From: Candidatus Goldiibacteriota bacterium HGW-Goldbacteria-1
GTDB lineage: Bacteria > Oederibacteriota > PGYV01
Assembly: GCA_002839855.1 (NCBI GenBank)
Contig: PGYV01000003.1
Span: forward strand, 1 to 64,000
Direction of reading: 5' to 3'
DNA: 64,000 nucleotides
A program made the translations under genes and the position numbers. The notes beneath the pieces were generated by a model. That model searched no databases. It had not been told where the DNA came from and was given only the letters and a program-made list of their open reading frames with translations. Positions 1-64,000 of this stretch are shown one piece after another; the first letter of the stretch is position 1; each line of letters begins with the position of its first letter.

Positions 1-82
1 TACCGATCATGTCCTAATATTTTAAGCTTTTTAAGGTGTATACGATGTCTATCCTTATTCCCAAAATAAAGGTAAAATAATA

Positions 83-111
83 TTGACAAATGCTATACCG
101 TATAATATAAT
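83..111 (+). promoter_or_regulatory. sigma-70 promoter for tRNA-Glu
   Basis: TTGACA at 83-88 and TATAAT at 106-111 are separated by exactly 17 bp. A second overlapping TATAAT lies at 101-106 but would give a 12-bp spacer. The tRNA begins 46 bp downstream. The match to the consensus is perfect. Confidence 0.85.
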
Positions 112-157
112 TTGCAGGTTCTAAAAGACTAAAATTACAGTTAAATAGATGATAAAC

Positions 158-229
158 GTCCCCATGGTCAAGAGGTTAAGACACCGCCCTTTCACGGCGG
201 TATCGGGAGTTCAATTCTCCCTGGGGACG
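158..229 (+). tRNA. tRNA-Glu (anticodon TTC)
   Basis: The acceptor arms GTCCCCA (158-164) and TGGGGAC (222-228) pair, and G229 is the discriminator base. The anticodon stem CCGCC/GGCGG encloses the loop CTTTCAC, giving anticodon TTC. The T arm contains GTTCAATTC. CCA is encoded at 230-232. A promoter precedes the gene and a terminator follows it, so it is probably transcribed alone. Confidence 0.96.
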
Positions 230-232
230 CCA

Positions 233-271
233 AAAAAAATAGCCGGCTTTATTTAGCCGGCTATTTTTTTT
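233..271 (+). terminator. Rho-independent terminator after tRNA-Glu
   Basis: AGCCGGCT at 241-248 pairs with AGCCGGCT at 254-261 across a short loop. The stem is flanked by an A-run on the left and eight Ts on the right, so it could act in both directions. Confidence 0.9.
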
Positions 272-273
272 GT

Positions 274-660
274 GCGAGAAAGGTGAGAGTAGAGAGTAGA
301 TAAACCAAAAACAATCAAGACCACTGCCGATTTCCACTCAAACCACCTTTCGGTCACCTTTCACCTTTCTCCTCTCTGAATTGTTTTATATCAGGTGGCT
401 TTTTTATTTTGGCGAGAAAGGTGAGAGTAGAGAGTAGATAGGAGATAAACCAAAAACAATCAAGACCACTGCCGATTTCCACTCAAACAACCTTTCTCCT
501 CTCTGAAAGACCTTGCCTTTGTAATGTTTTGTCGCCTTTCTACTTTCTCCTCTCTGAAAAACCTTGCCTTTGTAATGTTTTGTCACCTTTCTACTTTCTC
601 CTCTCTGAAAGACCTTGTCTTTGTACTGTTTTGCCGCCTTTCTCCTATCTGAAAGTATTT
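274..660. repeat. Short-period repeat array between tRNA-Glu and the four-helix-bundle gene
   Basis: No convincing gene lies here. A unit of about 70 bp starting GAGAAAGGTGAGAG occurs at 274-344 and, with a small insertion, at 412-487. A second unit of about 45 bp, containing CTTTCTCCTCTCTGAAA and CCTTGCCTTTGTAATG, follows in about three diverging copies at 490-650. The two kinds are partly inverted relative to each other: GAGAAAGGTGA (276-286) pairs perfectly with TCACCTTTCTC (361-371). A 60-codon minus-strand frame across it (404-586) simply repeats itself and is not credible. Confidence 0.8.
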
Positions 661-758
661 TCCTGATTGCCTGTGATTTTGTTTTGTAGTAATATATTCC
701 CGAAATAACTTCATAGAGGGGGTTGTATAAAATGGCGTTTATATTTTAAAACCTGCAT

Positions 759-1082
759 GTGTATCAAAAAGCAGTAGATTTTGCCGAGCAAATTTCCAAT
801 CTGACTGATCATTTCCCAAAAGGAAACTATTATATTGTTGACCAGCTAAATCGTGCCGCTTTATCAATTTCGCTGAATATTGCCGAAGGCAATGGTAAGT
901 TCACGGGTAATGATAAGAAAAACTTCTTTTTTATAGCCCGGGGTTCAACACATGAGTGTGTTCCTCTGCTGGAAATTTCAAAGCGCAAGGGATTAATATC
1001 AGAGCCGGAGTGCATGAAGCTAAGTGTACAGCTGGAAGAAATAGGAAAAATGATATCGGGTATGATTACCAGATACAGTTAA
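759..1082 (+). CDS. Four-helix-bundle protein (23S rRNA intervening-sequence/S23 type), probable nonsense mutant
   Basis: The 107-residue frame resembles the small four-helix-bundle (S23/IVS) family, with the characteristic segments QKAVDFAEQIS, QLNRAALSISLNIAEGNGK and FIARGSTHEC. Members are usually close to 115-120 residues and begin with a segment like FExLxVYQKA. The open frame starts at GTG 759 and lacks that segment. Extending the same frame upstream reaches ATG 732, about 9 bases after AGAGGGGG, and encodes MAFIF, stop, NLHVYQKA. The stop TAA at 747-749 sits where Glu is expected. The gene is therefore either a fresh pseudogene or is re-initiated at GTG 759. The cellular function of this family is not established. 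Confidence 0.75.
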   Translation: MYQKAVDFAEQISNLTDHFPKGNYYIVDQLNRAALSISLNIAEGNGKFTGNDKKNFFFIARGSTHECVPLLEISKRKGLISEPECMKLSVQLEEIGKMISGMITRYS

Positions 1083-1106
1083 TATATTTCCTGTTTTTAC
1101 CCCAAG

Positions 1107-1135
1107 ATGACAAACGTTTTTATTTATGATAATAT
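1107..1135 (+). promoter_or_regulatory. Probable sigma-70 promoter for sufC-sufB
   Basis: ATGACA (1107-1112) and TAATAT (1130-1135) are separated by 17 bp, 40 bp before sufC. Both boxes are imperfect matches, so this is tentative. Confidence 0.45.
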
Positions 1136-1174
1136 ATCTATATGTTTAATAATTACTTTTAAAAGGACAAAACA

Positions 1175-1912
1175 ATGCTTGAAATAAAAGACCTTTGTGT
1201 TTCTATTTACGGCAATGAGGTATTAAAAGGGATTAATCTTACAATTCCCGACGGGCAGACTCATATCTTGTTCGGGCCAAACGGTTCCGGCAAGACATCC
1301 CTTCTTATGACGCTTATGGGTTATCCGCAGTATAAAATAACCAAAGGGGAGATAAAATATGACGGCGTATTGTTGAATGACCTGGCAATAGACGCAAGGG
1401 CTCGCCTTGGGATGGGGGTCTTCTTTCAGCGCCCGCCGATTATAAAAGGCATGAAGTTAAATGATGTATTAAAAGAGATAATGAAAAAAAGCGGTGTGGA
1501 TATAAATATAGAAAAAGGCGCGCAGGCGCTTAAACTTACCGGCTTAATAGGGCGCGACATCAACAGCGGTTTTTCAGGCGGAGAGATAAAAAGGTCTGAA
1601 TTAATGCAGCTGTTCGCGCAAAATCCGCACTTTGTAATGCTTGATGAACCGGAATCCGGCGTTGACCTTGAAAATATGGTAATGCTTGGCGGTAAAATAA
1701 GGATGCTTTTAGGGCGTGATATAAAAAAAGAAGAGCGTAAAAAAAGCGCTCTGATAATAACGCATACCGGATACATACTTGATTATGTGGACGCTGACGC
1801 GGGCTATACACTATTAAACGGAAAGATTCAGTGCAAGCATGACGCGCGCGTACTTTTTGAACATATTCAAAAACACGGTTTTACGGAGTGTGAATTATGC
1901 AGGGAGACGTAA
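1175..1912 (+). CDS. sufC: Fe-S cluster assembly ATPase SufC
   Basis: This 245-residue ABC-type ATPase powers the SUF iron-sulfur scaffold in the cytoplasm. The Walker A motif GPNGSGKT is at residues 34-41, the Q-loop FFQRPP at 83-88, the signature SGGEIKR at 134-140, and Walker B with the catalytic Glu (VMLDEPESGVD) at about 154-164. FSGGEIKRSE is typical of SufC rather than of import or export ATPases. The gene overlaps sufB by 16 bp, implying translational coupling. SufS, SufU and SufE are absent here, so this is a compact two-gene SUF locus. Confidence 0.93.
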   Translation: MLEIKDLCVSIYGNEVLKGINLTIPDGQTHILFGPNGSGKTSLLMTLMGYPQYKITKGEIKYDGVLLNDLAIDARARLGMGVFFQRPPIIKGMKLNDVLKEIMKKSGVDINIEKGAQALKLTGLIGRDINSGFSGGEIKRSELMQLFAQNPHFVMLDEPESGVDLENMVMLGGKIRMLLGRDIKKEERKKSALIITHTGYILDYVDADAGYTLLNGKIQCKHDARVLFEHIQKHGFTECELCRET

Positions 1913-3009
1913 TTAAAATTGACGAAAAAGACAGGCAGAAAATTCAGGACATAGGTATTAACACGGACGAAGCCGGCAGAAGCGGCTCTTTTGTGATGGA
2001 AAATGACAAAGTTCACCACTTAAGCATAAAGCAGCAGGGGGTGGAAATGCTTGCCATTAAAGAAGCGCTTACGCGCTACCCTGAATTAAAAGAGCTTATG
2101 TGGAAACTGGTGGACAAAGATAAAGATGAATACACAAAAGCCGCGTACGAAGAGACACATTCCGGTTATTTCATAAGGGTTAAATCCGGCGTCAAAGCGT
2201 ATTTTCCTTTTCAGGCGTGTTTCTTTATTAAGCAGGATAAGATGAAACAGAAAGTTCATAACCTTATTATACTGGAAGAAAATTCAGAGATTCACATCAT
2301 GAACGGATGCGCCGCCGCAAGTTATCTTGCGGAAGGCAGCCATATAGGCGTGACGGAAATATATGTGGGAAAGAACGCGAAACTTATGTACACAATGATA
2401 CACGACTGGGCAAAAGATGTTACGGTAAGGCCGCGCTCCGCAATTAAAGTGGAAGAAGGCGGAACATATATATCAAATTACATCGCTTTAAGGGACACCA
2501 AAATAACGCAGATGTACCCTGTGGCTTACCTTGACGGTAAAGGCGCTGTGGCAAAATTTAACACCCTCGTAATGGCGCCCGAAGGTTCTGTGTACGACCT
2601 TGGATCAAAAGTGCTTTTAAATGCACCTGACACGCGCGCGGAAATTATTAGCAGGTCTGTCAGCAAAGGCGGCACTATTATCGCAAGAGGGCACCTGCAG
2701 GCCAATTCACCCGGTGTATTCGCGCACCTTGAATGCGACGGCCTTATGTTAAAAGACGGCGGTGTTATTTCGGCAATACCGGAACTGGAAACAAAGTATG
2801 CCGATGTCAATATGTCGCACGAAGCGGCAATAGGAAAAGTGGACGAAGAGCAGATTTTATACCTTATGTCACGCGGTATTCCAAAAAATGAAGCGGTATC
2901 AGCCATTGTTTCGGGTTTTATGGATGTAAAACTGCTGGGCCTTCCCGATGCGCTGGAAGAAGAAATTAAAAAGCACCTTAAAGTCCTTGAAGAAAGCGAA
3001 GGTATTTAA
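1897..3009 (+). CDS. sufB: SufB/SufD-family scaffold protein
   Basis: This 370-residue protein is the partner of SufC and would form the beta-helix scaffold on which Fe-S clusters are assembled. The C-terminal half carries the SufBD core, ending in SHEAAIGKVDEEQILYLMSRGI, near-diagnostic of the family. It is shorter than E. coli SufB (about 495 residues) and resembles the minimal SufB of two-gene systems. The first cysteine of the SufB segment CDxLL is kept (codon 2734-2736). The residue nine places later, aligned by eye with catalytic Cys405 of E. coli SufB, is Gly (2761-2763). It could therefore be a divergent minimal SufB or behave more like SufD. A few bases at most separate it from the next gene. 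Confidence 0.85.
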   Translation: MQGDVIKIDEKDRQKIQDIGINTDEAGRSGSFVMENDKVHHLSIKQQGVEMLAIKEALTRYPELKELMWKLVDKDKDEYTKAAYEETHSGYFIRVKSGVKAYFPFQACFFIKQDKMKQKVHNLIILEENSEIHIMNGCAAASYLAEGSHIGVTEIYVGKNAKLMYTMIHDWAKDVTVRPRSAIKVEEGGTYISNYIALRDTKITQMYPVAYLDGKGAVAKFNTLVMAPEGSVYDLGSKVLLNAPDTRAEIISRSVSKGGTIIARGHLQANSPGVFAHLECDGLMLKDGGVISAIPELETKYADVNMSHEAAIGKVDEEQILYLMSRGIPKNEAVSAIVSGFMDVKLLGLPDALEEEIKKHLKVLEESEGI

Positions 3010-3771
3010 ATGAAGAAGTTTTTTTTATTTGTTTTAGTTCCGCTTTTTTTATTTACGGCTTACACGCCTGACCCGGAAGAACATATCAGATTCGGCGCTC
3101 CATCCGGAAGCGGCAGAATATTAAAAAAGACAGGTTATGTCCTTATGTATGGCGGCAGCAAAAAAAATCCGTTGTGGGTTTCTTATCATCTGAAAAAAGG
3201 GAATATTCCTGAAAAAGCCCTTAAAAACGGCACTTTTACGCCGGATAAAGCCCTGCCGCCGGAATTAAGGACAAAAAGGAATGACTATCCCGCAGATTTT
3301 GACAGGTGCCCTATGGCGCCCGCGGTGGATTTATCGTATTCAGAAAAGACATTTAAAGAAGCGTTTTTAATGTCCAATGTCTGCCCCATGGAACCGTGGC
3401 TTAAGCGAGGCATATGGAAAGAATTTGAAAGTAAAGTAAGGGCATATGCCAGGTCTAAAGGCGGTGCGTTTGTGATAACAGGGCCGGCATTTAATTACGC
3501 GAAAGGTAAAAAGAAAATTATTAAAAATACCGGAATATATGTCCCCACGCACTTCTATAAAGTTGTGCTTTACCAGTCGGATGACGGAGGAATGCATGCG
3601 TTTGGTTTTATTATAGAGAACCGCAAACCGGAAAAGAAAATGACAGCGTACGGGACATCTGTGGATGAAGTTGAAAAACTTACAGGTTTTGATTTCTTTG
3701 CTGAACTTCCCGCGCAGGTGCAGGCAATTATAGAAAAAGAAAAAGGGTTTCCGAAAGATTTTTTACTATAA
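3010..3771 (+). CDS. Secreted DNA/RNA non-specific endonuclease-fold protein, catalytically degenerate
   Basis: The 253-residue protein starts with a signal peptide (MKKFFLFVLVPLFLFTAY) and then shows the layout of the Serratia/NucA beta-beta-alpha-metal nuclease family: an FDR segment, MAPAVD, LMSNVCPMEP and RGIWKEFE. The catalytic DRGH motif reads DRCP, so the general-base His is Pro (codon 3310-3312). The metal-binding Asn of the LNxGxW segment is Lys (3403-3405). The downstream Glu (RLE in Serratia, here FE) is retained. The fold therefore seems kept while metal-dependent cleavage is probably lost. The protein would be exported. It directly follows sufB without a gap. Confidence 0.75.
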   Translation: MKKFFLFVLVPLFLFTAYTPDPEEHIRFGAPSGSGRILKKTGYVLMYGGSKKNPLWVSYHLKKGNIPEKALKNGTFTPDKALPPELRTKRNDYPADFDRCPMAPAVDLSYSEKTFKEAFLMSNVCPMEPWLKRGIWKEFESKVRAYARSKGGAFVITGPAFNYAKGKKKIIKNTGIYVPTHFYKVVLYQSDDGGMHAFGFIIENRKPEKKMTAYGTSVDEVEKLTGFDFFAELPAQVQAIIEKEKGFPKDFLL

Positions 3772-3819
3772 AATTTTTGCGGCATAAATAGCAGGCCGCA
3801 TAGAAAAGAGGGGTTGAAA

Positions 3820-4191
3820 ATGCCGCACGGTGAAATTTATTCGGACAAAAGAAAGCACAACAGAATAGAGAAGAAACTTAAAGTCACATATAAAATCATG
3901 AAAGATTCCGATGTGGGTATTGAAGCTGTAGAAAAATCAAAACGGCACGTGGAATCAAGCGATATAAGCATCTGCGGCATCCAGCTTTTATGCGATGAAC
4001 ACTTTAAGCATGAGGATGTTTTACGGCTTGATATTTATGTGGACGGGGAAGAAAAACCGCTTGCCACATTTGCGGAAGTAAAGTGGGTCAAAAAAGATGA
4101 AAAAATTGAAAAGTTCAGGATTGGGCTTGAATTCCTTGTCTTAAAAGAAGACCATATTGATGCCATTAAAAACCTTGAAAAACGCCTTTGA
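3820..4191 (+). CDS. PilZ-domain protein (c-di-GMP binding)
   Basis: The 123-residue protein has the two PilZ signatures. The arginine-rich loop KRKHNRIEKK lies near the N-terminus, and DISICGIQL corresponds to the (D/N)xSxxG motif. PilZ domains bind cyclic di-GMP and often adjust pilus or flagellar motility, which fits the pil genes downstream. ATG 3820 is preferred because AGAGGGG lies 8-10 bases upstream. An in-frame TTG at 3814 would overlap that site. The partner it controls cannot be deduced. Confidence 0.82.
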   Translation: MPHGEIYSDKRKHNRIEKKLKVTYKIMKDSDVGIEAVEKSKRHVESSDISICGIQLLCDEHFKHEDVLRLDIYVDGEEKPLATFAEVKWVKKDEKIEKFRIGLEFLVLKEDHIDAIKNLEKRL

Positions 4192-4237
4192 AAGTATTGT
4201 GTCAGGTAAAAACGCAGTAATTTTTTTACATTTTGAT

Positions 4238-4266
4238 TTGACAGGATATAAAATAACAAATATAAT
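4238..4266 (+). promoter_or_regulatory. sigma-70 promoter of pilT-pilC
   Basis: TTGACA (4238-4243) and TATAAT (4261-4266) are separated by 17 bp and match the consensus perfectly. The pilT start codon is 44 bp further on, preceded by GGAGGT. Confidence 0.85.
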
Positions 4267-4310
4267 AGTAAAAGATGCAATAGGACAAACAAATTTATCC
4301 GGAGGTAATA

Positions 4311-5399
4311 ATGGTAAACATTGACACGCTTTTAAGGATTATGTTTGAAAAAGGGGCATCGGATCTTCATCTTACGGTGGGAGCTCCTCCAATGTTAAGG
4401 ATAGACGGGGAAATGATAGCGTCAGAATTTGAAAAATTAAGGCCGGATGACTGCCAGCATGTTATATACAGTATTCTAACCGACGAACAGAAAGAAAAGT
4501 TTGAAAGGGAAAATGAACTTGACCTATCGTTCGGTGTTGAAGGCATAGGCCGCGTCAGGATGAACGTTTATAAACAGAGGGGCGCGGTGGGAGCCGCGTT
4601 AAGACGGATTCCCATGCACATTTTAAGTTTTGAAGAATTGGGCCTGCCGGCTGCGGTTCAGGAAATAGCAAAATTCCCAAAAGGGCTTGTTCTTGTAACC
4701 GGGCCTACGGGTTCAGGAAAGTCCACGACACTGGCTTCCATGATAGACTGGATAAATTCCCACAAAGCAGGCCATATTATTACGATAGAAGACCCGATAG
4801 AATTTATTCATACGCATAAAAGCTGTATAGTAAACCAGAGAGAAGTGGGCACGGACACAAGGAAATTTTCCGATGCTTTAAAATATGTTTTAAGGCAGGA
4901 CCCCGACGTAATACTTGTAGGTGAAATGAGGGACCTTGAAACAATAGAAGCCGCGCTTACCATTGCGGAAACGGGGCATATGGTTTACGGCACGCTGCAC
5001 ACGCCTGATGCGGTGCAGGCTATAAACAGGATGATAGACGTATTCCCGGCGCATCAGCAGTCACAGGTAAGGGCGCAGATTTCTTTTGTGCTTCAGGCCG
5101 TGGTATGCCAGCAGCTGCTTCCAAAGTCGTACTCTTCCGGAAGGGCGCTGTGCGCGGAAATATTAATTACCAACGCCGCAATAAGAAACTTAATCAGGGA
5201 AGAAAAAATCCATCAGATATACTCTATAATGCAGACCGGCTCCGAATACGGAATGAGAACCATGAACCAGTCTCTGGCAGAACTTTACAGCAAACAGCTT
5301 GTTACATACAATGAAATATTTGCAAGGACAACTGACCCTAAAGACCTGCAAAGGCTTGTGCAGGGCGGGGGCGGCGGCGGCAAGAGCACCGCATATTAA
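4311..5399 (+). CDS. pilT: Twitching motility retraction ATPase PilT
   Basis: This 362-residue cytoplasmic hexameric ATPase disassembles the pilus to produce retraction force. The Walker A motif GPTGSGKS is at residues 131-138, the Asp box ITIEDPIEF at 157-165, Walker B ILVGEMRD at 201-208, and the His box TGHMVYGTLHT at 221-231. The length is normal for PilT and the extra N-terminal domain of PilB is lacking. The C-terminus ends in a glycine run then KSTAY, an unusual tail. No PilB extension ATPase is present in this window. The start follows CCGGAGGT at ideal spacing. PilC follows after 20 bp. Confidence 0.95.
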   Translation: MVNIDTLLRIMFEKGASDLHLTVGAPPMLRIDGEMIASEFEKLRPDDCQHVIYSILTDEQKEKFERENELDLSFGVEGIGRVRMNVYKQRGAVGAALRRIPMHILSFEELGLPAAVQEIAKFPKGLVLVTGPTGSGKSTTLASMIDWINSHKAGHIITIEDPIEFIHTHKSCIVNQREVGTDTRKFSDALKYVLRQDPDVILVGEMRDLETIEAALTIAETGHMVYGTLHTPDAVQAINRMIDVFPAHQQSQVRAQISFVLQAVVCQQLLPKSYSSGRALCAEILITNAAIRNLIREEKIHQIYSIMQTGSEYGMRTMNQSLAELYSKQLVTYNEIFARTTDPKDLQRLVQGGGGGGKSTAY

Positions 5400-5419
5400 T
5401 GCAGCCGGGAGCGAGATAA

Positions 5420-6625
5420 ATGGCAACATATTCTTATAAGGCAAAGACTCCGGACGGAAGGGTAATTGACGGAGTCATTGAAGCGGAAAACGATGAACAG
5501 TTAAGCGCCAAGATGAGGTCGCAAAAGCTGGTTGTTGTATCTTTTACAAAACAAAGCGGCGGGCTGATGTCCCTTTTTAAAATGGGGCCCAGGGTATCTA
5601 CAAGCACTATCGCTATTTTCTCCAGGCAGTTTGCCACAATGATAACAGCAGGATTACCCGTGCTTCAGGCGTTAAATATACAGGTGGAACAGATGGAAGA
5701 TAAGGTTTTTAAGGACGTGCTTACAAAAGTCAGGGATGACATCGGCGGCGGCGCCAACCTTTCAGACGCCATGTCGAAATTCCCGGGGGTATTTAATACT
5801 CTTTACTGCAGTATGATTAAAGCCGGTGAATTATCCGGATCTCTTGACCTTATTCTTGACAGGCTTTCCACCTTCCTTGAAAAGGGTGAAGCTTTAACTA
5901 AAAAGATAAAAGGGGCAATGACATACCCGGCGACAATTCTTGTCATAGCGCTTGCGATAACGGTTATTCTTATGGTAAAGGTTGTTCCGTCTTTTTCTAT
6001 GATATTTGAAAGCTTCGGCGGAAACCTTCCGGCGCCCACTCAGTTTCTTCTGAATTTCTCCAATTTTGAACAGAAATACGTCCTTCATGAAATCATAGGG
6101 GTGGCATTGTTAGTGGTAATATTTATTGTCACTAAAAAGACAGTAAAAGGCGCTTTTTTTATAGATTCAGTGATTTTAAAAATGCCTGTTTTTGGGCCTT
6201 TGACAAAAAAAGCCACAGTTGCAAGGTTTTCAAGGACGCTTGGCACGCTTTTAAAAAGCGGTGTCAGCATCCTGGACGCCATTGAAACGGTCGCGCGCGC
6301 CGCGGGAAATAAAGTAATTGAAAAAGCACTTATGGATGTCAGGGCTGCGGTCAGGGAAGGGCAAAGTTTAACAGACCCCATGAAAGCCACTAAATTGTTC
6401 CCTTCTATGGTTGTACAGATGGTCTCGGTAGGCGAAGAAACCGGTGCTTTAGACGATATGTTATTAAGAATGGCAAATTTTTATGATGAAGAAGTAGATA
6501 ACGCCGTTGACAGCATGATGGCAATGATAGAGCCCTTAATAATGGCGTTTTTAGGTGTGGTTGTAGGTGGGATGGTTATAGCCATGTTCCTGCCTATGTT
6601 CTCTATGGGAAGCATGGTCGGGTAG
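5420..6625 (+). CDS. pilC: Type IV pilus inner-membrane platform protein PilC
   Basis: The 401-residue polytopic protein is the platform on which the PilB and PilT motors act. It has a short N-terminal domain (YSYKAKTPDGRVIDGVIEA) and two type II secretion F domains, at about residues 65-190 and 270-395. Each contains the typical FSRQFATMITAGLPVLQAL and ARFSRTLGTLLKSGVSIL segments. Three strongly hydrophobic segments are seen near 165-190, 215-240 and 370-395. Its length matches the family. It lies immediately downstream of pilT and ends before the separate promoter of the pilin gene. Confidence 0.94.
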   Translation: MATYSYKAKTPDGRVIDGVIEAENDEQLSAKMRSQKLVVVSFTKQSGGLMSLFKMGPRVSTSTIAIFSRQFATMITAGLPVLQALNIQVEQMEDKVFKDVLTKVRDDIGGGANLSDAMSKFPGVFNTLYCSMIKAGELSGSLDLILDRLSTFLEKGEALTKKIKGAMTYPATILVIALAITVILMVKVVPSFSMIFESFGGNLPAPTQFLLNFSNFEQKYVLHEIIGVALLVVIFIVTKKTVKGAFFIDSVILKMPVFGPLTKKATVARFSRTLGTLLKSGVSILDAIETVARAAGNKVIEKALMDVRAAVREGQSLTDPMKATKLFPSMVVQMVSVGEETGALDDMLLRMANFYDEEVDNAVDSMMAMIEPLIMAFLGVVVGGMVIAMFLPMFSMGSMVG

Positions 6626-6651
6626 CTATACAAAAAAACATACAAAAAAAC

Positions 6652-6680
6652 TTGACAAAATAAAAAAGAAACAGTATACT
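6652..6680 (+). promoter_or_regulatory. Strong sigma-70 promoter of the pilin gene
   Basis: TTGACA (6652-6657) and TATACT (6675-6680) have a 17-bp spacer. A near-perfect ribosome binding site AGGAGGTGA follows at 6712-6720. This fits high-level expression of a structural subunit independent of pilC. Confidence 0.88.
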
Positions 6681-6726
6681 TGTTATAGAAAGAAGAAGTA
6701 AAAAAATTAAAAGGAGGTGAACGTAG

Positions 6727-7191
6727 ATGAAGAAACAGAATGGTTTTACGCTTATCGAGTTGATGATCGTTGTTGCGATCATCGGTATCTTGTCTGCAGT
6801 TGCAATCCCGAAGTTCTCTGACATGTTGGAAAAATCAAGAGAAGGCGCAACAAAGGGAAACGTTGGAGCCATAAAGTCAGCGGTATCAATTTATTATGGT
6901 GACAATCAGGGTCAATTCCCGGAAGATCTTGATACAGCCCCGGATAAATTTGGAGCGTATCTTGACAGAATGCCCCCGGTTAAGGTAAAAGGTCAGCACA
7001 ATCCGAACCCGCTTAAGGGAACCGTTATTACTGTTACTGTAGATACAGAAAAAGCATTGGCTACAAAGTCGGATAATATTGGTTTAGACACAGACGGTTG
7101 GAGATATAACAACAAGTCAGGCGATGTTTGGCTTAACAATGCGCAGCCGGATACAAAAGGTGTTACTTACTCGATTTACGGTTACGAATAA
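6727..7191 (+). CDS. pilA: Type IV major pilin (PilA/GspG-like)
   Basis: The 154-residue prepilin has a class III leader cleaved after Gly6, followed by FTLIELMIVVAIIGILSAVAIP, with the conserved Glu at mature position 5. The leader is handled by the prepilin peptidase encoded just downstream. The C-terminal globular part contains IDTDGWRYN-like and GDVWLNN segments reminiscent of GspG-type pilins, and has no cysteines, so there is no disulfide D-loop. Its own strong promoter, ideal ribosome binding site and following terminator mark it as the abundant subunit. It could function as a pseudopilin, but the pilT context favours a pilus. Confidence 0.9.
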   Translation: MKKQNGFTLIELMIVVAIIGILSAVAIPKFSDMLEKSREGATKGNVGAIKSAVSIYYGDNQGQFPEDLDTAPDKFGAYLDRMPPVKVKGQHNPNPLKGTVITVTVDTEKALATKSDNIGLDTDGWRYNNKSGDVWLNNAQPDTKGVTYSIYGYE

Positions 7192-7200
7192 CAGTTATGT

Positions 7201-7238
7201 AAAAAAAAGCCGCGGCTTAACTGCCGCGGCTTTTTTTA
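7201..7238 (+). terminator. Rho-independent terminator after the pilin gene
   Basis: AGCCGCGG (7208-7215) pairs with CCGCGGCT (7224-7231) across an 8-base loop. The stem has an A-run before it and TTTTTTT after it, isolating the pilin transcript from pilD. Confidence 0.92.
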
Positions 7239-7264
7239 TTTTCAAATTTAAAATTGGGGGTTTA

Positions 7265-8002
7265 ATGAACTCTGAAATTATATTCGCCGGAACAGTGCTT
7301 ATTATATTTATATACGGCGCTGTTATAGGCAGTTTTCTGAATGTATGTATATACAGGATTCCCGAAAACAAATCCATTGTTTCGCCGCCTTCCGCGTGCC
7401 CTGAATGTGGAAATTTCATCAAATGGTATGATAATATCCCTATTTTAAGTTATTTTATACTTGGAAGAAAATGCAGGTTTTGCGGGGAAAAGATATCAGG
7501 CAGATACCCAATAATTGAATTTATGACGGGTTTACTGTTTGTTTTATTTTTTATTAAGTTTGGGGTTGAAAAAAACTATTTTTTCTATATAATAATGGTA
7601 GGTTATCTTATAACGTTAGCATTAATAGATATTGACAGAAAAATTGTACCTGATGGTATTTTGAAGTATATGTGCATAACCGGTGCGGTTTTTTCAGTCT
7701 TTAAGTTTGGCGGAATTAACCTGTTTGAAGGCATTATAGGTGCAACGGCAGGCGGCACGCTTCTGCTTATATTGAACTACTTTACTAACGGAAAGATAGG
7801 GGAAGGTGATATTAAGCTTGCAGCAGTGCTGGGTATGTGTGTCGGGGCTGCGGCGGTATTTGATATAATTTTCTACTCTTTCATAGTTGGCGGTTTTGTG
7901 GCAGTGTTCTTGTTGGTTACGGGAAAGAATGGAAGAAAGGACGAAATTGCTTTTGTGCCTTTTATCGCCGCGGGTTTTATTTTAAAATACCTGCTGGCGT
8001 AA
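7265..8002 (+). CDS. pilD: Prepilin peptidase / N-methyltransferase PilD
   Basis: This 245-residue integral membrane aspartyl protease cleaves prepilin leaders and methylates the new N-terminus. It has the N-terminal segment GSFLNVCIYRIPENKS, a zinc-binding cysteine pair set (CPEC and CRFC) in the cytoplasmic loop, and the catalytic aspartates in LIDIDRKIVPD and GEGDIKLAAVLG. ATG 7265 is taken as the start because it follows the pilin terminator and a G-rich site. The frame stays open upstream to 7124, but that extension runs back through the terminator and into the pilin gene. Confidence 0.94.
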   Translation: MNSEIIFAGTVLIIFIYGAVIGSFLNVCIYRIPENKSIVSPPSACPECGNFIKWYDNIPILSYFILGRKCRFCGEKISGRYPIIEFMTGLLFVLFFIKFGVEKNYFFYIIMVGYLITLALIDIDRKIVPDGILKYMCITGAVFSVFKFGGINLFEGIIGATAGGTLLLILNYFTNGKIGEGDIKLAAVLGMCVGAAAVFDIIFYSFIVGGFVAVFLLVTGKNGRKDEIAFVPFIAAGFILKYLLA

Positions 8003-8020
8003 AAAATTTAGGGAGAGAAA

Positions 8021-9151
8021 ATGGCGCTTGATATGTTTTCCAAAGGGATTGTCGGGCTTGATATCGGCAGTTCCAGCATTAAAGCGATCAAACTTAAGAA
8101 AAATAAAGACGGCTATGAATTAACGGGCGCCGAAATAATAAACCTTTCATCTGATTCCGTAGAAGACCTTGATCCGGAAGCCAAACATACCCTTTATGTG
8201 AACACACTTAAAAAAATATTAAAACAGAAAAATATTGCCGGCAGCAAAGTGATAACAGCTATTCCCGGTGATTCCGCAATTATACGTTATATTAAAGTTC
8301 CGTATATGTCCGCCGAAGAACTAAAAAATATGATTCCGTATGAATCAGAGCAGTATATTCCGCTTAGTATGGACCAGGTGGTATTTGACTATCAGGTACT
8401 GTCTGAAATAGAGGAAGAAAGTCAGAAAAAAATGGAAGTGCTTTTAGTGGCCGTAAAGAATGACATTATGGGCCAGCACATGCAGATGTTAAAAGAGGCG
8501 GGCGTGGTGCCTGCCGCAATTGAAGTGGATTCTTTTTCGCTGTGCAATGCGTATGACCTTAATTCAGCGGATCAGTCAGAAGGCGGGATAAAAGCGGACA
8601 CGGTGGCGCTTATCAATATGGGTTCAAAGCTTACCACAATTACCATAACCGAAAACAACATACCGCACCTGTCAAGGGATGTGGGAATAGGCGGAAACAG
8701 CCTGACTAAAGAAATACAAAGGGATTTTAATATAAGTTTCGCGCAGGCGGAAGAACTTAAAAAACAGCAGGCAGTCATAATGGTTGAAAGCGAAGAACTT
8801 CTTTTAAGTTCAATGCCGGGCGGCGAAGATGACAAATCGTCAAGGATATTTGAAGCCATAACGCCGGCGTTAAATAAAATGCTTAATGATATCAGAAGGG
8901 CCTTTGATTATTATGAAAGCACGGTAAAAAGAAAACCGGTGCAAAAGATTCTTTTAAGCGGCGGCACTTCAAAGATAAAAAACATAGACAGGTTTTTATC
9001 AGAACGCCTTGGTATACCTGTAGAGATAAATTATCCTTTTAAGAACGTCAACATAAGTTCAAAGAATTTTGACTTTGATTACCTTAGGGCCAACGCGGTG
9101 CATTTTAATGTCGCGCTTGGGCTGGCTTTAAGAGCGGCGGATAAGATATGA
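8021..9151 (+). CDS. pilM: Type IV pilus assembly ATPase-fold protein PilM
   Basis: The 376-residue actin/FtsA-like cytoplasmic protein forms the base of the pilus alignment complex by binding the N-terminus of PilN. The phosphate-binding segment GLDIGSSSIKAIKL is at residues 12-25. ALINMGSKLTTITI and the C-terminal ILLSGGTSKIKNIDRFL complete the actin-like ATP site. The stop overlaps the pilN start in ATGATAG, so the two are translationally coupled. Confidence 0.93.
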   Translation: MALDMFSKGIVGLDIGSSSIKAIKLKKNKDGYELTGAEIINLSSDSVEDLDPEAKHTLYVNTLKKILKQKNIAGSKVITAIPGDSAIIRYIKVPYMSAEELKNMIPYESEQYIPLSMDQVVFDYQVLSEIEEESQKKMEVLLVAVKNDIMGQHMQMLKEAGVVPAAIEVDSFSLCNAYDLNSADQSEGGIKADTVALINMGSKLTTITITENNIPHLSRDVGIGGNSLTKEIQRDFNISFAQAEELKKQQAVIMVESEELLLSSMPGGEDDKSSRIFEAITPALNKMLNDIRRAFDYYESTVKRKPVQKILLSGGTSKIKNIDRFLSERLGIPVEINYPFKNVNISSKNFDFDYLRANAVHFNVALGLALRAADKI

Positions 9152-9723
9152 TAGAGATAAACCTTCTTCCGGCCAAGGTAAAAAAAGCAAAAAAAATGCA
9201 GATATTTTATGCGCTGGGCATATTAATAGCCGGGTTTGTGGTGATTGGGCTTGTGGGCGTAGTGGTTGCACAGAGCAATAAAATAAAAGAGACAGACAAA
9301 AAGATAAAAAAAATAGAGGCGGAATCCGCGGCGCTTCAGGATAAAATTGAAGAGGTAAAAAAATTCAATGCGCTGGAAGAAGCCCTGACAAAGAAAAGAA
9401 AAGTGGTGGAAACCCTTCTTATTAATCAGGCGGCGTGGGTTAAGCTGCTTGACATGCTTGCCGAAAAGATTTATCCCGATATGTGGCTTGTGGAAGTCTC
9501 ACACGACAAAGAAAAAGCAGAAGGCATACAGGTCAGGGTTGCGGGCTATGCTTCTTCGCGCGCGGTGCTTGCGGATTTTGTAAGGCGCCTGGAAGAAGAA
9601 GAATCGATATCGGCAATAGGCATTTCAAAAATAGACATAACAGACAAGTACGGCGCTGGCTGGGTGGGATTCGAATTTAATTTTATATTTGCCACCGGCG
9701 CTGTAAAGCCAAAGCAGGGGTAA
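9148..9723 (+). CDS. pilN: Type IV pilus alignment protein PilN
   Basis: The 191-residue bitopic membrane protein begins MIEINLLP, the conserved peptide that docks into PilM. A single transmembrane helix at about residues 22-42 is followed by a charged coiled coil (45-90) and a ferredoxin-like periplasmic domain. It pairs with PilO, whose gene starts 3 bp later. Confidence 0.92.
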   Translation: MIEINLLPAKVKKAKKMQIFYALGILIAGFVVIGLVGVVVAQSNKIKETDKKIKKIEAESAALQDKIEEVKKFNALEEALTKKRKVVETLLINQAAWVKLLDMLAEKIYPDMWLVEVSHDKEKAEGIQVRVAGYASSRAVLADFVRRLEEEESISAIGISKIDITDKYGAGWVGFEFNFIFATGAVKPKQG

Positions 9724-9726
9724 AAT

Positions 9727-10317
9727 ATGGATGTTTTAAAAATGGTTAAAGGCATAAAACTTACACAGAAGCAGCAGACCACAATAGCGGTTGCGGTAAT
9801 TCTTACAGGGTTAACCGGCTATGCTTACTGGAATTACCTTTACAGCCCCCTTGTAAAAAAATATAAAGCCAAAGCGGTGATACTGGAGCAGAAACAAAAA
9901 GACCTGCAGGACGCCAAGAATATGGTATCCAAGTATCCGGAGTTTTTAAAGAGGGCAAGCGCGATAAACAGTGAAACCGAATTTTTAAATTCAAGGCTGC
10001 CGGAACAGACCAGTTTTGCCGAACTTATAGAAGAGATATCCAATAAAGCCGCCGCAAGCGACATTACCCTTGTGAAATTTTCGCCTGACAAAGAAACAAA
10101 AAAAGGCGAATACACGGAGAGAAGATTTAAATTCGAGGCACAGTCCAACTACAATAACCTTGGCGCCTTTATTACCGGGCTTGGCTACAGCAATATGATA
10201 ATAGTGTGTGATGAACTTAGAATGAAAATTGATGAAACGGATATTTACGGAAAAAGGAATGTGAAAACAGAGATGATGCTTAAGATTTATAATTATCCAA
10301 AGGCGGCGGCTAAATGA
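9727..10317 (+). CDS. pilO: Type IV pilus alignment protein PilO
   Basis: The 196-residue bitopic protein has a transmembrane helix at about residues 18-36, a coiled coil (45-85) and a C-terminal domain containing TSFAELIEEISNKAAASDI and a YNNLGAFITGLG segment typical of PilO. Its stop overlaps the pilP start by four bases. Length and order agree with the conserved pilMNOPQ cluster. Confidence 0.92.
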   Translation: MDVLKMVKGIKLTQKQQTTIAVAVILTGLTGYAYWNYLYSPLVKKYKAKAVILEQKQKDLQDAKNMVSKYPEFLKRASAINSETEFLNSRLPEQTSFAELIEEISNKAAASDITLVKFSPDKETKKGEYTERRFKFEAQSNYNNLGAFITGLGYSNMIIVCDELRMKIDETDIYGKRNVKTEMMLKIYNYPKAAAK

Positions 10318-10763
10318 AAATAATAAAGCGGGTATTTTTTATACTTGCGGCTTTTATTATTACTGCTGTTTTTGCCATGCCTGTTATTGCTGAAATAGGC
10401 GATTTTTCCGCCAAACCTATTTTTGAATATAAGGTTGAAAGCGGAAGGGATCCTTTCTCCCCAAGGCAGCTTATTAAATATGTACGCGGACAGAGCAATG
10501 TGCAGATAAGCTCGCTTATGCTTGAAGGCATTACCATAACGGGAAACAGAAAGTCCGCGTTATTACGAACCACCGGCGGTTTTATGTTCAGTTATATTTT
10601 TGAAGAAGGAAAACTATACGCGGATAATTCAAAGGTGATAGAGGGTATTACCGGAAAGATACTTAATCAGTACGAAGTGCTTTTACAGCAGGGAGACAGG
10701 GAAATACTGTTTAAGCTTGAAAAGGATATGACGGGATATAACATAGGCCCTGAAGAGGAATAA
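10314..10763 (+). CDS. pilP: Type IV pilus lipoprotein-like PilP
   Basis: The 149-residue protein has a signal peptide and the PilP-like sequence YKVESGRDPFSPRQL, followed by a small beta domain (about residues 60-145) that links PilNO to the secretin. The usual lipobox cysteine is absent, so it is probably soluble or anchored by the uncleaved signal. Identification rests on position between pilO and pilQ plus the RDPF segment. Confidence 0.82.
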   Translation: MKIIKRVFFILAAFIITAVFAMPVIAEIGDFSAKPIFEYKVESGRDPFSPRQLIKYVRGQSNVQISSLMLEGITITGNRKSALLRTTGGFMFSYIFEEGKLYADNSKVIEGITGKILNQYEVLLQQGDREILFKLEKDMTGYNIGPEEE

Positions 10764-10825
10764 TATAATTTACCGGGCCTTATAGGCCCCGTGATAGATA
10801 AAATAAAAAGAAAACAGGAGGCGCG

Positions 10826-13153
10826 ATGAAGAATAAATTTGTTTTATTGGCGCTGTTTATTATTTCCATGCTGTTTGTTACAGGCACGGTCAAATTAAAC
10901 GCGGAGGATGAGGATTTTATAAGCGTTTCTCCCGTTGAAAAAGCTGATACGTCATCGGCAATGGAAGCCGGCGCGGTAAAAGCAGCTGCGGTGGTAAAAC
11001 CCGCTGCAAAAGGAATTTCTATAACCGGGGTTAATAGTTCTGAAACTGACGCAAAAGTGAAAGTTACCATAAATGTCTCTGATAAGGTAAAATATAAAGC
11101 CACGGAATTATCATCGCCTGCAAGGGTGCTTTTGCAGCTTGAAAATACCGCTACAAAATCAGACACCATTCAGGTGGGTAAAGGGGCTGTTGGCAAGGTA
11201 AGGCTGGCCCCTCATGATTCCACGGCTTGGGTTGTAATAGACCTTAATTCGGCACAAAAATGGCAGGCAACAAACCAGGGTAACAATATCGTTGTGGAAG
11301 TGGATAAGGGCGCGGTGTCTTCTGCAAGAACATCTGCGGAACCGGAACAGCCGGTAAAAAGGGTTTCAGGTATGATATACAGGGTGGTTGATGTGGCGGC
11401 GTCAGAACAGGACTCTAAGATAAGAATAATAGTGACCACTGACGGTCCGGCAAAGTACAGAATGATGAAGGATTCCAAAAATAACAGTTTAAAGCTTGAT
11501 GTTGTGGATGCCGTGTCTTCGGTGGCTTCCAATTCCATTAATGTGAATAAAGGTACGGTAAATAAAATATCCATAACAGAAAATAAAAAGTCCAGGGAAG
11601 TAGCAGTAAGCCTTTCTTTGTCAAAAGACTCGCCTTATACGGTTACAAGGGATCATAATCAGATAATTGTGGATGTGGAAAAAGGCGCGGAAACAGTCCA
11701 GGCAAAAAGCAAAAATCTTAATTTAAGGCAGAAGATATCAATCAACGTTCAGAACGCAAGTTTACCGGGCGTTTTAAGGATGCTTGCTTCACAGTCCGGT
11801 TTTGAATTTACCACAAGCCAGTCAGTGGCGCTTGCTTCACCGGTTACGATGAAAGTTGATAATCAGCCTCTTAGCGTTGTGTTAAGGGATCTTCTTGTTC
11901 CGCAGAACCTTTACTACGAAGCCAGGGGAGATATGATAACAATTGGATCCCCGGCAGAAATTAAAAGCGAAAAAGCAATGCAGCCCAAAATGACAAAACA
12001 CTATTCACCAAGAACCATGAAGGACGCGGATCTGGTGAAGATACTTCAAAAGCAGGTGGCTTCCAATCCCACACTGGATATAATTATTGATGAAGACACG
12101 TCGCCGGGTATGAATAAGATACTGATAAACGGCACCAGGTATGACATTGATACCGTAATGGATATGATTGCGGACATAGACGCCACTGACGGCAGCTCGC
12201 AGGAGTACAGTTCCGGAATAGTCACCAAGATTTTCAAACTGAAAAATATCAGGCTTATGACAAGGGCCGGCGATACGCTTGAATCCTCCAGTGTGGCCGA
12301 ATTAAAGGCCATGCTTACAAACACCCTTGCGGCTGATGAAGAGGCAAACTTTAATTTTGATTTAAGGACATCCAGCATTGTTGTGACCGCAAGCCAGACT
12401 TACATGAAACGCGTTGAAAAAATAATCGAAGCGCTTGACGTAAGGGTGCCGCAGGTAATAATAGAGGCAAAACTGTATGAAGTTAATGTAAATAATATTA
12501 AAGACCTTGGAGTGGCGTGGGATGCAGCTTCACAGAATAATGAGCCGTATATTAAAGGCGAGATGATTCCGCTTGCCATTAACCCTGCAGGCAAGCTGAC
12601 GCTTGGCACTGTGCTAAGCGGCTTTAAGATTAACGCGTACTTAAGCGCGCTGGAACAGAAAAATGAAGCAAAACTTTTATCCGCGCCAAAGATAGCGGTG
12701 CAGTCTGACAGGGAAGCTGTAATAGAGACAATGAGAAGGACGTATTACGAAGTTCAGAATATAGTTACAAACGCCAATTCGGCGCCTATTATCACCACAG
12801 AGTATAAAAATCTTGACCTGCCCATATCTTTAAGGGTGGTGCCAAAAATTACAAATAAAAATGAAATTGATATGAACGTGACGGTAAGGGTTGTAAAGCT
12901 TGTGGGCACCACATCCACTTCTGCCGGCCCTCCTGATACTTCAGAGCAGGAAGCCACCACGTATGTAAAAGCATCTAACAATGACACTCTTGTAATAGGC
13001 GGACTGATGAGCGAGCGCATCTATGACACCATTGAAAAAGTGCCGCTACTTGGCGATATCCCGCTTTTGGGAGAACTTTTTAAGAGTACAAAAAAATCCA
13101 CAGAGAAGGTGGAACTGATAGTGTTTTTAACCCCTTCTATTGTTGAAGACTGA
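10826..13153 (+). CDS. pilQ: Type IV pilus outer-membrane secretin PilQ
   Basis: The 775-residue exported protein forms the pore through which the pilus crosses the outer membrane. After the signal peptide come two or three AMIN (peptidoglycan-binding) domains at about 50-285, an STN domain at 305-370 (FTTSQSVALASPVTMKV), an N1-type domain, and the secretin domain at about 555-772. The last contains VPQVIIEAKLYEVN, LLSAPKIAVQSDREA and the C-terminal LVIGGLMSERIYDTIEKVPLLGDIPLLGELF. Length is typical. This gene is the best evidence in the window for an outer membrane. aroC follows after only 9 bp. Confidence 0.95.
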   Translation: MKNKFVLLALFIISMLFVTGTVKLNAEDEDFISVSPVEKADTSSAMEAGAVKAAAVVKPAAKGISITGVNSSETDAKVKVTINVSDKVKYKATELSSPARVLLQLENTATKSDTIQVGKGAVGKVRLAPHDSTAWVVIDLNSAQKWQATNQGNNIVVEVDKGAVSSARTSAEPEQPVKRVSGMIYRVVDVAASEQDSKIRIIVTTDGPAKYRMMKDSKNNSLKLDVVDAVSSVASNSINVNKGTVNKISITENKKSREVAVSLSLSKDSPYTVTRDHNQIIVDVEKGAETVQAKSKNLNLRQKISINVQNASLPGVLRMLASQSGFEFTTSQSVALASPVTMKVDNQPLSVVLRDLLVPQNLYYEARGDMITIGSPAEIKSEKAMQPKMTKHYSPRTMKDADLVKILQKQVASNPTLDIIIDEDTSPGMNKILINGTRYDIDTVMDMIADIDATDGSSQEYSSGIVTKIFKLKNIRLMTRAGDTLESSSVAELKAMLTNTLAADEEANFNFDLRTSSIVVTASQTYMKRVEKIIEALDVRVPQVIIEAKLYEVNVNNIKDLGVAWDAASQNNEPYIKGEMIPLAINPAGKLTLGTVLSGFKINAYLSALEQKNEAKLLSAPKIAVQSDREAVIETMRRTYYEVQNIVTNANSAPIITTEYKNLDLPISLRVVPKITNKNEIDMNVTVRVVKLVGTTSTSAGPPDTSEQEATTYVKASNNDTLVIGGLMSERIYDTIEKVPLLGDIPLLGELFKSTKKSTEKVELIVFLTPSIVED

Positions 13154-13162
13154 TAACAAGAC

Positions 13163-14347
13163 ATGCTAAGATTTCTAACTGCCGGAGAATCACACGGAAA
13201 AGGGCTTACCGTAATAATAGACGGTGTGCCTTCAAACATAAAATTATCACCGGATGATTTTGATTGTTATCTGGCGGAACGCCAGAAAGGGTACGGCCGC
13301 GGCGGCAGGCAGAAAATAGAAACCGACCGTGCTGAAATAATTTCCGGCATCCGTTTCGGGAAAACCACAGGCGCGCCAATATCTGTTTTTATTAAAAATA
13401 AAGATTTTGAAAACTGGGCGCAGAAAATGGACGCCTGGCAGCGCCCGTCGTCGCTTGAAGAACTTAATATACCAAGGCCGGGGCATGCTGATTTGTCCGG
13501 CGGAATACGTTACAACCATAAAGATTTCAGAAACGTGCTGGAACGCGCCAGCGCAAGGGAGACCGCCGCCAGGGTAATAACAGGCGCGCTTGCGGTAAAA
13601 TTTCTTAAACTGTTTGGTGTTGAAGTCTTTGGTTTTACGGATGCTATAGCCGGAGTTGCCGCGCAGTATCCAAAACAGGCATCAATTAAAGATATAAAAA
13701 AACTGGCAGAAGAAGCGGATGCGGCATCACAGGCGCAGCTTCGTTTTCCCGATAAAAATAATTCATCAAACGTAAAAGCCGCCATTGACATGGCTGTTAA
13801 AGAAGGCGATACGCTGGGCGGAGTTTTAAAAATTATCACTTCCAAATTACCACCCGGGCTTGGCGACTATACGCAGTGGGACAGGAAACTTGACGCAAAG
13901 CTGGCTATGGCTTTGATGAGCCTTCAGGCGGTGAAGGGCGTTGAAATAGGCGCCGGGTTTGCCTATGCCGCAGCCACCGGAAGTTCCATGCATGACGAAA
14001 TTTTTTATTCAAAAAAAGACGGTTATTACAGAAAAACAAATAACTCCGGCGGTATTGAAGGCGGCATGACAAATGGTAATCCAGTGGAAATAAAAGCCGC
14101 TTTAAAACCCATCTCCACAGTTCTTAAGGGGTTAAAGTCCGTTAATGTTAAAAATAAAAAAGCTGTTAAGACCGTATATGAAAGGTCGGATGTCTGCGCT
14201 GTTCCGGCTGCAGCCTTAATAGCAGAAACCATTGTTGCAGCAGAACTTATGAAAGCTTTCCAGGAAAAATTTGGCAGCGGCGATATTGATTACATACTTT
14301 CTAACTATGAAAATTACAAGAAGTACGTGAAGAAATACAGGGTGTAA
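13163..14347 (+). CDS. aroC: Chorismate synthase
   Basis: The 394-residue enzyme performs the last shikimate step, converting EPSP to chorismate with reduced FMN. The N-terminal signature GESHGKGL is at residues 8-15. RQKGYGRGGRQKIETD and RPGHADLSGGIRY match the family's conserved flavin- and substrate-binding segments, and SGGIEGGMTNG is near the C-terminal third. The gene follows pilQ closely and precedes aroK and aroB, giving a three-gene shikimate block inside the pilus operon. Confidence 0.96.
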   Translation: MLRFLTAGESHGKGLTVIIDGVPSNIKLSPDDFDCYLAERQKGYGRGGRQKIETDRAEIISGIRFGKTTGAPISVFIKNKDFENWAQKMDAWQRPSSLEELNIPRPGHADLSGGIRYNHKDFRNVLERASARETAARVITGALAVKFLKLFGVEVFGFTDAIAGVAAQYPKQASIKDIKKLAEEADAASQAQLRFPDKNNSSNVKAAIDMAVKEGDTLGGVLKIITSKLPPGLGDYTQWDRKLDAKLAMALMSLQAVKGVEIGAGFAYAAATGSSMHDEIFYSKKDGYYRKTNNSGGIEGGMTNGNPVEIKAALKPISTVLKGLKSVNVKNKKAVKTVYERSDVCAVPAAALIAETIVAAELMKAFQEKFGSGDIDYILSNYENYKKYVKKYRV

Positions 14348-14348
14348 T

Positions 14349-14864
14349 TTGAAAAATATTGTCCTGATAGGTTTTATGGGGAGCGGGAAGACAACTGTGG
14401 GAAAAATAGTATCCCGTATTACCGGTATGAAGTTTGTGGACCTTGACGCGCAGATAGAAAAAAGCGCGAAAACAAAAATAAGCCGTATTTTTGAAACCCG
14501 CGGTGAATTATATTTTCGCGGGCTTGAAACAAAAGCGCTGGCCAAAGCGGGGAAAAAAAGTAAAACCGTTATTTCAACCGGCGGCGGAATAATTAAGATG
14601 AACGAAAACCGGCCCCTGCTGAAAAAAGCGGGTTTGGTGGTTTATCTTAAGAACTCATTTGCAGTATGCAAAAAGCGCCTTGAAGGCAAGACCGACAGGC
14701 CGCTTTTTAATAAAGATAATCTTAAAAGCGCCCGCGCGCTGTTTAAAAGCAGGCTGGAACTTTATAGAAAAGCCGCGGATATAACGGTGGTAACTGACAG
14801 GTTAAATGCCGAAGAAGCGGCAAAACTTATAGCTGCAAAGGCGGAAAAAATTTGGAACAGGTAA
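14349..14864 (+). CDS. aroK: Shikimate kinase
   Basis: The 171-residue kinase phosphorylates shikimate. The Walker A motif GFMGSGKTTVGK is at residues 7-18. The shikimate-binding residues occur in FVDLDAQIEK (DxD), FRGLETKAL and STGGGI, and the lid contains KTDRPLF. A TTG start at 14349, one base after the aroC stop, aligns with the family N-terminus. No good ribosome binding site is seen, so translation is probably coupled. It overlaps aroB by 13 bp. Confidence 0.94.
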   Translation: MKNIVLIGFMGSGKTTVGKIVSRITGMKFVDLDAQIEKSAKTKISRIFETRGELYFRGLETKALAKAGKKSKTVISTGGGIIKMNENRPLLKKAGLVVYLKNSFAVCKKRLEGKTDRPLFNKDNLKSARALFKSRLELYRKAADITVVTDRLNAEEAAKLIAAKAEKIWNR

Positions 14865-15946
14865 GGGTAAAGTTAAAAAATAATCCATACACAGTATATG
14901 TTGGCGCTGATATCCTTCATAAAACAGGGGAGATTCTTTCCGGCTTTAAAAAGGGAAACAGGGTGCTTGTGGTAAGCAATAAAAAAGTTTTTTCGCTGTA
15001 TGGAAAAAAACTTATGGCCGGCTTAAAAGGCAGATTCACGGCAGGTATTCATTTAATGAAAGACGGCGAGCAGTATAAAAGGCTTGATGCCGTCGCTTCA
15101 ATTTATGACGCATGCGTTAAGAATAAACTGGACAGGCATTCGGCAATTATAGCCCTTGGCGGAGGGGTTGTGGGCGACGTGGCGGGCTTTGCGGCTGCCA
15201 CTTATATGAGGGGCATAGATGTTGTTCAGATACCAACAACCCTTTTGGCACAGGTGGATAGTTCTGTCGGCGGTAAAACCGGGGTGGATCTTACGTCGGG
15301 GAAAAATCTTGCGGGCGCTTTTCATCAGCCGCTGTTTGTAATTGCGGATACTGATACTCTTAATACTTTGACGGAAAGGGAATTTTTAAACGGGATGGCG
15401 GAAGCGATTAAACACGGCATAATACTTGACTCTGAATATTTTAATTTTATGGAAACAAACAGGGCGGCAATATTAAAAAGAGATAAAGCAGCGGTACAAA
15501 AACTTGTAACAAGATCAGTTGAAATTAAAGCATCTGTTGTGGCAAAGGATGAAAAAGAAAAATCAGGATTACGGGCGTTTCTTAATTTTGGGCATACGGC
15601 AGGGCATGCCATTGAAGCGGCATTGAATTATAAAGGGTTAAAGCACGGCGAAGCCATTGCGGCTGGTGCGGTTATTGCGGCGGGGCTGTCAAGGCGGCTT
15701 AAATTGTGTTCGCAAGAAACAGAAAACAGAATAAATAAAGTATTTTATGAGTATAACCTGATAAAACCTTTAAGAAATCTAAAAAACACCCAAATTATAA
15801 GCAGGTTATCAGGGGATAAGAAAGCAAAAAATGGTAAAATAATATTTGTATTGACAAAGGAAATTGGCTGTGTTATTTTAAAGGAAATTACTGATTTTTC
15901 GGCCATTAAAAAGGAATTAAATCGTTTTAACAGTTTGCTTTCTTAA
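14852..15946 (+). CDS. aroB: 3-dehydroquinate synthase
   Basis: The 364-residue NAD- and metal-dependent enzyme converts DAHP to 3-dehydroquinate. Conserved segments are LGGGVVGDVAGFAAATYMRG, PTTLLAQVDSSVGGKTGV, a GMAEAIKHGII segment, FGHTAGHAIE and KHGEAIAAG, which hold the metal ligands Glu, His and His. The start is TTG 14852 inside the end of aroK, so it is probably translationally coupled. pilMNOPQ followed by aro genes is also found in Gammaproteobacteria. Confidence 0.95.
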   Translation: MEQVRVKLKNNPYTVYVGADILHKTGEILSGFKKGNRVLVVSNKKVFSLYGKKLMAGLKGRFTAGIHLMKDGEQYKRLDAVASIYDACVKNKLDRHSAIIALGGGVVGDVAGFAAATYMRGIDVVQIPTTLLAQVDSSVGGKTGVDLTSGKNLAGAFHQPLFVIADTDTLNTLTEREFLNGMAEAIKHGIILDSEYFNFMETNRAAILKRDKAAVQKLVTRSVEIKASVVAKDEKEKSGLRAFLNFGHTAGHAIEAALNYKGLKHGEAIAAGAVIAAGLSRRLKLCSQETENRINKVFYEYNLIKPLRNLKNTQIISRLSGDKKAKNGKIIFVLTKEIGCVILKEITDFSAIKKELNRFNSLLS

Positions 15947-15961
15947 TAAGGAGCCTCTTTC

Positions 15962-17344
15962 ATGGCAGACGCCTTTAAGGCGGAAATTGAAGACCTAAAG
16001 AAAAAACTTTCGCAGAACCCTGATTCTCTTGCATTTGTTCCGCTTGCGGAGGCATACAGAAAATCGGGTATGTATAAGGAAGCCGTTGACACCTGTAAAA
16101 CAGGGCTTGAAAAACATCCCGCATATACTTCCGCAAGGGTTGTACTTGGAAGAATTTATGTAGAGCAGGAACTGTATGATGACGCGGCAGAAGAATTGAA
16201 AAAGGTTGAAGCCGTGGACATTGATAACATAATGGTTCATACAATGCTTGGAAATATTTATGTTAAAAAGCAGATGTTTGCAAAAGCCGTGGAACAGTTT
16301 CAAAGGGTGCTTTCACTAAATCCGGAAGATACGGAAACACAGGAAAAACTTCAGGAAGCGCTGTCCGCAAAACAGACCGTTACATTACCGTCAAATAAAA
16401 ATAAAGAAGAAAAACCACAGCCGCCTGCGCCTGCAGAAAACCCCGCGGTTAAAGAAGAAAAACCTGCCATGTCAGACCTGCAAAAATCGCTTAAAGTGGC
16501 GGAATTATACTCCAAAAAAGAAGAGTTTGATAAAGCCATAGAGATATACAGGGAGCTTCTTGAAAAAGACGCGGAAAACATCATAATTCAGCAGCGGTTA
16601 AGGGAAGTATATGACTTTCAGCAGAAGAAAATAAACAAGCAGAAAGAGCAGAAAGAAAAACGCAAAACCACGGAAAATGACAAGATAACAGCCGAAGATA
16701 TTCTGGATGTAATGAAAGAGGCCGTTGAAAATGACCTTGTAGATGACGATAAAAGCGAGCCTGCCGCAAAAAAGGAAGAGCCAAAGAAAGAAGAAGTGAA
16801 AAAAGAAGAGCCGAAAAAGGAAGAAGTTAAGAAAGAAGAACCTAAGAAAGAAGAAGCAAAAAAAGAAGAGCCTAAGAAAGAAGAAGTTAAGAAAGAAGAG
16901 CCGAAAAAGGAAGAAACTAAAAAAGAAGAGCCAAAAAAAGAAGAAGAGAAAAAAGAAACAGTTGAAAAACTGCCTGAAATAGCAGATAATAAGAAAATTG
17001 AGATTGGTAACGTGCTGCAGAGCCTTTCTACCGTTGACGGAATTGTAGGCAGTTTATTCCTTCTTCGCGACGGGCAGCTTGTGGCAAGCGTACTGCCGAC
17101 ATCCATTAACAAGTCGGAAATAGGCGGTATTGTAGCGTCAATAGTAAATAAGACAGAGCAGTCTGTAAAGAATATGAAGCAGGGAAAACTTAATCAGGTT
17201 GTAATTGCGTCGGAACACGGGCAGCTTTTGTTCACGGAATTGGGCAAAGGGGTCCTGTTCATAATCGGCGATGAAAATATTAATGTGGGTAAGATGGGGC
17301 TTGTGTTAAAGCAGGTTAAAGAAAAAATGAAGCAGTTGATGTGA
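15962..17344 (+). CDS. TPR protein with charged repeat linker and C-terminal roadblock/LC7 domain
   Basis: The 460-residue protein has three parts. Residues about 1-225 are TPR-like helical pairs (AEAYRKSGMYKEAVDTCKTG, LGRIYVEQELYDDAAEELKK, LGNIYVKKQMFAKAVEQF, and one more after a linker). Residues about 270-335 are six copies of the ten-residue unit KKEEPKKEEx, encoded by a 30-bp tandem repeat. Residues about 345-460 are a roadblock/LC7 domain (VDGIVGSLFLLRDGQLVAS). The roadblock fold binds small Ras-like GTPases such as MglA. It is probably a cytoplasmic scaffold for polarity or pilus control. No MglA gene is in the window. Confidence 0.82.
   Translation: MADAFKAEIEDLKKKLSQNPDSLAFVPLAEAYRKSGMYKEAVDTCKTGLEKHPAYTSARVVLGRIYVEQELYDDAAEELKKVEAVDIDNIMVHTMLGNIYVKKQMFAKAVEQFQRVLSLNPEDTETQEKLQEALSAKQTVTLPSNKNKEEKPQPPAPAENPAVKEEKPAMSDLQKSLKVAELYSKKEEFDKAIEIYRELLEKDAENIIIQQRLREVYDFQQKKINKQKEQKEKRKTTENDKITAEDILDVMKEAVENDLVDDDKSEPAAKKEEPKKEEVKKEEPKKEEVKKEEPKKEEAKKEEPKKEEVKKEEPKKEETKKEEPKKEEEKKETVEKLPEIADNKKIEIGNVLQSLSTVDGIVGSLFLLRDGQLVASVLPTSINKSEIGGIVASIVNKTEQSVKNMKQGKLNQVVIASEHGQLLFTELGKGVLFIIGDENINVGKMGLVLKQVKEKMKQLM
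16769..16948 (+). repeat. 30-bp tandem repeat, six copies, inside the TPR-roadblock gene
   Basis: Six in-frame 30-bp units encode KKEEPKKEE followed by V, V, A, V, T and E. The copies differ mainly by silent changes, so the peptide is conserved more than the DNA. It gives a highly charged flexible linker and is a likely site of copy-number variation. Confidence 0.9.
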
Positions 17345-17368
17345 ATAAATTAATAGGAGCCGTGAGAA

Positions 17369-17725
17369 ATGGATTTTAAAAGCCTTTTGCAGAAAATAGT
17401 CAGCAGCGTAGACGGCGCCATTGGCGCGGGTGTTATTGGCGAAGATGGTATTGCCATTGACCAGTTTTCCAGCAGGTCTGACTTTGATATCACTGCCGCG
17501 GGCGCGGAATACTCCACAATTATAAGTAATGCCAAGAAGGCATCGCAGAGTTTTGGGCTTGGCAAGACAAATGAAGTTTTAATATCAACCGAAAAAGCCA
17601 CAATGATAATGATGATGGTAGGGGATAATTACTTTGTGACACTGGCGTTAAGCCTTGACGGAAACCTTGGACGCGGCAGGCTGGAACTTAAGAAATCCAT
17701 CCCAGACCTGGAAAAGATGCTTTAA
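17369..17725 (+). CDS. Roadblock/LC7 domain protein (MglB-like)
   Basis: This 118-residue single-domain roadblock protein has the profile of bacterial MglB-type GTPase regulators: a helix, then VDGAIGAGVIGEDGIAIDQF, a central EYSTIISNAKKASQSFGLG segment and the strand KATMIMMMVGDNYFVTLAL. It may dimerise with, or compete with, the roadblock domain encoded just upstream. The stop codon overlaps the start of the next gene in TAATG. Confidence 0.83.
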   Translation: MDFKSLLQKIVSSVDGAIGAGVIGEDGIAIDQFSSRSDFDITAAGAEYSTIISNAKKASQSFGLGKTNEVLISTEKATMIMMMVGDNYFVTLALSLDGNLGRGRLELKKSIPDLEKML

Positions 17726-18561
17726 TGTTTTCCCGGCTGTTCAAAAGGACTTTCTGGATATTCTATGACAATCTTTTAAAAGGCCTTGTTTTAAACTTTT
17801 CTGTTTTTGGCGTTATGTTTATCGCTTTCTTCATACTGTTTATAGAACTGTTTCTTAACAGAAAAGTTTACGGCGCTTCCCAGGCGACCATTATTACCCT
17901 TGGGGCATTATCCCTTATATGGCACGTGCTTGCGCCCGCGGTTATGCATTTCTGGGCAAAATTTATTACGGGGACAAATGAAGACATGGGAATGTTTGCC
18001 AGGGTGGGCGAAGGGTTAAAACTATTCTGGTTAAAGGGCATTGCGCTGTTTGCGATAAACACATCGTTTTTCTTTCTGGCTTTTTTAAGCATTAACTTTT
18101 ACAAAAGCATCCTTAACCTTGGATGGTGGGTTTATATCGTAGGCGGCATAGGGGTATGGATTGTTATCATGTTTTTATTTATCCAGATATTTTTAATTCC
18201 CATACTTGTCCTTGATGAAAAAAGAAGGGTTTTAGTTTCATATAAGAAGTCTTTGATAATGCTCCTCTCCGCGCCTTTTGCGGCGTCCTCTGTGGCGCTT
18301 ATAATTCTTTATCTTAATTTTGTTTTCTATTTTGCCCTTCATATCGGCGGGTCGCAGGTACCAACCGTGCTTGAACTTATAACGCTTTTCCCGCTTTTCA
18401 TGGCTCCGTTTATTACATACTCTTTAATAATCCTTTTGCAGGTGAATTTCGCTATTCTTATTTATGAAAAACATAAGATAATGCCAAGCCTTAAAGAAGT
18501 ATGGGAAGACGGAAGAAACCTATCAAATCTCTTTAAACCATGGGAGACAAAAGGGAAATGA
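17725..18561 (+). CDS. Polytopic membrane protein of unknown function
   Basis: The 278-residue protein was not assigned to a family. It has about six hydrophobic segments (near 20-45, 55-75, 100-125, 133-158, 185-210 and 225-250), a cytoplasmic N-terminus rich in basic residues, and the loop VLDEKRRVLVSYKKSLIML. It overlaps both neighbours, so it is co-translated with the roadblock protein and the FtsB-like protein. A role in anchoring or polarity is only a guess from context. Confidence 0.7.
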   Translation: MFSRLFKRTFWIFYDNLLKGLVLNFSVFGVMFIAFFILFIELFLNRKVYGASQATIITLGALSLIWHVLAPAVMHFWAKFITGTNEDMGMFARVGEGLKLFWLKGIALFAINTSFFFLAFLSINFYKSILNLGWWVYIVGGIGVWIVIMFLFIQIFLIPILVLDEKRRVLVSYKKSLIMLLSAPFAASSVALIILYLNFVFYFALHIGGSQVPTVLELITLFPLFMAPFITYSLIILLQVNFAILIYEKHKIMPSLKEVWEDGRNLSNLFKPWETKGK

Positions 18562-18860
18562 CAGCCAATTACAGGTTAAGAAAGTCTTCAGTTAAAAAGG
18601 GAAAGAAAGCCATTGTCCCGCTGATTATAGCGCTGGTAATGGTATTTGGTTTTTTTAAAGCCGCATATACCTTTGTAAAGATGAGGGTGCAGAAAGCGTC
18701 GTTGAATTCAGAGATAGCGTCGTTAAAAGAAGACAATGCAAAACTCTCGGGAAAAATGGCAAACATAGCCGCTGACGAAGAATTTGTCTCCAAAACCGCC
18801 CGCGAACAGCTTGGGCTGGTTAAAGACGGGGAAACGGTATTTATACTGGTGGATAAGTAA
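18558..18860 (+). CDS. FtsB/DivIC-family septum protein
   Basis: About 100 residues: a basic cytoplasmic tail, one transmembrane helix (roughly 20-38) and a leucine-rich coiled coil (RVQKASLNSEIASLKEDNAKL), then the family's ending TAREQLGLVKDGETVFIL. Proteins of this type join FtsL and FtsQ in the division complex. ATG 18558 overlaps the upstream TGA stop (ATGA). An in-frame ATG at 18540 would add six residues. Transcription of the long pil-aro run appears to end just after it. Confidence 0.84.
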   Translation: MTANYRLRKSSVKKGKKAIVPLIIALVMVFGFFKAAYTFVKMRVQKASLNSEIASLKEDNAKLSGKMANIAADEEFVSKTAREQLGLVKDGETVFILVDK

Positions 18861-18874
18861 GGGGATTGATAAAC

Positions 18875-18910
18875 AATAAAGCCGGCAGAGATGCCGGCTC
18901 TTTTATTTTA
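18875..18910 (+). terminator. Rho-independent terminator ending the pilD-to-ftsB-like run
   Basis: AGCCGGCA (18880-18887) pairs with TGCCGGCT (18892-18899), followed by CTTTTATTTTA. The preceding AATAAA gives a weaker T-run for the other strand. Confidence 0.88.
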
Positions 18911-18959
18911 CGGGGAAATTAAATAATTATTAAAAGTTAAAGGAAATCTAAGGGGAATA

Positions 18960-20258
18960 ATGAGAAAGGTTAATCCGAGAAATGTGGTGAGGGTTATAAT
19001 ACAAAGTATATTTATAGTTGTTTTTATTAGTTTATCTTTTTTGTCAGCCAAAGGTAATGAAAAAAATGTGATACCGCTAAATTTAGGAGAGGGGGAAGTT
19101 ATGGATGAAAAATCACCATTGTTGGAAATGAGGAATGAACTTTTGACCGAACCTGTTAAATTTCTTGGAGGAATTCAGCCTTTTGGTAAATCCCGGGTAT
19201 ACGGGGTGGTTATAGAGATGGGCACGGATATAGGGGCTGCTTCTTTGATATGCCTGATTGACGGCACATGCAGTCTATATTATGAAAGAGGCGGCGGAAC
19301 AATTGGATTGGCGGGTATTGAAAAAGTGAAAAAATTATCAATTATTGCGGCGCGTGAATCTGATCGGTATACAGAGTTTTGTAAAAAAACAAGTGAATTT
19401 CCTATGCCTAAAGACGGGGAAATATTTTTCTATATTATTACAGCTGACGGTATTTTAACTTATAAAGGTATAGAAGCAGATATTTCAGATAATAAATCAA
19501 AGTTATCAGTTTTATTTTTTCGGGGAAATGATGTATTAACTGCTATTCGTGTTAATGAGGCTGAGAAGGCAAATGAAATTATTAAAGCTGTTATGAAAAA
19601 GAACAGGGCAGTAGTTGAAAAAATGTTGAGCAAAGGGGCGGATCCGGATTTAAGAGATGCGGATGATACGCCAATTTTAGCCCTTGCTGCTTCAAATAAT
19701 GATGCCGACATGGTGGAAATTTTATTGAAATATAAAGCTTCACCTGATATGACGTTTATTAATAAAAAGAAGGGGATTGCCGGCGCGACAGCGTTATCTT
19801 TTGCCGCCGGACAAGACAATCCGAAGTCAATAAAACTGTTGGTTTCTGCGGGCGCGGATGTTGATTCCGCGGATGATACAGGCTTAACTCCGCTTATGGC
19901 GGCAGCCGGCAACGGAAAAGTTAAGGCGTTACTGGAACTAATTGTAAATAAAGCGCAGCTTGAGAAAAAAGATAATGAAGGATATACGGCTCTTGTATTT
20001 GCGGCAAATGCGGGCAGAACAGAGGCGGTAAAGGAGCTTATAAAAGCAGGAGCGGATGTAAATACAAAAGATAATCAGGGCTCCACTCCTATTATGTTTG
20101 CCGCTCAACACGGGTATATTGAGCCGGTCAAACTGCTTCTTGAAAATGGGGCAGACCCATATGTGAAGGGAACCCACGGACTTTCTGCGATGGATTTCGC
20201 GGAACAAAATAATATAAAGAGTGTTATAAAGCTAATTAAGGATTTTAAGATGAAATGA
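18960..20258 (+). CDS. Exported ankyrin-repeat protein
   Basis: The 432-residue protein starts with a signal peptide or anchor (residues about 10-32). It continues with an unassigned domain of about 160 residues (containing YGVVIEMGTDIGAASLICLI) and ends in roughly six ankyrin repeats from residue about 205. Typical repeats are GADPDLRDADDTPILALAAS, GADVNTKDNQGSTPIMFAAQ and GADPYVKGTHGLSAMDFAEQ. Ankyrin stacks are protein-binding, here probably in the periplasm. The gene stands alone after a terminator, with GGGGAATA before ATG 18960. Codon use is more AT-rich than in the pil genes, suggesting a different history. Confidence 0.83.
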   Translation: MRKVNPRNVVRVIIQSIFIVVFISLSFLSAKGNEKNVIPLNLGEGEVMDEKSPLLEMRNELLTEPVKFLGGIQPFGKSRVYGVVIEMGTDIGAASLICLIDGTCSLYYERGGGTIGLAGIEKVKKLSIIAARESDRYTEFCKKTSEFPMPKDGEIFFYIITADGILTYKGIEADISDNKSKLSVLFFRGNDVLTAIRVNEAEKANEIIKAVMKKNRAVVEKMLSKGADPDLRDADDTPILALAASNNDADMVEILLKYKASPDMTFINKKKGIAGATALSFAAGQDNPKSIKLLVSAGADVDSADDTGLTPLMAAAGNGKVKALLELIVNKAQLEKKDNEGYTALVFAANAGRTEAVKELIKAGADVNTKDNQGSTPIMFAAQHGYIEPVKLLLENGADPYVKGTHGLSAMDFAEQNNIKSVIKLIKDFKMK

Positions 20259-20649
20259 AGCGGGGAGAGGATTTGGCTGCCTTGGCCTATTGAAGCGGTT
20301 GAGAAACGCTGGCGCAAATAATGCAGGCGGTTATGAAATGTTTTGATTTTCTAATTTTGAATTTTCTAATATCCAATTTTCAAAACACGGGAAAGGGCTG
20401 ATGTGAAAAACGGAAGGTTAGGAAGTATCAGCTTATTTAATGTTGCGGACGGTCAAACGGGCAGCGGAGATTAAATAGAGGGAAATATGGTTTAATTAAT
20501 TGAGCCTTCCGGGTTATGGGCATAAATCGCAGTGCGTTTATGGAAAGACTGAAATGCATTCGTATTAGAACTTGACGGGTGAAAAATACGGGTTTATACT
20601 GTTGCATCAATTTCAACAAGAAAAATTTTATTAATTTTAGGGAGGTATT
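20259..20649. other. Spacer with a tRNA-fMet fragment copy and an AT-rich repeat
   Basis: No gene is seen. Positions 20260-20275 are identical to 16 bases at the 3' end of the tRNA-fMet gene (23333-23348). Positions 20345-20385 contain an AT-rich TTCTAATTTTGAATTTTCTAAT-like motif related to copies near 23143, 23255 and 27138. GGGAGGT before ATG 20650 is the ribosome binding site of the next gene. Confidence 0.6.
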
Positions 20650-23118
20650 ATGCATATCTATACGGGGATTTTTTTTACGGCACTTGCAACACTGGTTTAT
20701 GAAATAACATTGCTTAGAATTTTAAGCGTCATGTCCTGGTATCACCTGGCTTTTTTCGCGGTGTCAACAGCCATGCTGGGAATGACGGGGGGCGCGGTTA
20801 CTGTTTATCTTAATAAAAAGGCCTTCGAGCCGGAAAACCTTAACAATAGTTACATAAAGGCGGCTATTGCTTTTGCGGTATCACTGCCTGTTTCGCTGAC
20901 GCTTTTATGCTTTACTCCGATTGTTTACCAGCACAACATTGCCAGTGTAACAAGGATACTGCTTGCCGCGTTTTATTGCATAATACCATATTATTTTTCG
21001 GGTATTGTCATTACAGCCATCCTTACAAGGGAAGAAAAACCTGTGGGTAAACTGTACGGGGCTGATTTGGGAGGAGCTGCCATAGGATGCCTTGCGGTTA
21101 TATTGGGGCTTGAGTTTTTAAGCGCTCCAAATATGATACTTTTTGCTGCGGTGATAGCTTCTATCGGCGCGTTTATTTTTTCAATCAGGAGCAAGGGAAC
21201 AATGTTGAAGAGTGCTTCAATGGCCTGTGTTGCCCTTGTGCTTGCTGTTTTTATCGGAAACATAATATCGGGTGATTTTATCAGCCCGCGTACCATAAAA
21301 GGGCATAAAAGCGACACCAGAAAATTTTATTTTCAGAAGTGGAACTCTTTTTCCTGGGTAAATGTCAGCGGTATGGAGTTTAAAAGGCCTTACCTGTGGG
21401 GGACAAGCCCGATAACACCGGATCTTCCTGTAAAGGTTCACGGGCTGTCTGTTGACGGCGAAGCCGGAACATTTATGCTTAACATGGATGATATGGCAAA
21501 CCTTGAAGTTTTAAAATATGACATGGTTAACCTTGCGCATTACATCAGGCCTAACGGCGGCAGCTGCGTCATAGGCGTTGGCGGAGGCAGGGATATTACC
21601 AGTTCAATTGTTTTTGGGCACGATAGAGTGGTGGGTATAGAAGTTAACCCTATCTTTATTAAGTTGCTAAAAGGCAAATTCAGGGATTTTGCGGGGCTGG
21701 CAGACAGGCCGGGCGTGGAATTGGTGGCTGACGAAGCCCGCAGTTACCTTGCCCGTTCAACAGAAAAATTTAATGTTATTACAATGGCGCTTATAGATAC
21801 ATGGGCCGCAACCGGAGCCGGAGCTTTTACACTGTCTGAAAACGGCCTTTATACAGTTGAGGCATGGAAGGTTTTTCTTGACAGGCTTAATGACGGCGGA
21901 GTCTTTACGGTTTCAAGGTGGTTTTCCGAACACCAGCCCGGAGAAACAGCGCGTATAGTAAACCTTGCGGTCACAGCGCTTTATAAAAGGGGTGTCAGTG
22001 ACCCTTCCAAACATATTGTGCTTACGGCTATCGGTAATATTGCCACGTTACTTGTTTCAAACAAACCTTTTTCAGATGAGGACCTTAAGGTACTGCGGGA
22101 AACGGCGGAAAGGCTTAAGTTTAAAATATTTATTTTCCCGGGTCAGGAGCCTGAAAATGAGTGGCTTAGAAAAATTATAACAGGGAAGTCAATAGAAGAG
22201 ATAAACGCACTTGTGAAGGATGCGCCCCTTAACTACACCGCGCCTACTGATGAAAGGCCATACTTCTTTAACATGATAAAACTTAACAACTTAAGTTTTG
22301 CCTGGCGTTATTCCGCGGGCGGAATTTCAGGCAACATGGTTGCCAACATTACGCTTTTAATACTGATAGGCGCGCTGATGTTCTTTGTGCTGGCTGTGAT
22401 TGTGGTACCGCTGCTGGCAGGGGCTAAAAAAGACGCAAACAAGGTTGACTATGCGCCCGCGTTTTATTTCGCGCTTATAGGGGCGGGATTTATGTTTGTG
22501 CAGATTGCTATGGTGCAAAGGTTATCCGTGTTTCTGGGGCATCCTGTCTACGCGTTGGGGATACTATTGTTCACTATGATTCTAAGCGCCGGAATTGGAA
22601 GCCTTGTAAGTGAAAAAATTGCGATTACAAAGCCGCCTCTTTCCAAAGTTTATCCGGTTGTAATAGGCGGGTACATTATTACGCTGGCGCTGCTGATGCC
22701 TGTAATAATTTCCGCAATGACCACCTTTTCAATGGCCGCTAAAATTGCGTCTTCAATTGCCATGGTGGCGCCCCTGGCGTTTGTAATGGGAATGTGTTTT
22801 CCCGCAGGAATGCGGATGATATCGGGAACGAAAGCCGCAGGTACGCCGTGGTACTGGGCGTTAAACGGAATATTCGGTGTTTTTGCATCTGCGGTTGTGG
22901 TGCTTATATCAATTTACTCCGGAATTACAACTAACTTCTACATAGGCGCTTTATGCTACCTTTCGCTGCTGTTTTTCATACCGAAGATGCAGGTTATGGC
23001 AGAGGTTAAGGCTAAGGCAGAGGCAAATGTTATGGCAGAGGAAAAAGCTAAGGCTAAAACTAAGGTTAAAACTAAGGCTAAGGTTAAAGCTAAGGCAAAA
23101 AAGAAAAGAAAAAAATAA
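20650..23118 (+). CDS. Membrane-embedded spermidine/spermine synthase-like protein
   Basis: The 822-residue protein has about six N-terminal transmembrane helices (1-215), a soluble class I methyltransferase-fold domain (about 230-540) and about seven C-terminal helices (570-790). The soluble domain has the nucleotide-binding loop VIGVGGGRDI, the acidic strand end VVGIEVNPIF and VELVADEARSYL, as in aminopropyltransferases. The putative catalytic Asp is in MALIDTWAA, but polyamine synthesis is not assured because membrane-fused members are uncharacterised. The last 35 residues are an Ala/Lys-rich basic tail from short tandem codon repeats. It lies alone between repeats. Confidence 0.78.
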   Translation: MHIYTGIFFTALATLVYEITLLRILSVMSWYHLAFFAVSTAMLGMTGGAVTVYLNKKAFEPENLNNSYIKAAIAFAVSLPVSLTLLCFTPIVYQHNIASVTRILLAAFYCIIPYYFSGIVITAILTREEKPVGKLYGADLGGAAIGCLAVILGLEFLSAPNMILFAAVIASIGAFIFSIRSKGTMLKSASMACVALVLAVFIGNIISGDFISPRTIKGHKSDTRKFYFQKWNSFSWVNVSGMEFKRPYLWGTSPITPDLPVKVHGLSVDGEAGTFMLNMDDMANLEVLKYDMVNLAHYIRPNGGSCVIGVGGGRDITSSIVFGHDRVVGIEVNPIFIKLLKGKFRDFAGLADRPGVELVADEARSYLARSTEKFNVITMALIDTWAATGAGAFTLSENGLYTVEAWKVFLDRLNDGGVFTVSRWFSEHQPGETARIVNLAVTALYKRGVSDPSKHIVLTAIGNIATLLVSNKPFSDEDLKVLRETAERLKFKIFIFPGQEPENEWLRKIITGKSIEEINALVKDAPLNYTAPTDERPYFFNMIKLNNLSFAWRYSAGGISGNMVANITLLILIGALMFFVLAVIVVPLLAGAKKDANKVDYAPAFYFALIGAGFMFVQIAMVQRLSVFLGHPVYALGILLFTMILSAGIGSLVSEKIAITKPPLSKVYPVVIGGYIITLALLMPVIISAMTTFSMAAKIASSIAMVAPLAFVMGMCFPAGMRMISGTKAAGTPWYWALNGIFGVFASAVVVLISIYSGITTNFYIGALCYLSLLFFIPKMQVMAEVKAKAEANVMAEEKAKAKTKVKTKAKVKAKAKKKRKK

Positions 23119-23142
23119 CAGGTTTATATTGCTGCGGATTAA

Positions 23143-23326
23143 AGTTCTAATTATCGAATGCTGAATCTTCAAAAAAAATAGCGGTTCGTTAGAACCGCTA
23201 ATAAGACAATTAATCCGAGAATTCGAAATTTGAACAGATTCGACCTTTTTGATCTTCTAATATCTAATCATCGAATGTCGAATCTTCAAAAAAATATAGC
23301 GGTTCTTTCGAACCGCTATATTTTTT
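23143..23326. repeat. Duplicated AT-rich motif plus hairpin terminator, two copies
   Basis: Each copy has TTCTAAT...ATCGAATG, GAATCTTCAAAAAAA and then a hairpin AGCGGTTC-loop-GAACCGCT. Copy one is at about 23143-23201 with loop GTTA. Copy two is at about 23253-23323 with loop TTTC and a longer ATAT-flanked stem. Only the second is followed by TTTTTT. It is A/T-flanked on both sides and can terminate both the 20650 gene and the minus-strand tRNA-fMet. Confidence 0.8.
23297..23326. terminator. Bidirectional Rho-independent terminator
   Basis: ATATAGCGGTTC pairs with GAACCGCTATAT around loop TTTC, with AAAAAA on the left and TTTTTT on the right. It lies between the convergent spermidine-synthase-like gene and tRNA-fMet. 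Confidence 0.87.
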
Positions 23327-23330
23327 ATGG

Positions 23331-23402
<72 letters not shown>

Positions 23403-23517
23403 TCATGTCGTGTTTGGATTTTCATTTCAGAAAACCTTATGTGTAACAACGTTAACAATAATTACATATTTCCATTCAAATGTCAAGAACACATAAAAAA
23501 CTTAAATTAAAAAATGG

Positions 23518-23600
23518 TGCCGGGGGCCGGACTCGAACCGGCACGGGCTTTCGCCCCGTGGATTTTAAGTCCACTACGTCTACCATTTCGTCATCCCGGC
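23518..23600 (-). tRNA. tRNA-Leu (anticodon TAA)
   Basis: On the minus strand the acceptor arm GCCGGGA pairs with CCCCGGC (one non-standard closing pair). The anticodon loop CTTAAAA gives TAA. A long variable arm GGGCGAAAGCCC marks a class II tRNA. CCA is encoded at 23515-23517. Confidence 0.95.
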
Positions 23601-23644
23601 ATCATGGGTTGAAATTATAACAGTATAGTAAAAGGGTGTCAATA

Positions 23645-23770
23645 AGGGAAAAGTTACAGGTGACAGTTAACAGCTGACAAGTTACAACTTACAACTGATA
23701 ACCTGCTACTTGTTAGCTGTTACTTGTAAGTTGTAACCTGTTACTTGTTACTTGTAAGCTGTTAGTTGCT
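23645..23770. repeat. Short-period hairpin repeat upstream of tRNA-Leu and after mnmG
   Basis: Variants of GTTACTTGTAAGCTGTTA are repeated in both orientations. GTTACAACTTACAA (23681-23694) pairs perfectly with TTGTAAGTTGTAAC (23724-23737). The array overlaps the last codons of mnmG. No gene is seen. Confidence 0.78.
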
Positions 23771-25636
23771 AAACTTCTTTATAAGCAGTAATAGCACGTT
23801 TATATCCGAAGGCGTGACGCCCTGGATGCGGGAAGCCATGCCCAGCGTCTCCGGTTTAATCTCATTTAACCTCTGGCGGGCTTCTAAGGGCAGCCCTTCC
23901 GCTTTCATGAAATCAAATTCCGGCGGTATTGCTTTTTCTTCTATTTTTTTAAACTTTTCAATTTGCTCGTTCTGTTTTTTTATGTAGCCTTCGTATTTAA
24001 TCTCGGAAACAAAATACTCTGATATATGGTTCAATACTTTTGGGATTTCGGTAAAAACTGTCAGCGCCTCATACGGTACTTCCGGACGTCTTAGCAGCTG
24101 TAAAAGGGAGCTTTCGGACTGAAGAGCGGTGGTTCCCATATCTGTCAGTTTTGTATTTGTTTCGGGGGACGGACGGACATATATTTTATTAAGACGTTCT
24201 TTTTCTGTTTTGTAAAATTCCTGTTTAAACATAAAAGTGTCATACGTCTTATCGTCAATAAGCCCGAAAGAACGGCCGTATTCCATAAGGCGGATGTCGG
24301 CGTTATCGTTTCTTAACACAAGCCTGTGTTCCGCGCGTGACGAAAATAAACGGTACGGTTCTGTCACGCCCTTTGTGACAAGGTCGTCAATCATGACGCC
24401 TATATAGCCTTCTTCACGGCCGGGGGAAAACATAGCCTTACCTGATAGCTTAAGCGCCGCGTTAATGCCGGCTATTAAACCCTGTCCTGCGGCTTCTTCG
24501 TAGCCCGATGTCCCGTTTATCTGGCCTGCAAAAAACAGCCCCGGAATTAATTTGGTTTCAAGGTATTTGCTAAGCTGCGTGGGCGGGGCATAGTCGTATT
24601 CAATGCCATAGCCGGGGCGCGTGATTTCTGCTTTTTCCATTCCTTCAATTGTACGCACGTACATTAACTGAACGTCGCGCGGTAATGAAGTTGAAAGGCC
24701 GTTTAAATATATTTCGTTTGAATTTCTTGCTTCGGGTTCCAGAAAAACCTGGTGTGATGTCTTCTCCGGGAATTTAACCACTTTGTCTTCTATGGAAGGG
24801 CAGTACCTTGGCCCAATCCCGAATATCATCCTGTCTGTACTGCTGTAAAGGGGAGAGCGGTCCAGATTCTGCATTATTATCTTTGCGGTATTTTCATTTG
24901 TCCTGGCAAGCCAGCACATAATCTGGTCAGTGTTTATATTTTCTGTACGGAATGAAAACGGCACCGGTTTTTCATCGCCCGGCTGTGGGGTAAATTTATC
25001 AAGGTCAACCGACCTTATATCCACGCGCGGATTGGTGCCTGTCTTCATCCTGCCAAGTTTAAAACCAAGCCCGGCAAGTGATATTGACAGCCCTTTAGAA
25101 GGCGGGTCGCCAAGGCGGCCGCCGTTGAAATGCTGAAGGCCTATATAAATTGTCCCGTTTAAAAAAGTGCCTGTGGTAACAATCACGGATTTTGCGGAAT
25201 AAAAAGTGCCGGTGTCGGTTATTATGCCTGTAATGCCTTTGTCGTCTGTGGTTATGCTTTCCACAAGCGCCTGTTTAATTTCAAGGTTGTCCGTGTTCTG
25301 CAGTACGCGCCGCATATAGGCGGGGTATTCATATTTATCCGCCTGTGCCCTTAAACCATGGACAGCAGGGCCTTTGTTGGAATTTAAAACCTTAAACTGA
25401 ATTGATGTCCTGTCCGCGGCAAGCGCCATTTCTCCGCCCAATGCGTCAATTTCACGCACAAGGTGGCCTTTGGCAAGCCCGCCAATTGCAGGGTTGCAGG
25501 ATAAATGGGCGATGTGGTCTATGTTAATAGTAAACAGGGCTGTCTTTAACCCCATGCGCGCGGGCGCAAGCGCAGCTTCGCAGCCGGCGTGTCCGGCGCC
25601 TATTACAATAATGTCGTAACTTTTTTCAGGAATCAA
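23762..25636 (-). CDS. mnmG: tRNA uridine-34 carboxymethylaminomethyl modification enzyme MnmG (GidA)
   Basis: The 624-residue FAD-dependent enzyme works with the GTPase MnmE to modify the wobble uridine of several tRNAs. The N-terminal FAD-binding motif IIVIGAGHAGCEAALAPARMG is at about residues 8-28. HLSCNPAIGGLAKGHLVREID, TGTFLNGTIYIG and GRMKTGTNPRVD are signature segments, and SGYEEAAGQGLIAGINA closes the FAD site. Length matches the family. The start is TTG 25636, preceded by GGAG at good spacing. Its partner mnmE is not in the window. Confidence 0.96.
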   Translation of the reverse strand: MIPEKSYDIIVIGAGHAGCEAALAPARMGLKTALFTINIDHIAHLSCNPAIGGLAKGHLVREIDALGGEMALAADRTSIQFKVLNSNKGPAVHGLRAQADKYEYPAYMRRVLQNTDNLEIKQALVESITTDDKGITGIITDTGTFYSAKSVIVTTGTFLNGTIYIGLQHFNGGRLGDPPSKGLSISLAGLGFKLGRMKTGTNPRVDIRSVDLDKFTPQPGDEKPVPFSFRTENINTDQIMCWLARTNENTAKIIMQNLDRSPLYSSTDRMIFGIGPRYCPSIEDKVVKFPEKTSHQVFLEPEARNSNEIYLNGLSTSLPRDVQLMYVRTIEGMEKAEITRPGYGIEYDYAPPTQLSKYLETKLIPGLFFAGQINGTSGYEEAAGQGLIAGINAALKLSGKAMFSPGREEGYIGVMIDDLVTKGVTEPYRLFSSRAEHRLVLRNDNADIRLMEYGRSFGLIDDKTYDTFMFKQEFYKTEKERLNKIYVRPSPETNTKLTDMGTTALQSESSLLQLLRRPEVPYEALTVFTEIPKVLNHISEYFVSEIKYEGYIKKQNEQIEKFKKIEEKAIPPEFDFMKAEGLPLEARQRLNEIKPETLGMASRIQGVTPSDINVLLLLIKKFSN

Positions 25637-25663
25637 TTATGTCTCCGGTTTTAGTTTTGTATG

Positions 25664-25692
25664 ATTATACCTAAAAGGGATGTGATTTACAA
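25664..25692 (-). promoter_or_regulatory. sigma-70 promoter of mnmG
   Basis: Read on the minus strand, TTGTAA and TATAAT are 17 bp apart. The leader to the TTG start is about 20 bases. It lies between the divergent mnmG and rlmN genes. Confidence 0.72.
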
Positions 25693-25741
25693 TTGGCGTT
25701 ATGATATAGTATCTTTGTAATTAATTAAAAGGAGATATTAA

Positions 25742-26773
25742 ATGACTAAAGATATTAAAGCAATGACACTGCAGGAAATACAGGATGTACTTACAGCTGC
25801 AGGATTTGAAAAGTACAGGGCGCAGCAGGTATATGAATGGATATACAAAAAAAAGGCGCAGAGCACGGATGATTTTAAAAACATACCCGCAAAGGTAAGG
25901 GAATACCTTGAAGCTAATTATGATTTTTTTCTGCCGGAAATTATTAAACAGCAGGAATCGGAAATTGACGGCACAAAAAAACTTCTGCTGCAGCTTGATG
26001 ATGATACAAAGATTGAAACCGTTATTTTAAATGACGAAGACAGATACACCGCGTGCATCTCTTCGCAGGCAGGATGCGGCTGCGGGTGCGCGTTCTGTGC
26101 CACTGCCACACTGGGCTTAAAAAGGGACCTTACAGCGGGAGAGATTGTAGGCCAGTTTTTAAGGGATGAAATAGAAGCAGCCCATCTGCTGGATAATGTG
26201 GTGTTTATGGGCATGGGCGAGCCGCTTTTAAATACGCAGAATGTATTTAAAGCAATAAAACTTATCTCTGACCCAAAGGGAAGGGGTTTTTCGCAGAAAA
26301 GAATAACCGTATCCACCGTGGGTATCATTCCGGGTATTGAAGCAATGATAGAAGAAGGGCTTAAAGTAAACCTTGCCGTTTCTTTAATAACAGCAGATAC
26401 AGCGTTAAGGTCAAAACTTGTTCCTATGGAAAAAACATATCCTATCAAGGATGTCATAAAGGCCGCAAAAAGGTACTGTGCAAAATCGGAAACCCGTCTT
26501 ACCTTTGAATACGTGCTTATGGAAGGCGTTAATGATTCAGCGCAGGACGCGGAAATGCTGGTTGAACTTATCAGGGGTATTGACTGCAGGGTGAATTTAA
26601 TACCTTATAATAAAGTAAGCGGAAAGAAATATTCTTCGGGCCAGCGTGAAAAAGCCATCAGCTTTCAGAAGATATTAAAGGGATACAGGATAAAAGCGCT
26701 TATAAGAAAAGAAAAAGGCGCGGATATTGACGCGGCCTGCGGCCAGCTTGCCGCAAAAGAGGATAAGAAATAG
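25742..26773 (+). CDS. rlmN: 23S rRNA (A2503-C2) / tRNA (A37) methyltransferase RlmN
   Basis: The 343-residue radical-SAM enzyme methylates C2 of A2503 in 23S rRNA and A37 in some tRNAs. The cluster-binding motif lies in GCGCGCAFCATATLG (CX3CX2C) at about residues 112-126. VFMGMGEPLLN binds SAM, and the C-terminal catalytic cysteine is in DIDAACGQLA. AAGGAG precedes ATG 25742. The last 12 codons and about 80 bp downstream recur in diverged form at about 31950-32055, so an island may have entered here. Confidence 0.95.
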   Translation: MTKDIKAMTLQEIQDVLTAAGFEKYRAQQVYEWIYKKKAQSTDDFKNIPAKVREYLEANYDFFLPEIIKQQESEIDGTKKLLLQLDDDTKIETVILNDEDRYTACISSQAGCGCGCAFCATATLGLKRDLTAGEIVGQFLRDEIEAAHLLDNVVFMGMGEPLLNTQNVFKAIKLISDPKGRGFSQKRITVSTVGIIPGIEAMIEEGLKVNLAVSLITADTALRSKLVPMEKTYPIKDVIKAAKRYCAKSETRLTFEYVLMEGVNDSAQDAEMLVELIRGIDCRVNLIPYNKVSGKKYSSGQREKAISFQKILKGYRIKALIRKEKGADIDAACGQLAAKEDKK

Positions 26774-27372
26774 GGGATAAAGGTTTGTATTTATTTGTTT
26801 GGTTTTAATCTTTGGTAGACGCGGGTCTTAATACCGCGCTTATTACAGATTCTGCGCGGTATTATCCCGCGGCTCTTGATTTGGAATTGTTGTTGCTTCT
26901 GACCCTCCGACCATAGCGACTTACCGGGGTTGGATATATTTTTTCAGCACGCGCCGCAAATTGGTATTCTTGCATCCAAATAAACTTGAAATCCACACTG
27001 CGTTAACGTCATTGGCAATCGCGGTCTTGCGGCACATCCGAATTTGCCGGCGTTGCATTAAACCGCCCCTGCCGGATACATGCTATACTTGGGCGGCACG
27101 CACTGAAAAAACACCCCCAACCCCTGTAAGGTATTCATCTAATTTTCGAATCTCGAATTTTCGATGTTTTTTATCGTCGTTACATCCGTCCTTCCGTGCA
27201 TCTGTCCCTCGTTTTTTATTTTGTGTAACCCGTTTTGTCTAAAACTCAAAAAAAAAGCAAAAACTTGAAAAATCATCATTTATAATTCTAGACAAATTTA
27301 CATGAACGTGTAAAAAAGTCTGGACAAATTTATATGTTTATGTAAAAATGTCCATAGATACAGGAGGTTACT
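26774..27372. other. Intergenic region with nested palindrome and tandem operator-like repeats
   Basis: No convincing gene is present. A 93-codon frame at 26961-27242 is arginine/cysteine-rich and crosses a repeat. From left to right: a nested palindrome at 26821-26871 (GCGGG...CCCGC outside, ATACCGCGC/GCGCGGTAT inside), two GTCCCTC-type repeats (26898-26914 and 27186-27211), an AT-rich CTAATTTTCGAATC motif at 27138-27165, a possible -10 TATAAT at 27281-27286, and the 32-bp tandem repeat at 27288-27351. Confidence 0.65.
27288..27351 (+). promoter_or_regulatory. Two tandem 32-bp repeats, candidate operator of the DUF4143 ATPase gene
   Basis: Units at 27288-27319 and 27320-27351 share CTxGACAAATTTAxATG and end in GTAAAAAxGT. 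Each contains an imperfect dyad TTACATG-AA-CGTGTAA or its variant. They start just after a TATAAT (27281-27286) and end 22 bp before the start codon, so a bound protein would block transcription. Confidence 0.6.
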
Positions 27373-28593
27373 ATGATAAAGCGTTTTCTTGAAGAAGTAG
27401 TGTTTTTACCGCAGTTTGGCAGGCAGATGCGGTTTATAGCCGGGCCAAGGCAGTGTGGGAAGACTACGATAGCCGTCAATAAACTTAAAGAAGAGGGAAA
27501 TGAATCATTATATTATAATTGGGACAGGCAGCAGATAAGAAAACGGTATAGAACAGAAGCGGATATTCTGGAAACAGACCTTGCCGGACGGAGCGGGAAG
27601 GGGAAAGTATGGGTGTGTTTTGATGAAATACATAAAATGCCAAAATGGAAAAATATTCTTAAGGATGTTTTTGACACGCACGAAGATAAAGTGAATTTCA
27701 TTGTTACGGGAAGCGCCCGGCTTGATGTCATGCGCAAAGCGGGAGACAGCCTGCTTGGGCGTTATTTTATGTTCAGGCTTAACCCCCTTATGATAACAGA
27801 AGTTTTGGGGAGAAAAATACAGCACATTATGCCTGAAAATAAACCCGCGGATTATGTGGATAAATTGCTGTCAAATACAAAGCAGGAAACAGGAATTATG
27901 GATGATTTTTTATCTCTTAGCGCTTTTCCTGAACCGCTTTTATCAGGAAACCGCGTGGCGGCAGCCAAATGGCATGATAATTATTTTGAAAAGGTGACAA
28001 AGGAAGAACTTAGAGATGTTTCGGCGATAAGAAACCTTGAGTGGGTTATTAATCTGTTATATATGCTGCCGTCAAGAATAGGCTCGCCGCTTTCTCTTGA
28101 ATCTTTAAGGCAGGATCTTGAAGTGAACCACGCTACAGTAAAAAATTATATGAATTATCTTACGCTAACATACGCTGTATTTCAGCTGCAGCCTTTTTAT
28201 GAAAATATAAAGAAATCCATAAAAAAAGAAAAGAAAGCCTATTTTCACAATTATTTTTTGGTTGATAATGAAGCCGCAAGATTTGAAAATTTTATTGCGC
28301 TGGAACTTAAGGCAAGAATAGATTTATGGAACGATGCTACTGCAGATAAATACGGGCTTTTTTATTTAAGAACAAGGGATAAAAAGGAAACCGACTTTTT
28401 AATAACAAAAAATAAAAAGCCATATGTTATGTTTGAAGCTAAACTTTCTGACACTGCGATTGAAGCGCATCATAGGGCAAATTCGGCAGCGCTTGGAAAC
28501 ATTCCTTTTGTTCAGCTTGTGAAACAAAAGGGTGTATTAAGGGCAGACGGAAAAAATTTTTACTGCGTATCTGCCGCCAGGTTTTTGGGATAG
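27373..28593 (+). CDS. AAA+ ATPase with C-terminal DUF4143-type nuclease-like domain
   Basis: The 406-residue protein has Walker A GPRQCGKTT at about residues 24-32, Walker B VWVCFDEIHK at 78-87, and the sensor-like VTGSARLDV. These are typical of the ATPase family that carries DUF4143. The C-terminal part has ETDFLITKNK followed by MFEAKLSD, a PD-(D/E)XK-like arrangement. Members are common in accessory regions and their function is unproven. CAGGAGG precedes ATG 27373. The 32-bp tandem repeats upstream suggest autoregulation. Confidence 0.82.
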   Translation: MIKRFLEEVVFLPQFGRQMRFIAGPRQCGKTTIAVNKLKEEGNESLYYNWDRQQIRKRYRTEADILETDLAGRSGKGKVWVCFDEIHKMPKWKNILKDVFDTHEDKVNFIVTGSARLDVMRKAGDSLLGRYFMFRLNPLMITEVLGRKIQHIMPENKPADYVDKLLSNTKQETGIMDDFLSLSAFPEPLLSGNRVAAAKWHDNYFEKVTKEELRDVSAIRNLEWVINLLYMLPSRIGSPLSLESLRQDLEVNHATVKNYMNYLTLTYAVFQLQPFYENIKKSIKKEKKAYFHNYFLVDNEAARFENFIALELKARIDLWNDATADKYGLFYLRTRDKKETDFLITKNKKPYVMFEAKLSDTAIEAHHRANSAALGNIPFVQLVKQKGVLRADGKNFYCVSAARFLG

Positions 28594-28886
28594 TAGTAAG
28601 GGGCGCGGGTCTTTCCCGGCACTATGGCGGAGACGGCAGCCCGCGGCAGTTATTTTGTCTTAGACTTGTAGGGGCGGCGCTCCCGCGCTGTCCGGCTTTT
28701 TTGTTTTTGTATTTGTTGTCCTTTTGACCTTTGTTTTTATTTCTGTCCCTCTGTGCATCTGTCCCTCGGCCTTACTTCCGTCCCTTGATTTCTTATTTAA
28801 ATCTTTCCAATCTTTAATATTTGATGTAATATAAAAAAGTCCGGGGAGTTTAAAATTTTAGTTTGGGTATGAATTAAGGAGATGTT
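28594..28886. repeat. Spacer with three dispersed palindromic repeats
   Basis: Positions 28603-28647 hold a copy of the GCGGGTCTTTAGCCCGC hairpin whose loop contains a 23-bp insertion. Positions 28673-28692 hold a GGCGGCGC/GCGCTGTC hairpin, and 28741-28768 a GTCCCTCTGTGCATC motif. AAGGAG at 28876-28881 is the ribosome binding site of the next gene. No gene was found. Confidence 0.7.
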
Positions 28887-30848
28887 TTGTATTTAAATGG
28901 GAGTGTAAACAGGGGATACAACACACAGCGATATTTACAGCAGCTTCAGGCAATGTATTACCTGTTGTTTATGGCTGTATTGCATAATATGAAGCTCCGC
29001 CTTTCATACGCCCCGGCTGATGTCAATTATACGGTTTATGAAAAATACGATGGCATAAATGAAAGCGACTTTAATTATAAGCACAACTGGGCGGCAGAAG
29101 GCTATACAAGCCAGGCAAAGGTTCCCGGCAATGCGGGGGCTTCGCTGGGTATAGAACCGCTGTTAAGCGGAACAGTCTGGTACAAGTACAGGCTTATATA
29201 TAACAGAAATTCAAGTGCAGGTTACCAGGTAAAACTTTTCTTTGGCCCGTACAATAATACAGTGGCGGATAATATGGTTACAATTGATAATCCCTTTAAT
29301 GCCCCTGGAACCTGGATATTCAGGCTTGGCAATGCGAATGTTGACAGCATGAAGATATACAGCAAAGACCTGCTTGCCACAGCCGAAGTGCCGGGTGTAA
29401 GTAAAAACGGATATGAAACCACAACAGATTATGACAGTATTCACAATATAACAAATAAGTCCTTTAAAAATCAGCTGTATATAGGTGGGACGGTATATAA
29501 CAGAAATTCATCTTACAACAGGGATTATTTCTATGACCCTGCGCGTCCGCATGCTGTGGATCACATGAATAATAACGGAAGTTTCTTCAGGCAGTATGAA
29601 TATGACGCCAATGGGAATGTGACACAGCACAATAATTACAACAGGCAGATATTATGGGATGAAGAAAACAGGATAAAACAGGTTGCAGACACTTTCCCGG
29701 GTGATGTGCATGTATCAGAAAATTATTTCTATGACCATAAAGGTGAAAGGAAGATAAAGGTTAATAATTATAATACAGGGACGCCGCAGCTTGGGGATGT
29801 GGCAATGTATGTAAATCAGTACGCGGCAATGTGGTTAAGCAATGCGAACAACATAAACACGTACACAAAGAACTATTATGTTGGAAATCAGCGCGTTGCA
29901 AGCAGAATAATGTCAGACGCCGCATGCGCAACAGGCACGGATAGTTTTGATTTTACATATTTCTATGGAACAGACCATCTTGGCTCGTCAACGTATTTGA
30001 CAAACGCTTTAGGCGATATTGTGGAGCATAACGAGTATACGCCATGGGGTGAAATATGGCAGACCGAAGACAGTATGCCGGTGGTATCAGTTGGGGAGCT
30101 GAACAATCCGTTTAAGTTTACGGGCAAGGAAATGGACAGGACAGGCCTGTACTATTACGGCGCCCGTTACTACGATCCACAGGTTTCGTTGTGGATGAGC
30201 CCGGACCCGATACTTGATAAGTATCTGCCAAGTGCGGGAGAAAAAGATAACAGCAAACTACCGGGAATGGGTGGGGTATTTAATTCGTTAAACCTTGGGT
30301 TGTACACTTATACACTGAATAATCCAATGATTTTTATAGATCCTGATGGGAATGTAACTATTTCTATTACAGGTGCTTCATCAGTTAATGTAGCTGCTGG
30401 GATTTCTTATAATAAAGGTTTTATATTCGGTGTAACTGATGATGGGAAATTTGAATGGGGAACTACTGAAACGGTTGCGCCGATAGGCGAAACAAACGCA
30501 GGATTATTTATGGGTTTGCGAATGGAATTTACAACTTCAAATACTATTGAAAACACTTCTGGCACTGGTTTTGACGCATTTGGGAACCTTGCATTTGGTA
30601 TCGCAGAAGCAGGTGCCGAACAAGGAATTGGTGGTATTGTAAATGATAATGGAGATGTTATTTGTGGTGACAATGGGTATATCTCTTATGCGGTTCAGGC
30701 AGGATTTAGCGCGAGTGTACTTCCTGTTGCGGGTGGTGTTGAAAAATCTTTTACGACAATAGATAAAGCTAATGAAGGTGATGGTAAAATGTTATTAAGA
30801 TATATTATTGGAGATTATAACAAACCTAATCCGGGGGTTACATATTAA
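28887..30848 (+). CDS. Truncated RHS-repeat protein with variable C-terminal domain
   Basis: The 653-residue frame has a non-RHS N-terminal part (to about 240) with a lectin-like beta domain. It then has YD-repeat sequence (FFRQYEYDANGNVTQHNNY) and the RHS core FYGTDHLGSSTYLTNALG, YTPWGEIW, YYYGARYYDPQVSLWMSPDP and NPMIFIDPDG (ending near 30350). The last 165 residues form a glycine-rich variable domain, unassigned, where toxins usually lie. A secretion signal and most repeats are missing, so it is a fragment of a larger ancestor. Around 28905-28980 the +2 frame reads FTAASGNVLPVVYG, hinting at an older frameshift. The start is TTG 28887 after AAGGAG. Confidence 0.75.
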   Translation: MYLNGSVNRGYNTQRYLQQLQAMYYLLFMAVLHNMKLRLSYAPADVNYTVYEKYDGINESDFNYKHNWAAEGYTSQAKVPGNAGASLGIEPLLSGTVWYKYRLIYNRNSSAGYQVKLFFGPYNNTVADNMVTIDNPFNAPGTWIFRLGNANVDSMKIYSKDLLATAEVPGVSKNGYETTTDYDSIHNITNKSFKNQLYIGGTVYNRNSSYNRDYFYDPARPHAVDHMNNNGSFFRQYEYDANGNVTQHNNYNRQILWDEENRIKQVADTFPGDVHVSENYFYDHKGERKIKVNNYNTGTPQLGDVAMYVNQYAAMWLSNANNINTYTKNYYVGNQRVASRIMSDAACATGTDSFDFTYFYGTDHLGSSTYLTNALGDIVEHNEYTPWGEIWQTEDSMPVVSVGELNNPFKFTGKEMDRTGLYYYGARYYDPQVSLWMSPDPILDKYLPSAGEKDNSKLPGMGGVFNSLNLGLYTYTLNNPMIFIDPDGNVTISITGASSVNVAAGISYNKGFIFGVTDDGKFEWGTTETVAPIGETNAGLFMGLRMEFTTSNTIENTSGTGFDAFGNLAFGIAEAGAEQGIGGIVNDNGDVICGDNGYISYAVQAGFSASVLPVAGGVEKSFTTIDKANEGDGKMLLRYIIGDYNKPNPGVTY

Positions 30849-31168
30849 TGGTTATAAGAATTTTAATGTACATAGAAATTGGTATTTTTATATTAATTTT
30901 TTTAGCCGTGATTAACTTTGCTTTTCAATTTATTTTTTGCGATAGTTATTTCCGAAACAATTCAAATGGTATGCGATCTTTTTTTTCTTGGAATGTAACG
31001 AAACGTATTCTTGATGCTGAAACGAATGCATCTGCGAATGATCCCTATGCTTTTAAATTAATTAGTAATTTAAAAAAATCAATTATTTTTATCTTATTAG
31101 CGATTTTTGCTTTTATAATTAATATGGTAGTGATTTTTTGGTATGCCTATAAGACAGGTCAGATGTAA
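30848..31168 (+). CDS. Small two-helix membrane protein, candidate immunity partner of the RHS protein
   Basis: The 106-residue protein has transmembrane helices at about residues 6-31 and 78-100, with a polar loop between. Its ATG overlaps the RHS stop codon (TAATG), the arrangement usual for an effector and its immunity gene. No family was recognised. It is very AT-rich, like the RHS C-terminal region. The immunity role is inferred from position alone. Confidence 0.6.
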   Translation: MVIRILMYIEIGIFILIFLAVINFAFQFIFCDSYFRNNSNGMRSFFSWNVTKRILDAETNASANDPYAFKLISNLKKSIIFILLAIFAFIINMVVIFWYAYKTGQM

Positions 31169-31321
31169 AAGTGAAAAGGTTTTTAAAAATTTATATAAGT
31201 ATAAGGGAACAAGGATGGTTATAATTGTTTTGTTATTAACCTAGTTACTGAAAGTAAAAACTAATAGATCTGTACTTGGTTGGAGAAACGTTGTTTTAAG
31301 ACTACACATTTTGGAGGGATT

Positions 31322-31696
31322 ATGAAGAGGATAATGATTATTATGGCAATAGCATTAATAACAACGGCGATATTTGCTGCATCGCCGACGCCGGTGCCGG
31401 GAAATGTGAAGACAGGCAAAACTATTAAGATGATGATAAAAGTTCCTGTTCAGATAGTGGATGGGGCTTATGTTGCGCAGGTGGGGGATGATATTAAGGC
31501 TTTAACTACAGGCGGGACATATTTATATAATGAAGAAAAGACAGAAGCTATTGTGATACTGCACGTCCCGGAAGAAGATAAGGCATCTGCAAGTTCGCTT
31601 GTTAAGGCAAGCAAGAAGGAAGTTAAAGAAAATCAGGTTAAGAATTATGATAAACAGTTTAAGGGACTTAAGAACTCATACAACGACGGTAAATAA
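31322..31696 (+). CDS. Small secreted protein of unknown function
   Basis: The 124-residue protein has a signal peptide (MKRIMIIMAIALITTAIFAA), a beta-rich middle (KMMIKVPVQIVDGAYVAQVG) and a Lys-rich C-terminus. ATG 31322 follows GGAGGG at normal spacing. The frame is open upstream to 31280 without a better site. It is not recognised. It lies within the RHS accessory segment. Confidence 0.65.
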   Translation: MKRIMIIMAIALITTAIFAASPTPVPGNVKTGKTIKMMIKVPVQIVDGAYVAQVGDDIKALTTGGTYLYNEEKTEAIVILHVPEEDKASASSLVKASKKEVKENQVKNYDKQFKGLKNSYNDGK

Positions 31697-31758
31697 GCCG
31701 TTAGAAATTATATGTGGTCATGTATATACAACTGACAAAAATTGCGGAGGATATTTAA

Positions 31759-31998
31759 ATGAGAAGGAACATATTATTCAGAGCCGTGCTTGTTATAAGC
31801 ATGTTTGTTATTTCAATTCCGGCGTATTGCGGGATGGTTTACGCGCCAAACCATATATTCAAACAATGGAATAATACCACTTTTTCCGGTGAGCCATGCG
31901 CGGTAGGGCAAGGGACTAACATTGCTTGGAATATGGGTACCGGTGGACCTACAGACGGCGGATGCGGGCAGCTTACCGCAAGAGAGGATAAGAAATAG
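31759..31998 (+). CDS. Small secreted protein fused to a copy of the RlmN C-terminus (broken gene)
   Basis: The 79-residue frame has GGAGG before ATG 31759 and a signal peptide (to about residue 24). The short mature region contains HIFKQWNNTTFSGEPCAV. It ends in DGGCGQLTAREDKK, matching the RlmN ending DAACGQLAAKEDKK. DNA similarity continues past the stop. The 5' part is probably the start of a longer exported protein cut by a recombination that joined it to the rlmN tail. Whether it is expressed is unknown. Confidence 0.6.
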   Translation: MRRNILFRAVLVISMFVISIPAYCGMVYAPNHIFKQWNNTTFSGEPCAVGQGTNIAWNMGTGGPTDGGCGQLTAREDKK

Positions 31999-32055
31999 GG
32001 GATAGTGTTTTAATTTATGTTTTTGTTCTGGTAGCCGCGTCCATTTAGGGCGCGT
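31950..32055 (+). repeat. Diverged copy of the rlmN 3' end and downstream spacer
   Basis: Positions about 31953-32055 align with about 26729-26835. Shared blocks include GAGGATAAGAAATAGGGGATA, followed by T-rich sequence, CTGGTAG or TTGGTAG, and a GC-rich palindrome. The two copies lie in direct orientation about 5.2 kb apart and are clearly diverged. They bound the ATPase-RHS segment. Confidence 0.75.
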
Positions 32056-32385
32056 GTATTTTATTTTAAATATCCACTTATACAAACAACTGCCGCACAT
32101 AATACCGAGCAATTCCATAATAGGCTCGGTATTAAAAAGGTGCGCCTACCAGTGCAAAACCGAGACCGAGCCGCTGATCTGCTGAACTTCAGAGTTGCAG
32201 CTTATCTATGGGATATGGGATAGACCTTATTTCCGTCCCTCTGACCATCTGACCCTCCGTCCCTCTGGTTTTTGCCCCTCTAACTGTCAAAAAAGTAAAA
32301 AATCTTGACTTTTAAAGCTAAAAGTGTAAAAATACTAACACGTTTATTACAAAATCAATTATTAAAATATTGAAGGAGGATTACC
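31999..32385. other. Intergenic region with palindromes and the promoter of the sugar ABC operon
   Basis: CGCGTCC/GGGCGCG (32036-32054) is a hairpin with one G-T pair. AATACCGAGC (32101-32110) pairs perfectly with GCTCGGTATT (32124-32133). A CCGAGCCGCTGATCTGC segment near 32166-32182 resembles one at 39784-39800, and GTCCCTC repeats lie at 32231-32268. TTGACT at 32305-32310 with TAAAAA at 32327-32332 (16 bp) is a possible promoter. GGAGGA precedes the next start codon. Confidence 0.6.
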
Positions 32386-33672
32386 GTGAAGAAAAAGCTT
32401 TTTGTAGTTTTTTCGTTAGTTGTTTTAGCCTCGCTTTTTGTGTTTACAGCCTGCAACAAACCCCTTGGAGGAACCAACAAAATCAGGTTCATGTATTGGG
32501 GAGATGTAACTGAAATTGAAATCATAAACCAGGCAATCGCGGAATTTGAAAAAGCAACAGGCGTTAAGGTAAGCGCGGAAAGGGCCCCTTCGGGACCGCC
32601 TTACATGGAAAAGGTATTAACACAGTTTGCGGGCGGAAGCGCGCCTGACGTGCTTTTCATAGAAGCAAACAATTTCAAGAAATTCGCGGAAAAGGGTGTT
32701 TTAGAAGACCTTACACCTTATCTTGCAAACGAAACAGCATTCAAAAAAACCGATTTTTATCCTGAAATAATCGACAGATTTACCGTGGAAAACAAGTTAT
32801 ATGTCCTTCCAAGAGATATCGCGCCTATCTGCGTTATGTATTACAACAAAGACCTTTTTAAAGCAGCGGGAGTTAAGCCCCCGACAGACAACTGGACATG
32901 GGCTGAATTTCTTGCCAAAGCAAAAGCGCTTGTAAAGAAAGACGCGCAGGGAAGGATAGTACAGTTTGGATTTGTGGATGATTGGCCTATCTGGGAATCA
33001 TGGGTATTAAGCAACGGCGGATCGCTTGTTGACAACGTAAAGAACCCCACAAAGTGCACACTTGATAAGAAAGCGGCTTATGACGCCATTCAGTTCAGGG
33101 CGGATATGATACATAAGTTTAAAGTTATGCCTTCGCCTTCCCAGATGACCGCTATGGGCGGAATGGGTTCCGGAGACATGTTCGTATCGGGAAAAGCCGG
33201 TATGTTCTACAGCGGAATATGGAAGACCCCGTCATTCAGGCAGATAAAGGATTTCAAATGGGACGTTGTTATGTTTCCTAAAGGGCCGACCGGAGTAAGG
33301 GCTTTCTCTACAGGCGGATCCGGATATGCCATCACAAACAAATCAAAAAATAAAGAAGCGGCATGGAAGCTTGTAACATATCTTGCCGGAGTAAAAGGCC
33401 AGACACAGCTTGCACAGACAGGGCTTGCACAGCCTGCCATGAAGAAAATTGCTGAATCACCGGCTTTCCTTGACGGGCAGGATCCTAAGAACAAAAAGAT
33501 TGTCCTTGCAGGCGTTAAGTATGTTAAGTTTGCTCCGCTGGTATCAGACTGGGAAGAAATCAACGTAAGCATGATTGCACCCAACTTTGATAAGATCTGG
33601 AGCGGCAAAGCAACTGCAAAAGAAATATGCCAGGAAATAGTGCCGGAAATTAATGAAAATTACTTTGAATAA
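32386..33672 (+). CDS. ABC sugar transporter, extracellular solute-binding lipoprotein
   Basis: The 428-residue family 1 binding protein has a lipoprotein signal with cysteine in VFTACNK (about residue 23). RFMYWGDVTEIEIINQAIAEFEKATG and FAGGSAPDVLFIEA are typical of the maltose/oligosaccharide-type binding fold, as are MYYNKDLFKAAG and the C-terminal AWKLVTYLAG. It delivers a sugar to the two permeases encoded next. The substrate is unknown. The start is a GTG at 32386 after GGAGGA. No ATPase is encoded in the operon, so a shared MsmX/MalK-like ATPase elsewhere is likely. Confidence 0.9.
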   Translation: MKKKLFVVFSLVVLASLFVFTACNKPLGGTNKIRFMYWGDVTEIEIINQAIAEFEKATGVKVSAERAPSGPPYMEKVLTQFAGGSAPDVLFIEANNFKKFAEKGVLEDLTPYLANETAFKKTDFYPEIIDRFTVENKLYVLPRDIAPICVMYYNKDLFKAAGVKPPTDNWTWAEFLAKAKALVKKDAQGRIVQFGFVDDWPIWESWVLSNGGSLVDNVKNPTKCTLDKKAAYDAIQFRADMIHKFKVMPSPSQMTAMGGMGSGDMFVSGKAGMFYSGIWKTPSFRQIKDFKWDVVMFPKGPTGVRAFSTGGSGYAITNKSKNKEAAWKLVTYLAGVKGQTQLAQTGLAQPAMKKIAESPAFLDGQDPKNKKIVLAGVKYVKFAPLVSDWEEINVSMIAPNFDKIWSGKATAKEICQEIVPEINENYFE

Positions 33673-33705
33673 CAGTGAACATAGAATAACCAGCGGAGGA
33701 AACTG

Positions 33706-34626
33706 ATGAGCACGAATACTGTTCCGGTACATCATAAATCAGGCTCGCATGAAGCGCTGTGGGGGTATGTTTTTATAGGCCCCTGGATTTTGGGTATGAT
33801 TCTTTTTGTTGGCGGCCCAATTATCGCGTCTTTAGTGCTTGCTTTTTGTAAGTGGGACCTTTTAACGCCGATTCAATTTGTGGGGTTTGAAAACTTCGCA
33901 CATATGTTTGGCGATAAAAAGTTCTGGATAAGTTTGGGAAACACGTTCTATTACACTTTATTCGCGGTTCCGCTTGGTATTGTGGGTTCCATCATGGTAG
34001 CCCTGTTAATGAACCAGGACTGGAAAAGCGTAAGGCTGTTAAGGACAATATATTATCTTCCTTCTGTTACTGCCGGTGTTGCGTCGGCTATTATCTGGAT
34101 GTGGCTTTTTAATCCGGATTTCGGCCTTATCAACTATGGTTTAAGTATGCTGGGAGTAAAAGGGCCTCTTTGGCTTGCTGATGAAAACTGGTCAAAACCG
34201 GCGCTTGTTGTAATGAGCCTTTGGGGTGTAGGCGGAAACATGATTATTTATCTTGCCGGCCTTCAGGGAGTGCCCAGGCAGTTATATGAAGCCGCGGAAA
34301 TTGACGGCGCGGGAATATGGCATAAGTTCAGGCACGTGACAATTCCTATGTTAACACCCGTTATTTTCTTTAACTTAATCATGAGCATAGTATGGTCGTT
34401 CCAGATATTCACGCAGGTCTATACAATGACCGGCGGGCAGGGCGGTCCGGCGGATTCCACGCTTGTGCTTGTTCTGTATATTTATCATTACGCTTTTAAA
34501 TATCATCATATGGGATACGCCTGCGCTCTTGCATGGGCGCTTTTCTTTGTCATAATGTTATTTACCTTCCTGCAGTTTAAGATTGCCGGCGGCTGGGTGC
34601 ATTATGAAGGCGAACTTAAGAAATAA
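33706..34626 (+). CDS. ABC sugar transporter permease (MalF/UgpA type)
   Basis: The 306-residue permease has six predicted membrane helices, beginning at about residues 20-45. The EAA loop EAAEIDGAGIWHKFRHVTIP (near 205-224) contacts the ATPase. GGPADSTLVLVLYIYHYAF is the usual late segment. GGAGG precedes ATG 33706. It forms a heterodimer with the next gene product. Confidence 0.92.
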   Translation: MSTNTVPVHHKSGSHEALWGYVFIGPWILGMILFVGGPIIASLVLAFCKWDLLTPIQFVGFENFAHMFGDKKFWISLGNTFYYTLFAVPLGIVGSIMVALLMNQDWKSVRLLRTIYYLPSVTAGVASAIIWMWLFNPDFGLINYGLSMLGVKGPLWLADENWSKPALVVMSLWGVGGNMIIYLAGLQGVPRQLYEAAEIDGAGIWHKFRHVTIPMLTPVIFFNLIMSIVWSFQIFTQVYTMTGGQGGPADSTLVLVLYIYHYAFKYHHMGYACALAWALFFVIMLFTFLQFKIAGGWVHYEGELKK

Positions 34627-34661
34627 AAATTATACCACTAAACCTTTGGAGGTAATGTAAT

Positions 34662-35906
34662 ATGGAGCAGAAGAGCAGCTTCTGGGCAAGTAAAAAGAAG
34701 CAGGACATGGCAGTAAGCCTGGTCCTTTATATTATAGCGTGGATGGGCGCGCTGATATTTGTTATACCGCTTGTATGGATGGTATCAACGTCGCTTAAAT
34801 ATCCCACTGATATTTTTACAACACCGCCAAAATGGCTTCCTATATCGGATGTGTCATGGAAACTTGACCCCGATGTACGTTCCCAGCAGGCAGGCTATGT
34901 AAAGATAGCAAGGGGCGCTAACGGCACCAACATAATTTATCTTATGTCCGGGCTTAAAAAGAGCGCAAAGGTATTAAGCACAATGACATTGTCCGGAGCC
35001 GCCCGGTTAAATGTTCAGAAGGGCGACTATGTGGCGGAAGGCGATATTATTGCCAAATTGCCCACATCCGGCGTTGCAAAGGTAAACGGCAATATTATAA
35101 TGATAGCGGATAAAGAAGGTAATGTTATAGACAGGATAGAAGCACCAATGAATTCCAAGGTAAAAGTCGCGACAGGCGACAGGGTAACCAAGGATGACAA
35201 GGTGGCTGTAATTCCTCCGCAGTGGCATAACTATGTGGAAGCGTGGAGCCCCAAAGCTTTAAGCGAAACTTTCACCACATACCTGCTTAACACCATCTTT
35301 ATAACTGTCTGCGGGCTTTTAGGAACCCTTTTAAGTTCTGCTTTTGTCGCGTACGGTTTTTCAAGGTTTAAGTTTCCTTACAGGGATCAGCTGTTCCTTA
35401 TAATGGTAAGCACCATGATGATTCCCGCGCAGGTAACAATGATACCCACGTTCATCCTTTTTAAATACATAGGATGGATTGATACTTTTGCCCCGCTTAT
35501 TGTCCCCACGTTCTTTGGCGGCGGCGCGTTTAACATCTTCCTCATGAGGCAGTTTTTCATGACAATTCCTTATGAACTTGATGACGCTGCAAAAATTGAC
35601 GGCTGCAACTATTTCCAGATTTTCTGGCTTATACTTATGCCGCTTGTAAAACCGGCGCTTGTCACAATCGCGATATTCGGATTTGTTTACAACTGGAACG
35701 ACTTCATGAACCCGTTAATTTACCTTAACAGTTCCAGCAAATACACCCTTGCGCTTGGGCTTCAGACATTTACCACAATGTACGGCAGCTACTATCACCT
35801 TATGATGGCGGCTTCAACGATAGTCCTTCTTCCGATACTTATAGTGTTCTTCTTCGGGCAGAAGTACTTCATAGAAGGCGTAGCAACAAGCGGATTAAAA
35901 GGCTAA
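34662..35906 (+). CDS. ABC sugar transporter permease (MalG type) with inserted barrel-sandwich-like domain
   Basis: At 414 residues this is about 130 longer than normal MalG-type permeases. TM1 (about 17-42) is followed by the usual KYPTDIFTTPPKWLP, then an insertion at about 62-186, before NYVEAW and five more helices. The EAA loop is ELDDAAKIDGCNYFQIFWLI. The insertion contains two similar half-motifs, LNVQKGDYVAEGDIIAKLP and VKVATGDRVTKDDKVAVIP, like biotinyl/lipoyl barrel-sandwich hybrids but without the modified Lys context. It would face the periplasm between TM1 and TM2. GGAGG precedes the ATG, and a terminator follows. Confidence 0.88.
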   Translation: MEQKSSFWASKKKQDMAVSLVLYIIAWMGALIFVIPLVWMVSTSLKYPTDIFTTPPKWLPISDVSWKLDPDVRSQQAGYVKIARGANGTNIIYLMSGLKKSAKVLSTMTLSGAARLNVQKGDYVAEGDIIAKLPTSGVAKVNGNIIMIADKEGNVIDRIEAPMNSKVKVATGDRVTKDDKVAVIPPQWHNYVEAWSPKALSETFTTYLLNTIFITVCGLLGTLLSSAFVAYGFSRFKFPYRDQLFLIMVSTMMIPAQVTMIPTFILFKYIGWIDTFAPLIVPTFFGGGAFNIFLMRQFFMTIPYELDDAAKIDGCNYFQIFWLILMPLVKPALVTIAIFGFVYNWNDFMNPLIYLNSSSKYTLALGLQTFTTMYGSYYHLMMAASTIVLLPILIVFFFGQKYFIEGVATSGLKG

Positions 35907-35937
35907 AAGTTTAAGATACTTATTAATGATTACACCA

Positions 35938-35968
35938 AAGCCCCGGACCAAAATCCGGGGCTTTTTTA
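35938..35968 (+). terminator. Rho-independent terminator after the sugar ABC operon
   Basis: AAAGCCCCGG (35938-35947) pairs with CCGGGGCTTT, followed by TTTT. It separates the sugar and peptide ABC operons. Confidence 0.9.
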
Positions 35969-35990
35969 TTTTTAAAAAGCGGGGTAAAAA

Positions 35991-36962
35991 GTGAAGCGCT
36001 ATATCTTTAAAAGGCTGTTGCTTGCAATACCGGTGCTGTTTGGTATTACAGTAATCACTTTTTTTATTATCCACCTGACGCCCGGCGGTTTTACCGCGGT
36101 TAACATGCAGATGGATATCCGTACATCGCCGGATTCTATAGAACGCATGCGCCATTTGTACGGGCTGGATAAACCCATATTGGTACAATATGTGGAATGG
36201 ATTGGAAGGACAGTAACTTTTAATTTTGGGGAATCTTTTATTGACCACAGGCCGGTGCTGCACAAGGTGGCAGAACGCCTTCCCGCCACGCTGCTTTTAA
36301 ATGTGCTGTCGCTTGCGCTGGTGTTCTTTTTTGGAATAATACTGGGGGTAATTTCTGCGGTAAAAAGAAACACGGCGGCGGACAAAATTATAACGGTCTT
36401 TACTTTTATAGGCTACTCTATACCCACTTTCTGGCTTGCGCTTCTGCTTATGCTATTTGTATCAGTCAAGGCGGGGCTGCTTCCCGTATCCGGCATGGTA
36501 TCAATTGATTTTGATTATATGACCCTGCCGCAGAAAATAGCTGACCTTGCGTCGCACCTGATACTGCCGCTTATTGTCACTTCAATAGGGGGGCTTGCTT
36601 ACATCTCCCGCTTTGTAAAATCCGGAATGATAGAAGCTCTTTCCCAGCAGTATATCAGGGCGGCATACGCCAAAGGGCTTGATAAAAAAACCATATTATA
36701 CAGAAGCGCGCTGAAAAACAGCCTGCTTCCCGTAATTACGCTTTTGGGAATGTCCATCCCGGGGTTAATCGGCGGAAGTTTTATATTTGAAACCATATTC
36801 GCGTGGCCCGGAATGGGGCGGCTGGCATATGAGTCCGCTTTAAGTTTTGACTATCCGGTAATAATGGGTGTGGTGACAATGGGCGCTGTGCTTACTCTTT
36901 TAGGCAATCTTGCGGCGGACATTGCGTACGCGGCAGTGGACCCAAGGATAAGGTATAAATAA
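35991..36962 (+). CDS. Peptide ABC transporter permease (DppB/OppB type)
   Basis: The 323-residue permease starts with GTG and has the family N-terminus (RLLLAIPVLFGITVITFFIIHL). RFVKSGMIEALSQQYIRAAYAKGL is the EAA-like loop and FIFETIFAWPGMGRLAYESA the C-terminal signature. Its partner follows in a TAATG overlap. The substrate may be a peptide, nickel or a glycan. No binding protein gene is adjacent. Confidence 0.92.
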   Translation: MKRYIFKRLLLAIPVLFGITVITFFIIHLTPGGFTAVNMQMDIRTSPDSIERMRHLYGLDKPILVQYVEWIGRTVTFNFGESFIDHRPVLHKVAERLPATLLLNVLSLALVFFFGIILGVISAVKRNTAADKIITVFTFIGYSIPTFWLALLLMLFVSVKAGLLPVSGMVSIDFDYMTLPQKIADLASHLILPLIVTSIGGLAYISRFVKSGMIEALSQQYIRAAYAKGLDKKTILYRSALKNSLLPVITLLGMSIPGLIGGSFIFETIFAWPGMGRLAYESALSFDYPVIMGVVTMGAVLTLLGNLAADIAYAAVDPRIRYK

Positions 36963-37771
36963 TGAATAAAATGATGACGGCAGGGCTTATTGTTGTGGTT
37001 TTTATAGTGGCTATGGCAATACTTGCGCCTGTGATTTCACCGCGCGATTACAGGGAGCAGGACATTTCGCAGCGCCTGCAGAGCCCTTCCAAAGCCCACA
37101 TAATGGGGACTGACGAACTTGGCAGGGACGTTTTTTCAAGGCTGCTGCGCGGCACAAGGGTCTCTGTATCCGTAGGCATAATGGCGGTTTTAATCTCCGC
37201 GGTGATAGGCGTACTGCTTGGCATAATTGCCGGATATTTTGGCGGCGTAATTGACAACATAATAATGCGCGGCGTGGATATATTTTTAACCGTGCCTACC
37301 TTATTTTTAATACTTATGCTTATCGTTTTTTTAGGCCCTTCCATATTTAATATTGTCATCATAATAGGGCTTACATCGTGGACTGATATCGCAAGGATAG
37401 TAAGGGCGGAAGTTTTATATATAAAGAAACTGCCCTATGTGGAAGCCGCAAAGCTGCTTGGGTTTAAAAAAAGAAGGATAATGTTTCGCCATATCCTGCC
37501 GAATGCTTTTTCGCCGGTGCTTGTATATATCACGTTTGGAATTTCAGGGGCAATTCTTGCGGAATCCGGGCTGTCATTTTTAGGGCTTGGCGTTCAGCCG
37601 CCGGAACCAAGCTGGGGCAATATCCTGACATCGGGAAAAGATTATATAGACACCGCGTGGTGGCTTGTATTGTACCCGGGGCTGTCAATTTTCGCGGCGG
37701 TGTTTTCATTTAACCTTCTTGGTGAAGGCTTAAGGGATTATTTGAACCCCAAGCTGGACAGGGAGGGGTAA
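36962..37771 (+). CDS. Peptide ABC transporter permease (DppC/OppC type)
   Basis: The 269-residue permease has HIMGTDELGRDVFSRLLRGTRVS, diagnostic of OppC/DppC. The coupling loop is YVEAAKLLGFKKRRIMFRHILPN. SGLSFLGLGVQPPEPSWG is near the C-terminus. It is somewhat shorter than typical members (about 300) because the N-terminal tail before TM1 is nearly absent. Its start and stop overlap both neighbours. Confidence 0.93.
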   Translation: MNKMMTAGLIVVVFIVAMAILAPVISPRDYREQDISQRLQSPSKAHIMGTDELGRDVFSRLLRGTRVSVSVGIMAVLISAVIGVLLGIIAGYFGGVIDNIIMRGVDIFLTVPTLFLILMLIVFLGPSIFNIVIIIGLTSWTDIARIVRAEVLYIKKLPYVEAAKLLGFKKRRIMFRHILPNAFSPVLVYITFGISGAILAESGLSFLGLGVQPPEPSWGNILTSGKDYIDTAWWLVLYPGLSIFAAVFSFNLLGEGLRDYLNPKLDREG

Positions 37772-38736
37772 TGGGCATAATTAATGTATCCGACCTGACA
37801 GTGAAATATAAAGTTAAGAAAAATTTTATAACCGCGGTTGCCGGTGTGTCGCTTGATATTTCGGCGGGAGAATCAGCGGCAATTGTCGGCGAATCCGGGT
37901 GCGGAAAGACCACGCTTGCAAACGCGCTGTTAAAACTTCTTCCGGAAAATGCCGTGGTGACGGGTTCGGTTTTTATGGACGCAATGGATGTGTTAAACGC
38001 GGATGAAGAAAGGTTAAGAAGCATTAGGGGTAAAACCGCGGGTATGATATTTCAGGAACCGGGGGCGTCTTTAAACCCGCTGTTTTCAATAAAACAGCAG
38101 ATAGAAGAGACGCTTACGGCGCACTTTGGGAAAATGGCAGCGCCGGCGCTTGAACAAAAATCACTGGAGCTGTTAAATGATGCCGGTATTACGGACGCGC
38201 AGCGTGTGTATAATTCGTACCCGCACCAGTTAAGCGGCGGCTTACAGCAAAGGGTAATGGCCGCAATAGCGCTTTCCTGCAATCCCAAAATTCTGATAGC
38301 GGATGAACCCACAACAGCGCTGGATGTAACCGTTCAGGCGCAGATAGTTGAACTGCTGAAAAAATTAAAAGAAGAACACAATCTGACATTACTGCTTATA
38401 ACTCACGACCTTCACCTGGCAAATGAACTTGCGTCCAGAATTATAGTTATGTACGCGGGAGAGATAGCGGAAGACGGAGCAATTAAAGATAAAAAATCCG
38501 CGCTGCATCCTTACACCGCGGCGCTTTTTGAAATTATACCGTCGCTGGATTCCAAAAAAAGGCAGTTTACCGTAATACCCGGGGAAGTTGCCAGGCCACG
38601 GGAAGGAAGGGATTTCTGCGCTTTTTCTCCAAGGTGCCCTTATGCGGATGATAAGTGCAGAAGCCAGAAGCCCGAACTTATAGAAGTAAAACCCGGCCAT
38701 TTTGTAAGGTGTTTTTACCCGGGCGGTAAAAAATGA
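37771..38736 (+). CDS. Peptide ABC transporter ATPase (DppD/OppD type)
   Basis: The 321-residue ATPase has Walker A GESGCGKTT, the signature LSGGLQQRV and Walker B ILIADEPTTALDVT. The C-terminal oligopeptide/dipeptide-transporter domain has cysteines in CAFSPRCPYADDKC and HFVRCFYPGG, which in this family can hold an Fe-S cluster. The next ATPase starts four bases before its stop. Confidence 0.93.
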   Translation: MGIINVSDLTVKYKVKKNFITAVAGVSLDISAGESAAIVGESGCGKTTLANALLKLLPENAVVTGSVFMDAMDVLNADEERLRSIRGKTAGMIFQEPGASLNPLFSIKQQIEETLTAHFGKMAAPALEQKSLELLNDAGITDAQRVYNSYPHQLSGGLQQRVMAAIALSCNPKILIADEPTTALDVTVQAQIVELLKKLKEEHNLTLLLITHDLHLANELASRIIVMYAGEIAEDGAIKDKKSALHPYTAALFEIIPSLDSKKRQFTVIPGEVARPREGRDFCAFSPRCPYADDKCRSQKPELIEVKPGHFVRCFYPGGKK

Positions 38737-39503
38737 AAAATATAATTCTGCGTACGGAAAAATTATGCAAGCATTTTATGGCAGAAGGCGCTTTTGGCGG
38801 CGCGCGTTACAGGGTAAACGCGCTTGTTGACGCATCCGTAGAAATTGAAAAAGGCAGAATACTGGCGCTGGTGGGTGAAAGCGGTTCAGGTAAAACCACC
38901 CTTGCCAGAATTATAGCAGGGCTGGAAACGCAGGATTCCGGCGCGGTATTTCTGGACGGAAAAATACCTGACTATAAAAATCCGGCTGAGAGAAGAAAGG
39001 TTCAGTATGTGTTTCAGGACACGTACTACTCCTTAAATCCAAGGATGACAATTGGTAATGTATTAGCCGAACCAATATCAATACACTTTGGGGTAAAGAA
39101 AGAAAATATCAGCGGGAAAATACAGCAAATGCTGCAGTCAGTGGGGCTTGGCGCTGATGTAATGGAAAAATACCCGCATGAACTGTCAGGCGGCCAGCGG
39201 CAAAGGGTGGGCATAGCAAGGGCGTTATCTGTAAATCCGGAACTGTTAATAGCGGACGAACCGGTATCTTCGCTTGACGTCTCTGTTCAGGCGCAGATAC
39301 TTAAACTTTTTTCTGATTTGAACGAGAAAAATGGCATATCAATCATATTTATCACGCATGATTTAAGAATAGTAAAAAGCCTTGCTGACACGGTGGCAGT
39401 TATGAACAGGGGAGAGATAGTGGAATACGGTGAAGTGGATGAAGTGTATTCAAACCCGCGCAGTGAATATACGAAGACGCTGCTTGGCGCGGTGAAGGGG
39501 TAG
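38733..39503 (+). CDS. Peptide ABC transporter ATPase (DppF/OppF type), short form
   Basis: The 256-residue ATPase has Walker A GESGSGKTT, signature LSGGQRQRVG and Walker B LLIADEPVSSLDVS. The YVFQDTYYSLNPRMTIGNVL segment is typical of OppF. It ends at TKTLLGAVKG, so the usual C-terminal cysteine-rich extension of about 60 residues is missing. Only OppD carries it here. It is the last gene of the operon. Confidence 0.91.
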   Translation: MKNIILRTEKLCKHFMAEGAFGGARYRVNALVDASVEIEKGRILALVGESGSGKTTLARIIAGLETQDSGAVFLDGKIPDYKNPAERRKVQYVFQDTYYSLNPRMTIGNVLAEPISIHFGVKKENISGKIQQMLQSVGLGADVMEKYPHELSGGQRQRVGIARALSVNPELLIADEPVSSLDVSVQAQILKLFSDLNEKNGISIIFITHDLRIVKSLADTVAVMNRGEIVEYGEVDEVYSNPRSEYTKTLLGAVKG

Positions 39504-39823
39504 GGCGGCAGCTCAGCAGCTAGGCAGCTAGGCAGCTAGGTTTAGATCTGGTGTGGTAGACGCGGGTCTTTAGCCCGCGGCAGTTGGTGTAAGGTTTTAT
39601 AATATAGAGACGCAATACATTGCGTCTCGTTTTTGGTTTTTACAACCCTGTGTAAGGCGCAATATATTGCGCCTCTACGTTAAAATATATAAATCTAAAC
39701 AACGCGCCTTAAAAGGCGCACCTGCCAAATCGGTAATAGATAAGTGAAAGGAAAGTATAAGGTTTAAAGATTTTACCAAGCTGCCGAGCCGCTGAGCTGC
39801 CTAGCTGCATTTTTTGGAAGTAC
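39504..39823. repeat. Convergent-gene spacer made of nested palindromes
   Basis: No gene is present. CAGCTAGGCAGCT (39517-39529) pairs perfectly with AGCTGCCTAGCTG (39795-39807) and encloses four smaller hairpins: CGCGGG/CCCGCG (39561-39579), a 22-bp perfect palindrome at 39607-39628, a 20-bp one at 39655-39674, and GCGCCTT/AAGGCGC at about 39702-39717. CATTTTTTGG follows the right arm. It may terminate oppF and ffh, but its complexity exceeds an ordinary terminator. Confidence 0.8.
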
Positions 39824-41170
39824 CTAGAATCCCCTGAAATTACCCGGCATCTGCCCGAAATTTGGTTTGCCGTGGCGGGTTTTCTTGCCCATCTTTTTCA
39901 TCATCTTCTTTGACATGTTGAATTGTTTTAATAATTTATTCACGCGTTCTACCGGCAGGCCGCACCCTTTTGCCACCCTTTTTTTTCTGCTGTCATCAAG
40001 AATTTCCGGCCTTCTGCGTTCTTTGGGTGTCATGGAAAGTATTATGGCTTCTGTGTGTTTTAATTCTTTTTCGTCTATTTTCACGTTATCAAGCCCCATG
40101 TTGGCGGCGCCGGGAATCATCTTTAACAGTTCATCAAGCGGGCCCATGTTTTTCATTGTCTTCATCTGCTCAAGAAAGTCTTCCAGGTTAAAGGTGGCTT
40201 TGCGGAATTTTTCTTCTGTTTTTTTGGCTTCTTCTTCGGTGACCGATTTTTGTACTTTTTCAACAAGGGAAATTATATCGCCCATGCCAAGAATGGATGA
40301 TGCCAGCCTGTCAGGGTGAAACAGTTCAAACCTGTCTGCTTTTTCGCCTGTGCCCATAAATTTAATGGGGACGCCGGTCACGTATTTCATTGAAAGGGCG
40401 GCGCCGCCCCTGGCATCGCCGTCTGTTTTAGTAAGGATAATGCCGGTTAAGCCCACGGCTTCGTTAAAACTTTTTGCCACATTTACCGATTCCTGCCCAA
40501 GCATAGAGTCTGCCACAAGAAAGACTTCGTTCATGGGGATAGATTTTTTAATAATCTCAATTTCTTTTATCATGTCTTCATCTATGTGCAGGCGGCCGGC
40601 GGTGTCAAACACCACAATGTCATACAGTTTTGTTTCAAGAAGGGAATAGGCGTTTTTGCATATCTTTATGGCGTCGTTGTGTTCTTCCGTGTAAAAGTCC
40701 GCGCCAATCATGCCGGCAAGTTTTTTAAGCTGTTCTTTAGCGGCAGGCCTGTAAGTGTCCGCCCCTACAAGCAGTATGCGGGGAAGTTTTCTTTCGTTTT
40801 TTAAGTACAGCCCAAGTTTTGCGGCTGTGGTGGTTTTGCCCGACCCCTGAAGCCCCACAAGCATTATAAGCGTGGTGGTGCGGGAAGTATCAATCCCGTT
40901 GTTTTTTTCGCCAAGAAAAGATGTAAGTTCGTCATGGACTATTTTGGTAAACTGCTGGCCGGGCGACACCGCGTTTAGGACAGATTCTCCCATCGCTTTT
41001 TCTTTAACAGCGGCAACAAAGTCTTTTACAACTTTATAATTTACGTCCGCTTCAAGCATGGACATGCGTATGGCTTTAAGCGTTTCTTCTATGTTTGCTT
41101 CGGAAATTATCCCTGTGCCCCGTATTTTGCGGATGACAGAGTCAAGTTTTTTTGAAATTGCGTCAAACAT
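39824..41170 (-). CDS. ffh: Signal recognition particle protein Ffh
   Basis: The 448-residue SRP54 GTPase targets nascent membrane proteins to FtsY. It has the N-domain, then the G1 motif GLQGSGKTTTAAKL at about 107-120. DTAGRLHID and TKTDGDARGGAAL are the later GTPase motifs. The methionine-rich M domain ends in MKKMGKKTRHGKPNFGQMPG. Start and stop adjoin rpe within one base. Length is normal. Confidence 0.96.
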   Translation of the reverse strand: MFDAISKKLDSVIRKIRGTGIISEANIEETLKAIRMSMLEADVNYKVVKDFVAAVKEKAMGESVLNAVSPGQQFTKIVHDELTSFLGEKNNGIDTSRTTTLIMLVGLQGSGKTTTAAKLGLYLKNERKLPRILLVGADTYRPAAKEQLKKLAGMIGADFYTEEHNDAIKICKNAYSLLETKLYDIVVFDTAGRLHIDEDMIKEIEIIKKSIPMNEVFLVADSMLGQESVNVAKSFNEAVGLTGIILTKTDGDARGGAALSMKYVTGVPIKFMGTGEKADRFELFHPDRLASSILGMGDIISLVEKVQKSVTEEEAKKTEEKFRKATFNLEDFLEQMKTMKNMGPLDELLKMIPGAANMGLDNVKIDEKELKHTEAIILSMTPKERRRPEILDDSRKKRVAKGCGLPVERVNKLLKQFNMSKKMMKKMGKKTRHGKPNFGQMPGNFRGF

Positions 41171-41838
41171 TACCGGCAGCCCTTTACGGAATCGCGGATG
41201 TCAGACGCCGCTTTAACACGGTCAGGCGCGGAAAATATGGCGCTTCCCGCCACAAGAATATCAGCGCCCGCGCCGCAGGCAAGGGGAGCGGTGGCGGTAT
41301 TAATGCCGCCGTCAATTTCTATAAGGCAGTTATATTTGTTTTTATCTATCAGCGTCCTAAGTTCGGTTATTTTTGAAAGCATATCTGTCATAAATTTCTG
41401 CCCGCCAAAACCCGGTTCCACAGTCATAATAAGGATAAGGTCAAGTTTGTCCATATATTTAAAAAGGGAAGAAACAGGGGTGCCGGGTTTTACTGACAGC
41501 CCTGCTTTTTTTCCGGCAGCGTGTATTTCACTAATCACAGCGCCGCAGTCGTTGGAGGCTTCTTCATGTATGGTGATGTAGTCGCACCCCGCGTCCAGAT
41601 AATTTGAAATGTAGCGCTCCGGTTTTTCTATCATAAGGTGCGCGTCAAAAGGTAATGATGTATGGGGCCGGAAGGATTTTATCACTTTAGGGCCAAAGGT
41701 AAGGTTCGGTACAAAATTTCCGTCCATTATATCAAGGTGCACAAATTCCGCTTTTATCTGTTCTAAAAATTTAAATGTGTTTTTAATATCGGAAAAATCC
41801 GAATCAAGAATGGAAGGGGCAAGCATCATCTTTGACAT
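41170..41838 (-). CDS. rpe: Ribulose-phosphate 3-epimerase
   Basis: The 222-residue TIM-barrel enzyme interconverts ribulose 5-phosphate and xylulose 5-phosphate. APSILDSDF, HLDIMDGNFVPNLTFGP, MTVEPGFGGQKF and IEIDGGINTATA hold the metal ligands and catalytic aspartates. It overlaps ffh and the PASTA gene by one base each, giving a tight three-gene operon. Confidence 0.95.
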   Translation of the reverse strand: MSKMMLAPSILDSDFSDIKNTFKFLEQIKAEFVHLDIMDGNFVPNLTFGPKVIKSFRPHTSLPFDAHLMIEKPERYISNYLDAGCDYITIHEEASNDCGAVISEIHAAGKKAGLSVKPGTPVSSLFKYMDKLDLILIMTVEPGFGGQKFMTDMLSKITELRTLIDKNKYNCLIEIDGGINTATAPLACGAGADILVAGSAIFSAPDRVKAASDIRDSVKGCR

Positions 41839-42797
41839 TATTGCGCCTTAAATTCGTGTTCTTTTACAAGTTCGTTATTCACAAATATCTGAACCAAAGC
41901 GTCGCCGCGGACAACCGGCTGGACTTCTATTTTTTCTTTTACCAGAGTAATTTTATTATATATGGCTTCGCTGCCTGCAAGGCTTAAAACCGATATCTTT
42001 ACGTGTTTTGGCAGCGGGTCCGCGCTTTCAAGGGTGAAATTCACCTTAATAAGGCGTTTTTTAAGGCTTAAATCGTCTTCTTTATTGCCGGCGTTAAGTA
42101 TTATAGGTGTCTTTTTATTAACCGCATATCCCGCTTCCGGCGACTGGGACAAGATGCTTCCCGAAGGCAATTCGTTATTTATTTCCACGTTTATTTTTTC
42201 CACGGTAAGGTCGTGCCTGCGCAGCGCCTTGTAAACATCAAATATGTTTTTGCCTTTTACGTCAGGCATCATGAAAACTTCATCTTTTAACCCTTCTGAC
42301 CTTAAGGTACTTACGTTTTCGTTAAATGGTACATCCGCGCCCGCGGAAGGGAACTGGGCGATTATAGTGTCTTTTTTATGTATGGAAGAAGAAATTGCAT
42401 CGTCATAACCGGGGCCAAGGTCAAGATTAATCAGGTTCAGTACGGCTTTTGCTTTTATCATTCCCGTGACGTCCGGAACCCTTATCATCTTTGAACCGCG
42501 GCTTACAACGGCATACACCGCGCGGCCCTTTTTAATTTTTACTTTTGGTTTTACGTTCTGCGAGACAACAAAGCCTTTTTCATAAAGATTACTGTAAACT
42601 TCATCTTCAAGTTTTAAGTCAATGCCCATTCTGCCGGCGCTTTTTACGGCTTTTTCAAAAGCCATTCCCGTATAATCGGGCATGGATATAGAGCCGATAG
42701 AGAAGACCAGTTTCATAACAACCGCGGTGGTAATGCCAAACATAACAAATCCGATAAATACAAGTTTTAAAATGTAGGATAAATTGCCCTTTTTCAT
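41838..42797 (-). CDS. PASTA-domain membrane protein without kinase domain
   Basis: About 319 residues: a short cytoplasmic N-terminus, one transmembrane helix (about 8-30), then three PASTA domains (roughly 35-100, 103-170, 172-240; MPDYTGMAFEKAVKSAGRMG, VPDVTGMIKAKAVLNLINLD, MPDVKGKNIFDVYKALRRHD) and a C-terminal beta domain. PASTA domains bind peptidoglycan or muropeptides. Such arrays usually belong to Ser/Thr kinases, but none is present. The neighbour rpe recalls the prkC-rsgA-rpe order of Firmicutes, so a kinase may have been lost. ATG 42797 after AAAGGTG is preferred over GTG 42803. Confidence 0.82.
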   Translation of the reverse strand: MKKGNLSYILKLVFIGFVMFGITTAVVMKLVFSIGSISMPDYTGMAFEKAVKSAGRMGIDLKLEDEVYSNLYEKGFVVSQNVKPKVKIKKGRAVYAVVSRGSKMIRVPDVTGMIKAKAVLNLINLDLGPGYDDAISSSIHKKDTIIAQFPSAGADVPFNENVSTLRSEGLKDEVFMMPDVKGKNIFDVYKALRRHDLTVEKINVEINNELPSGSILSQSPEAGYAVNKKTPIILNAGNKEDDLSLKKRLIKVNFTLESADPLPKHVKISVLSLAGSEAIYNKITLVKEKIEVQPVVRGDALVQIFVNNELVKEHEFKAQ

Positions 42798-42834
42798 ATG
42801 CACCTTTTAATTATATGATTTAACTTACCGGAAT

Positions 42835-42862
42835 ATTATATGTGATAAGCGTTATTTTGCAA
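42835..42862 (-). promoter_or_regulatory. sigma-70 promoter of the PASTA-rpe-ffh operon
   Basis: On the minus strand TTGCAA and TATAAT are separated by 16 bp, about 38 bp upstream of the start codon. Confidence 0.68.
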
Positions 42863-42869
42863 GAAAAAT

Positions 42870-43010
42870 ATATAAGGGCAGATGGTTGGAAGGTTAGATG
42901 CTTAGATGCTTAGATGCTTGGAAGCTTGGAAGCTTGGCAAAATCCTTCCATCCCTTCGTGCATCCAACCTTCCAAGCATCTAAGCATCCAAGCCTCTGCC
43001 TTACGTTTAT
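42870..43010. repeat. Short-period hairpin repeat between divergent operons
   Basis: GATGCTTAGATGCTT (42897-42911) pairs perfectly with AAGCATCTAAGCATC (42974-42988), and GGCAGA/TCTGCC pairs further out. The arms are built of GATGCTTA or GGAAGCTT units repeated several times. The open frame crossing it (42898-43095) is an artefact of the repeat. No gene is seen in the 340 bp between the two start codons. Confidence 0.8.
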
Positions 43011-43015
43011 CCCGA

Positions 43016-43044
43016 TTGACAATTATGGGGGTTTTTCGTATAAT
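43016..43044 (+). promoter_or_regulatory. sigma-70 promoter of the YYY/PMT/NHL operon
   Basis: TTGACA (43016-43021) and TATAAT (43039-43044) have a 17-bp spacer, a perfect match directly after the hairpin repeat and 97 bp before the first start codon. Confidence 0.85.
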
Positions 43045-43140
43045 TCTCTATATTTTATATATGTTTATAACGGGAAAATTCTAAAAAAAGCTTAAATAAT
43101 GGGTGAAATATGCCCTTAAAAGCAAAGTGGAGGTGTTACT

Positions 43141-45609
43141 TTGGACGTATTTTTTGGTTATATTGCTAAGTGGTGGTTTGTTTCCGTAATAATCGGGTTG
43201 CTGGCTTTTCCGATAACCTTTGTGCTCTTTGGGAAATCGCAGGATAAGGGTTACATGTTTACAAAAATTGTGGGTATCTTCCTTATATCATACTTTTCCT
43301 GGCTGCTGGGTTTCTTAAGTTTTTCCACCGGCACCATTCTTGGGGTAATAGCCGTAATGACAGGGGTTTCTGTCTGGCTTTTTCTTCAGAATAAAAAAGA
43401 AATGCTTCAATTCTTCTCTGAAAAAGCAGGGGTGGTAATAATAGCCGAACTGTTTTATTTTCTTATTTTCCTTGTTTACGCCATGTTCAGAATGAACCAG
43501 CCGGACATAGTGGGAACGGAAAAATTCATGGATTTTGCTTTCATCAATTCCATAGTTAAAGCCGATAAGATGCCGCCTTTTGACCCGTGGATGTACGGTG
43601 TTGATGCGGCAGGCAAGGCGCTTCATATAAGCTACTATTATTTTGGATATCTTATGATGGCCATAATGTTTAAGCTGACAGCCATACCTAACGGAATGGC
43701 GTACAACATAGCCCTTACATATATAGTGGCGCTGTCCGCGCTTGGAACTGTCGGATTGCTTTACAACCTTACCAAGAATTACCTTATAGGTTTTCTTGCC
43801 GCGGCATTCCTGCTTTTAATAAGCAATATTGACGGGTTTATTCAGGTTGTATCCAACGGCTGGTCCACGGATAACTTTAACTGGTGGCACACTTCCAGAA
43901 TTATTGACAGGCCCAATTACGATATTACCATTAATGAATTCCCGTTTTTCTCGTTCCTTTTGGGCGACCTTCATCCTCATCAGATGGCAATACCATTTGT
44001 ATTGCTTGCCCTTAATATCGGGCTTCTTTTTGCCAAGTGGGAAGAAAAGGATATATTTGGAAAAGAGCCGCGCAAGCTTCTGTTTCTGGGATTCACAGGG
44101 CTGCTTTTAGGCGGGCTTTGGTTCTTAAACAGCTGGGATTTCCCCACATATCTTTTTGTCATAATGCTGTGTATTGCAGCCAACAGGTATTCTGACCGTG
44201 AAAAAGTAAAAGACTGGTGGGTGGACGCGGCAACGGGATTCGGCGTGATATTTTTTATTTCCATAATCGCGTACCTGCCGTTTACGCTTCTTTTTGGCTC
44301 GCAGGCAAAGGGCGTGGGTTTTGTAAAAGCAAACACAAGCGTTGCGGATTACCTTACAATTTTCGGGATTATGCTTTTTCCGATACTTTCCTTTATAGTG
44401 TTCAGGACGTTTAACTGGGTTTTTGCCATTAAGGGCGAGAAATCCAAAAAGAGGAACGAGTACTGCCCCCGCTGCGGAACTGAAATAAGGGAAGGCAAAA
44501 TAATATGCGGGCAGTGCGGCTACCAGATAACAGGAGTGGAACTTAAGCTTGGAGGGGAAGAACTTCCTGTTAAAAAAGGCAATCAGACAGTAATGTCATT
44601 TTTCAAACTTTTTACGGCGCCGGGCTCTGTTAAGGATAAAAAGGTATTTATAGGGCTTGGAATTACAATTGGTGTTGCGCTGCTGCTTATAACGGTTAAG
44701 ACCATTTTTGACCTTACCGCAAAATGCCCGGAATGCAAAGGCTTCACCCCCGGAATATTTGCGGGTATTATGTTCCTGCTTTTTGCCTATACGTTTGTGC
44801 TTGGGCTTACAAAGGTGGAACAGAAAGAAAACCAGTTTGTCATAATCCTTATCTTTACCGCTTTCTTTGCAGCCCTTGGCTGCGAACTTTTTCACGTTAT
44901 TGACACTTTCTCCCGCGAAGGGCAGCACGCGCCGCTGGAACGCATGAACACGGTATTTAAATTCTATTACCAGACGTGGATAATGTATTCCATAGCAGCC
45001 GCGTACAGTTTCTTCTGGATAAAGCATTTCTATTTAAGGCATAAACACGCCGCTATACGCTGGTCGTGGTATTCGGTATTTATTCTTCTTATCGCGGCCG
45101 GAATGTTCTATCCGTTTGCGGCATCAAGCGTAAAGACCGCGGGTTTTTCCGGCGCCATGGAACTTGACGGAAGCGCGTTTTTAAAAGAAAGGCTGTATGA
45201 AGGAAGGATGCCGGCAGCGGGCGATTATGAAGCCATTCAGTGGTTAAAAAAGGAAGTTAAAGGCAAACCCGTAATCCTTGAAGCGTGGGGCGGGGAATAC
45301 ACTGAATACGCCAGAATAACATCATTTACGGGATTGCCCACAGTGCTTGGGTGGCCGGGGCATGAACTGCAGTGGCGCGGCAATTACGACGAAGCCGGCC
45401 GCAGGCAGGGTATTGTCAGCAGAATATACGAAACAGCGGATGCCAATGAAGCGCAGCAGCTTTTAAACCAGTTTAACGTGGAATACGTGTACGTGGGCGT
45501 ACTGGAACGCGATAAGTTTGGCAGCGCGGGAAACTTGGATAAGTTTAAAGATTTTATGGATGTGGCTTATTTTAATAAAAATGAAACTATAATATACAAG
45601 AAAAGGTAA
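43141..45609 (+). CDS. DUF2298 / YYY-domain membrane protein with inserted zinc ribbon
   Basis: The 822-residue polytopic protein has at least a dozen hydrophobic segments. Conserved blocks typical of the family (first noted in Chloroflexi and archaea) are FGYLMMAIMFKL, FPFFSFLLGDLHPHQMAIPF and ERMNTVFKFYYQTWIMYS. The soluble C-terminal part reads WGGEYTEYARI. At about residues 442-460 a CX2CX10CX2C zinc ribbon is inserted in a cytoplasmic loop, with another CxxC near 530. Its biochemical function is unknown. A GT-C-like glycosyl transfer role is suspected. The start is TTG 43141 after GGAGG. Confidence 0.85.
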   Translation: MDVFFGYIAKWWFVSVIIGLLAFPITFVLFGKSQDKGYMFTKIVGIFLISYFSWLLGFLSFSTGTILGVIAVMTGVSVWLFLQNKKEMLQFFSEKAGVVIIAELFYFLIFLVYAMFRMNQPDIVGTEKFMDFAFINSIVKADKMPPFDPWMYGVDAAGKALHISYYYFGYLMMAIMFKLTAIPNGMAYNIALTYIVALSALGTVGLLYNLTKNYLIGFLAAAFLLLISNIDGFIQVVSNGWSTDNFNWWHTSRIIDRPNYDITINEFPFFSFLLGDLHPHQMAIPFVLLALNIGLLFAKWEEKDIFGKEPRKLLFLGFTGLLLGGLWFLNSWDFPTYLFVIMLCIAANRYSDREKVKDWWVDAATGFGVIFFISIIAYLPFTLLFGSQAKGVGFVKANTSVADYLTIFGIMLFPILSFIVFRTFNWVFAIKGEKSKKRNEYCPRCGTEIREGKIICGQCGYQITGVELKLGGEELPVKKGNQTVMSFFKLFTAPGSVKDKKVFIGLGITIGVALLLITVKTIFDLTAKCPECKGFTPGIFAGIMFLLFAYTFVLGLTKVEQKENQFVIILIFTAFFAALGCELFHVIDTFSREGQHAPLERMNTVFKFYYQTWIMYSIAAAYSFFWIKHFYLRHKHAAIRWSWYSVFILLIAAGMFYPFAASSVKTAGFSGAMELDGSAFLKERLYEGRMPAAGDYEAIQWLKKEVKGKPVILEAWGGEYTEYARITSFTGLPTVLGWPGHELQWRGNYDEAGRRQGIVSRIYETADANEAQQLLNQFNVEYVYVGVLERDKFGSAGNLDKFKDFMDVAYFNKNETIIYKKR

Positions 45610-45618
45610 GGAGGAAAA

Positions 45619-47556
45619 ATGGCAGATACAATGAAATGCTCGAAGTGCGGATCTGAAAATCCCAAAGACAACAAGTTCTGTGACAGCTGCGGCGCTAAGA
45701 TGACGGTGCCAAGCGATCCGGCAAAAAAAGAAGCAAAGGCGGATGGCAAAAAGGCAGCGGCAAAAACAGCAAAATCTTCAGACATGGCAATAACAACGCA
45801 GGACCTTATTCAGACCCCCGGGGCTTTTACTATAAATTGGGAAGCTGTTATCTGGCTGTTAATAATTATAGCCGCGTTTGTTTCAAGGTTCGCGGTGCTT
45901 GGCGATAAGCCTATGCACCACGATGAATCCATGCACGCGTTTTACTCGTGGAAGCTTTTCATGGGCAACGGGTATTCTTATAACCCGATGCTTCACGGGC
46001 CGTTTCTTTTTCACGCCAACGCGTTTGTTTACTTTCTTTTCGGAGCCACCGATTATACAGCCAGGATAATGCCGGCTTTTTACGGCATGCTTTGCATCTG
46101 GCTTCTGTGGTACTTAAAACCACAGCTTGGCAAAACAGGCGCTATGGTCACGGCTTTTATCATGGCGATATCGCCTTCGTTTATGTACCAGTCCCGCTAC
46201 ATAAGAAACGATATCTACATAGCGGGGGACACGCTTTTAATAGTTGTAGGGCTGTTCAAATACTTTGAAAACAAAAAGCCCGGCTGGCTGTTTCTGGCAG
46301 CGGTTGGACTTGCGCTTTCCTGGGCTACAAAAGAAGTAACGTATATAACCCTGTTTATTTTTGGAACGTTTTTCTTTGTAAGGTGGCTCTGGGAAAATTC
46401 GCTTAAAACATCCGACCCTGATAAATACGAAGACGAGGGCGGAATGCACCGCACGGTGGAATATTGGCTTACAAAGCCCGGGTCAAAAGTGTTTCTTACC
46501 GCGCTGGGTATTTTTGTGGCAATACACGCGCTGCTGTTTTTTAATAAAGAACCCAATCACAGTTTTTTTGTAAACGCTAAAGGGATAATTGACGGTTATA
46601 TCGCGGCTTTAACGTACTGGCTTGGCCAGCACGGTGTGGCGCGCGGCAGCCAGCCGTGGAATTTTTACCTGCTTTTAACCCCGTTCTATGAACTGCCTTC
46701 GGTATTCTTCGGGCTTATAGCGACGGTTTATTACGTTATTAAAAAAGAAAAAAGGACGCTGTTTAATATTTTCTGTATTTACTGGTGGATAATGGCGATG
46801 ATAATTTATTCATGGGCCGGCGAAAAAATGCCGTGGCTTGTATTACACCCGTTATTACCTTTAATGCTTATAGCCGGAAAAATGATAGCGGATATAATTG
46901 ACAATAAAGAACAGACCTGGAAAAGGGCGGCAGGCCTTGTGATGTTTGTACTGTTATCGCTTGGTTCCATTCACGGCGCGATTAACGTCTGCTTCTATGA
47001 AGAAGGCGCGTCGCCAAAAGAGTCGCTTATTTACGTGCAGTCATCCGTGGATTCCACAAAAATAGTCCGCAACCTTGATAACTTTGCCAACAGGATGAAG
47101 GCGTTAAAGTGGGACAGCCAGGAATTCCGCAGGTACAGCCCGTATGACCTGGAAATGGTAATTGAAGATTATTGTTCCTGGCCGTTCGCGTGGTATTTAA
47201 GGGATTATAAAAAGATAGCGTACCCGCCAAAAATGATACCCGATTCTGATGTCGGCAAAGCCATAATATTTTCCGGCATTGAAGAGGCAAACGCGGGCCA
47301 CGACGCTGCGGTAAAGGCAAAACTTGAAAATGATTACGTGGCTTTCAGGTATAAGCTTAGGGAATGGTGGGCGCCTGATGAAAAGAAATGGTGGAGCGCG
47401 CCGCTTTTCAGCGCGCCAAACAAGCCCGGCAAGATAGAAATGATGTGGAAGCGTTTTATGTACCGCGATGTGTGGAACGACCTTGGTTCTTATGACATGG
47501 TGGTTTATGTAAGAAAAGACCTTGAAAAATACTGGCTGGAGGGCGGAGACAGATGA
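45619..47556 (+). CDS. PMT-like GT-C membrane glycosyltransferase (TIGR03663 type) with N-terminal zinc ribbon
   Basis: The 645-residue protein opens with a zinc ribbon CX2CX10CX2C at residues 7-24. An Ala/Lys linker and a dolichyl-phosphate-mannose-transferase-like membrane domain follow. The segment DKPMHHDESMHAFYSWKLF after TM1 has the acidic pair expected in the GT-C catalytic loop. About eleven hydrophobic segments follow. The zinc ribbon has the same cysteine spacing as in the preceding YYY protein. Family members of this type tend to occur together with YYY proteins. It probably transfers sugar from a lipid donor to a surface acceptor. It overlaps the next gene by 4 bp. Confidence 0.85.
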   Translation: MADTMKCSKCGSENPKDNKFCDSCGAKMTVPSDPAKKEAKADGKKAAAKTAKSSDMAITTQDLIQTPGAFTINWEAVIWLLIIIAAFVSRFAVLGDKPMHHDESMHAFYSWKLFMGNGYSYNPMLHGPFLFHANAFVYFLFGATDYTARIMPAFYGMLCIWLLWYLKPQLGKTGAMVTAFIMAISPSFMYQSRYIRNDIYIAGDTLLIVVGLFKYFENKKPGWLFLAAVGLALSWATKEVTYITLFIFGTFFFVRWLWENSLKTSDPDKYEDEGGMHRTVEYWLTKPGSKVFLTALGIFVAIHALLFFNKEPNHSFFVNAKGIIDGYIAALTYWLGQHGVARGSQPWNFYLLLTPFYELPSVFFGLIATVYYVIKKEKRTLFNIFCIYWWIMAMIIYSWAGEKMPWLVLHPLLPLMLIAGKMIADIIDNKEQTWKRAAGLVMFVLLSLGSIHGAINVCFYEEGASPKESLIYVQSSVDSTKIVRNLDNFANRMKALKWDSQEFRRYSPYDLEMVIEDYCSWPFAWYLRDYKKIAYPPKMIPDSDVGKAIIFSGIEEANAGHDAAVKAKLENDYVAFRYKLREWWAPDEKKWWSAPLFSAPNKPGKIEMMWKRFMYRDVWNDLGSYDMVVYVRKDLEKYWLEGGDR

Positions 47557-48521
47557 TTAACCTGGCAAGCATGTCAAAGCAGGAAAAAATTATTATAAGT
47601 ACGTTGTTTGGAATTCTGCTTATTGTAATATTGGTTATGTTTAACCCGGATAATGTAAGCAAAGAAAGAAAACCCGTACAGCAGGCGCAGTCTTCAGAGG
47701 CAAAAAAAGGTTCGTTTAACAGCGCGCGCGACCTTGATGTGGATGCGGAAGGAAACATATACGTGGTGGATTCCCGCAATCACAGGATACAGAAGTTCAA
47801 CAAAGAAAATGCTTTTGTTTCCATGTGGGGAAAAGAAGGCGAAGATAAGGGCAAATTTAAGGAACCCTGCGGCATAGACATGGGCCCGGACGGCAACCTT
47901 TATGTGACAGATACATGGAACAGCAGGATACAGGTATTCAACAAAAGCGGAAAATATATCAGGGATTTTGGCAAGGATAAAGGCATGTGGGGCCCGCGCG
48001 ACGCGGCTGTTGATAAAAACGGTTATGTTTACGTGTGCGACACAGGCAACGGCAAAATAGAGAAATTTGACCCGCAGGGAAAATCTGTGGCCACAATCGG
48101 CACAAAGGGAGCGGGCAAATTACAGTTCAATGAACCTTTTGGAATTAAGGAAGGGCCGGACGGAAAACTTTACATACTTGACCGCAAGAATTACAGGGTG
48201 CAGATTATCACTACAAACGGGCAGTATGTAAATGAATTTAAAGTGGACGGATGGGCAGACGGCCAGATTGTAAACGGCTGCCTTATGGAACCGTACCTTT
48301 CAATGGACAGGCAGCGCGGTTTTATTTACATAACGGATTCCACAAATAAAAGGGTGCTGCGTTATTCCCTTGACGGAAAGAAAAAGAAAATTATTGATAA
48401 AAATGAAAACGGGGCGCCTTTATTTGGATGCCCGCTTTCGGTGGCATACGCAGGCGGCGGAAAAATTGTGGTGTCTGATTCAGGGTTAAACAAGCTTATC
48501 AGTTATATAGATAAAGATTAA
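47553..48521 (+). CDS. Membrane-anchored NHL-repeat protein (first of two)
   Basis: The 322-residue protein has one N-terminal transmembrane helix (about 11-31). Five or six NHL repeats follow, such as ARDLDVDAEGNIYVVDSRNH, PCGIDMGPDGNLYVTDTWNS and PRDAAVDKNGYVYVCDTGNG, forming a beta-propeller outside the membrane. The repeats bind proteins or glycans. Its start overlaps the upstream gene, so it is coupled to the glycosyltransferase. Confidence 0.85.
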   Translation: MINLASMSKQEKIIISTLFGILLIVILVMFNPDNVSKERKPVQQAQSSEAKKGSFNSARDLDVDAEGNIYVVDSRNHRIQKFNKENAFVSMWGKEGEDKGKFKEPCGIDMGPDGNLYVTDTWNSRIQVFNKSGKYIRDFGKDKGMWGPRDAAVDKNGYVYVCDTGNGKIEKFDPQGKSVATIGTKGAGKLQFNEPFGIKEGPDGKLYILDRKNYRVQIITTNGQYVNEFKVDGWADGQIVNGCLMEPYLSMDRQRGFIYITDSTNKRVLRYSLDGKKKKIIDKNENGAPLFGCPLSVAYAGGGKIVVSDSGLNKLISYIDKD

Positions 48522-48538
48522 AACAGGAGGGTTTAAAT

Positions 48539-49597
48539 ATGGCAAAGAAAAAAGTAAAGAAGGCATTAAAGAAACCGGTGAAGTCAAAAAAGGTTTCAAA
48601 GAAAAGCAAAGCCAAAAAAAGTAAAAAACGCGGTAAAAAGAAAAAGGGCGGTTTTGGCGGGCTTATAATTGCCGTGATTATTATTGCTGCCGTAATAGGG
48701 ATAGCAAAATTAAAAGGCGGCGATCCGGTAAAGTATATTAAGGCGGATAAGATAATTGAATTTGGCGGAACGGGTGAAAAAACAGGGCAGATGAACGGGC
48801 CAAGGGGCCTTGCTGTATCTGATGACGGTTTTTTATATGTGGCTGACCTTCAGAATAACAGGGTGGACAAATTCACGTTAAACGGTGAATCCGCCGGCAC
48901 AGTAGGGGAAAAAGGCGAGAAAAAAGGGCAGTTTAAAGAACCGTCCGGCGTGGCTGTTGACAAACAGAATAATCTGTATGTGGCTGACGCGTGGAACGGA
49001 AGGATGCAGAAGTTTGATTCAAAAGGCAGGTTTGTCCTGGAAATTGGCGGAGAAAAAGCCGGTTTTTACAGCCCAAGAAACGTGGCTGTTAACTCTTACG
49101 GAATGGTGCACGTGGCAGACACAGGTACTTCAAGGATACACAGGTTTGACACTGACGGCAACCGTATAGGAAAACCGTTCGGCGAGCGCGGAAAAGCGCT
49201 TGGTAATTTCCAGGAAGTTTTTGGCATAGCTTTTGACAGCAAGAAAAGGGTATATGTAGGCGACCCGGGCAATATGCGCGTGGCAGTCCTGTCAGGCGAT
49301 TTAAAACCGGAAGCTTCAATTAAAGTTAAGGGCTGGGATGCCGCAAAACCCATGTGGCCGATGGTGGCTGTTGATTCGCGCGATTATCTTTACGCTGTAT
49401 CATCGGGCACGCAGGATATCTGGGTCTATGACACCAAACATCCAAAGTTCAAATATGTGGGAACCATTAAGACAGATTCAAAAGGCAAGACTCTTTTTGG
49501 CAACCCTCTTGGTATCGCGATTGACGCGCAGGACAACATTTATATCTCCGAAGTGTCAAAGAACACAATAGTAAAGATCAGGCCGGTATTTGAATAA
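48539..49597 (+). CDS. Membrane-anchored NHL-repeat protein (second of two)
   Basis: The 352-residue protein has a strongly basic Lys-rich cytoplasmic N-terminus (about 1-35), one transmembrane helix (about 38-58) and NHL repeats (PRGLAVSDDGFLYVADLQNN, PSGVAVDKQNNLYVADAWNG, PRNVAVNSYGMVHVADTGTS). It is related to the preceding protein and probably arose by duplication. The C-terminus is FGNPLGIAIDAQDNIYISEV. GGAGG precedes ATG 48539. Confidence 0.85.
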   Translation: MAKKKVKKALKKPVKSKKVSKKSKAKKSKKRGKKKKGGFGGLIIAVIIIAAVIGIAKLKGGDPVKYIKADKIIEFGGTGEKTGQMNGPRGLAVSDDGFLYVADLQNNRVDKFTLNGESAGTVGEKGEKKGQFKEPSGVAVDKQNNLYVADAWNGRMQKFDSKGRFVLEIGGEKAGFYSPRNVAVNSYGMVHVADTGTSRIHRFDTDGNRIGKPFGERGKALGNFQEVFGIAFDSKKRVYVGDPGNMRVAVLSGDLKPEASIKVKGWDAAKPMWPMVAVDSRDYLYAVSSGTQDIWVYDTKHPKFKYVGTIKTDSKGKTLFGNPLGIAIDAQDNIYISEVSKNTIVKIRPVFE

Positions 49598-50876
49598 TAC
49601 AAACGGCAGTCAGGGAATTAAAGTGAAAGATAGAAATGAAGGCCTGCTGAAAGATTCAATAATAATGTTTGCTGCCACAAGCGGCGTGAACCTTTTAAAT
49701 TTTATCTTTCACATGTATGTAAGCAGAAAATTGGGCCCGGAAGAGTACGGAGTGCTTGTCCCTCTTCTGGGCCTTGTTATACTTTTTTCCATGCCTGCTT
49801 TGGCGCTTCAGATGACAATTGTAAAAAAGACATCAATCTGTATGGCAAGGAAAAATTACGGGGGCATTGAACACCTTTTCAGAAAAACCACAGGCTGGTT
49901 TCTTATGCTTGGCGCCGTTTATTTCATCGGGTTTCTTGCCGGCGGGCCGTTCATACAGTCTTTTTTCAAAATTGACGATTACGGCCTTATAGTAATTCTG
50001 GGTTTAATAGCCGTTGTATCCCTTATAATACCGGTGGTCCGCGGCATACTTCAGGGGATGCAGAATTTTATTGGCATGGGGCTTAACCTTACGCTGGATG
50101 CCGTGTTACGGCTGGGTTCCCTTATACTGTTTTTAATGCTTGGATTCGGCGTCAGGGGGGCGTTATTAACCACGTTTGTCGGCGCCTTCTGCGCTTATCT
50201 TGTAGGTATTTTTATGCTGTCGTTTTTATTTAAACACAGGGAAAAAAATGTTGAAATATTAAGAAAAAGGGATATTTTATCTTACGCGCTGCCGGTTTTT
50301 TTCTCTGCCACGGCGTTTTCGCTGCTAAGTTACATGGATGTTTTTATGGTAAAACATTTTTTCGCGGAACATGACGCGGGGCTGTATTCCGCCACTTCAA
50401 TAATAGGCAAGGCGTTTTTATTCTTCCCCGGAGCCATTGTAATGACCCTTTTTCCCAAAGTGTCTCAGAGTTTTGAACTTAATAACGCCACCGGAAAAAT
50501 GCTTTTAAAAAGCCTGGGGCTGACAGCGGTTGTATCAGCCGCTGCAATAATATTCTGTTATTTCTTTCCGGACTTTGTAATAGGGCTGCTTTTTGGCGGG
50601 GAATATAAGGGCATAGCGCCTGTGGTAAGAATTTTTGGCGCCGCGATACTTCCGCTTGTTTTGATAAATGTGGTTATGAACTACTGCCTGGCAATACACA
50701 GGTATGTAATGATATATATAATGTACGCCGGAATCATTCTGTATGCGGTGCTTTTATGGTTTTTCCACGCTTCATTTATGCAGGTAATAACAATACTATT
50801 TTCCGTGAATCTGGCGATACTGCTTTTATCGCTGCTTACGGCAAAAGAGAACAGGAAACCCGAACATGCCGTTTAA
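49590..50876 (+). CDS. Polysaccharide flippase (Wzx/MATE-like, oligosaccharide exporter)
   Basis: The 428-residue protein has about 12-14 hydrophobic segments and the family opening LLKDSIIMFAATSGVNLLNFIFHMYVSRKLG (about residues 18-48), plus GPEEYGVLVPLLG. It probably moves lipid-linked glycan across the inner membrane. TTG 49590 overlaps the upstream gene. An internal GTG at 49623 is an alternative start. It overlaps the next gene. Confidence 0.85.
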   Translation: MNNTNGSQGIKVKDRNEGLLKDSIIMFAATSGVNLLNFIFHMYVSRKLGPEEYGVLVPLLGLVILFSMPALALQMTIVKKTSICMARKNYGGIEHLFRKTTGWFLMLGAVYFIGFLAGGPFIQSFFKIDDYGLIVILGLIAVVSLIIPVVRGILQGMQNFIGMGLNLTLDAVLRLGSLILFLMLGFGVRGALLTTFVGAFCAYLVGIFMLSFLFKHREKNVEILRKRDILSYALPVFFSATAFSLLSYMDVFMVKHFFAEHDAGLYSATSIIGKAFLFFPGAIVMTLFPKVSQSFELNNATGKMLLKSLGLTAVVSAAAIIFCYFFPDFVIGLLFGGEYKGIAPVVRIFGAAILPLVLINVVMNYCLAIHRYVMIYIMYAGIILYAVLLWFFHASFMQVITILFSVNLAILLLSLLTAKENRKPEHAV

Positions 50877-51597
50877 AAAACTTTCAGTTTTAATGCCTGT
50901 ATTCAATGAAGAACTTGCGGTTGCCGCCAATATTCTGGAAACCGATGAATATTTTAAGAAACTTGGGATTGGATATGAAATTATAGTCATAGATGACGGG
51001 TCAAAAGATAAAACCTATGAAAAGGTGAAAGAGTTAAATAACCCAAGGGTAATGGCGTACAAACAGCAGATAAACGAAGGCAAGGGCGAGGCGTTAAAAG
51101 AGGCGTTTAAAAAAAGCACAGGCGATATGGTCATGCTGCTTGACGGCGACCTTGACATTCACCCAAGGCAGTTTGAAGTGCTCTTTGAAGTGATGAAGAG
51201 CAATAATGCCGATGTTGTAATCGGATCCAAGCGCCACAAGGATTCGGTTTTAAATTACCCCAAAAACAGAAGGTTAATGTCCGCGGTTTATTTTTTTATC
51301 GTGAAATTATTATTTGGACTGCCGTTAAAAGACACGCAGACCGGGATAAAGCTGTTTAAGGCAGAAGTATTAAAGAATACCTTTCATAAAGTGCTTATCA
51401 AGCGCTACGCGTTTGACCTTGAACTGCTTGTGCTTGCACACCATAAAGGGTATAAGATAGCCGAAGCGCCGGTTGTGGTTGACTACAAAGGCAAATACGG
51501 CCACATAAAGTTTAAAACGATTTTTAACATGGTATGGGACACCCTTGCCGTATTCTACCGCCTGCACATAATAAAGTATTACGACAAACAGCAGTAG
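50866..51597 (+). CDS. Family 2 glycosyltransferase, dolichol-phosphate mannosyltransferase-like
   Basis: The 243-residue GT-A enzyme has LMPVFNEELAV, IVIDDGSKDKT, MLLDGDLDIHPRQ (the metal-binding DxD) and QTGIKLFKAEV, typical of DPM1/DPG-synthase-like enzymes. It has no membrane tail. It could make the polyprenyl-phosphate sugar donor used by the PMT-like protein of the same operon. It overlaps the flippase gene by 11 bp. Confidence 0.88.
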   Translation: MPFKKLSVLMPVFNEELAVAANILETDEYFKKLGIGYEIIVIDDGSKDKTYEKVKELNNPRVMAYKQQINEGKGEALKEAFKKSTGDMVMLLDGDLDIHPRQFEVLFEVMKSNNADVVIGSKRHKDSVLNYPKNRRLMSAVYFFIVKLLFGLPLKDTQTGIKLFKAEVLKNTFHKVLIKRYAFDLELLVLAHHKGYKIAEAPVVVDYKGKYGHIKFKTIFNMVWDTLAVFYRLHIIKYYDKQQ

Positions 51598-51853
51598 CGG
51601 ATTTTCTTGTCTTTGTTTGGTCTTTTAATGTAGAGGCGTAATATATTACGCCTCGTCTTTGATTTAAATATGTTTTTGAATTTGTAGGGACAGCGCTCCT
51701 GCGCTGTCCGGCAGTTTTGTTTTTGTCCTGGTAGTGGTAGACGCGGGTCTTCAGCCCGCGGGATCTCGGGTTTATTTTATCGTGACCTTATTAATCAGCC
51801 ATTTGGGCAAAATATCTATGACAGGTAAACAAAAAAACAGAAGGGAAATGCGG
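51598..51853. repeat. Spacer with three dispersed palindromic repeats
   Basis: A perfect 22-bp palindrome GAGGCGTAAT...ATTACGCCTC lies at 51633-51654. A perfect hairpin GGACAGCGC-TCCT-GCGCTGTCC lies at 51688-51709. A CGCGGG/CCCGCG hairpin in the TGGTAGACGCGGGTCT context is at 51735-51761. No gene is seen before ATG 51854. Confidence 0.8.
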
Positions 51854-52801
51854 ATGAAAAAAACAATACTGCTATTGTCTCAATGCCTGTTTTACCTGAT
51901 GTTTTTTTCATCCATATGTGCTGCAGTAAATATAAAAGAACTTGATAGATTGATGGATTCATATTTTCATCAACGCGAAATTGTTAAAAGTAATAATAAA
52001 AGTGAGAAATCAGAAGAATTAAGAAAAATAAGAAGTTGGATAGAAGCACAATTAAATCTAAAAACTTTGCAAAAAAACGTTGAAAATGAACGAAAAATAC
52101 TACAGATAATAGAGAATCTTCAATCCAAAAGAAGTGCAATTCAGATTAAAGGAGATACGGTTTTTAATCCGTTGGTTTATAACGATACAATATTGTTATC
52201 TTATCTTTATTTTTGCTTGGCAGAGATTTATTACGATAGGGGGAATTATAGTTTAGCAGCTGATGCTTATGAAATGCATTGTGTCGAAGTAGATAAATTC
52301 GGTATAGGGCCATACTTTATAAGGGATGAATTTCAATATGCGCATGTAATTGCATCCGCTTTAGAAGCATGCAGGTTTAATAAGGAAAAGTTCAGAAAGA
52401 AATACCCAAGTTTAAGTGCTTATTTTATTGAACTAGAAATTTTCAGGAAAAAGAATATTTTGTTTATTGAACGCATGTTATTGAATGATTATTATTCCAG
52501 GTTAATAATTGTATCGCGTGATAAAATGGTTAAAAACCTTACAAAATATTATTATATTGTTAAATCTAAGAGTATAAAGATTAAGAGTGTTACATCTGAT
52601 AAAGATGTAATAAATATTATTCTTGAAGATTTGGATACCAAAAATACGGGTGAATACAGTTACAGTAATGGAAAAATTAATGTGATAAAACATGTAGAAA
52701 CTGAATGGCAAATAAGGGGATATGACGATGACATGGCGCGAGATTTAAAGCGGCATCCTAATATTTATATATTTCCTGAAGAATATTATATAAAAGAATA
52801 A
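51854..52801 (+). CDS. Exported protein of unknown function, AT-rich
   Basis: The 315-residue protein starts with a signal peptide (MKKTILLLSQCLFYLMFFSS). It contains a TPR-like helical hairpin (YFCLAEIYYDRGNYSLAADAYEMHC) and a C-terminal beta-rich region. It is not recognised. ATG 51854 follows AAGGGA. The frame is open upstream to 51734, but that part is repeat sequence. AT content and AAA/ATA codons differ from the neighbouring glycosyltransferase genes, suggesting recent acquisition between repeats. Confidence 0.7.
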   Translation: MKKTILLLSQCLFYLMFFSSICAAVNIKELDRLMDSYFHQREIVKSNNKSEKSEELRKIRSWIEAQLNLKTLQKNVENERKILQIIENLQSKRSAIQIKGDTVFNPLVYNDTILLSYLYFCLAEIYYDRGNYSLAADAYEMHCVEVDKFGIGPYFIRDEFQYAHVIASALEACRFNKEKFRKKYPSLSAYFIELEIFRKKNILFIERMLLNDYYSRLIIVSRDKMVKNLTKYYYIVKSKSIKIKSVTSDKDVINIILEDLDTKNTGEYSYSNGKINVIKHVETEWQIRGYDDDMARDLKRHPNIYIFPEEYYIKE

Positions 52802-52978
52802 TGGAGCAATTACAAAAGAGTCTGAAACAGTTCAGGAATAAAGGATATATTAATATGAAACTTGTTCTTTGTATTTTGCCTGTTGAATTAGTTCTACATA
52901 TGTTTTAAACTTATATAAACATATGCCGTATTTTTAAGCTTTGCGGCAGGATTAACTGTTAATAATAAACGGAGAATT

Positions 52979-53965
52979 ATGAAAACTGTATCAATAATAA
53001 TACCGGTAAAAGAGATTAATGATTATATAAGAGAATCGCTTCCTTATATAGAGGCGCTGGACTATGATAAGTCTAAAATAGAGGTTATAGTACTGCCGGA
53101 TTTTGACAGCAAAATAGACGGGAAATTTACTTTTGATCTTAAAATCATTCCCACCACGCATATTTATCCCGGTGAGAAAAGGGATATAGGCGTAAAAGCT
53201 TCCAAAGGCGAGATTATTGCTTTTATAGACGACGACGTATTCCCGATGAAACAATGGCTTAAAAAAGCTGTGGAGATTTTTGAATCATCCTCCGATATCG
53301 CGGCTGTAGGCGGGCCGGCGGCAACCCCTGATAATGACTCTTTTCTGCAGAAGGTAAGCGGGGATATATACGCATCGCTTTTGGGCGGGGGCGGCTACCG
53401 CTTTCGTTATAAACCGGAACATGCGCGGTTTGTGGATGATTTTCCGTCGTGTAATTTATTGGTAAGGCGCGATATTCTGGATAAGATTGGCGGGTTTAAT
53501 ACGGAGTTCTGGCCCGGCGAAGATACTGTAATGTGCCTTAAAATAGTCCGCGACCACAAGATGAAAATTGCCTATGACCCGGATGTGTTTGTCTATCACC
53601 ACAGGCGTAATTTTCCGGATGGCCATATAAAACAGGTTAAAAGCTACGCGCTTCACAGGGGATATTTTGTAAAAAAATTCCCGGAAACGTCTTTACGGCT
53701 TTCGTATTTTTTACCGACCTTTTTTACGCTGTATATTTTAAGTTTTATTATCCCTCTTTTATTTGCCCGGCAGCTTCTTGCTTTGTGGTCACTGCCTCTT
53801 GCCTTGTATGTTATACTGTTAATAATTGACGGGATTAAAATTAAAGATATTAAACTGGCATCTGTTGTTCTGCCGGGGATATTTGTAAACCACGTAGTTT
53901 ACGGAATCTATTTCATAAAAGGCCTGCTGTCACCAAGGCTTAAAGAAGAGGTAAAAAAGAAATGA
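52979..53965 (+). CDS. Family 2 glycosyltransferase with C-terminal membrane helices
   Basis: The 328-residue protein has a GT-A domain: VSIIIPVKEIN, VKASKGEIIAFIDDDVFPM (metal-binding DDD) and GGFNTEFWPGEDTVMCLKI. Two or three hydrophobic segments follow (about 245-300), anchoring it in the inner membrane. It lies in a three-gene operon with the next two genes, overlapping by 4 bp. Confidence 0.87.
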   Translation: MKTVSIIIPVKEINDYIRESLPYIEALDYDKSKIEVIVLPDFDSKIDGKFTFDLKIIPTTHIYPGEKRDIGVKASKGEIIAFIDDDVFPMKQWLKKAVEIFESSSDIAAVGGPAATPDNDSFLQKVSGDIYASLLGGGGYRFRYKPEHARFVDDFPSCNLLVRRDILDKIGGFNTEFWPGEDTVMCLKIVRDHKMKIAYDPDVFVYHHRRNFPDGHIKQVKSYALHRGYFVKKFPETSLRLSYFLPTFFTLYILSFIIPLLFARQLLALWSLPLALYVILLIIDGIKIKDIKLASVVLPGIFVNHVVYGIYFIKGLLSPRLKEEVKKK

Positions 53966-55413
53966 AAGTAATGATATCATATCCGCCGTTAAAGGGAAAA
54001 GGTACGCCCACGCTTGGACAGAACAGGCAGTTTCAGTGGTTTCATAATCCGTCATTTATATATCCCATGGTGCCGGCTTCCGCGGCAACGCTTCTTGCTT
54101 CCAAAGGGTATGACGCAATTTATAATGACTCCATAGCTGAAATGATTGACTGGGACATGTATATAAACATGCTGCTTGATGTTAAACCGGATGTAATAGC
54201 TATAGAAACAAAAACCCCTGTTGTTAAGCAGATGTGGTCAATAGAAGCAGAAATAAAAAAAGTCCTGCCAAATGTAAAGACGGTATTAATGGGCGACCAT
54301 GTAACCGCGTTTCCCCTTGAATCAATGCAGAATTCCACGTATGATTTTGTCATAACCGGCGGGGATTATGATTTTTCTTTATTAAGCATTGCTGATTACC
54401 TTTCAAAAAAAGCGGGTTTAATAAGCGGTATCTGGTACAGGGAAAATAATGACATAAAAGACACAGGCAAATTTGACCATTCAAATAACGATTTAAACTC
54501 TTTGCCGTTTATAGACAGGGACCTTACAAAGTGGAAACTTTACGGCGAAAAGTTCTTTAAGTACTCGCCTTACACATACACAATGGTTGGCCGCGACTGC
54601 CCGTGGGGCAAATGCACATTCTGCGCGTGGACAGGGCTTTTCCCGAAATTCAGGACAAGAAGCTCGGAAAGCCTTTTATCTGAAATAGACACGCTTGTGC
54701 AGAAATACGGCATCAAAGAGGTATTTGATGATACAGGCACATTCCCGCGCGGGGAATGGCTGAAAAAGTTCTGCGAAGGAATGATAAACAGGGACTATAA
54801 AATGTCCATACTTGCCAATTACAGGTTTGATTATATAAATAAAGAAACAGCCCCGCTGATGAAAAAAGCGGGCTTCAGGCTTATGAAGTTCGGGCTTGAA
54901 TCGGCGAACCAGGCTACGCTTGACAGGGTGTGCAAGGGTATTAAAGTGGAAGACATAGAAAAAGGGTGCAGGATTGCAAAAGACGCGGGCCTTGGCGTGC
55001 ATTTAACAGTAATGGTGGGCTACCCGTGGGAAACGCGCGATGACGCAAACCGGACATTAGACCTGGCAAGAAAGCTGCTTGATAAAGGGCTGGCGGACAT
55101 GCTGCAGGCAACTGTGGTAACCGCGTATCCGGGAACCCCGCTATATGACCAGGCAATTCAAAATGACTGGCTGCGTTTTAAGGCGGGCGACTGGGATAAG
55201 TTTGACATGACAGAGCCGGTATTTAAAACGCCGGACATGTCCCCGGAAGAAGTGGTGGGCAAGTGCGAAAGTATTTATAAGGCATTCATGACGCCAAGGT
55301 TTATCCTGCGCCAGTTTATGGCAGTGCGTTCATGGGCAGATTTGGCTTTCATCTTTAAAGCTGCAAAAGCGGTAATTGGGCATATCATGGACTTTATGAA
55401 GATAAGGAAATAA
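53962..55413 (+). CDS. B12-binding-type radical SAM protein
   Basis: The 483-residue protein has an N-terminal Rossmann-like cobalamin-binding domain (about 1-150) without the DxHxxG histidine. The radical-SAM domain follows (about 190-400), with cluster cysteines in DCPWGKCTFCAW (about residues 213-221). This spacing is CX4CX2C rather than the usual CX3CX2C. GLESANQATLDRV and YPGTPLYD are typical later motifs. Such enzymes often methylate unactivated carbons or rearrange ring systems. The two flanking glycosyltransferases suggest a sugar or lipid substrate. Confidence 0.85.
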   Translation: MKVMISYPPLKGKGTPTLGQNRQFQWFHNPSFIYPMVPASAATLLASKGYDAIYNDSIAEMIDWDMYINMLLDVKPDVIAIETKTPVVKQMWSIEAEIKKVLPNVKTVLMGDHVTAFPLESMQNSTYDFVITGGDYDFSLLSIADYLSKKAGLISGIWYRENNDIKDTGKFDHSNNDLNSLPFIDRDLTKWKLYGEKFFKYSPYTYTMVGRDCPWGKCTFCAWTGLFPKFRTRSSESLLSEIDTLVQKYGIKEVFDDTGTFPRGEWLKKFCEGMINRDYKMSILANYRFDYINKETAPLMKKAGFRLMKFGLESANQATLDRVCKGIKVEDIEKGCRIAKDAGLGVHLTVMVGYPWETRDDANRTLDLARKLLDKGLADMLQATVVTAYPGTPLYDQAIQNDWLRFKAGDWDKFDMTEPVFKTPDMSPEEVVGKCESIYKAFMTPRFILRQFMAVRSWADLAFIFKAAKAVIGHIMDFMKIRK

Positions 55414-55415
55414 TT

Positions 55416-56333
55416 ATGCCTGACAAATTTACAAAACTAAACGCGCCTTACTTTGACGCCGGTACAGAACAAGCCCTGGCGTATAATAAAAAAATTAAGC
55501 TTAAAAGCACACCGCTTGTATCGGTTATAATCCCCGCGTACAACACAGCCAAAACAATAGAGACCTGTATTAAGTCAATGCTTGGGCAGACTTATAAGAA
55601 TATCGAAATTATAATTAATGACGGGAAAAGCAATGACGGCAGTATTGATATAATAAAAAAATATAAAAAAGTAAAACTTATATTTCAGAATCCCAACAGG
55701 ACAAAAGCAAGAAATATAGGGGCGAAAATTGCGCGGGGCAAATATCTTTTCCACATAGATTCTGATATGGAATTAACCCCCATGCTTGTGGAAAACTGCG
55801 TTAAACTCTGCGAGAAAGAAAAATATGACGCCCTTATAGTCCCGGAAGTATCTGTGGGAAAAACTTTCTGGCACCTGGTACGCGCCATTGAAAAACTTAC
55901 CTTTCTTAATGATGAATACATGGAATCCGCGAACCGTTTTATTCGCAGTGATGTTTATAAACGGCTTGGCGGATATGATGAAACCCTTACCGCCGGGGAA
56001 GACTTTGATATTCACCAGCGGCTTCTTGCCAAAAACTTAAAAATAGGAAGGGCTTCTGCATTTATAAAACATCACGAAGTTTTGAAGGTAACACAGACAT
56101 GGAAAAAAGGGTATATATATGGAAGGACATTTAAAACATATATAAATAAATATCCTGTGCTTACGGGAAAGCAGTTTTCTGTAATTCGCCCGGCATACAT
56201 CAGAAATCGCAAACTGCTATTTTCAAGGCCGGGGCTGCTTTGCGGCCTTGTAATAATGAAGGGAATAATGTATTTATATACGGTTTTTGGCATAATTGTC
56301 ACTTTTATAACCGGGAAACACACCAGAACTTAA
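55416..56333 (+). CDS. Family 2 glycosyltransferase
   Basis: The 305-residue GT-A protein has VSVIIPAYNTAKTIETCI, IIINDGKSNDGS, LFHIDSDMELTP (DxD) and the acidic AGEDFDIHQRL. One C-terminal hydrophobic segment is seen near 270-295. It follows the radical SAM gene by 2 bp and ends the operon. Confidence 0.88.
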   Translation: MPDKFTKLNAPYFDAGTEQALAYNKKIKLKSTPLVSVIIPAYNTAKTIETCIKSMLGQTYKNIEIIINDGKSNDGSIDIIKKYKKVKLIFQNPNRTKARNIGAKIARGKYLFHIDSDMELTPMLVENCVKLCEKEKYDALIVPEVSVGKTFWHLVRAIEKLTFLNDEYMESANRFIRSDVYKRLGGYDETLTAGEDFDIHQRLLAKNLKIGRASAFIKHHEVLKVTQTWKKGYIYGRTFKTYINKYPVLTGKQFSVIRPAYIRNRKLLFSRPGLLCGLVIMKGIMYLYTVFGIIVTFITGKHTRT

Positions 56334-56454
56334 CAGGTTAAAAAACCTTTTTAATGTTGACAATATTTCCTTATTTTATTATAATTCTCAGACGTTTTGA
56401 TTCAGTCTTTATTGTTATTATATTTTTTTACTTTTACATCAACCGAATATAGGT

Positions 56455-56527
56455 GCCGAGATAGCTCAGTCGGTAGAGCGACAGACTGAAAATCTGTGCG
56501 TCGGCGGTTCAATTCCGTCTCTCGGCA
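56455..56527 (+). tRNA. tRNA-Phe (anticodon GAA)
   Basis: Acceptor arms GCCGAGA and TCTCGGC pair, with discriminator A and encoded CCA at 56528-56530. The anticodon stem CAGAC/ATCTG encloses a loop with GAA. D arm AGCTCAGTCGGTAGAGC and T loop TTCAATT are standard. Confidence 0.96.
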
Positions 56528-56549
56528 CCATTAATTAATTGATTGCTTT

Positions 56550-56621
<72 letters not shown>

Positions 56622-56644
56622 CCAGTTGCATAAAATGAAAAGTT

Positions 56645-56664
56645 TTCGCGCAAAATAGCGCGAA
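56645..56664 (+). promoter_or_regulatory. Leader hairpin upstream of rpsP
   Basis: TTCGCGC (56645-56651) and GCGCGAA (56658-56664) form a 7-bp stem with an AAAATA loop, about 28 bases before ATG. The flanks AAAAGTTTT and AAAAGTTTTT are repeated on both sides. It lacks a T-run directly after the stem, so a processing or translational control element is more likely than a terminator. Confidence 0.5.
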
Positions 56665-56691
56665 TCAAAAGTTTTTAAGGAGGTTTTTTGC

Positions 56692-57009
56692 ATGTCGGTA
56701 ATATTAAGGTTGAAAAGAATGGGAAGGGCCAACAGCGCTTTCTACAGGATAGTTGCGGTTGATGAAAGGCGTTCGGCAAAAGGCGGAGAATACATTGAAG
56801 AACTTGGGTATTATAACCCTACCAAGAATCCCCCTGTTATTAAGCTTGAAAAAGAAGCCACAACAAAGTGGATAAAGGACGGAGCCAAGATTACTCCGGC
56901 TGTTAAGGGTATTTTCAGGGAACTGAACATTTATAATGAAATGATTCCGGTAAAGCCCGTAAAAAAGAAGAAAGCAAAGAAGACAAAGGTAAAGAAAGCG
57001 GCTAAATAA
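56692..57009 (+). CDS. rpsP: 30S ribosomal protein S16
   Basis: The 105-residue protein has the S16 opening SVILRLKRMGRANSAFYRIV and RRSAKGGEYIEELGYYNP, with a Lys-rich C-terminus. AAGGAGG precedes ATG 56692. It heads the rpsP-khpA-trmD-rplS operon. Confidence 0.97.
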   Translation: MSVILRLKRMGRANSAFYRIVAVDERRSAKGGEYIEELGYYNPTKNPPVIKLEKEATTKWIKDGAKITPAVKGIFRELNIYNEMIPVKPVKKKKAKKTKVKKAAK

Positions 57010-57255
57010 ATGAAAGCACTTCTTGAATACGCGGCGTCTTTATTGATTTCTGAAAAAGAAAAGCTGGCGGTTAAGGAGATAAATGATATGACAGGCAGGC
57101 TTGAAAAATGCGTCATATCGGTTGCTCCCGGCGACATAAAGTTTATCATTGGCAGGGAAGGCAGAACCATAAAGGCGTTAAGAAGCCTTGTAAGCATAGC
57201 GGCGGCTAACAAAGGAATAAAGAAAAGAATACCGCTTGAAATAATAAACGAATGA
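57010..57255 (+). CDS. khpA: KH-domain RNA-binding protein KhpA (YlqC)
   Basis: This 81-residue single KH domain has the GxxG loop IGREGRTIKALRSLV and PGDIKFI before it. KhpA binds RNA and affects cell division in Firmicutes. It starts directly after the rpsP stop and overlaps trmD by 4 bp. Confidence 0.9.
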   Translation: MKALLEYAASLLISEKEKLAVKEINDMTGRLEKCVISVAPGDIKFIIGREGRTIKALRSLVSIAAANKGIKKRIPLEIINE

Positions 57256-57968
57256 TGGAAATAAATGTTCTTACGATTTTTCCGGAAGTCTTTGAAAAGG
57301 CGCTTAACTTCAGCATCCTTAAAAGGGCAAGGGAAAAACAAAAGGTAAACTTTAAAGTGGTCAACATCCGTGATTTCGCGGAAGACAAGCACAAGATGAC
57401 CGACGACACGCCCTTTGGCGGCGAAGGCGGAATGGTCATGAAAGTGGAGCCCATTCACAAAGCGCTGAAAAGCGTAAAAGAAGAGGGCAAAACAGGAAAA
57501 GTGCTTTTAATGAGCGCTTCCGGACGCAGCTTAACCCAGGAAAAGTTAAGGGAGTACGCGCTGCTGGATTCACTGACTATTATCTGCGGAAGATATGAAG
57601 GCGTGGACGAACGGGTGGTGAATTATGTTGACGAAGAAATATGCATAGGAGATTATATACTTAGCGGCGGCGAATTTGCATCGCTGGTTATAATAGAAGG
57701 CGTGACAAGGCTTCTGCCGGAAGTGCTTGGCAATGAAGAGTCCGCCGTGCACGAATCCTTTGAAAAGGGCATACTGGATTTTCCCCAGTACACCAAACCA
57801 AGGGAGTATGAAGGGATGCAGGTTCCAATAGAGCTTGTGTCCGGAAATCACGAAATGATAAAAAAATTCAGAAGGCAGCAGGCCCTGTTAAAGACAAAAA
57901 AAAACAGGCCCGAACTGCTGGAGAAAATAAAACTGTCTGATGAAGACAGAAAATTCTTGAAAGGGTAA
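57252..57968 (+). CDS. trmD: tRNA (guanine-37-N1) methyltransferase TrmD
   Basis: The 238-residue SPOUT-class enzyme has the N-terminus INVLTIFPEVFEKAL, DDTPFGGEGGMVMK and the trefoil-knot SAM site CGRYEGVDERV and IGDYILSGGE. It methylates G37 next to the anticodon. rimM, often upstream of trmD, is absent here. Confidence 0.96.
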   Translation: MMEINVLTIFPEVFEKALNFSILKRAREKQKVNFKVVNIRDFAEDKHKMTDDTPFGGEGGMVMKVEPIHKALKSVKEEGKTGKVLLMSASGRSLTQEKLREYALLDSLTIICGRYEGVDERVVNYVDEEICIGDYILSGGEFASLVIIEGVTRLLPEVLGNEESAVHESFEKGILDFPQYTKPREYEGMQVPIELVSGNHEMIKKFRRQQALLKTKKNRPELLEKIKLSDEDRKFLKG

Positions 57969-57982
57969 AGGAGTACAGAAAA

Positions 57983-58429
57983 ATGGCGACAAAAATTAAG
58001 GAAATTATTGAAAAACAATATAAGAAGAAGGGTGTTGATTTCAGTAAGATTTCCGTAGGAAGCACGGTAAAGGTTAATACAAAAATTAAAGAAGGAAACA
58101 AGGAAAGAATACAGGCCTTTGAAGGCGTTGTCATAGCCAAAAAAGGAACAGGCTTAAATGCCATGTTTACTGTAAGAAAGATATCCTTTGGCGCTATCGG
58201 CGTTGAAAGGACTTTTCCGATAAACACCCCCAGCATTGACAGCATCAAGGTTACAAAAGAAGGAAAAGCAAAAAGGGCAAAACTTTATTACATCAGGGAA
58301 TCTTTTGGAAGAAAGGCAAAGAAAGAAAACAGAAGGTTTGATACAGGCGTCGGCGCGTTAGCTGAAATGAGAGAAGTGGTTGCAGCGCCCGCGGAAGCTC
58401 CGAAGGAAACAAAAGAAGAAGCAAAATAG
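57983..58429 (+). CDS. rplS: 50S ribosomal protein L19
   Basis: The 148-residue protein has GSTVKVNTKIKEGNKERIQAFEG, RKISFGAIGVERTFPINTP and KLYYIRE, typical of L19. A C-terminal extension of about 20 Ala/Glu/Lys-rich residues makes it longer than the usual 115-120. Terminator follows. Confidence 0.96.
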   Translation: MATKIKEIIEKQYKKKGVDFSKISVGSTVKVNTKIKEGNKERIQAFEGVVIAKKGTGLNAMFTVRKISFGAIGVERTFPINTPSIDSIKVTKEGKAKRAKLYYIRESFGRKAKKENRRFDTGVGALAEMREVVAAPAEAPKETKEEAK

Positions 58430-58445
58430 TTTTTTTATGATATTA

Positions 58446-58481
58446 AAAGCGGCAGGCTGAACAGCCTGCCGCTTTTTTTTT
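58446..58481 (+). terminator. Rho-independent terminator after rplS
   Basis: AAGCGGCAGGCTG pairs with its complement across AACA, followed by nine Ts. Confidence 0.94.
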
Positions 58482-58645
58482 GCCTTAAACGCCCCGGGCC
58501 TCCGCGAAAACCCGCACAAGGCCCCCGGATTTTTATAAGGCAGTTTTATTATAATTATGTACTGCGCGCTGTTTTTAATGATATAATATGTAAACTATTG
58601 GAACGCAGGGGGCGTCAAAGAAGTATAAAAAACAGGAGGTAATTT

Positions 58646-59791
58646 ATGAAAAAAACCAAAAAGTTTTTACTGTTGGGTGCCCTTATTACAGCAATGTTCT
58701 CATCCGGATGTACTGTTTACGTTCAGGATTCCCCTTATGATTACTCTTATACTGAAAGATATTATTCCAATGTAACACCTGTTATTGTACAGCCCGGAAC
58801 GGCTGTTGCGGCAGCTACGGCGGTACCAACCGCGCAGGTTGTTGTAAATAGTGTTAATGTCACCAATATTGATGTGGAAGTGGTAATCAAGCAGGAAGGT
58901 AATAAGACGGTTTTTTACAGGGGGGATAAACGCATAGCAGTATGGAGCCCCGGCCCCGGTAATACTGTAATTAAAACAGGTGAAAAAATTACCGCAACCG
59001 TACGCAAGTATAACAGGAACGGCGTAATAATAGAAAAGGTGGATTACAAAAATAATTTAAAAAACGGCATCAGCAAGATATATGATGACAGGGGAAATCT
59101 TAAGGTTAAGACAACATACAGGAATGATGCTCCGGATGGCGCGTATTATTCTTATTATGAAAACGGCGCGGCTGAAACATACGGATATTACAGGGGTGGA
59201 AAAAAGCAGGGGGCGTTTAAATCCTATTACTCCAACGGGCTTTTAAAACAGTACGAAGAATTTGACAGGGATGTAAGGCACGGCAGGTTTCAGGCCTATG
59301 ATAAAAATGGAAATCTTAAAGAGTCTTTCAGGTATATAAACGGAAAAAAGGAAGTGCCAACTGTTGTGGCTACAAATACAGTAACCGCTTCCAATACGCC
59401 GGTGCCTGCTGTGACAGTTATTTATATAAAAGAAGTGGTTGTTACGGCAACCCCGGTAAATACAATTGTTCCGGCGGCCACTGATGTACCAACTGTTGTT
59501 CCTTCGGCAGCCGCCACAAATGTCCCTGAACCTTCTGCTACAGCAGTGCCAAAAAAGGACAGGGATAAAACTAATAAAGGGAATCACTTTGGCGATAAAA
59601 AACACGCTGACGGATGGGAAAATTACAAGAGAATGAAAGAAGAACAGGCGAAGAATAAGGATGAGGTTAAGGGTAAGGAAATAGATAAGGATGATAAGGC
59701 AAAGGAAGAGGTTGAGGAAAAGGAAATAGATAATGATGAGAATGAAGACACAGAAAAGGATAAGAAAAAAGAAAGAAAAGATAAAAAATAA
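58646..59791 (+). CDS. MORN-repeat lipoprotein with low-complexity tails
   Basis: The 381-residue protein has a lipoprotein signal with lipobox cysteine in SSGCTVYV (about residue 22). At about 125-235 lie MORN-like repeats of the YwqK type (NGISKIYDDRGNLKVKTTY, DGAYYSYYENGAAETYGYY, QGAFKSYYSNGLLKQYEEF). Val/Thr/Pro-rich and Lys/Glu/Asp-rich tails follow. It likely sits in the outer or inner membrane leaflet. GGAGGT precedes ATG 58646. Confidence 0.8.
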   Translation: MKKTKKFLLLGALITAMFSSGCTVYVQDSPYDYSYTERYYSNVTPVIVQPGTAVAAATAVPTAQVVVNSVNVTNIDVEVVIKQEGNKTVFYRGDKRIAVWSPGPGNTVIKTGEKITATVRKYNRNGVIIEKVDYKNNLKNGISKIYDDRGNLKVKTTYRNDAPDGAYYSYYENGAAETYGYYRGGKKQGAFKSYYSNGLLKQYEEFDRDVRHGRFQAYDKNGNLKESFRYINGKKEVPTVVATNTVTASNTPVPAVTVIYIKEVVVTATPVNTIVPAATDVPTVVPSAAATNVPEPSATAVPKKDRDKTNKGNHFGDKKHADGWENYKRMKEEQAKNKDEVKGKEIDKDDKAKEEVEEKEIDNDENEDTEKDKKKERKDKK

Positions 59792-59798
59792 CAGATAC

Positions 59799-59818
59799 CC
59801 CCGCGCAGGCGGGGGTTA
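59799..59818 (+). terminator. Terminator-like hairpin after the MORN lipoprotein
   Basis: CCCCCGC and GGCGGGGG pair around a short loop, followed by TTATCTTATT, a poor T-run. Confidence 0.55.
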
Positions 59819-59823
59819 TCTTA

Positions 59824-59852
59824 TTGACAAAGTTTAAACGTATAAGTATAAT
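59824..59852 (+). promoter_or_regulatory. sigma-70 promoter of the small hypothetical gene at 59901
   Basis: TTGACA (59824-59829) and TATAAT (59847-59852) are separated by 17 bp, a perfect match. Confidence 0.82.
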
Positions 59853-59900
59853 TCACAAAAGCGGCAGATTATTGAAATATCTAAATCGGGGGTAATGAAA

Positions 59901-60332
59901 ATGAAAATAGGACAGAGGGTTACGGTAAAGAATTTGGATTTTATGGATTCGGATGACAGCCTTAAAAGGCCCAAAAGCCTTATTGGAAAAGAAGGCACCA
60001 TCAGTGATGTTTATCTGGGTGTTTTTAAGGTTGATGTTGACGGCAAGATATTAAGTTTTGACGGCAGGGAACTTCAGCTTAACGAGCATGTTACTGTTGT
60101 TAAGGCGGAATGGGTTTTTGTTTCATGGCAGAAGAACGGTAAATCCGTATATAATACAAAAGAAGGCGACCCTCTTTTTATAGGTGACTTTCATCACGGC
60201 ACAGGATTTAAAGGCGAAATAGAACTTACCGATGAAGAGATATACAGGATTAATGAAGCCGCAAAAAAGGGCATAGCCCCTGTATTTGATTTAAGGATAG
60301 AAAAAGGCGAAAAAAGGAATAACAGAAGATAA
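59901..60332 (+). CDS. Hypothetical protein with SH3/KOW-like N-terminus
   Basis: About 143 residues: KIGQRVTVKNLDFM and GKEGTISDVYLGVFKVDVDGK suggest a KOW- or SH3-like barrel, then an unassigned C-terminal part (VFVSWQKNGKSVYNTKEGDP). ATG 59901 is preferred to 59895 because GGGGGT lies seven bases before it. It has its own promoter and terminator. Function unknown. Confidence 0.68.
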   Translation: MKIGQRVTVKNLDFMDSDDSLKRPKSLIGKEGTISDVYLGVFKVDVDGKILSFDGRELQLNEHVTVVKAEWVFVSWQKNGKSVYNTKEGDPLFIGDFHHGTGFKGEIELTDEEIYRINEAAKKGIAPVFDLRIEKGEKRNNRR

Positions 60333-60360
60333 TAAATTTAGTTAACAGAAAATATATTTA

Positions 60361-60389
60361 AAACATGGGCTAAATGCCCATGTTTTTTT
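60361..60389 (+). terminator. Rho-independent terminator after the small hypothetical gene
   Basis: AAACATGGGC pairs with GCCCATGTTT across TAAAT and ends in TTTTTTT. Confidence 0.92.
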
Positions 60390-60427
60390 ATAAATCTGTT
60401 TTAACGTAAAAACAAATGGAGCGCGAC

Positions 60428-61786
60428 ATGGAAGATATTCAGCTGACGAAAGGTTTTATTCTTGGAACCGCCACATCATCTTATCAGATAGAAGGCGCAT
60501 GGGACGAAGACGGCAAAGGGGAATCCATATGGGACGAATTCTGCCGCAGGCAGGGCACAATTGTAAACGGCGATGACGGAAAAATTGCGTGTGACCACTA
60601 CCACAGGTATAAAGAAGATGTAGCGCTTATGAAAAAGATGAACATAATGTCATACAGGTTTTCTATTTCATGGCCAAGGATTTTCCCCGGAGGGTACGGG
60701 GCGGTAAATGAAAAAGGGGCTGCTTTTTATGATTTGCTTATTGATGAACTTATTAAAAACGGCATAGAGCCGTCTATTACTTTATATCACTGGGACTTGC
60801 CGCTTAAATTTCATGAGGAAGGCGGCTGGTTAAAAAAAGAAAGCGCGGACATCTTCGCGGATTACGCCGGCTATTGTTTTAAGCGTTACGGGGACAGGGT
60901 TAAAATGTGGGCGACGTTTAATGAGATGTATGTGGCGGCGCACCTGGGTTATGAAAACGGGAAATTCGCACCCGGCATTAAAGACACAAAAAAAGCGCTT
61001 CAGGCGGCTCATCATATGCATCTGGCGCACGCCAAAGCGGTAAAGGCATTCAGGGAAGAAAAAATTGAAGGCGGAAAAATAGGAATAGTGCACTGTATGT
61101 CGCCGGTGCATGATATGGACAAAACAAAAAATTCCGCGGTAAACACGCGGCAGGTTGACGGAATCTGGAACAGGTGGTTCTGTGAGCCGTCGTTAAAGGG
61201 CACATACCCTGAAGATATTATGGAACTTAGAAAAAAACAGGGCACAGCCCCTGAAATCACGCCGGAAGATATGGAATTAATAAAAAACAACAAGTCTGAC
61301 TTTTTAGGGATAAATTTTTATTTCCGTTTCAGGATATATGACGGGGAGAGTGAAGAGTTTAACTGGATGAAATGCGTTAACAGCAAGCCGGTTGAAAACG
61401 CGAAAATTACGGAAATGGGGTGGGAAGTCTACCCTGACGGGCTGTTTGAACTGGTGAAAAGGATAAATGATGAATACGGAAACATACCTGTGTATGTTAT
61501 GGAAAACGGAATGGCGGCAAAAGATATAGTCAATGTTAAAGGCGAAGTGGACGATGATGACAGGCTTGAATATATAAAAGGCCACCTTAAAGCGTGTGAG
61601 CGGGCGGTTAAGGCGGGATATAACCTGAAAGGTTATTACTACTGGTCATTAATGGATAATTTTGAATGGTCTTCCGGATATTCCAAACGTTTTGGCATTG
61701 TAAGGGTGGACTATGGCACGCAGAAGAGGACTATAAAGAAAAGCGGCAGGTGGTACGGGCAGTTTATAGAAAACCACCGCGGTTAA
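60428..61786 (+). CDS. Family 1 glycoside hydrolase (beta-glucosidase-like)
   Basis: The 452-residue TIM-barrel enzyme has FILGTATSSYQIEGAWDEDG near the N-terminus. The acid/base Glu is in TFNEMYVAAHLGY (Met replaces the usual Pro of NEP) and the nucleophile is in PVYVMENGMA. YYYWSLMDNFEWSSGYSKRFGIV is the typical C-terminal signature. No signal peptide, so cytoplasmic. GGAG lies seven bases before ATG 60428, making it likelier than 60416. Exact sugar unknown. Confidence 0.92.
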   Translation: MEDIQLTKGFILGTATSSYQIEGAWDEDGKGESIWDEFCRRQGTIVNGDDGKIACDHYHRYKEDVALMKKMNIMSYRFSISWPRIFPGGYGAVNEKGAAFYDLLIDELIKNGIEPSITLYHWDLPLKFHEEGGWLKKESADIFADYAGYCFKRYGDRVKMWATFNEMYVAAHLGYENGKFAPGIKDTKKALQAAHHMHLAHAKAVKAFREEKIEGGKIGIVHCMSPVHDMDKTKNSAVNTRQVDGIWNRWFCEPSLKGTYPEDIMELRKKQGTAPEITPEDMELIKNNKSDFLGINFYFRFRIYDGESEEFNWMKCVNSKPVENAKITEMGWEVYPDGLFELVKRINDEYGNIPVYVMENGMAAKDIVNVKGEVDDDDRLEYIKGHLKACERAVKAGYNLKGYYYWSLMDNFEWSSGYSKRFGIVRVDYGTQKRTIKKSGRWYGQFIENHRG

Positions 61787-61887
61787 AATCAATATACGCG
61801 TAAAACACGCTTTCCAAATCATCTGTTTTAGATTATGATTATCCTGTGGTTTGATTAAAACGCAGGGTGCCTGCAGGGAGGCTTAAT

Positions 61888-62235
61888 ATGAAAAGAATAA
61901 CAGCGGTTTTACTGGCGGTAATAATGTTATCAATTACAGGGTGCGCGTCTGCCGGAAAAAAAGCGTCGGACGGGCAGCAGTTTCTTGGCGCTGTTATAGT
62001 GACCGGGGCAGTGGCGGGCGGCGCTATAGCAGGCACACAGATGGCTGATTCAAATAATATGTCTGACACGCAGGCGGTTTTAACAGGCGCGGGCATGGCT
62101 GTTGCGGCGGGTGTGGCAGCCGGTTTTATATACGACCTTATACTTGAAGTTTTTAATTTGAAAGAAAGTGCCGTTGAAAAAACACCTGCAACAGACGAGG
62201 GGGAAACGCCCGATTTTATGCTTCAGAAACGGTAA
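61888..62235 (+). CDS. Small glycine-zipper lipoprotein
   Basis: The 115-residue protein has a lipoprotein signal with lipobox cysteine in SITGCASAG. Gly/Ala-rich segments (GAVIVTGAVAGGAIAG and GAGMAVAAGVAAGFI) may form glycine-zipper helices. It is not recognised beyond that. GGGAGG precedes ATG 61888. Its last 20 bases overlap the end of the convergent MFS gene. Confidence 0.7.
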   Translation: MKRITAVLLAVIMLSITGCASAGKKASDGQQFLGAVIVTGAVAGGAIAGTQMADSNNMSDTQAVLTGAGMAVAAGVAAGFIYDLILEVFNLKESAVEKTPATDEGETPDFMLQKR

Positions 62236-63424
62236 TAGGCGGCTGTTTACTTGGTTTAACTTTGGTATTTCTTAAAGCCAGCCATATTCCAAACGGCGCC
62301 AGCGAAATCATAAAGATAGTGGCTTTGATTCCGTGAACAGGAAGGTGCTGAAGCAGAAACATAAAAAACAGCATCATTGATATCCTTCCCGCCGCAATGG
62401 GAAGGTCGCGCGCCACAAGGTATTCCATTTTTCTTTTGCCTTCAGGGTCGCTTTCCGAAATTACATCCATTGAATACGCCGATATGGGGATTCTTATTAA
62501 ATTATCGCCTATGGGGAATAAAAGGCCCTGGATCACAAGAAAGATAAAATCTATTTTTACAAGCAGCACAAGCGATGCGGCAAACTGAATTATGGCGCCG
62601 TAAAGGATAAGCTTTTCCCGGTGTACAGGTTTTGAAATTTTGCCAAGCAGGTAAGCGGAGGTAATTGACACCGCGGAAAAAAGAATGGTTATTTTTCCAA
62701 AGGTAAATTCACTGTCCGTTACTTTTACAAGCAGCACCGCGAATAGGAACATTGTTATGGCATCGCGCGCCGCAAGAAAAAAGTAAGCGATTAAAACCCC
62801 GCGCCACTTTTTATCACGGGTGAAGATAAGGTCCTTAATTCTGTATGGATGGTCAACGGGCTCTGATTTAAGGCTTGATGACATAAGTATGGCGCCTATG
62901 AAAAGAACAGCGGAAGTGATGAAGATAAAATAATACCCGTTATACCCGCCAAGTTTTACTATCATATATCCCGCCACCGGCGGCGCAAGCAGTGAAGTAA
63001 TTCCGGAAGCCACAGACGTAATGGAATAAAACTTATCCCTGTTTTGGGGGCTTGTGTAATCAAAAGTTAGTACGTGGTAGCCAAACCAGTAAAATCCCAT
63101 TGCCAGGCCTTTTAAAACTCCAAGCAGAATCAGGTAGTCTGTCACTTTTTGGTTTAAGACAAGCACGCAAAGGTAAAAAGCCGTGTAAAATAGTATTCCA
63201 ATCCTGTAAATTGACACGCGGTCCAGTTTTCTGGCAATAAAGCTGTTGGCGTAAAAAATAAAGGGGACAACGGCATAAGTGGAAAGCATGTATAAGGATA
63301 AAGACGCATAGTTGTTCTTAAGCCGCCAGATGTAAATATTTACGAAAACGTCCGAAAGTACGACGGCGACGGTAAAAAGCACTGTAATGCCAATAAGCCT
63401 GTTTAAACGTAATTGTTTTTCCAT
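62216..63424 (-). CDS. Major facilitator superfamily transporter
   Basis: About 402 residues with roughly 12 hydrophobic segments. The conserved loop between helices 2 and 3 is ARKLDRVSIYR, and FDYTSPQNRDKFYSITSVASGI follows helix 4. Substrate unknown. ATG 63424 (MEKQLRL) is preferred to a frame opening at 63463, since the latter lies inside the promoter. Convergent with the lipoprotein gene, overlapping by 20 bp. Confidence 0.85.
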   Translation of the reverse strand: MEKQLRLNRLIGITVLFTVAVVLSDVFVNIYIWRLKNNYASLSLYMLSTYAVVPFIFYANSFIARKLDRVSIYRIGILFYTAFYLCVLVLNQKVTDYLILLGVLKGLAMGFYWFGYHVLTFDYTSPQNRDKFYSITSVASGITSLLAPPVAGYMIVKLGGYNGYYFIFITSAVLFIGAILMSSSLKSEPVDHPYRIKDLIFTRDKKWRGVLIAYFFLAARDAITMFLFAVLLVKVTDSEFTFGKITILFSAVSITSAYLLGKISKPVHREKLILYGAIIQFAASLVLLVKIDFIFLVIQGLLFPIGDNLIRIPISAYSMDVISESDPEGKRKMEYLVARDLPIAAGRISMMLFFMFLLQHLPVHGIKATIFMISLAPFGIWLALRNTKVKPSKQPPITVSEA

Positions 63425-63434
63425 AATGTTGAAT

Positions 63435-63463
63435 ATTATATAATATGAAAGCGGGGTTATCAA
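63435..63463 (-). promoter_or_regulatory. sigma-70 promoter of the MFS gene, almost leaderless
   Basis: On the minus strand TTGATA and TATAAT are separated by 17 bp. The -10 box ends only 10 bases before ATG 63424, so the predicted transcript has a leader of about 3-5 bases and no ribosome binding site. Confidence 0.72.
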
Positions 63464-63553
63464 TCGGTAAGTTAAACGATTTTTCTGTTGATTTTATGAT
63501 TATGTTAAGGTATTATTTGTGTGTAATGGGGCGGTAAAAAATCGGAGTGTTAA

Positions 63554-64000
63554 ATGAAATTTAATAAGACTAAAAAAAGGTCTATTTTTATAACTTTGAT
63601 ATTACTTTTTATCTCTTCTATTATATATTCGGCAACCACCTACACCGAAAACTTCACAACAGACAATTTTAAGGATAATTCTGCCACAACTGCAAACTGG
63701 GATACTGTAAACAATCAGGGGATTTTGTTAAGAGAGCCGCGGTTTGCGGAAACTACCGGTGTAATAAACTGGGGCGGCGGCATAGAAGCGATAAAATATG
63801 ACGGGGTTGGCACATGGGTAATAGCCGGTGACGGCGGAAAAATAAACAGTTATGACGGCTCGCATTTTGTTAACTTAAGTGTGGAAGCGGGTTTTGGCAC
63901 TGATAATATTTATACAGTATGGCACAACGGAAGCAGCTGGTTAATAGGCGGCGCCGGCGGTAAGGTAAAAGGGTGGAACGGCACAACAACCTGGACAGAT
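63554..64000 (+). CDS. Secreted beta-propeller-like protein (N-terminal fragment, cut by window end)
   Basis: At least 149 residues with no stop before the window ends. A basic start and hydrophobic helix (FITLILLFISSIIYSA) form a signal peptide. The mature part begins TTYTENFTTDNFKD. WVIAGDGGKINSYDGSHF and WLIGGAGGKVKGWNGTTT are two similar repeats of about 40 residues, as in BNR- or Kelch-like propellers. CGGAG lies upstream of ATG 63554. Family not fixed. Confidence 0.75.
   Translation, partial: MKFNKTKKRSIFITLILLFISSIIYSATTYTENFTTDNFKDNSATTANWDTVNNQGILLREPRFAETTGVINWGGGIEAIKYDGVGTWVIAGDGGKINSYDGSHFVNLSVEAGFGTDNIYTVWHNGSSWLIGGAGGKVKGWNGTTTWTD

Follow-up and report, generated by a model that had tools for sequence, protein, structure and literature searches.

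A tandem HABAS insertion in the P1 loop of a MalG-type permease, kept within one order of Goldbacteria

Why a sugar-importer permease should carry some 125 additional residues between its first two membrane segments was the question raised by a gene at positions 34662-35906 of a 64,000-nucleotide stretch of Candidatus Goldiibacteriota DNA (the whole stretch is called the window here, and the importer genes, their parts and the downstream operon given by coordinates below lie on its + strand). The open reading frame encodes a MalG/UgpE-type CUT1 permease of 414 amino acids with an insertion in its P1 loop, and a PDB sequence search gave E. coli MalG (2r6g_G) and SugB (7cad_B) as the closest solved structures. 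The transporter family PF00528 (BPD_transp_1; 6e-21, 75.4 bits against a cut-off of 26.4) matched residues 228-404 only, and an EAA-like motif, as expected of a CUT1 permease, was present (DDAAKIDGCNYFQIF). The TM1 region was placed at residues 14-48 (34701-34805) by a hydropathy scan, with a positively charged N-terminus, and TM2-TM6 together with the EAA loop at 35268-35903 by sequence reading, Pfam and hydropathy.

The neighbouring genes are those of a sugar importer. A GanS/MalE-like CUT1 solute-binding lipoprotein with a lipobox-like FTAC (32386-33672; PF01547, 7.5e-47) is followed by a MalF/UgpA-type partner permease of 306 amino acids (33706-34626; PF00528, with UgpA as the best NCBIfam match), which has six hydrophobic segments and is without the large MalF-P2 loop. 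Downstream, at 35991-39503, open reading frames and neighbourhood comparison delineated a dppBCDF-type peptide transporter operon that is kept in this place across the order. The gene order SBP-malF-malG was kept in the order-mates, with the exception of family f5, and the block mnmG-rlmN-SBP-malF-malG-dppBCD was common to most order members examined; given this shared block and synteny, inheritance looks vertical. Upstream of the binding protein gene, rlmN and mnmG are found in most order members; in the window this place (27373-30848) is taken by a gene for an AAA_14/DUF4143 ATPase and an RHS-repeat-like one.

The extent of the insertion was determined by alignment with two insert-free permeases (L022 and L023; 298-302 amino acids, with a membrane part about 70% identical to that of the window MalG). 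The additional segment is in-frame, lies between TM1 and TM2, is flanked exactly by PPKWLP and PPQW, and comprises residues 61-184 (34842-35213). A sequence-only reading of the window had proposed about 125 extra residues at 34845-35219 with two hemi-motifs, and had guessed at a barrel-sandwich-like fold; the alignment bore out the extra residues and moved their limits by only a few bases, and both hemi-motifs proved real, at residues 118-130 (VQKGDYVAEGDII) and 169-181 (VATGDRVTKDDKV). Extended to 17 residues, the first of these (LNVQKGDYVAEGDIIAK) agreed with 9 of the 9 constrained positions of the published GD-box-like motif of HABAS (hammerhead/barrel-sandwich hybrid, SBHM) domains. The full motif occurred at least once in 8 of 12 homologous inserts and in 0.07% of shuffled inserts, which places it beyond chance. 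Two units, each with a GD-box-like motif at its end, could be delimited: repeat A at residues 71-134 (34872-35063), ending in LNVQKGDYVAEGDIIAK, and repeat B at residues 135-184 (35064-35213; HHalign and motif scan), ending in VKVATGDRVTKDDKVAV, a motif that is degenerate in the window and complete in many order-mates. The two units matched each other at 97.5% in HHalign and, judged by motif and profile comparison, the insert is a tandem repeat of two HABAS units. Cysteine was found in the insert of no member.

Structure prediction agreed with the guess as to fold. Given only the insert sequence and 12 homologous rows, AlphaFold2 produced a confident all-beta model (pLDDT 91.6, pTM 0.76) with about four to five predicted strands per unit and no helix. 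In a full-length model the insert was again the confident part (75-87) and the membrane part was poor, for which reason that model was left out of any reasoning about orientation. Foldseek searches with the insert model returned RNA polymerase beta' in all of the top 50 places, and the SI3 insertion of beta' headed the list for both models. The match to SI3 had a probability of 1.00 with a global TM-score of 0.3-0.4 and an rmsd of about 10 A over both units, as would fit similar units that differ in their relative orientation.

Sequence profiles pointed to the same relatives. Searched against all PDB sequences, the insert profile ranked RNA polymerase beta' chains first (1.3e-10), followed by the NusG insert of T. 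maritima (0.004) and an M23 peptidase (0.027); a single-sequence phmmer search reached 0.004 at best, so that the value of 1e-10 is obtained with the profile only. Scores against whole beta' add up several repeats (in E. coli beta', a single stretch gives about 17 bits), and the value of about 1e-6 against 2auk and 4iqz, structures of E. coli SI3 by itself, was therefore taken as the fair figure. Nearly all profile matches outside MalG in the sampled genomes were RpoC, the remainder being one RnfC-like ORF and a few others, each about 300 residues long, which we take to be M23 proteins. HHalign gave 93-98.7% between the insert units and RpoC units. In a 2024 paper (PMC11515920), the defining features of the HABAS domain (CATH 2.40.50.100) are an open sheet of four strands and the GD-box-like motif, and more than 70% in HHalign to known HABAS profiles is taken as a sign of homology, a level that the insert units exceed. 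By profile and predicted fold, the insert is thus closest to repeats of the SI3 type in RNA polymerase beta', and lipoyl carriers, adaptors and M23 peptidases rank behind these; the adaptor proteins and biotinyl/lipoyl carriers that the sequence-only reading named as bearers of such folds are not its nearest relatives.

The likeness to SI3/SBHM repeats (2auk, 4iqz) extends to their arrangement as tandem units, to the GD-box-like motif that each unit carries at its C-terminal strand, and to their position in a loop of a larger protein; the host here, by contrast, is an ABC importer permease, and the topology would place the domain in the periplasm. The NusG insert of the DST group (2xha/2xhc, T. 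maritima), next after RNA polymerase, is likewise an insertion in another host within a restricted lineage, but that host is a cytoplasmic transcription factor and the insert is another topology variant (PMC11515920). M23/LytM peptidases and biotin/lipoyl carriers share the broad fold class and gave weak Pfam matches, with clearly lower profile scores.

Insert-bearing MalG orthologues were present in 13 of the 14 sampled genomes of this Goldbacteria order, in families f1, f2, f3, f5 and f6; no orthologue was found in the 14th genome (G005, family f4). No sister family of the phylum showed the insert, and this includes the nearest one, whose permease is about 70% identical; a profile search of 370 other genomes of the sample of relatives did not find it either. 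Neither was it found in further samples of 291 genomes (the phylum of G048, searched without a positive control) and 385 genomes, which may partly overlap with the 370, so that in total about 1,000 other sampled genomes were without it. A scan of GTDB r220 gave matches mostly in Candidatus Goldiibacteriota/Goldbacteria, and relied on one peptide pattern, thus being no proof of absence elsewhere. Among the sampled genomes, the insertion was confined to one order. In sister family f7 the system is similar except that it lacks the insert, which is thus not essential for such importers. Within the order the number of units varies: the f5 insert (L021, genome G006) has three GD-box units as against two elsewhere, in a MalG ORF of 479 residues.

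In close pairs with measurable dS, the insert had a dN/dS of about 0.07-0.14, compared with about 0.02-0.04 in the remainder of the protein, which its dN exceeded 2-9 times. The insert is under purifying selection and is less constrained than the channel. No invariant exposed interface was identified on it.

The site of the insertion is the P1 loop of MalG, a known hot spot for inserts, as unrelated ones occur there in other lineages. Thermotogales MalG1 and MalG2, members of the same protein family, have a hydrophilic region of about 500 residues, and hence much longer, at this site between TM1 and TM2 (PMC2246101). The sequence-only reading knew of no barrel-sandwich domain in ABC sugar permeases, and this held for the material searched, but large inserts at this loop were already on record. 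Among the sampled genomes, MalG homologues with unrelated TM1-TM2 segments of 144-378 residues were seen at six further loci (L034, L035, L037, L041, L047 and L048); Pfam gave nothing firm on such unrelated P1 inserts, the likeness of the L035 insert to an OmpA-like domain being weak (0.07), and the 378-residue insert of L047, which looks similar to the long Thermotogales one, matched no PDB chain and no HABAS family in Pfam. Insertions of HABAS domains are listed for metabolic proteins, MFS and RND transporters and NusG in the part of PMC11515920 used here, and ABC permeases are absent from the hosts named in that part. The HABAS domain and the P1 insertion site are each known separately, and their order-wide tandem combination is new; a HABAS domain inserted into an ABC permease at the level of an order means that one and the same small fold was taken up by a quite different machine and compartment.

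What the domain does may be approached from its location. TM1 and TM2 enclose the first extracytoplasmic loop and the N-terminus is positive, so that the domain should face the periplasm. In E. coli, MalG is reported to be the main partner of the MalE N-lobe, and contacts of MalE with the MalF P2 and MalG P1 loops are reported as well (PMC3150292 and its ref. 89). We propose that an ancestral MalG-type permease of this order gained a HABAS (SBHM-type) domain in P1, which would have been kept as a tandem pair and, in one family, as three units. Standing beside the channel mouth on the periplasmic side, where MalG P1 meets the binding protein in E. coli, the insert would most likely be a rigid docking module without catalytic activity, by which one or more lipid-anchored sugar-binding proteins are captured or oriented on a permease that lacks a P2 capture domain in its MalF partner. 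The proposed working analogue is E. coli MalF-P2, likewise a folded periplasmic loop domain of such an importer that touches the binding protein; it differs in belonging to MalF rather than MalG and in lying between TM3 and TM4, and no homology to the insert was seen.

The number of binding proteins bears on the same proposal, since it exceeds that of matching permeases. Stretches free of permease genes carried binding proteins of the window's subfamily in G003 (three) and G007 (two), 48-59% identical to that of the window, and like orphans were also found in G012 and G004. In all four of these genomes there is one insert-bearing MalG. Such orphans, with no permease nearby, were recorded at loci L152, L153, L154, L155, L156 and L157; those in L154 and L156 adjoin BNR-repeat secreted proteins, which by sequence signature presumably resemble GH74 glycoside hydrolases. 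In several families, one insert-bearing permease would then be used by a group of related orphan binding proteins. The window's genome has only one close binding protein, and permease sharing is therefore not universal. Cellulose-degrading Goldbacteria are on record (PMC7031533). Taken together, the P1 contact in E. coli, the MalF without P2 and the orphan binding proteins set against one insert-bearing MalG favour docking, and from them we infer that the insert touches the binding protein and that several binding proteins share one permease. We see about an even chance that the insert is a docking module, by which one or more lipid-anchored binding proteins are steered onto a permease that they share. 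Against docking stand family f5, with the largest insert and yet no SBP_bac_1 protein found in its 89%-complete assembly, the faster evolution of the insert with no invariant exposed interface identified, and the similar importer of f7 that does without it. Being short and predicted to fold by itself, with an insert-free sister system available, the insert also provides a natural means of testing MalG P1 as a docking site for binding proteins.

The insert might instead be a structural passenger, tolerated because P1 accepts folded domains, with its folding kept by selection against misfolding and not for a function. The unrelated P1 inserts at the six loci above and in the Thermotogales keep this reading in play, and it would agree with the faster evolution of the insert relative to the permease and with its absence from f7. 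A useless insert should be easily lost by deletion, though, and this one is retained by all order members with the orthologue, in five families, under purifying selection and with a gain of a repeat in f5; we consider the passenger reading unlikely.

A further possibility is that the insert binds peptidoglycan, a regulator of cell-wall enzymes or another envelope protein and so positions the importer, in a degenerate LytM-like role. All 12 inserts matched Pfam Peptidase_M23 weakly (best 1.1e-9), and M23 peptidases have the HABAS fold too (PMC11515920). In f5 (L108, G006:C141, 2767-8029), ftsE-ftsX-envC lies directly upstream of malF-malG, in the slot that the binding protein gene occupies in other order members; neither that locus nor the remainder of this assembly, which is 89% complete, yielded an SBP_bac_1 protein. 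The names ftsE and ftsX are our assignment from sequence and gene order. This neighbourhood occurs in a single genome, though, and RNA polymerase beta' stood well above M23 in profile and fold searches (1e-10 versus 0.027), so that a tether to the envelope appears decidedly unlikely. The candidate of an active M23 peptidase was rejected, since the catalytic HxxxD...HxH was evident in none of the inserts and Pfam M23 was below cut-off for the window protein.

Far less probable is a membrane-fusion-like adaptor that reaches toward an outer-membrane partner in the manner of HlyD/RND adaptors. The broad fold class is common to both, and there was a weak match to NHLM_micro_HlyD (0.016); the insert, however, is only about 124 residues long and its model is free of helix, which leaves no alpha-hairpin between lipoyl halves, and the conserved neighbourhood contained no gene recognisable as that of an outer-membrane factor. 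The HlyD-type adaptor was rejected on the missing hairpin, and the outer-membrane partner suggested in the sequence-only reading found no sign in its favour. A biotinylated or lipoylated carrier-like domain, for which the Pfam Biotin_lipoyl match to the window insert (1.8e-6) would speak, was rejected and has next to no chance of being correct, as MKM is absent from 12 of 12 inserts, no DKA hairpin was seen on reading the sequences, the insert is extracytoplasmic by topology and RNA polymerase beta' is the closer relative.

There remains the source of the domain. HABAS insertions in RNA polymerase are argued to be ancient and to have tapered off later (PMC11515920). RpoC matched the insert profile at E<=1e-5 in 9 of the 14 order genomes and in 20 of the 370 others (p=3e-8), an enrichment that may be caused by shared composition and in which the order genomes, as one lineage, are not independent. 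In a tree of repeat units, the A and B units grouped together, and their placement among RpoC units had supports of 0 to 0.78; RpoC profiles from outside the order, which hold more sequences, scored as well or better in HHalign. The insert may have descended from the lineage's own rpoC. The fuller scenario, in which SI3 of this rpoC moved into the permease and now forms a docking hub for several orphan binding proteins, some beside GH74-like proteins, is in our judgement a long shot; if true, a part of RNA polymerase would have been reused in nutrient import. Elsewhere in the sample, the first part of a 1246-residue ORF (L119, genome G348) corresponds to an RpoC N-terminal region with several inserted HABAS-like units, of the kind seen in the Deinococcus-Thermus group.
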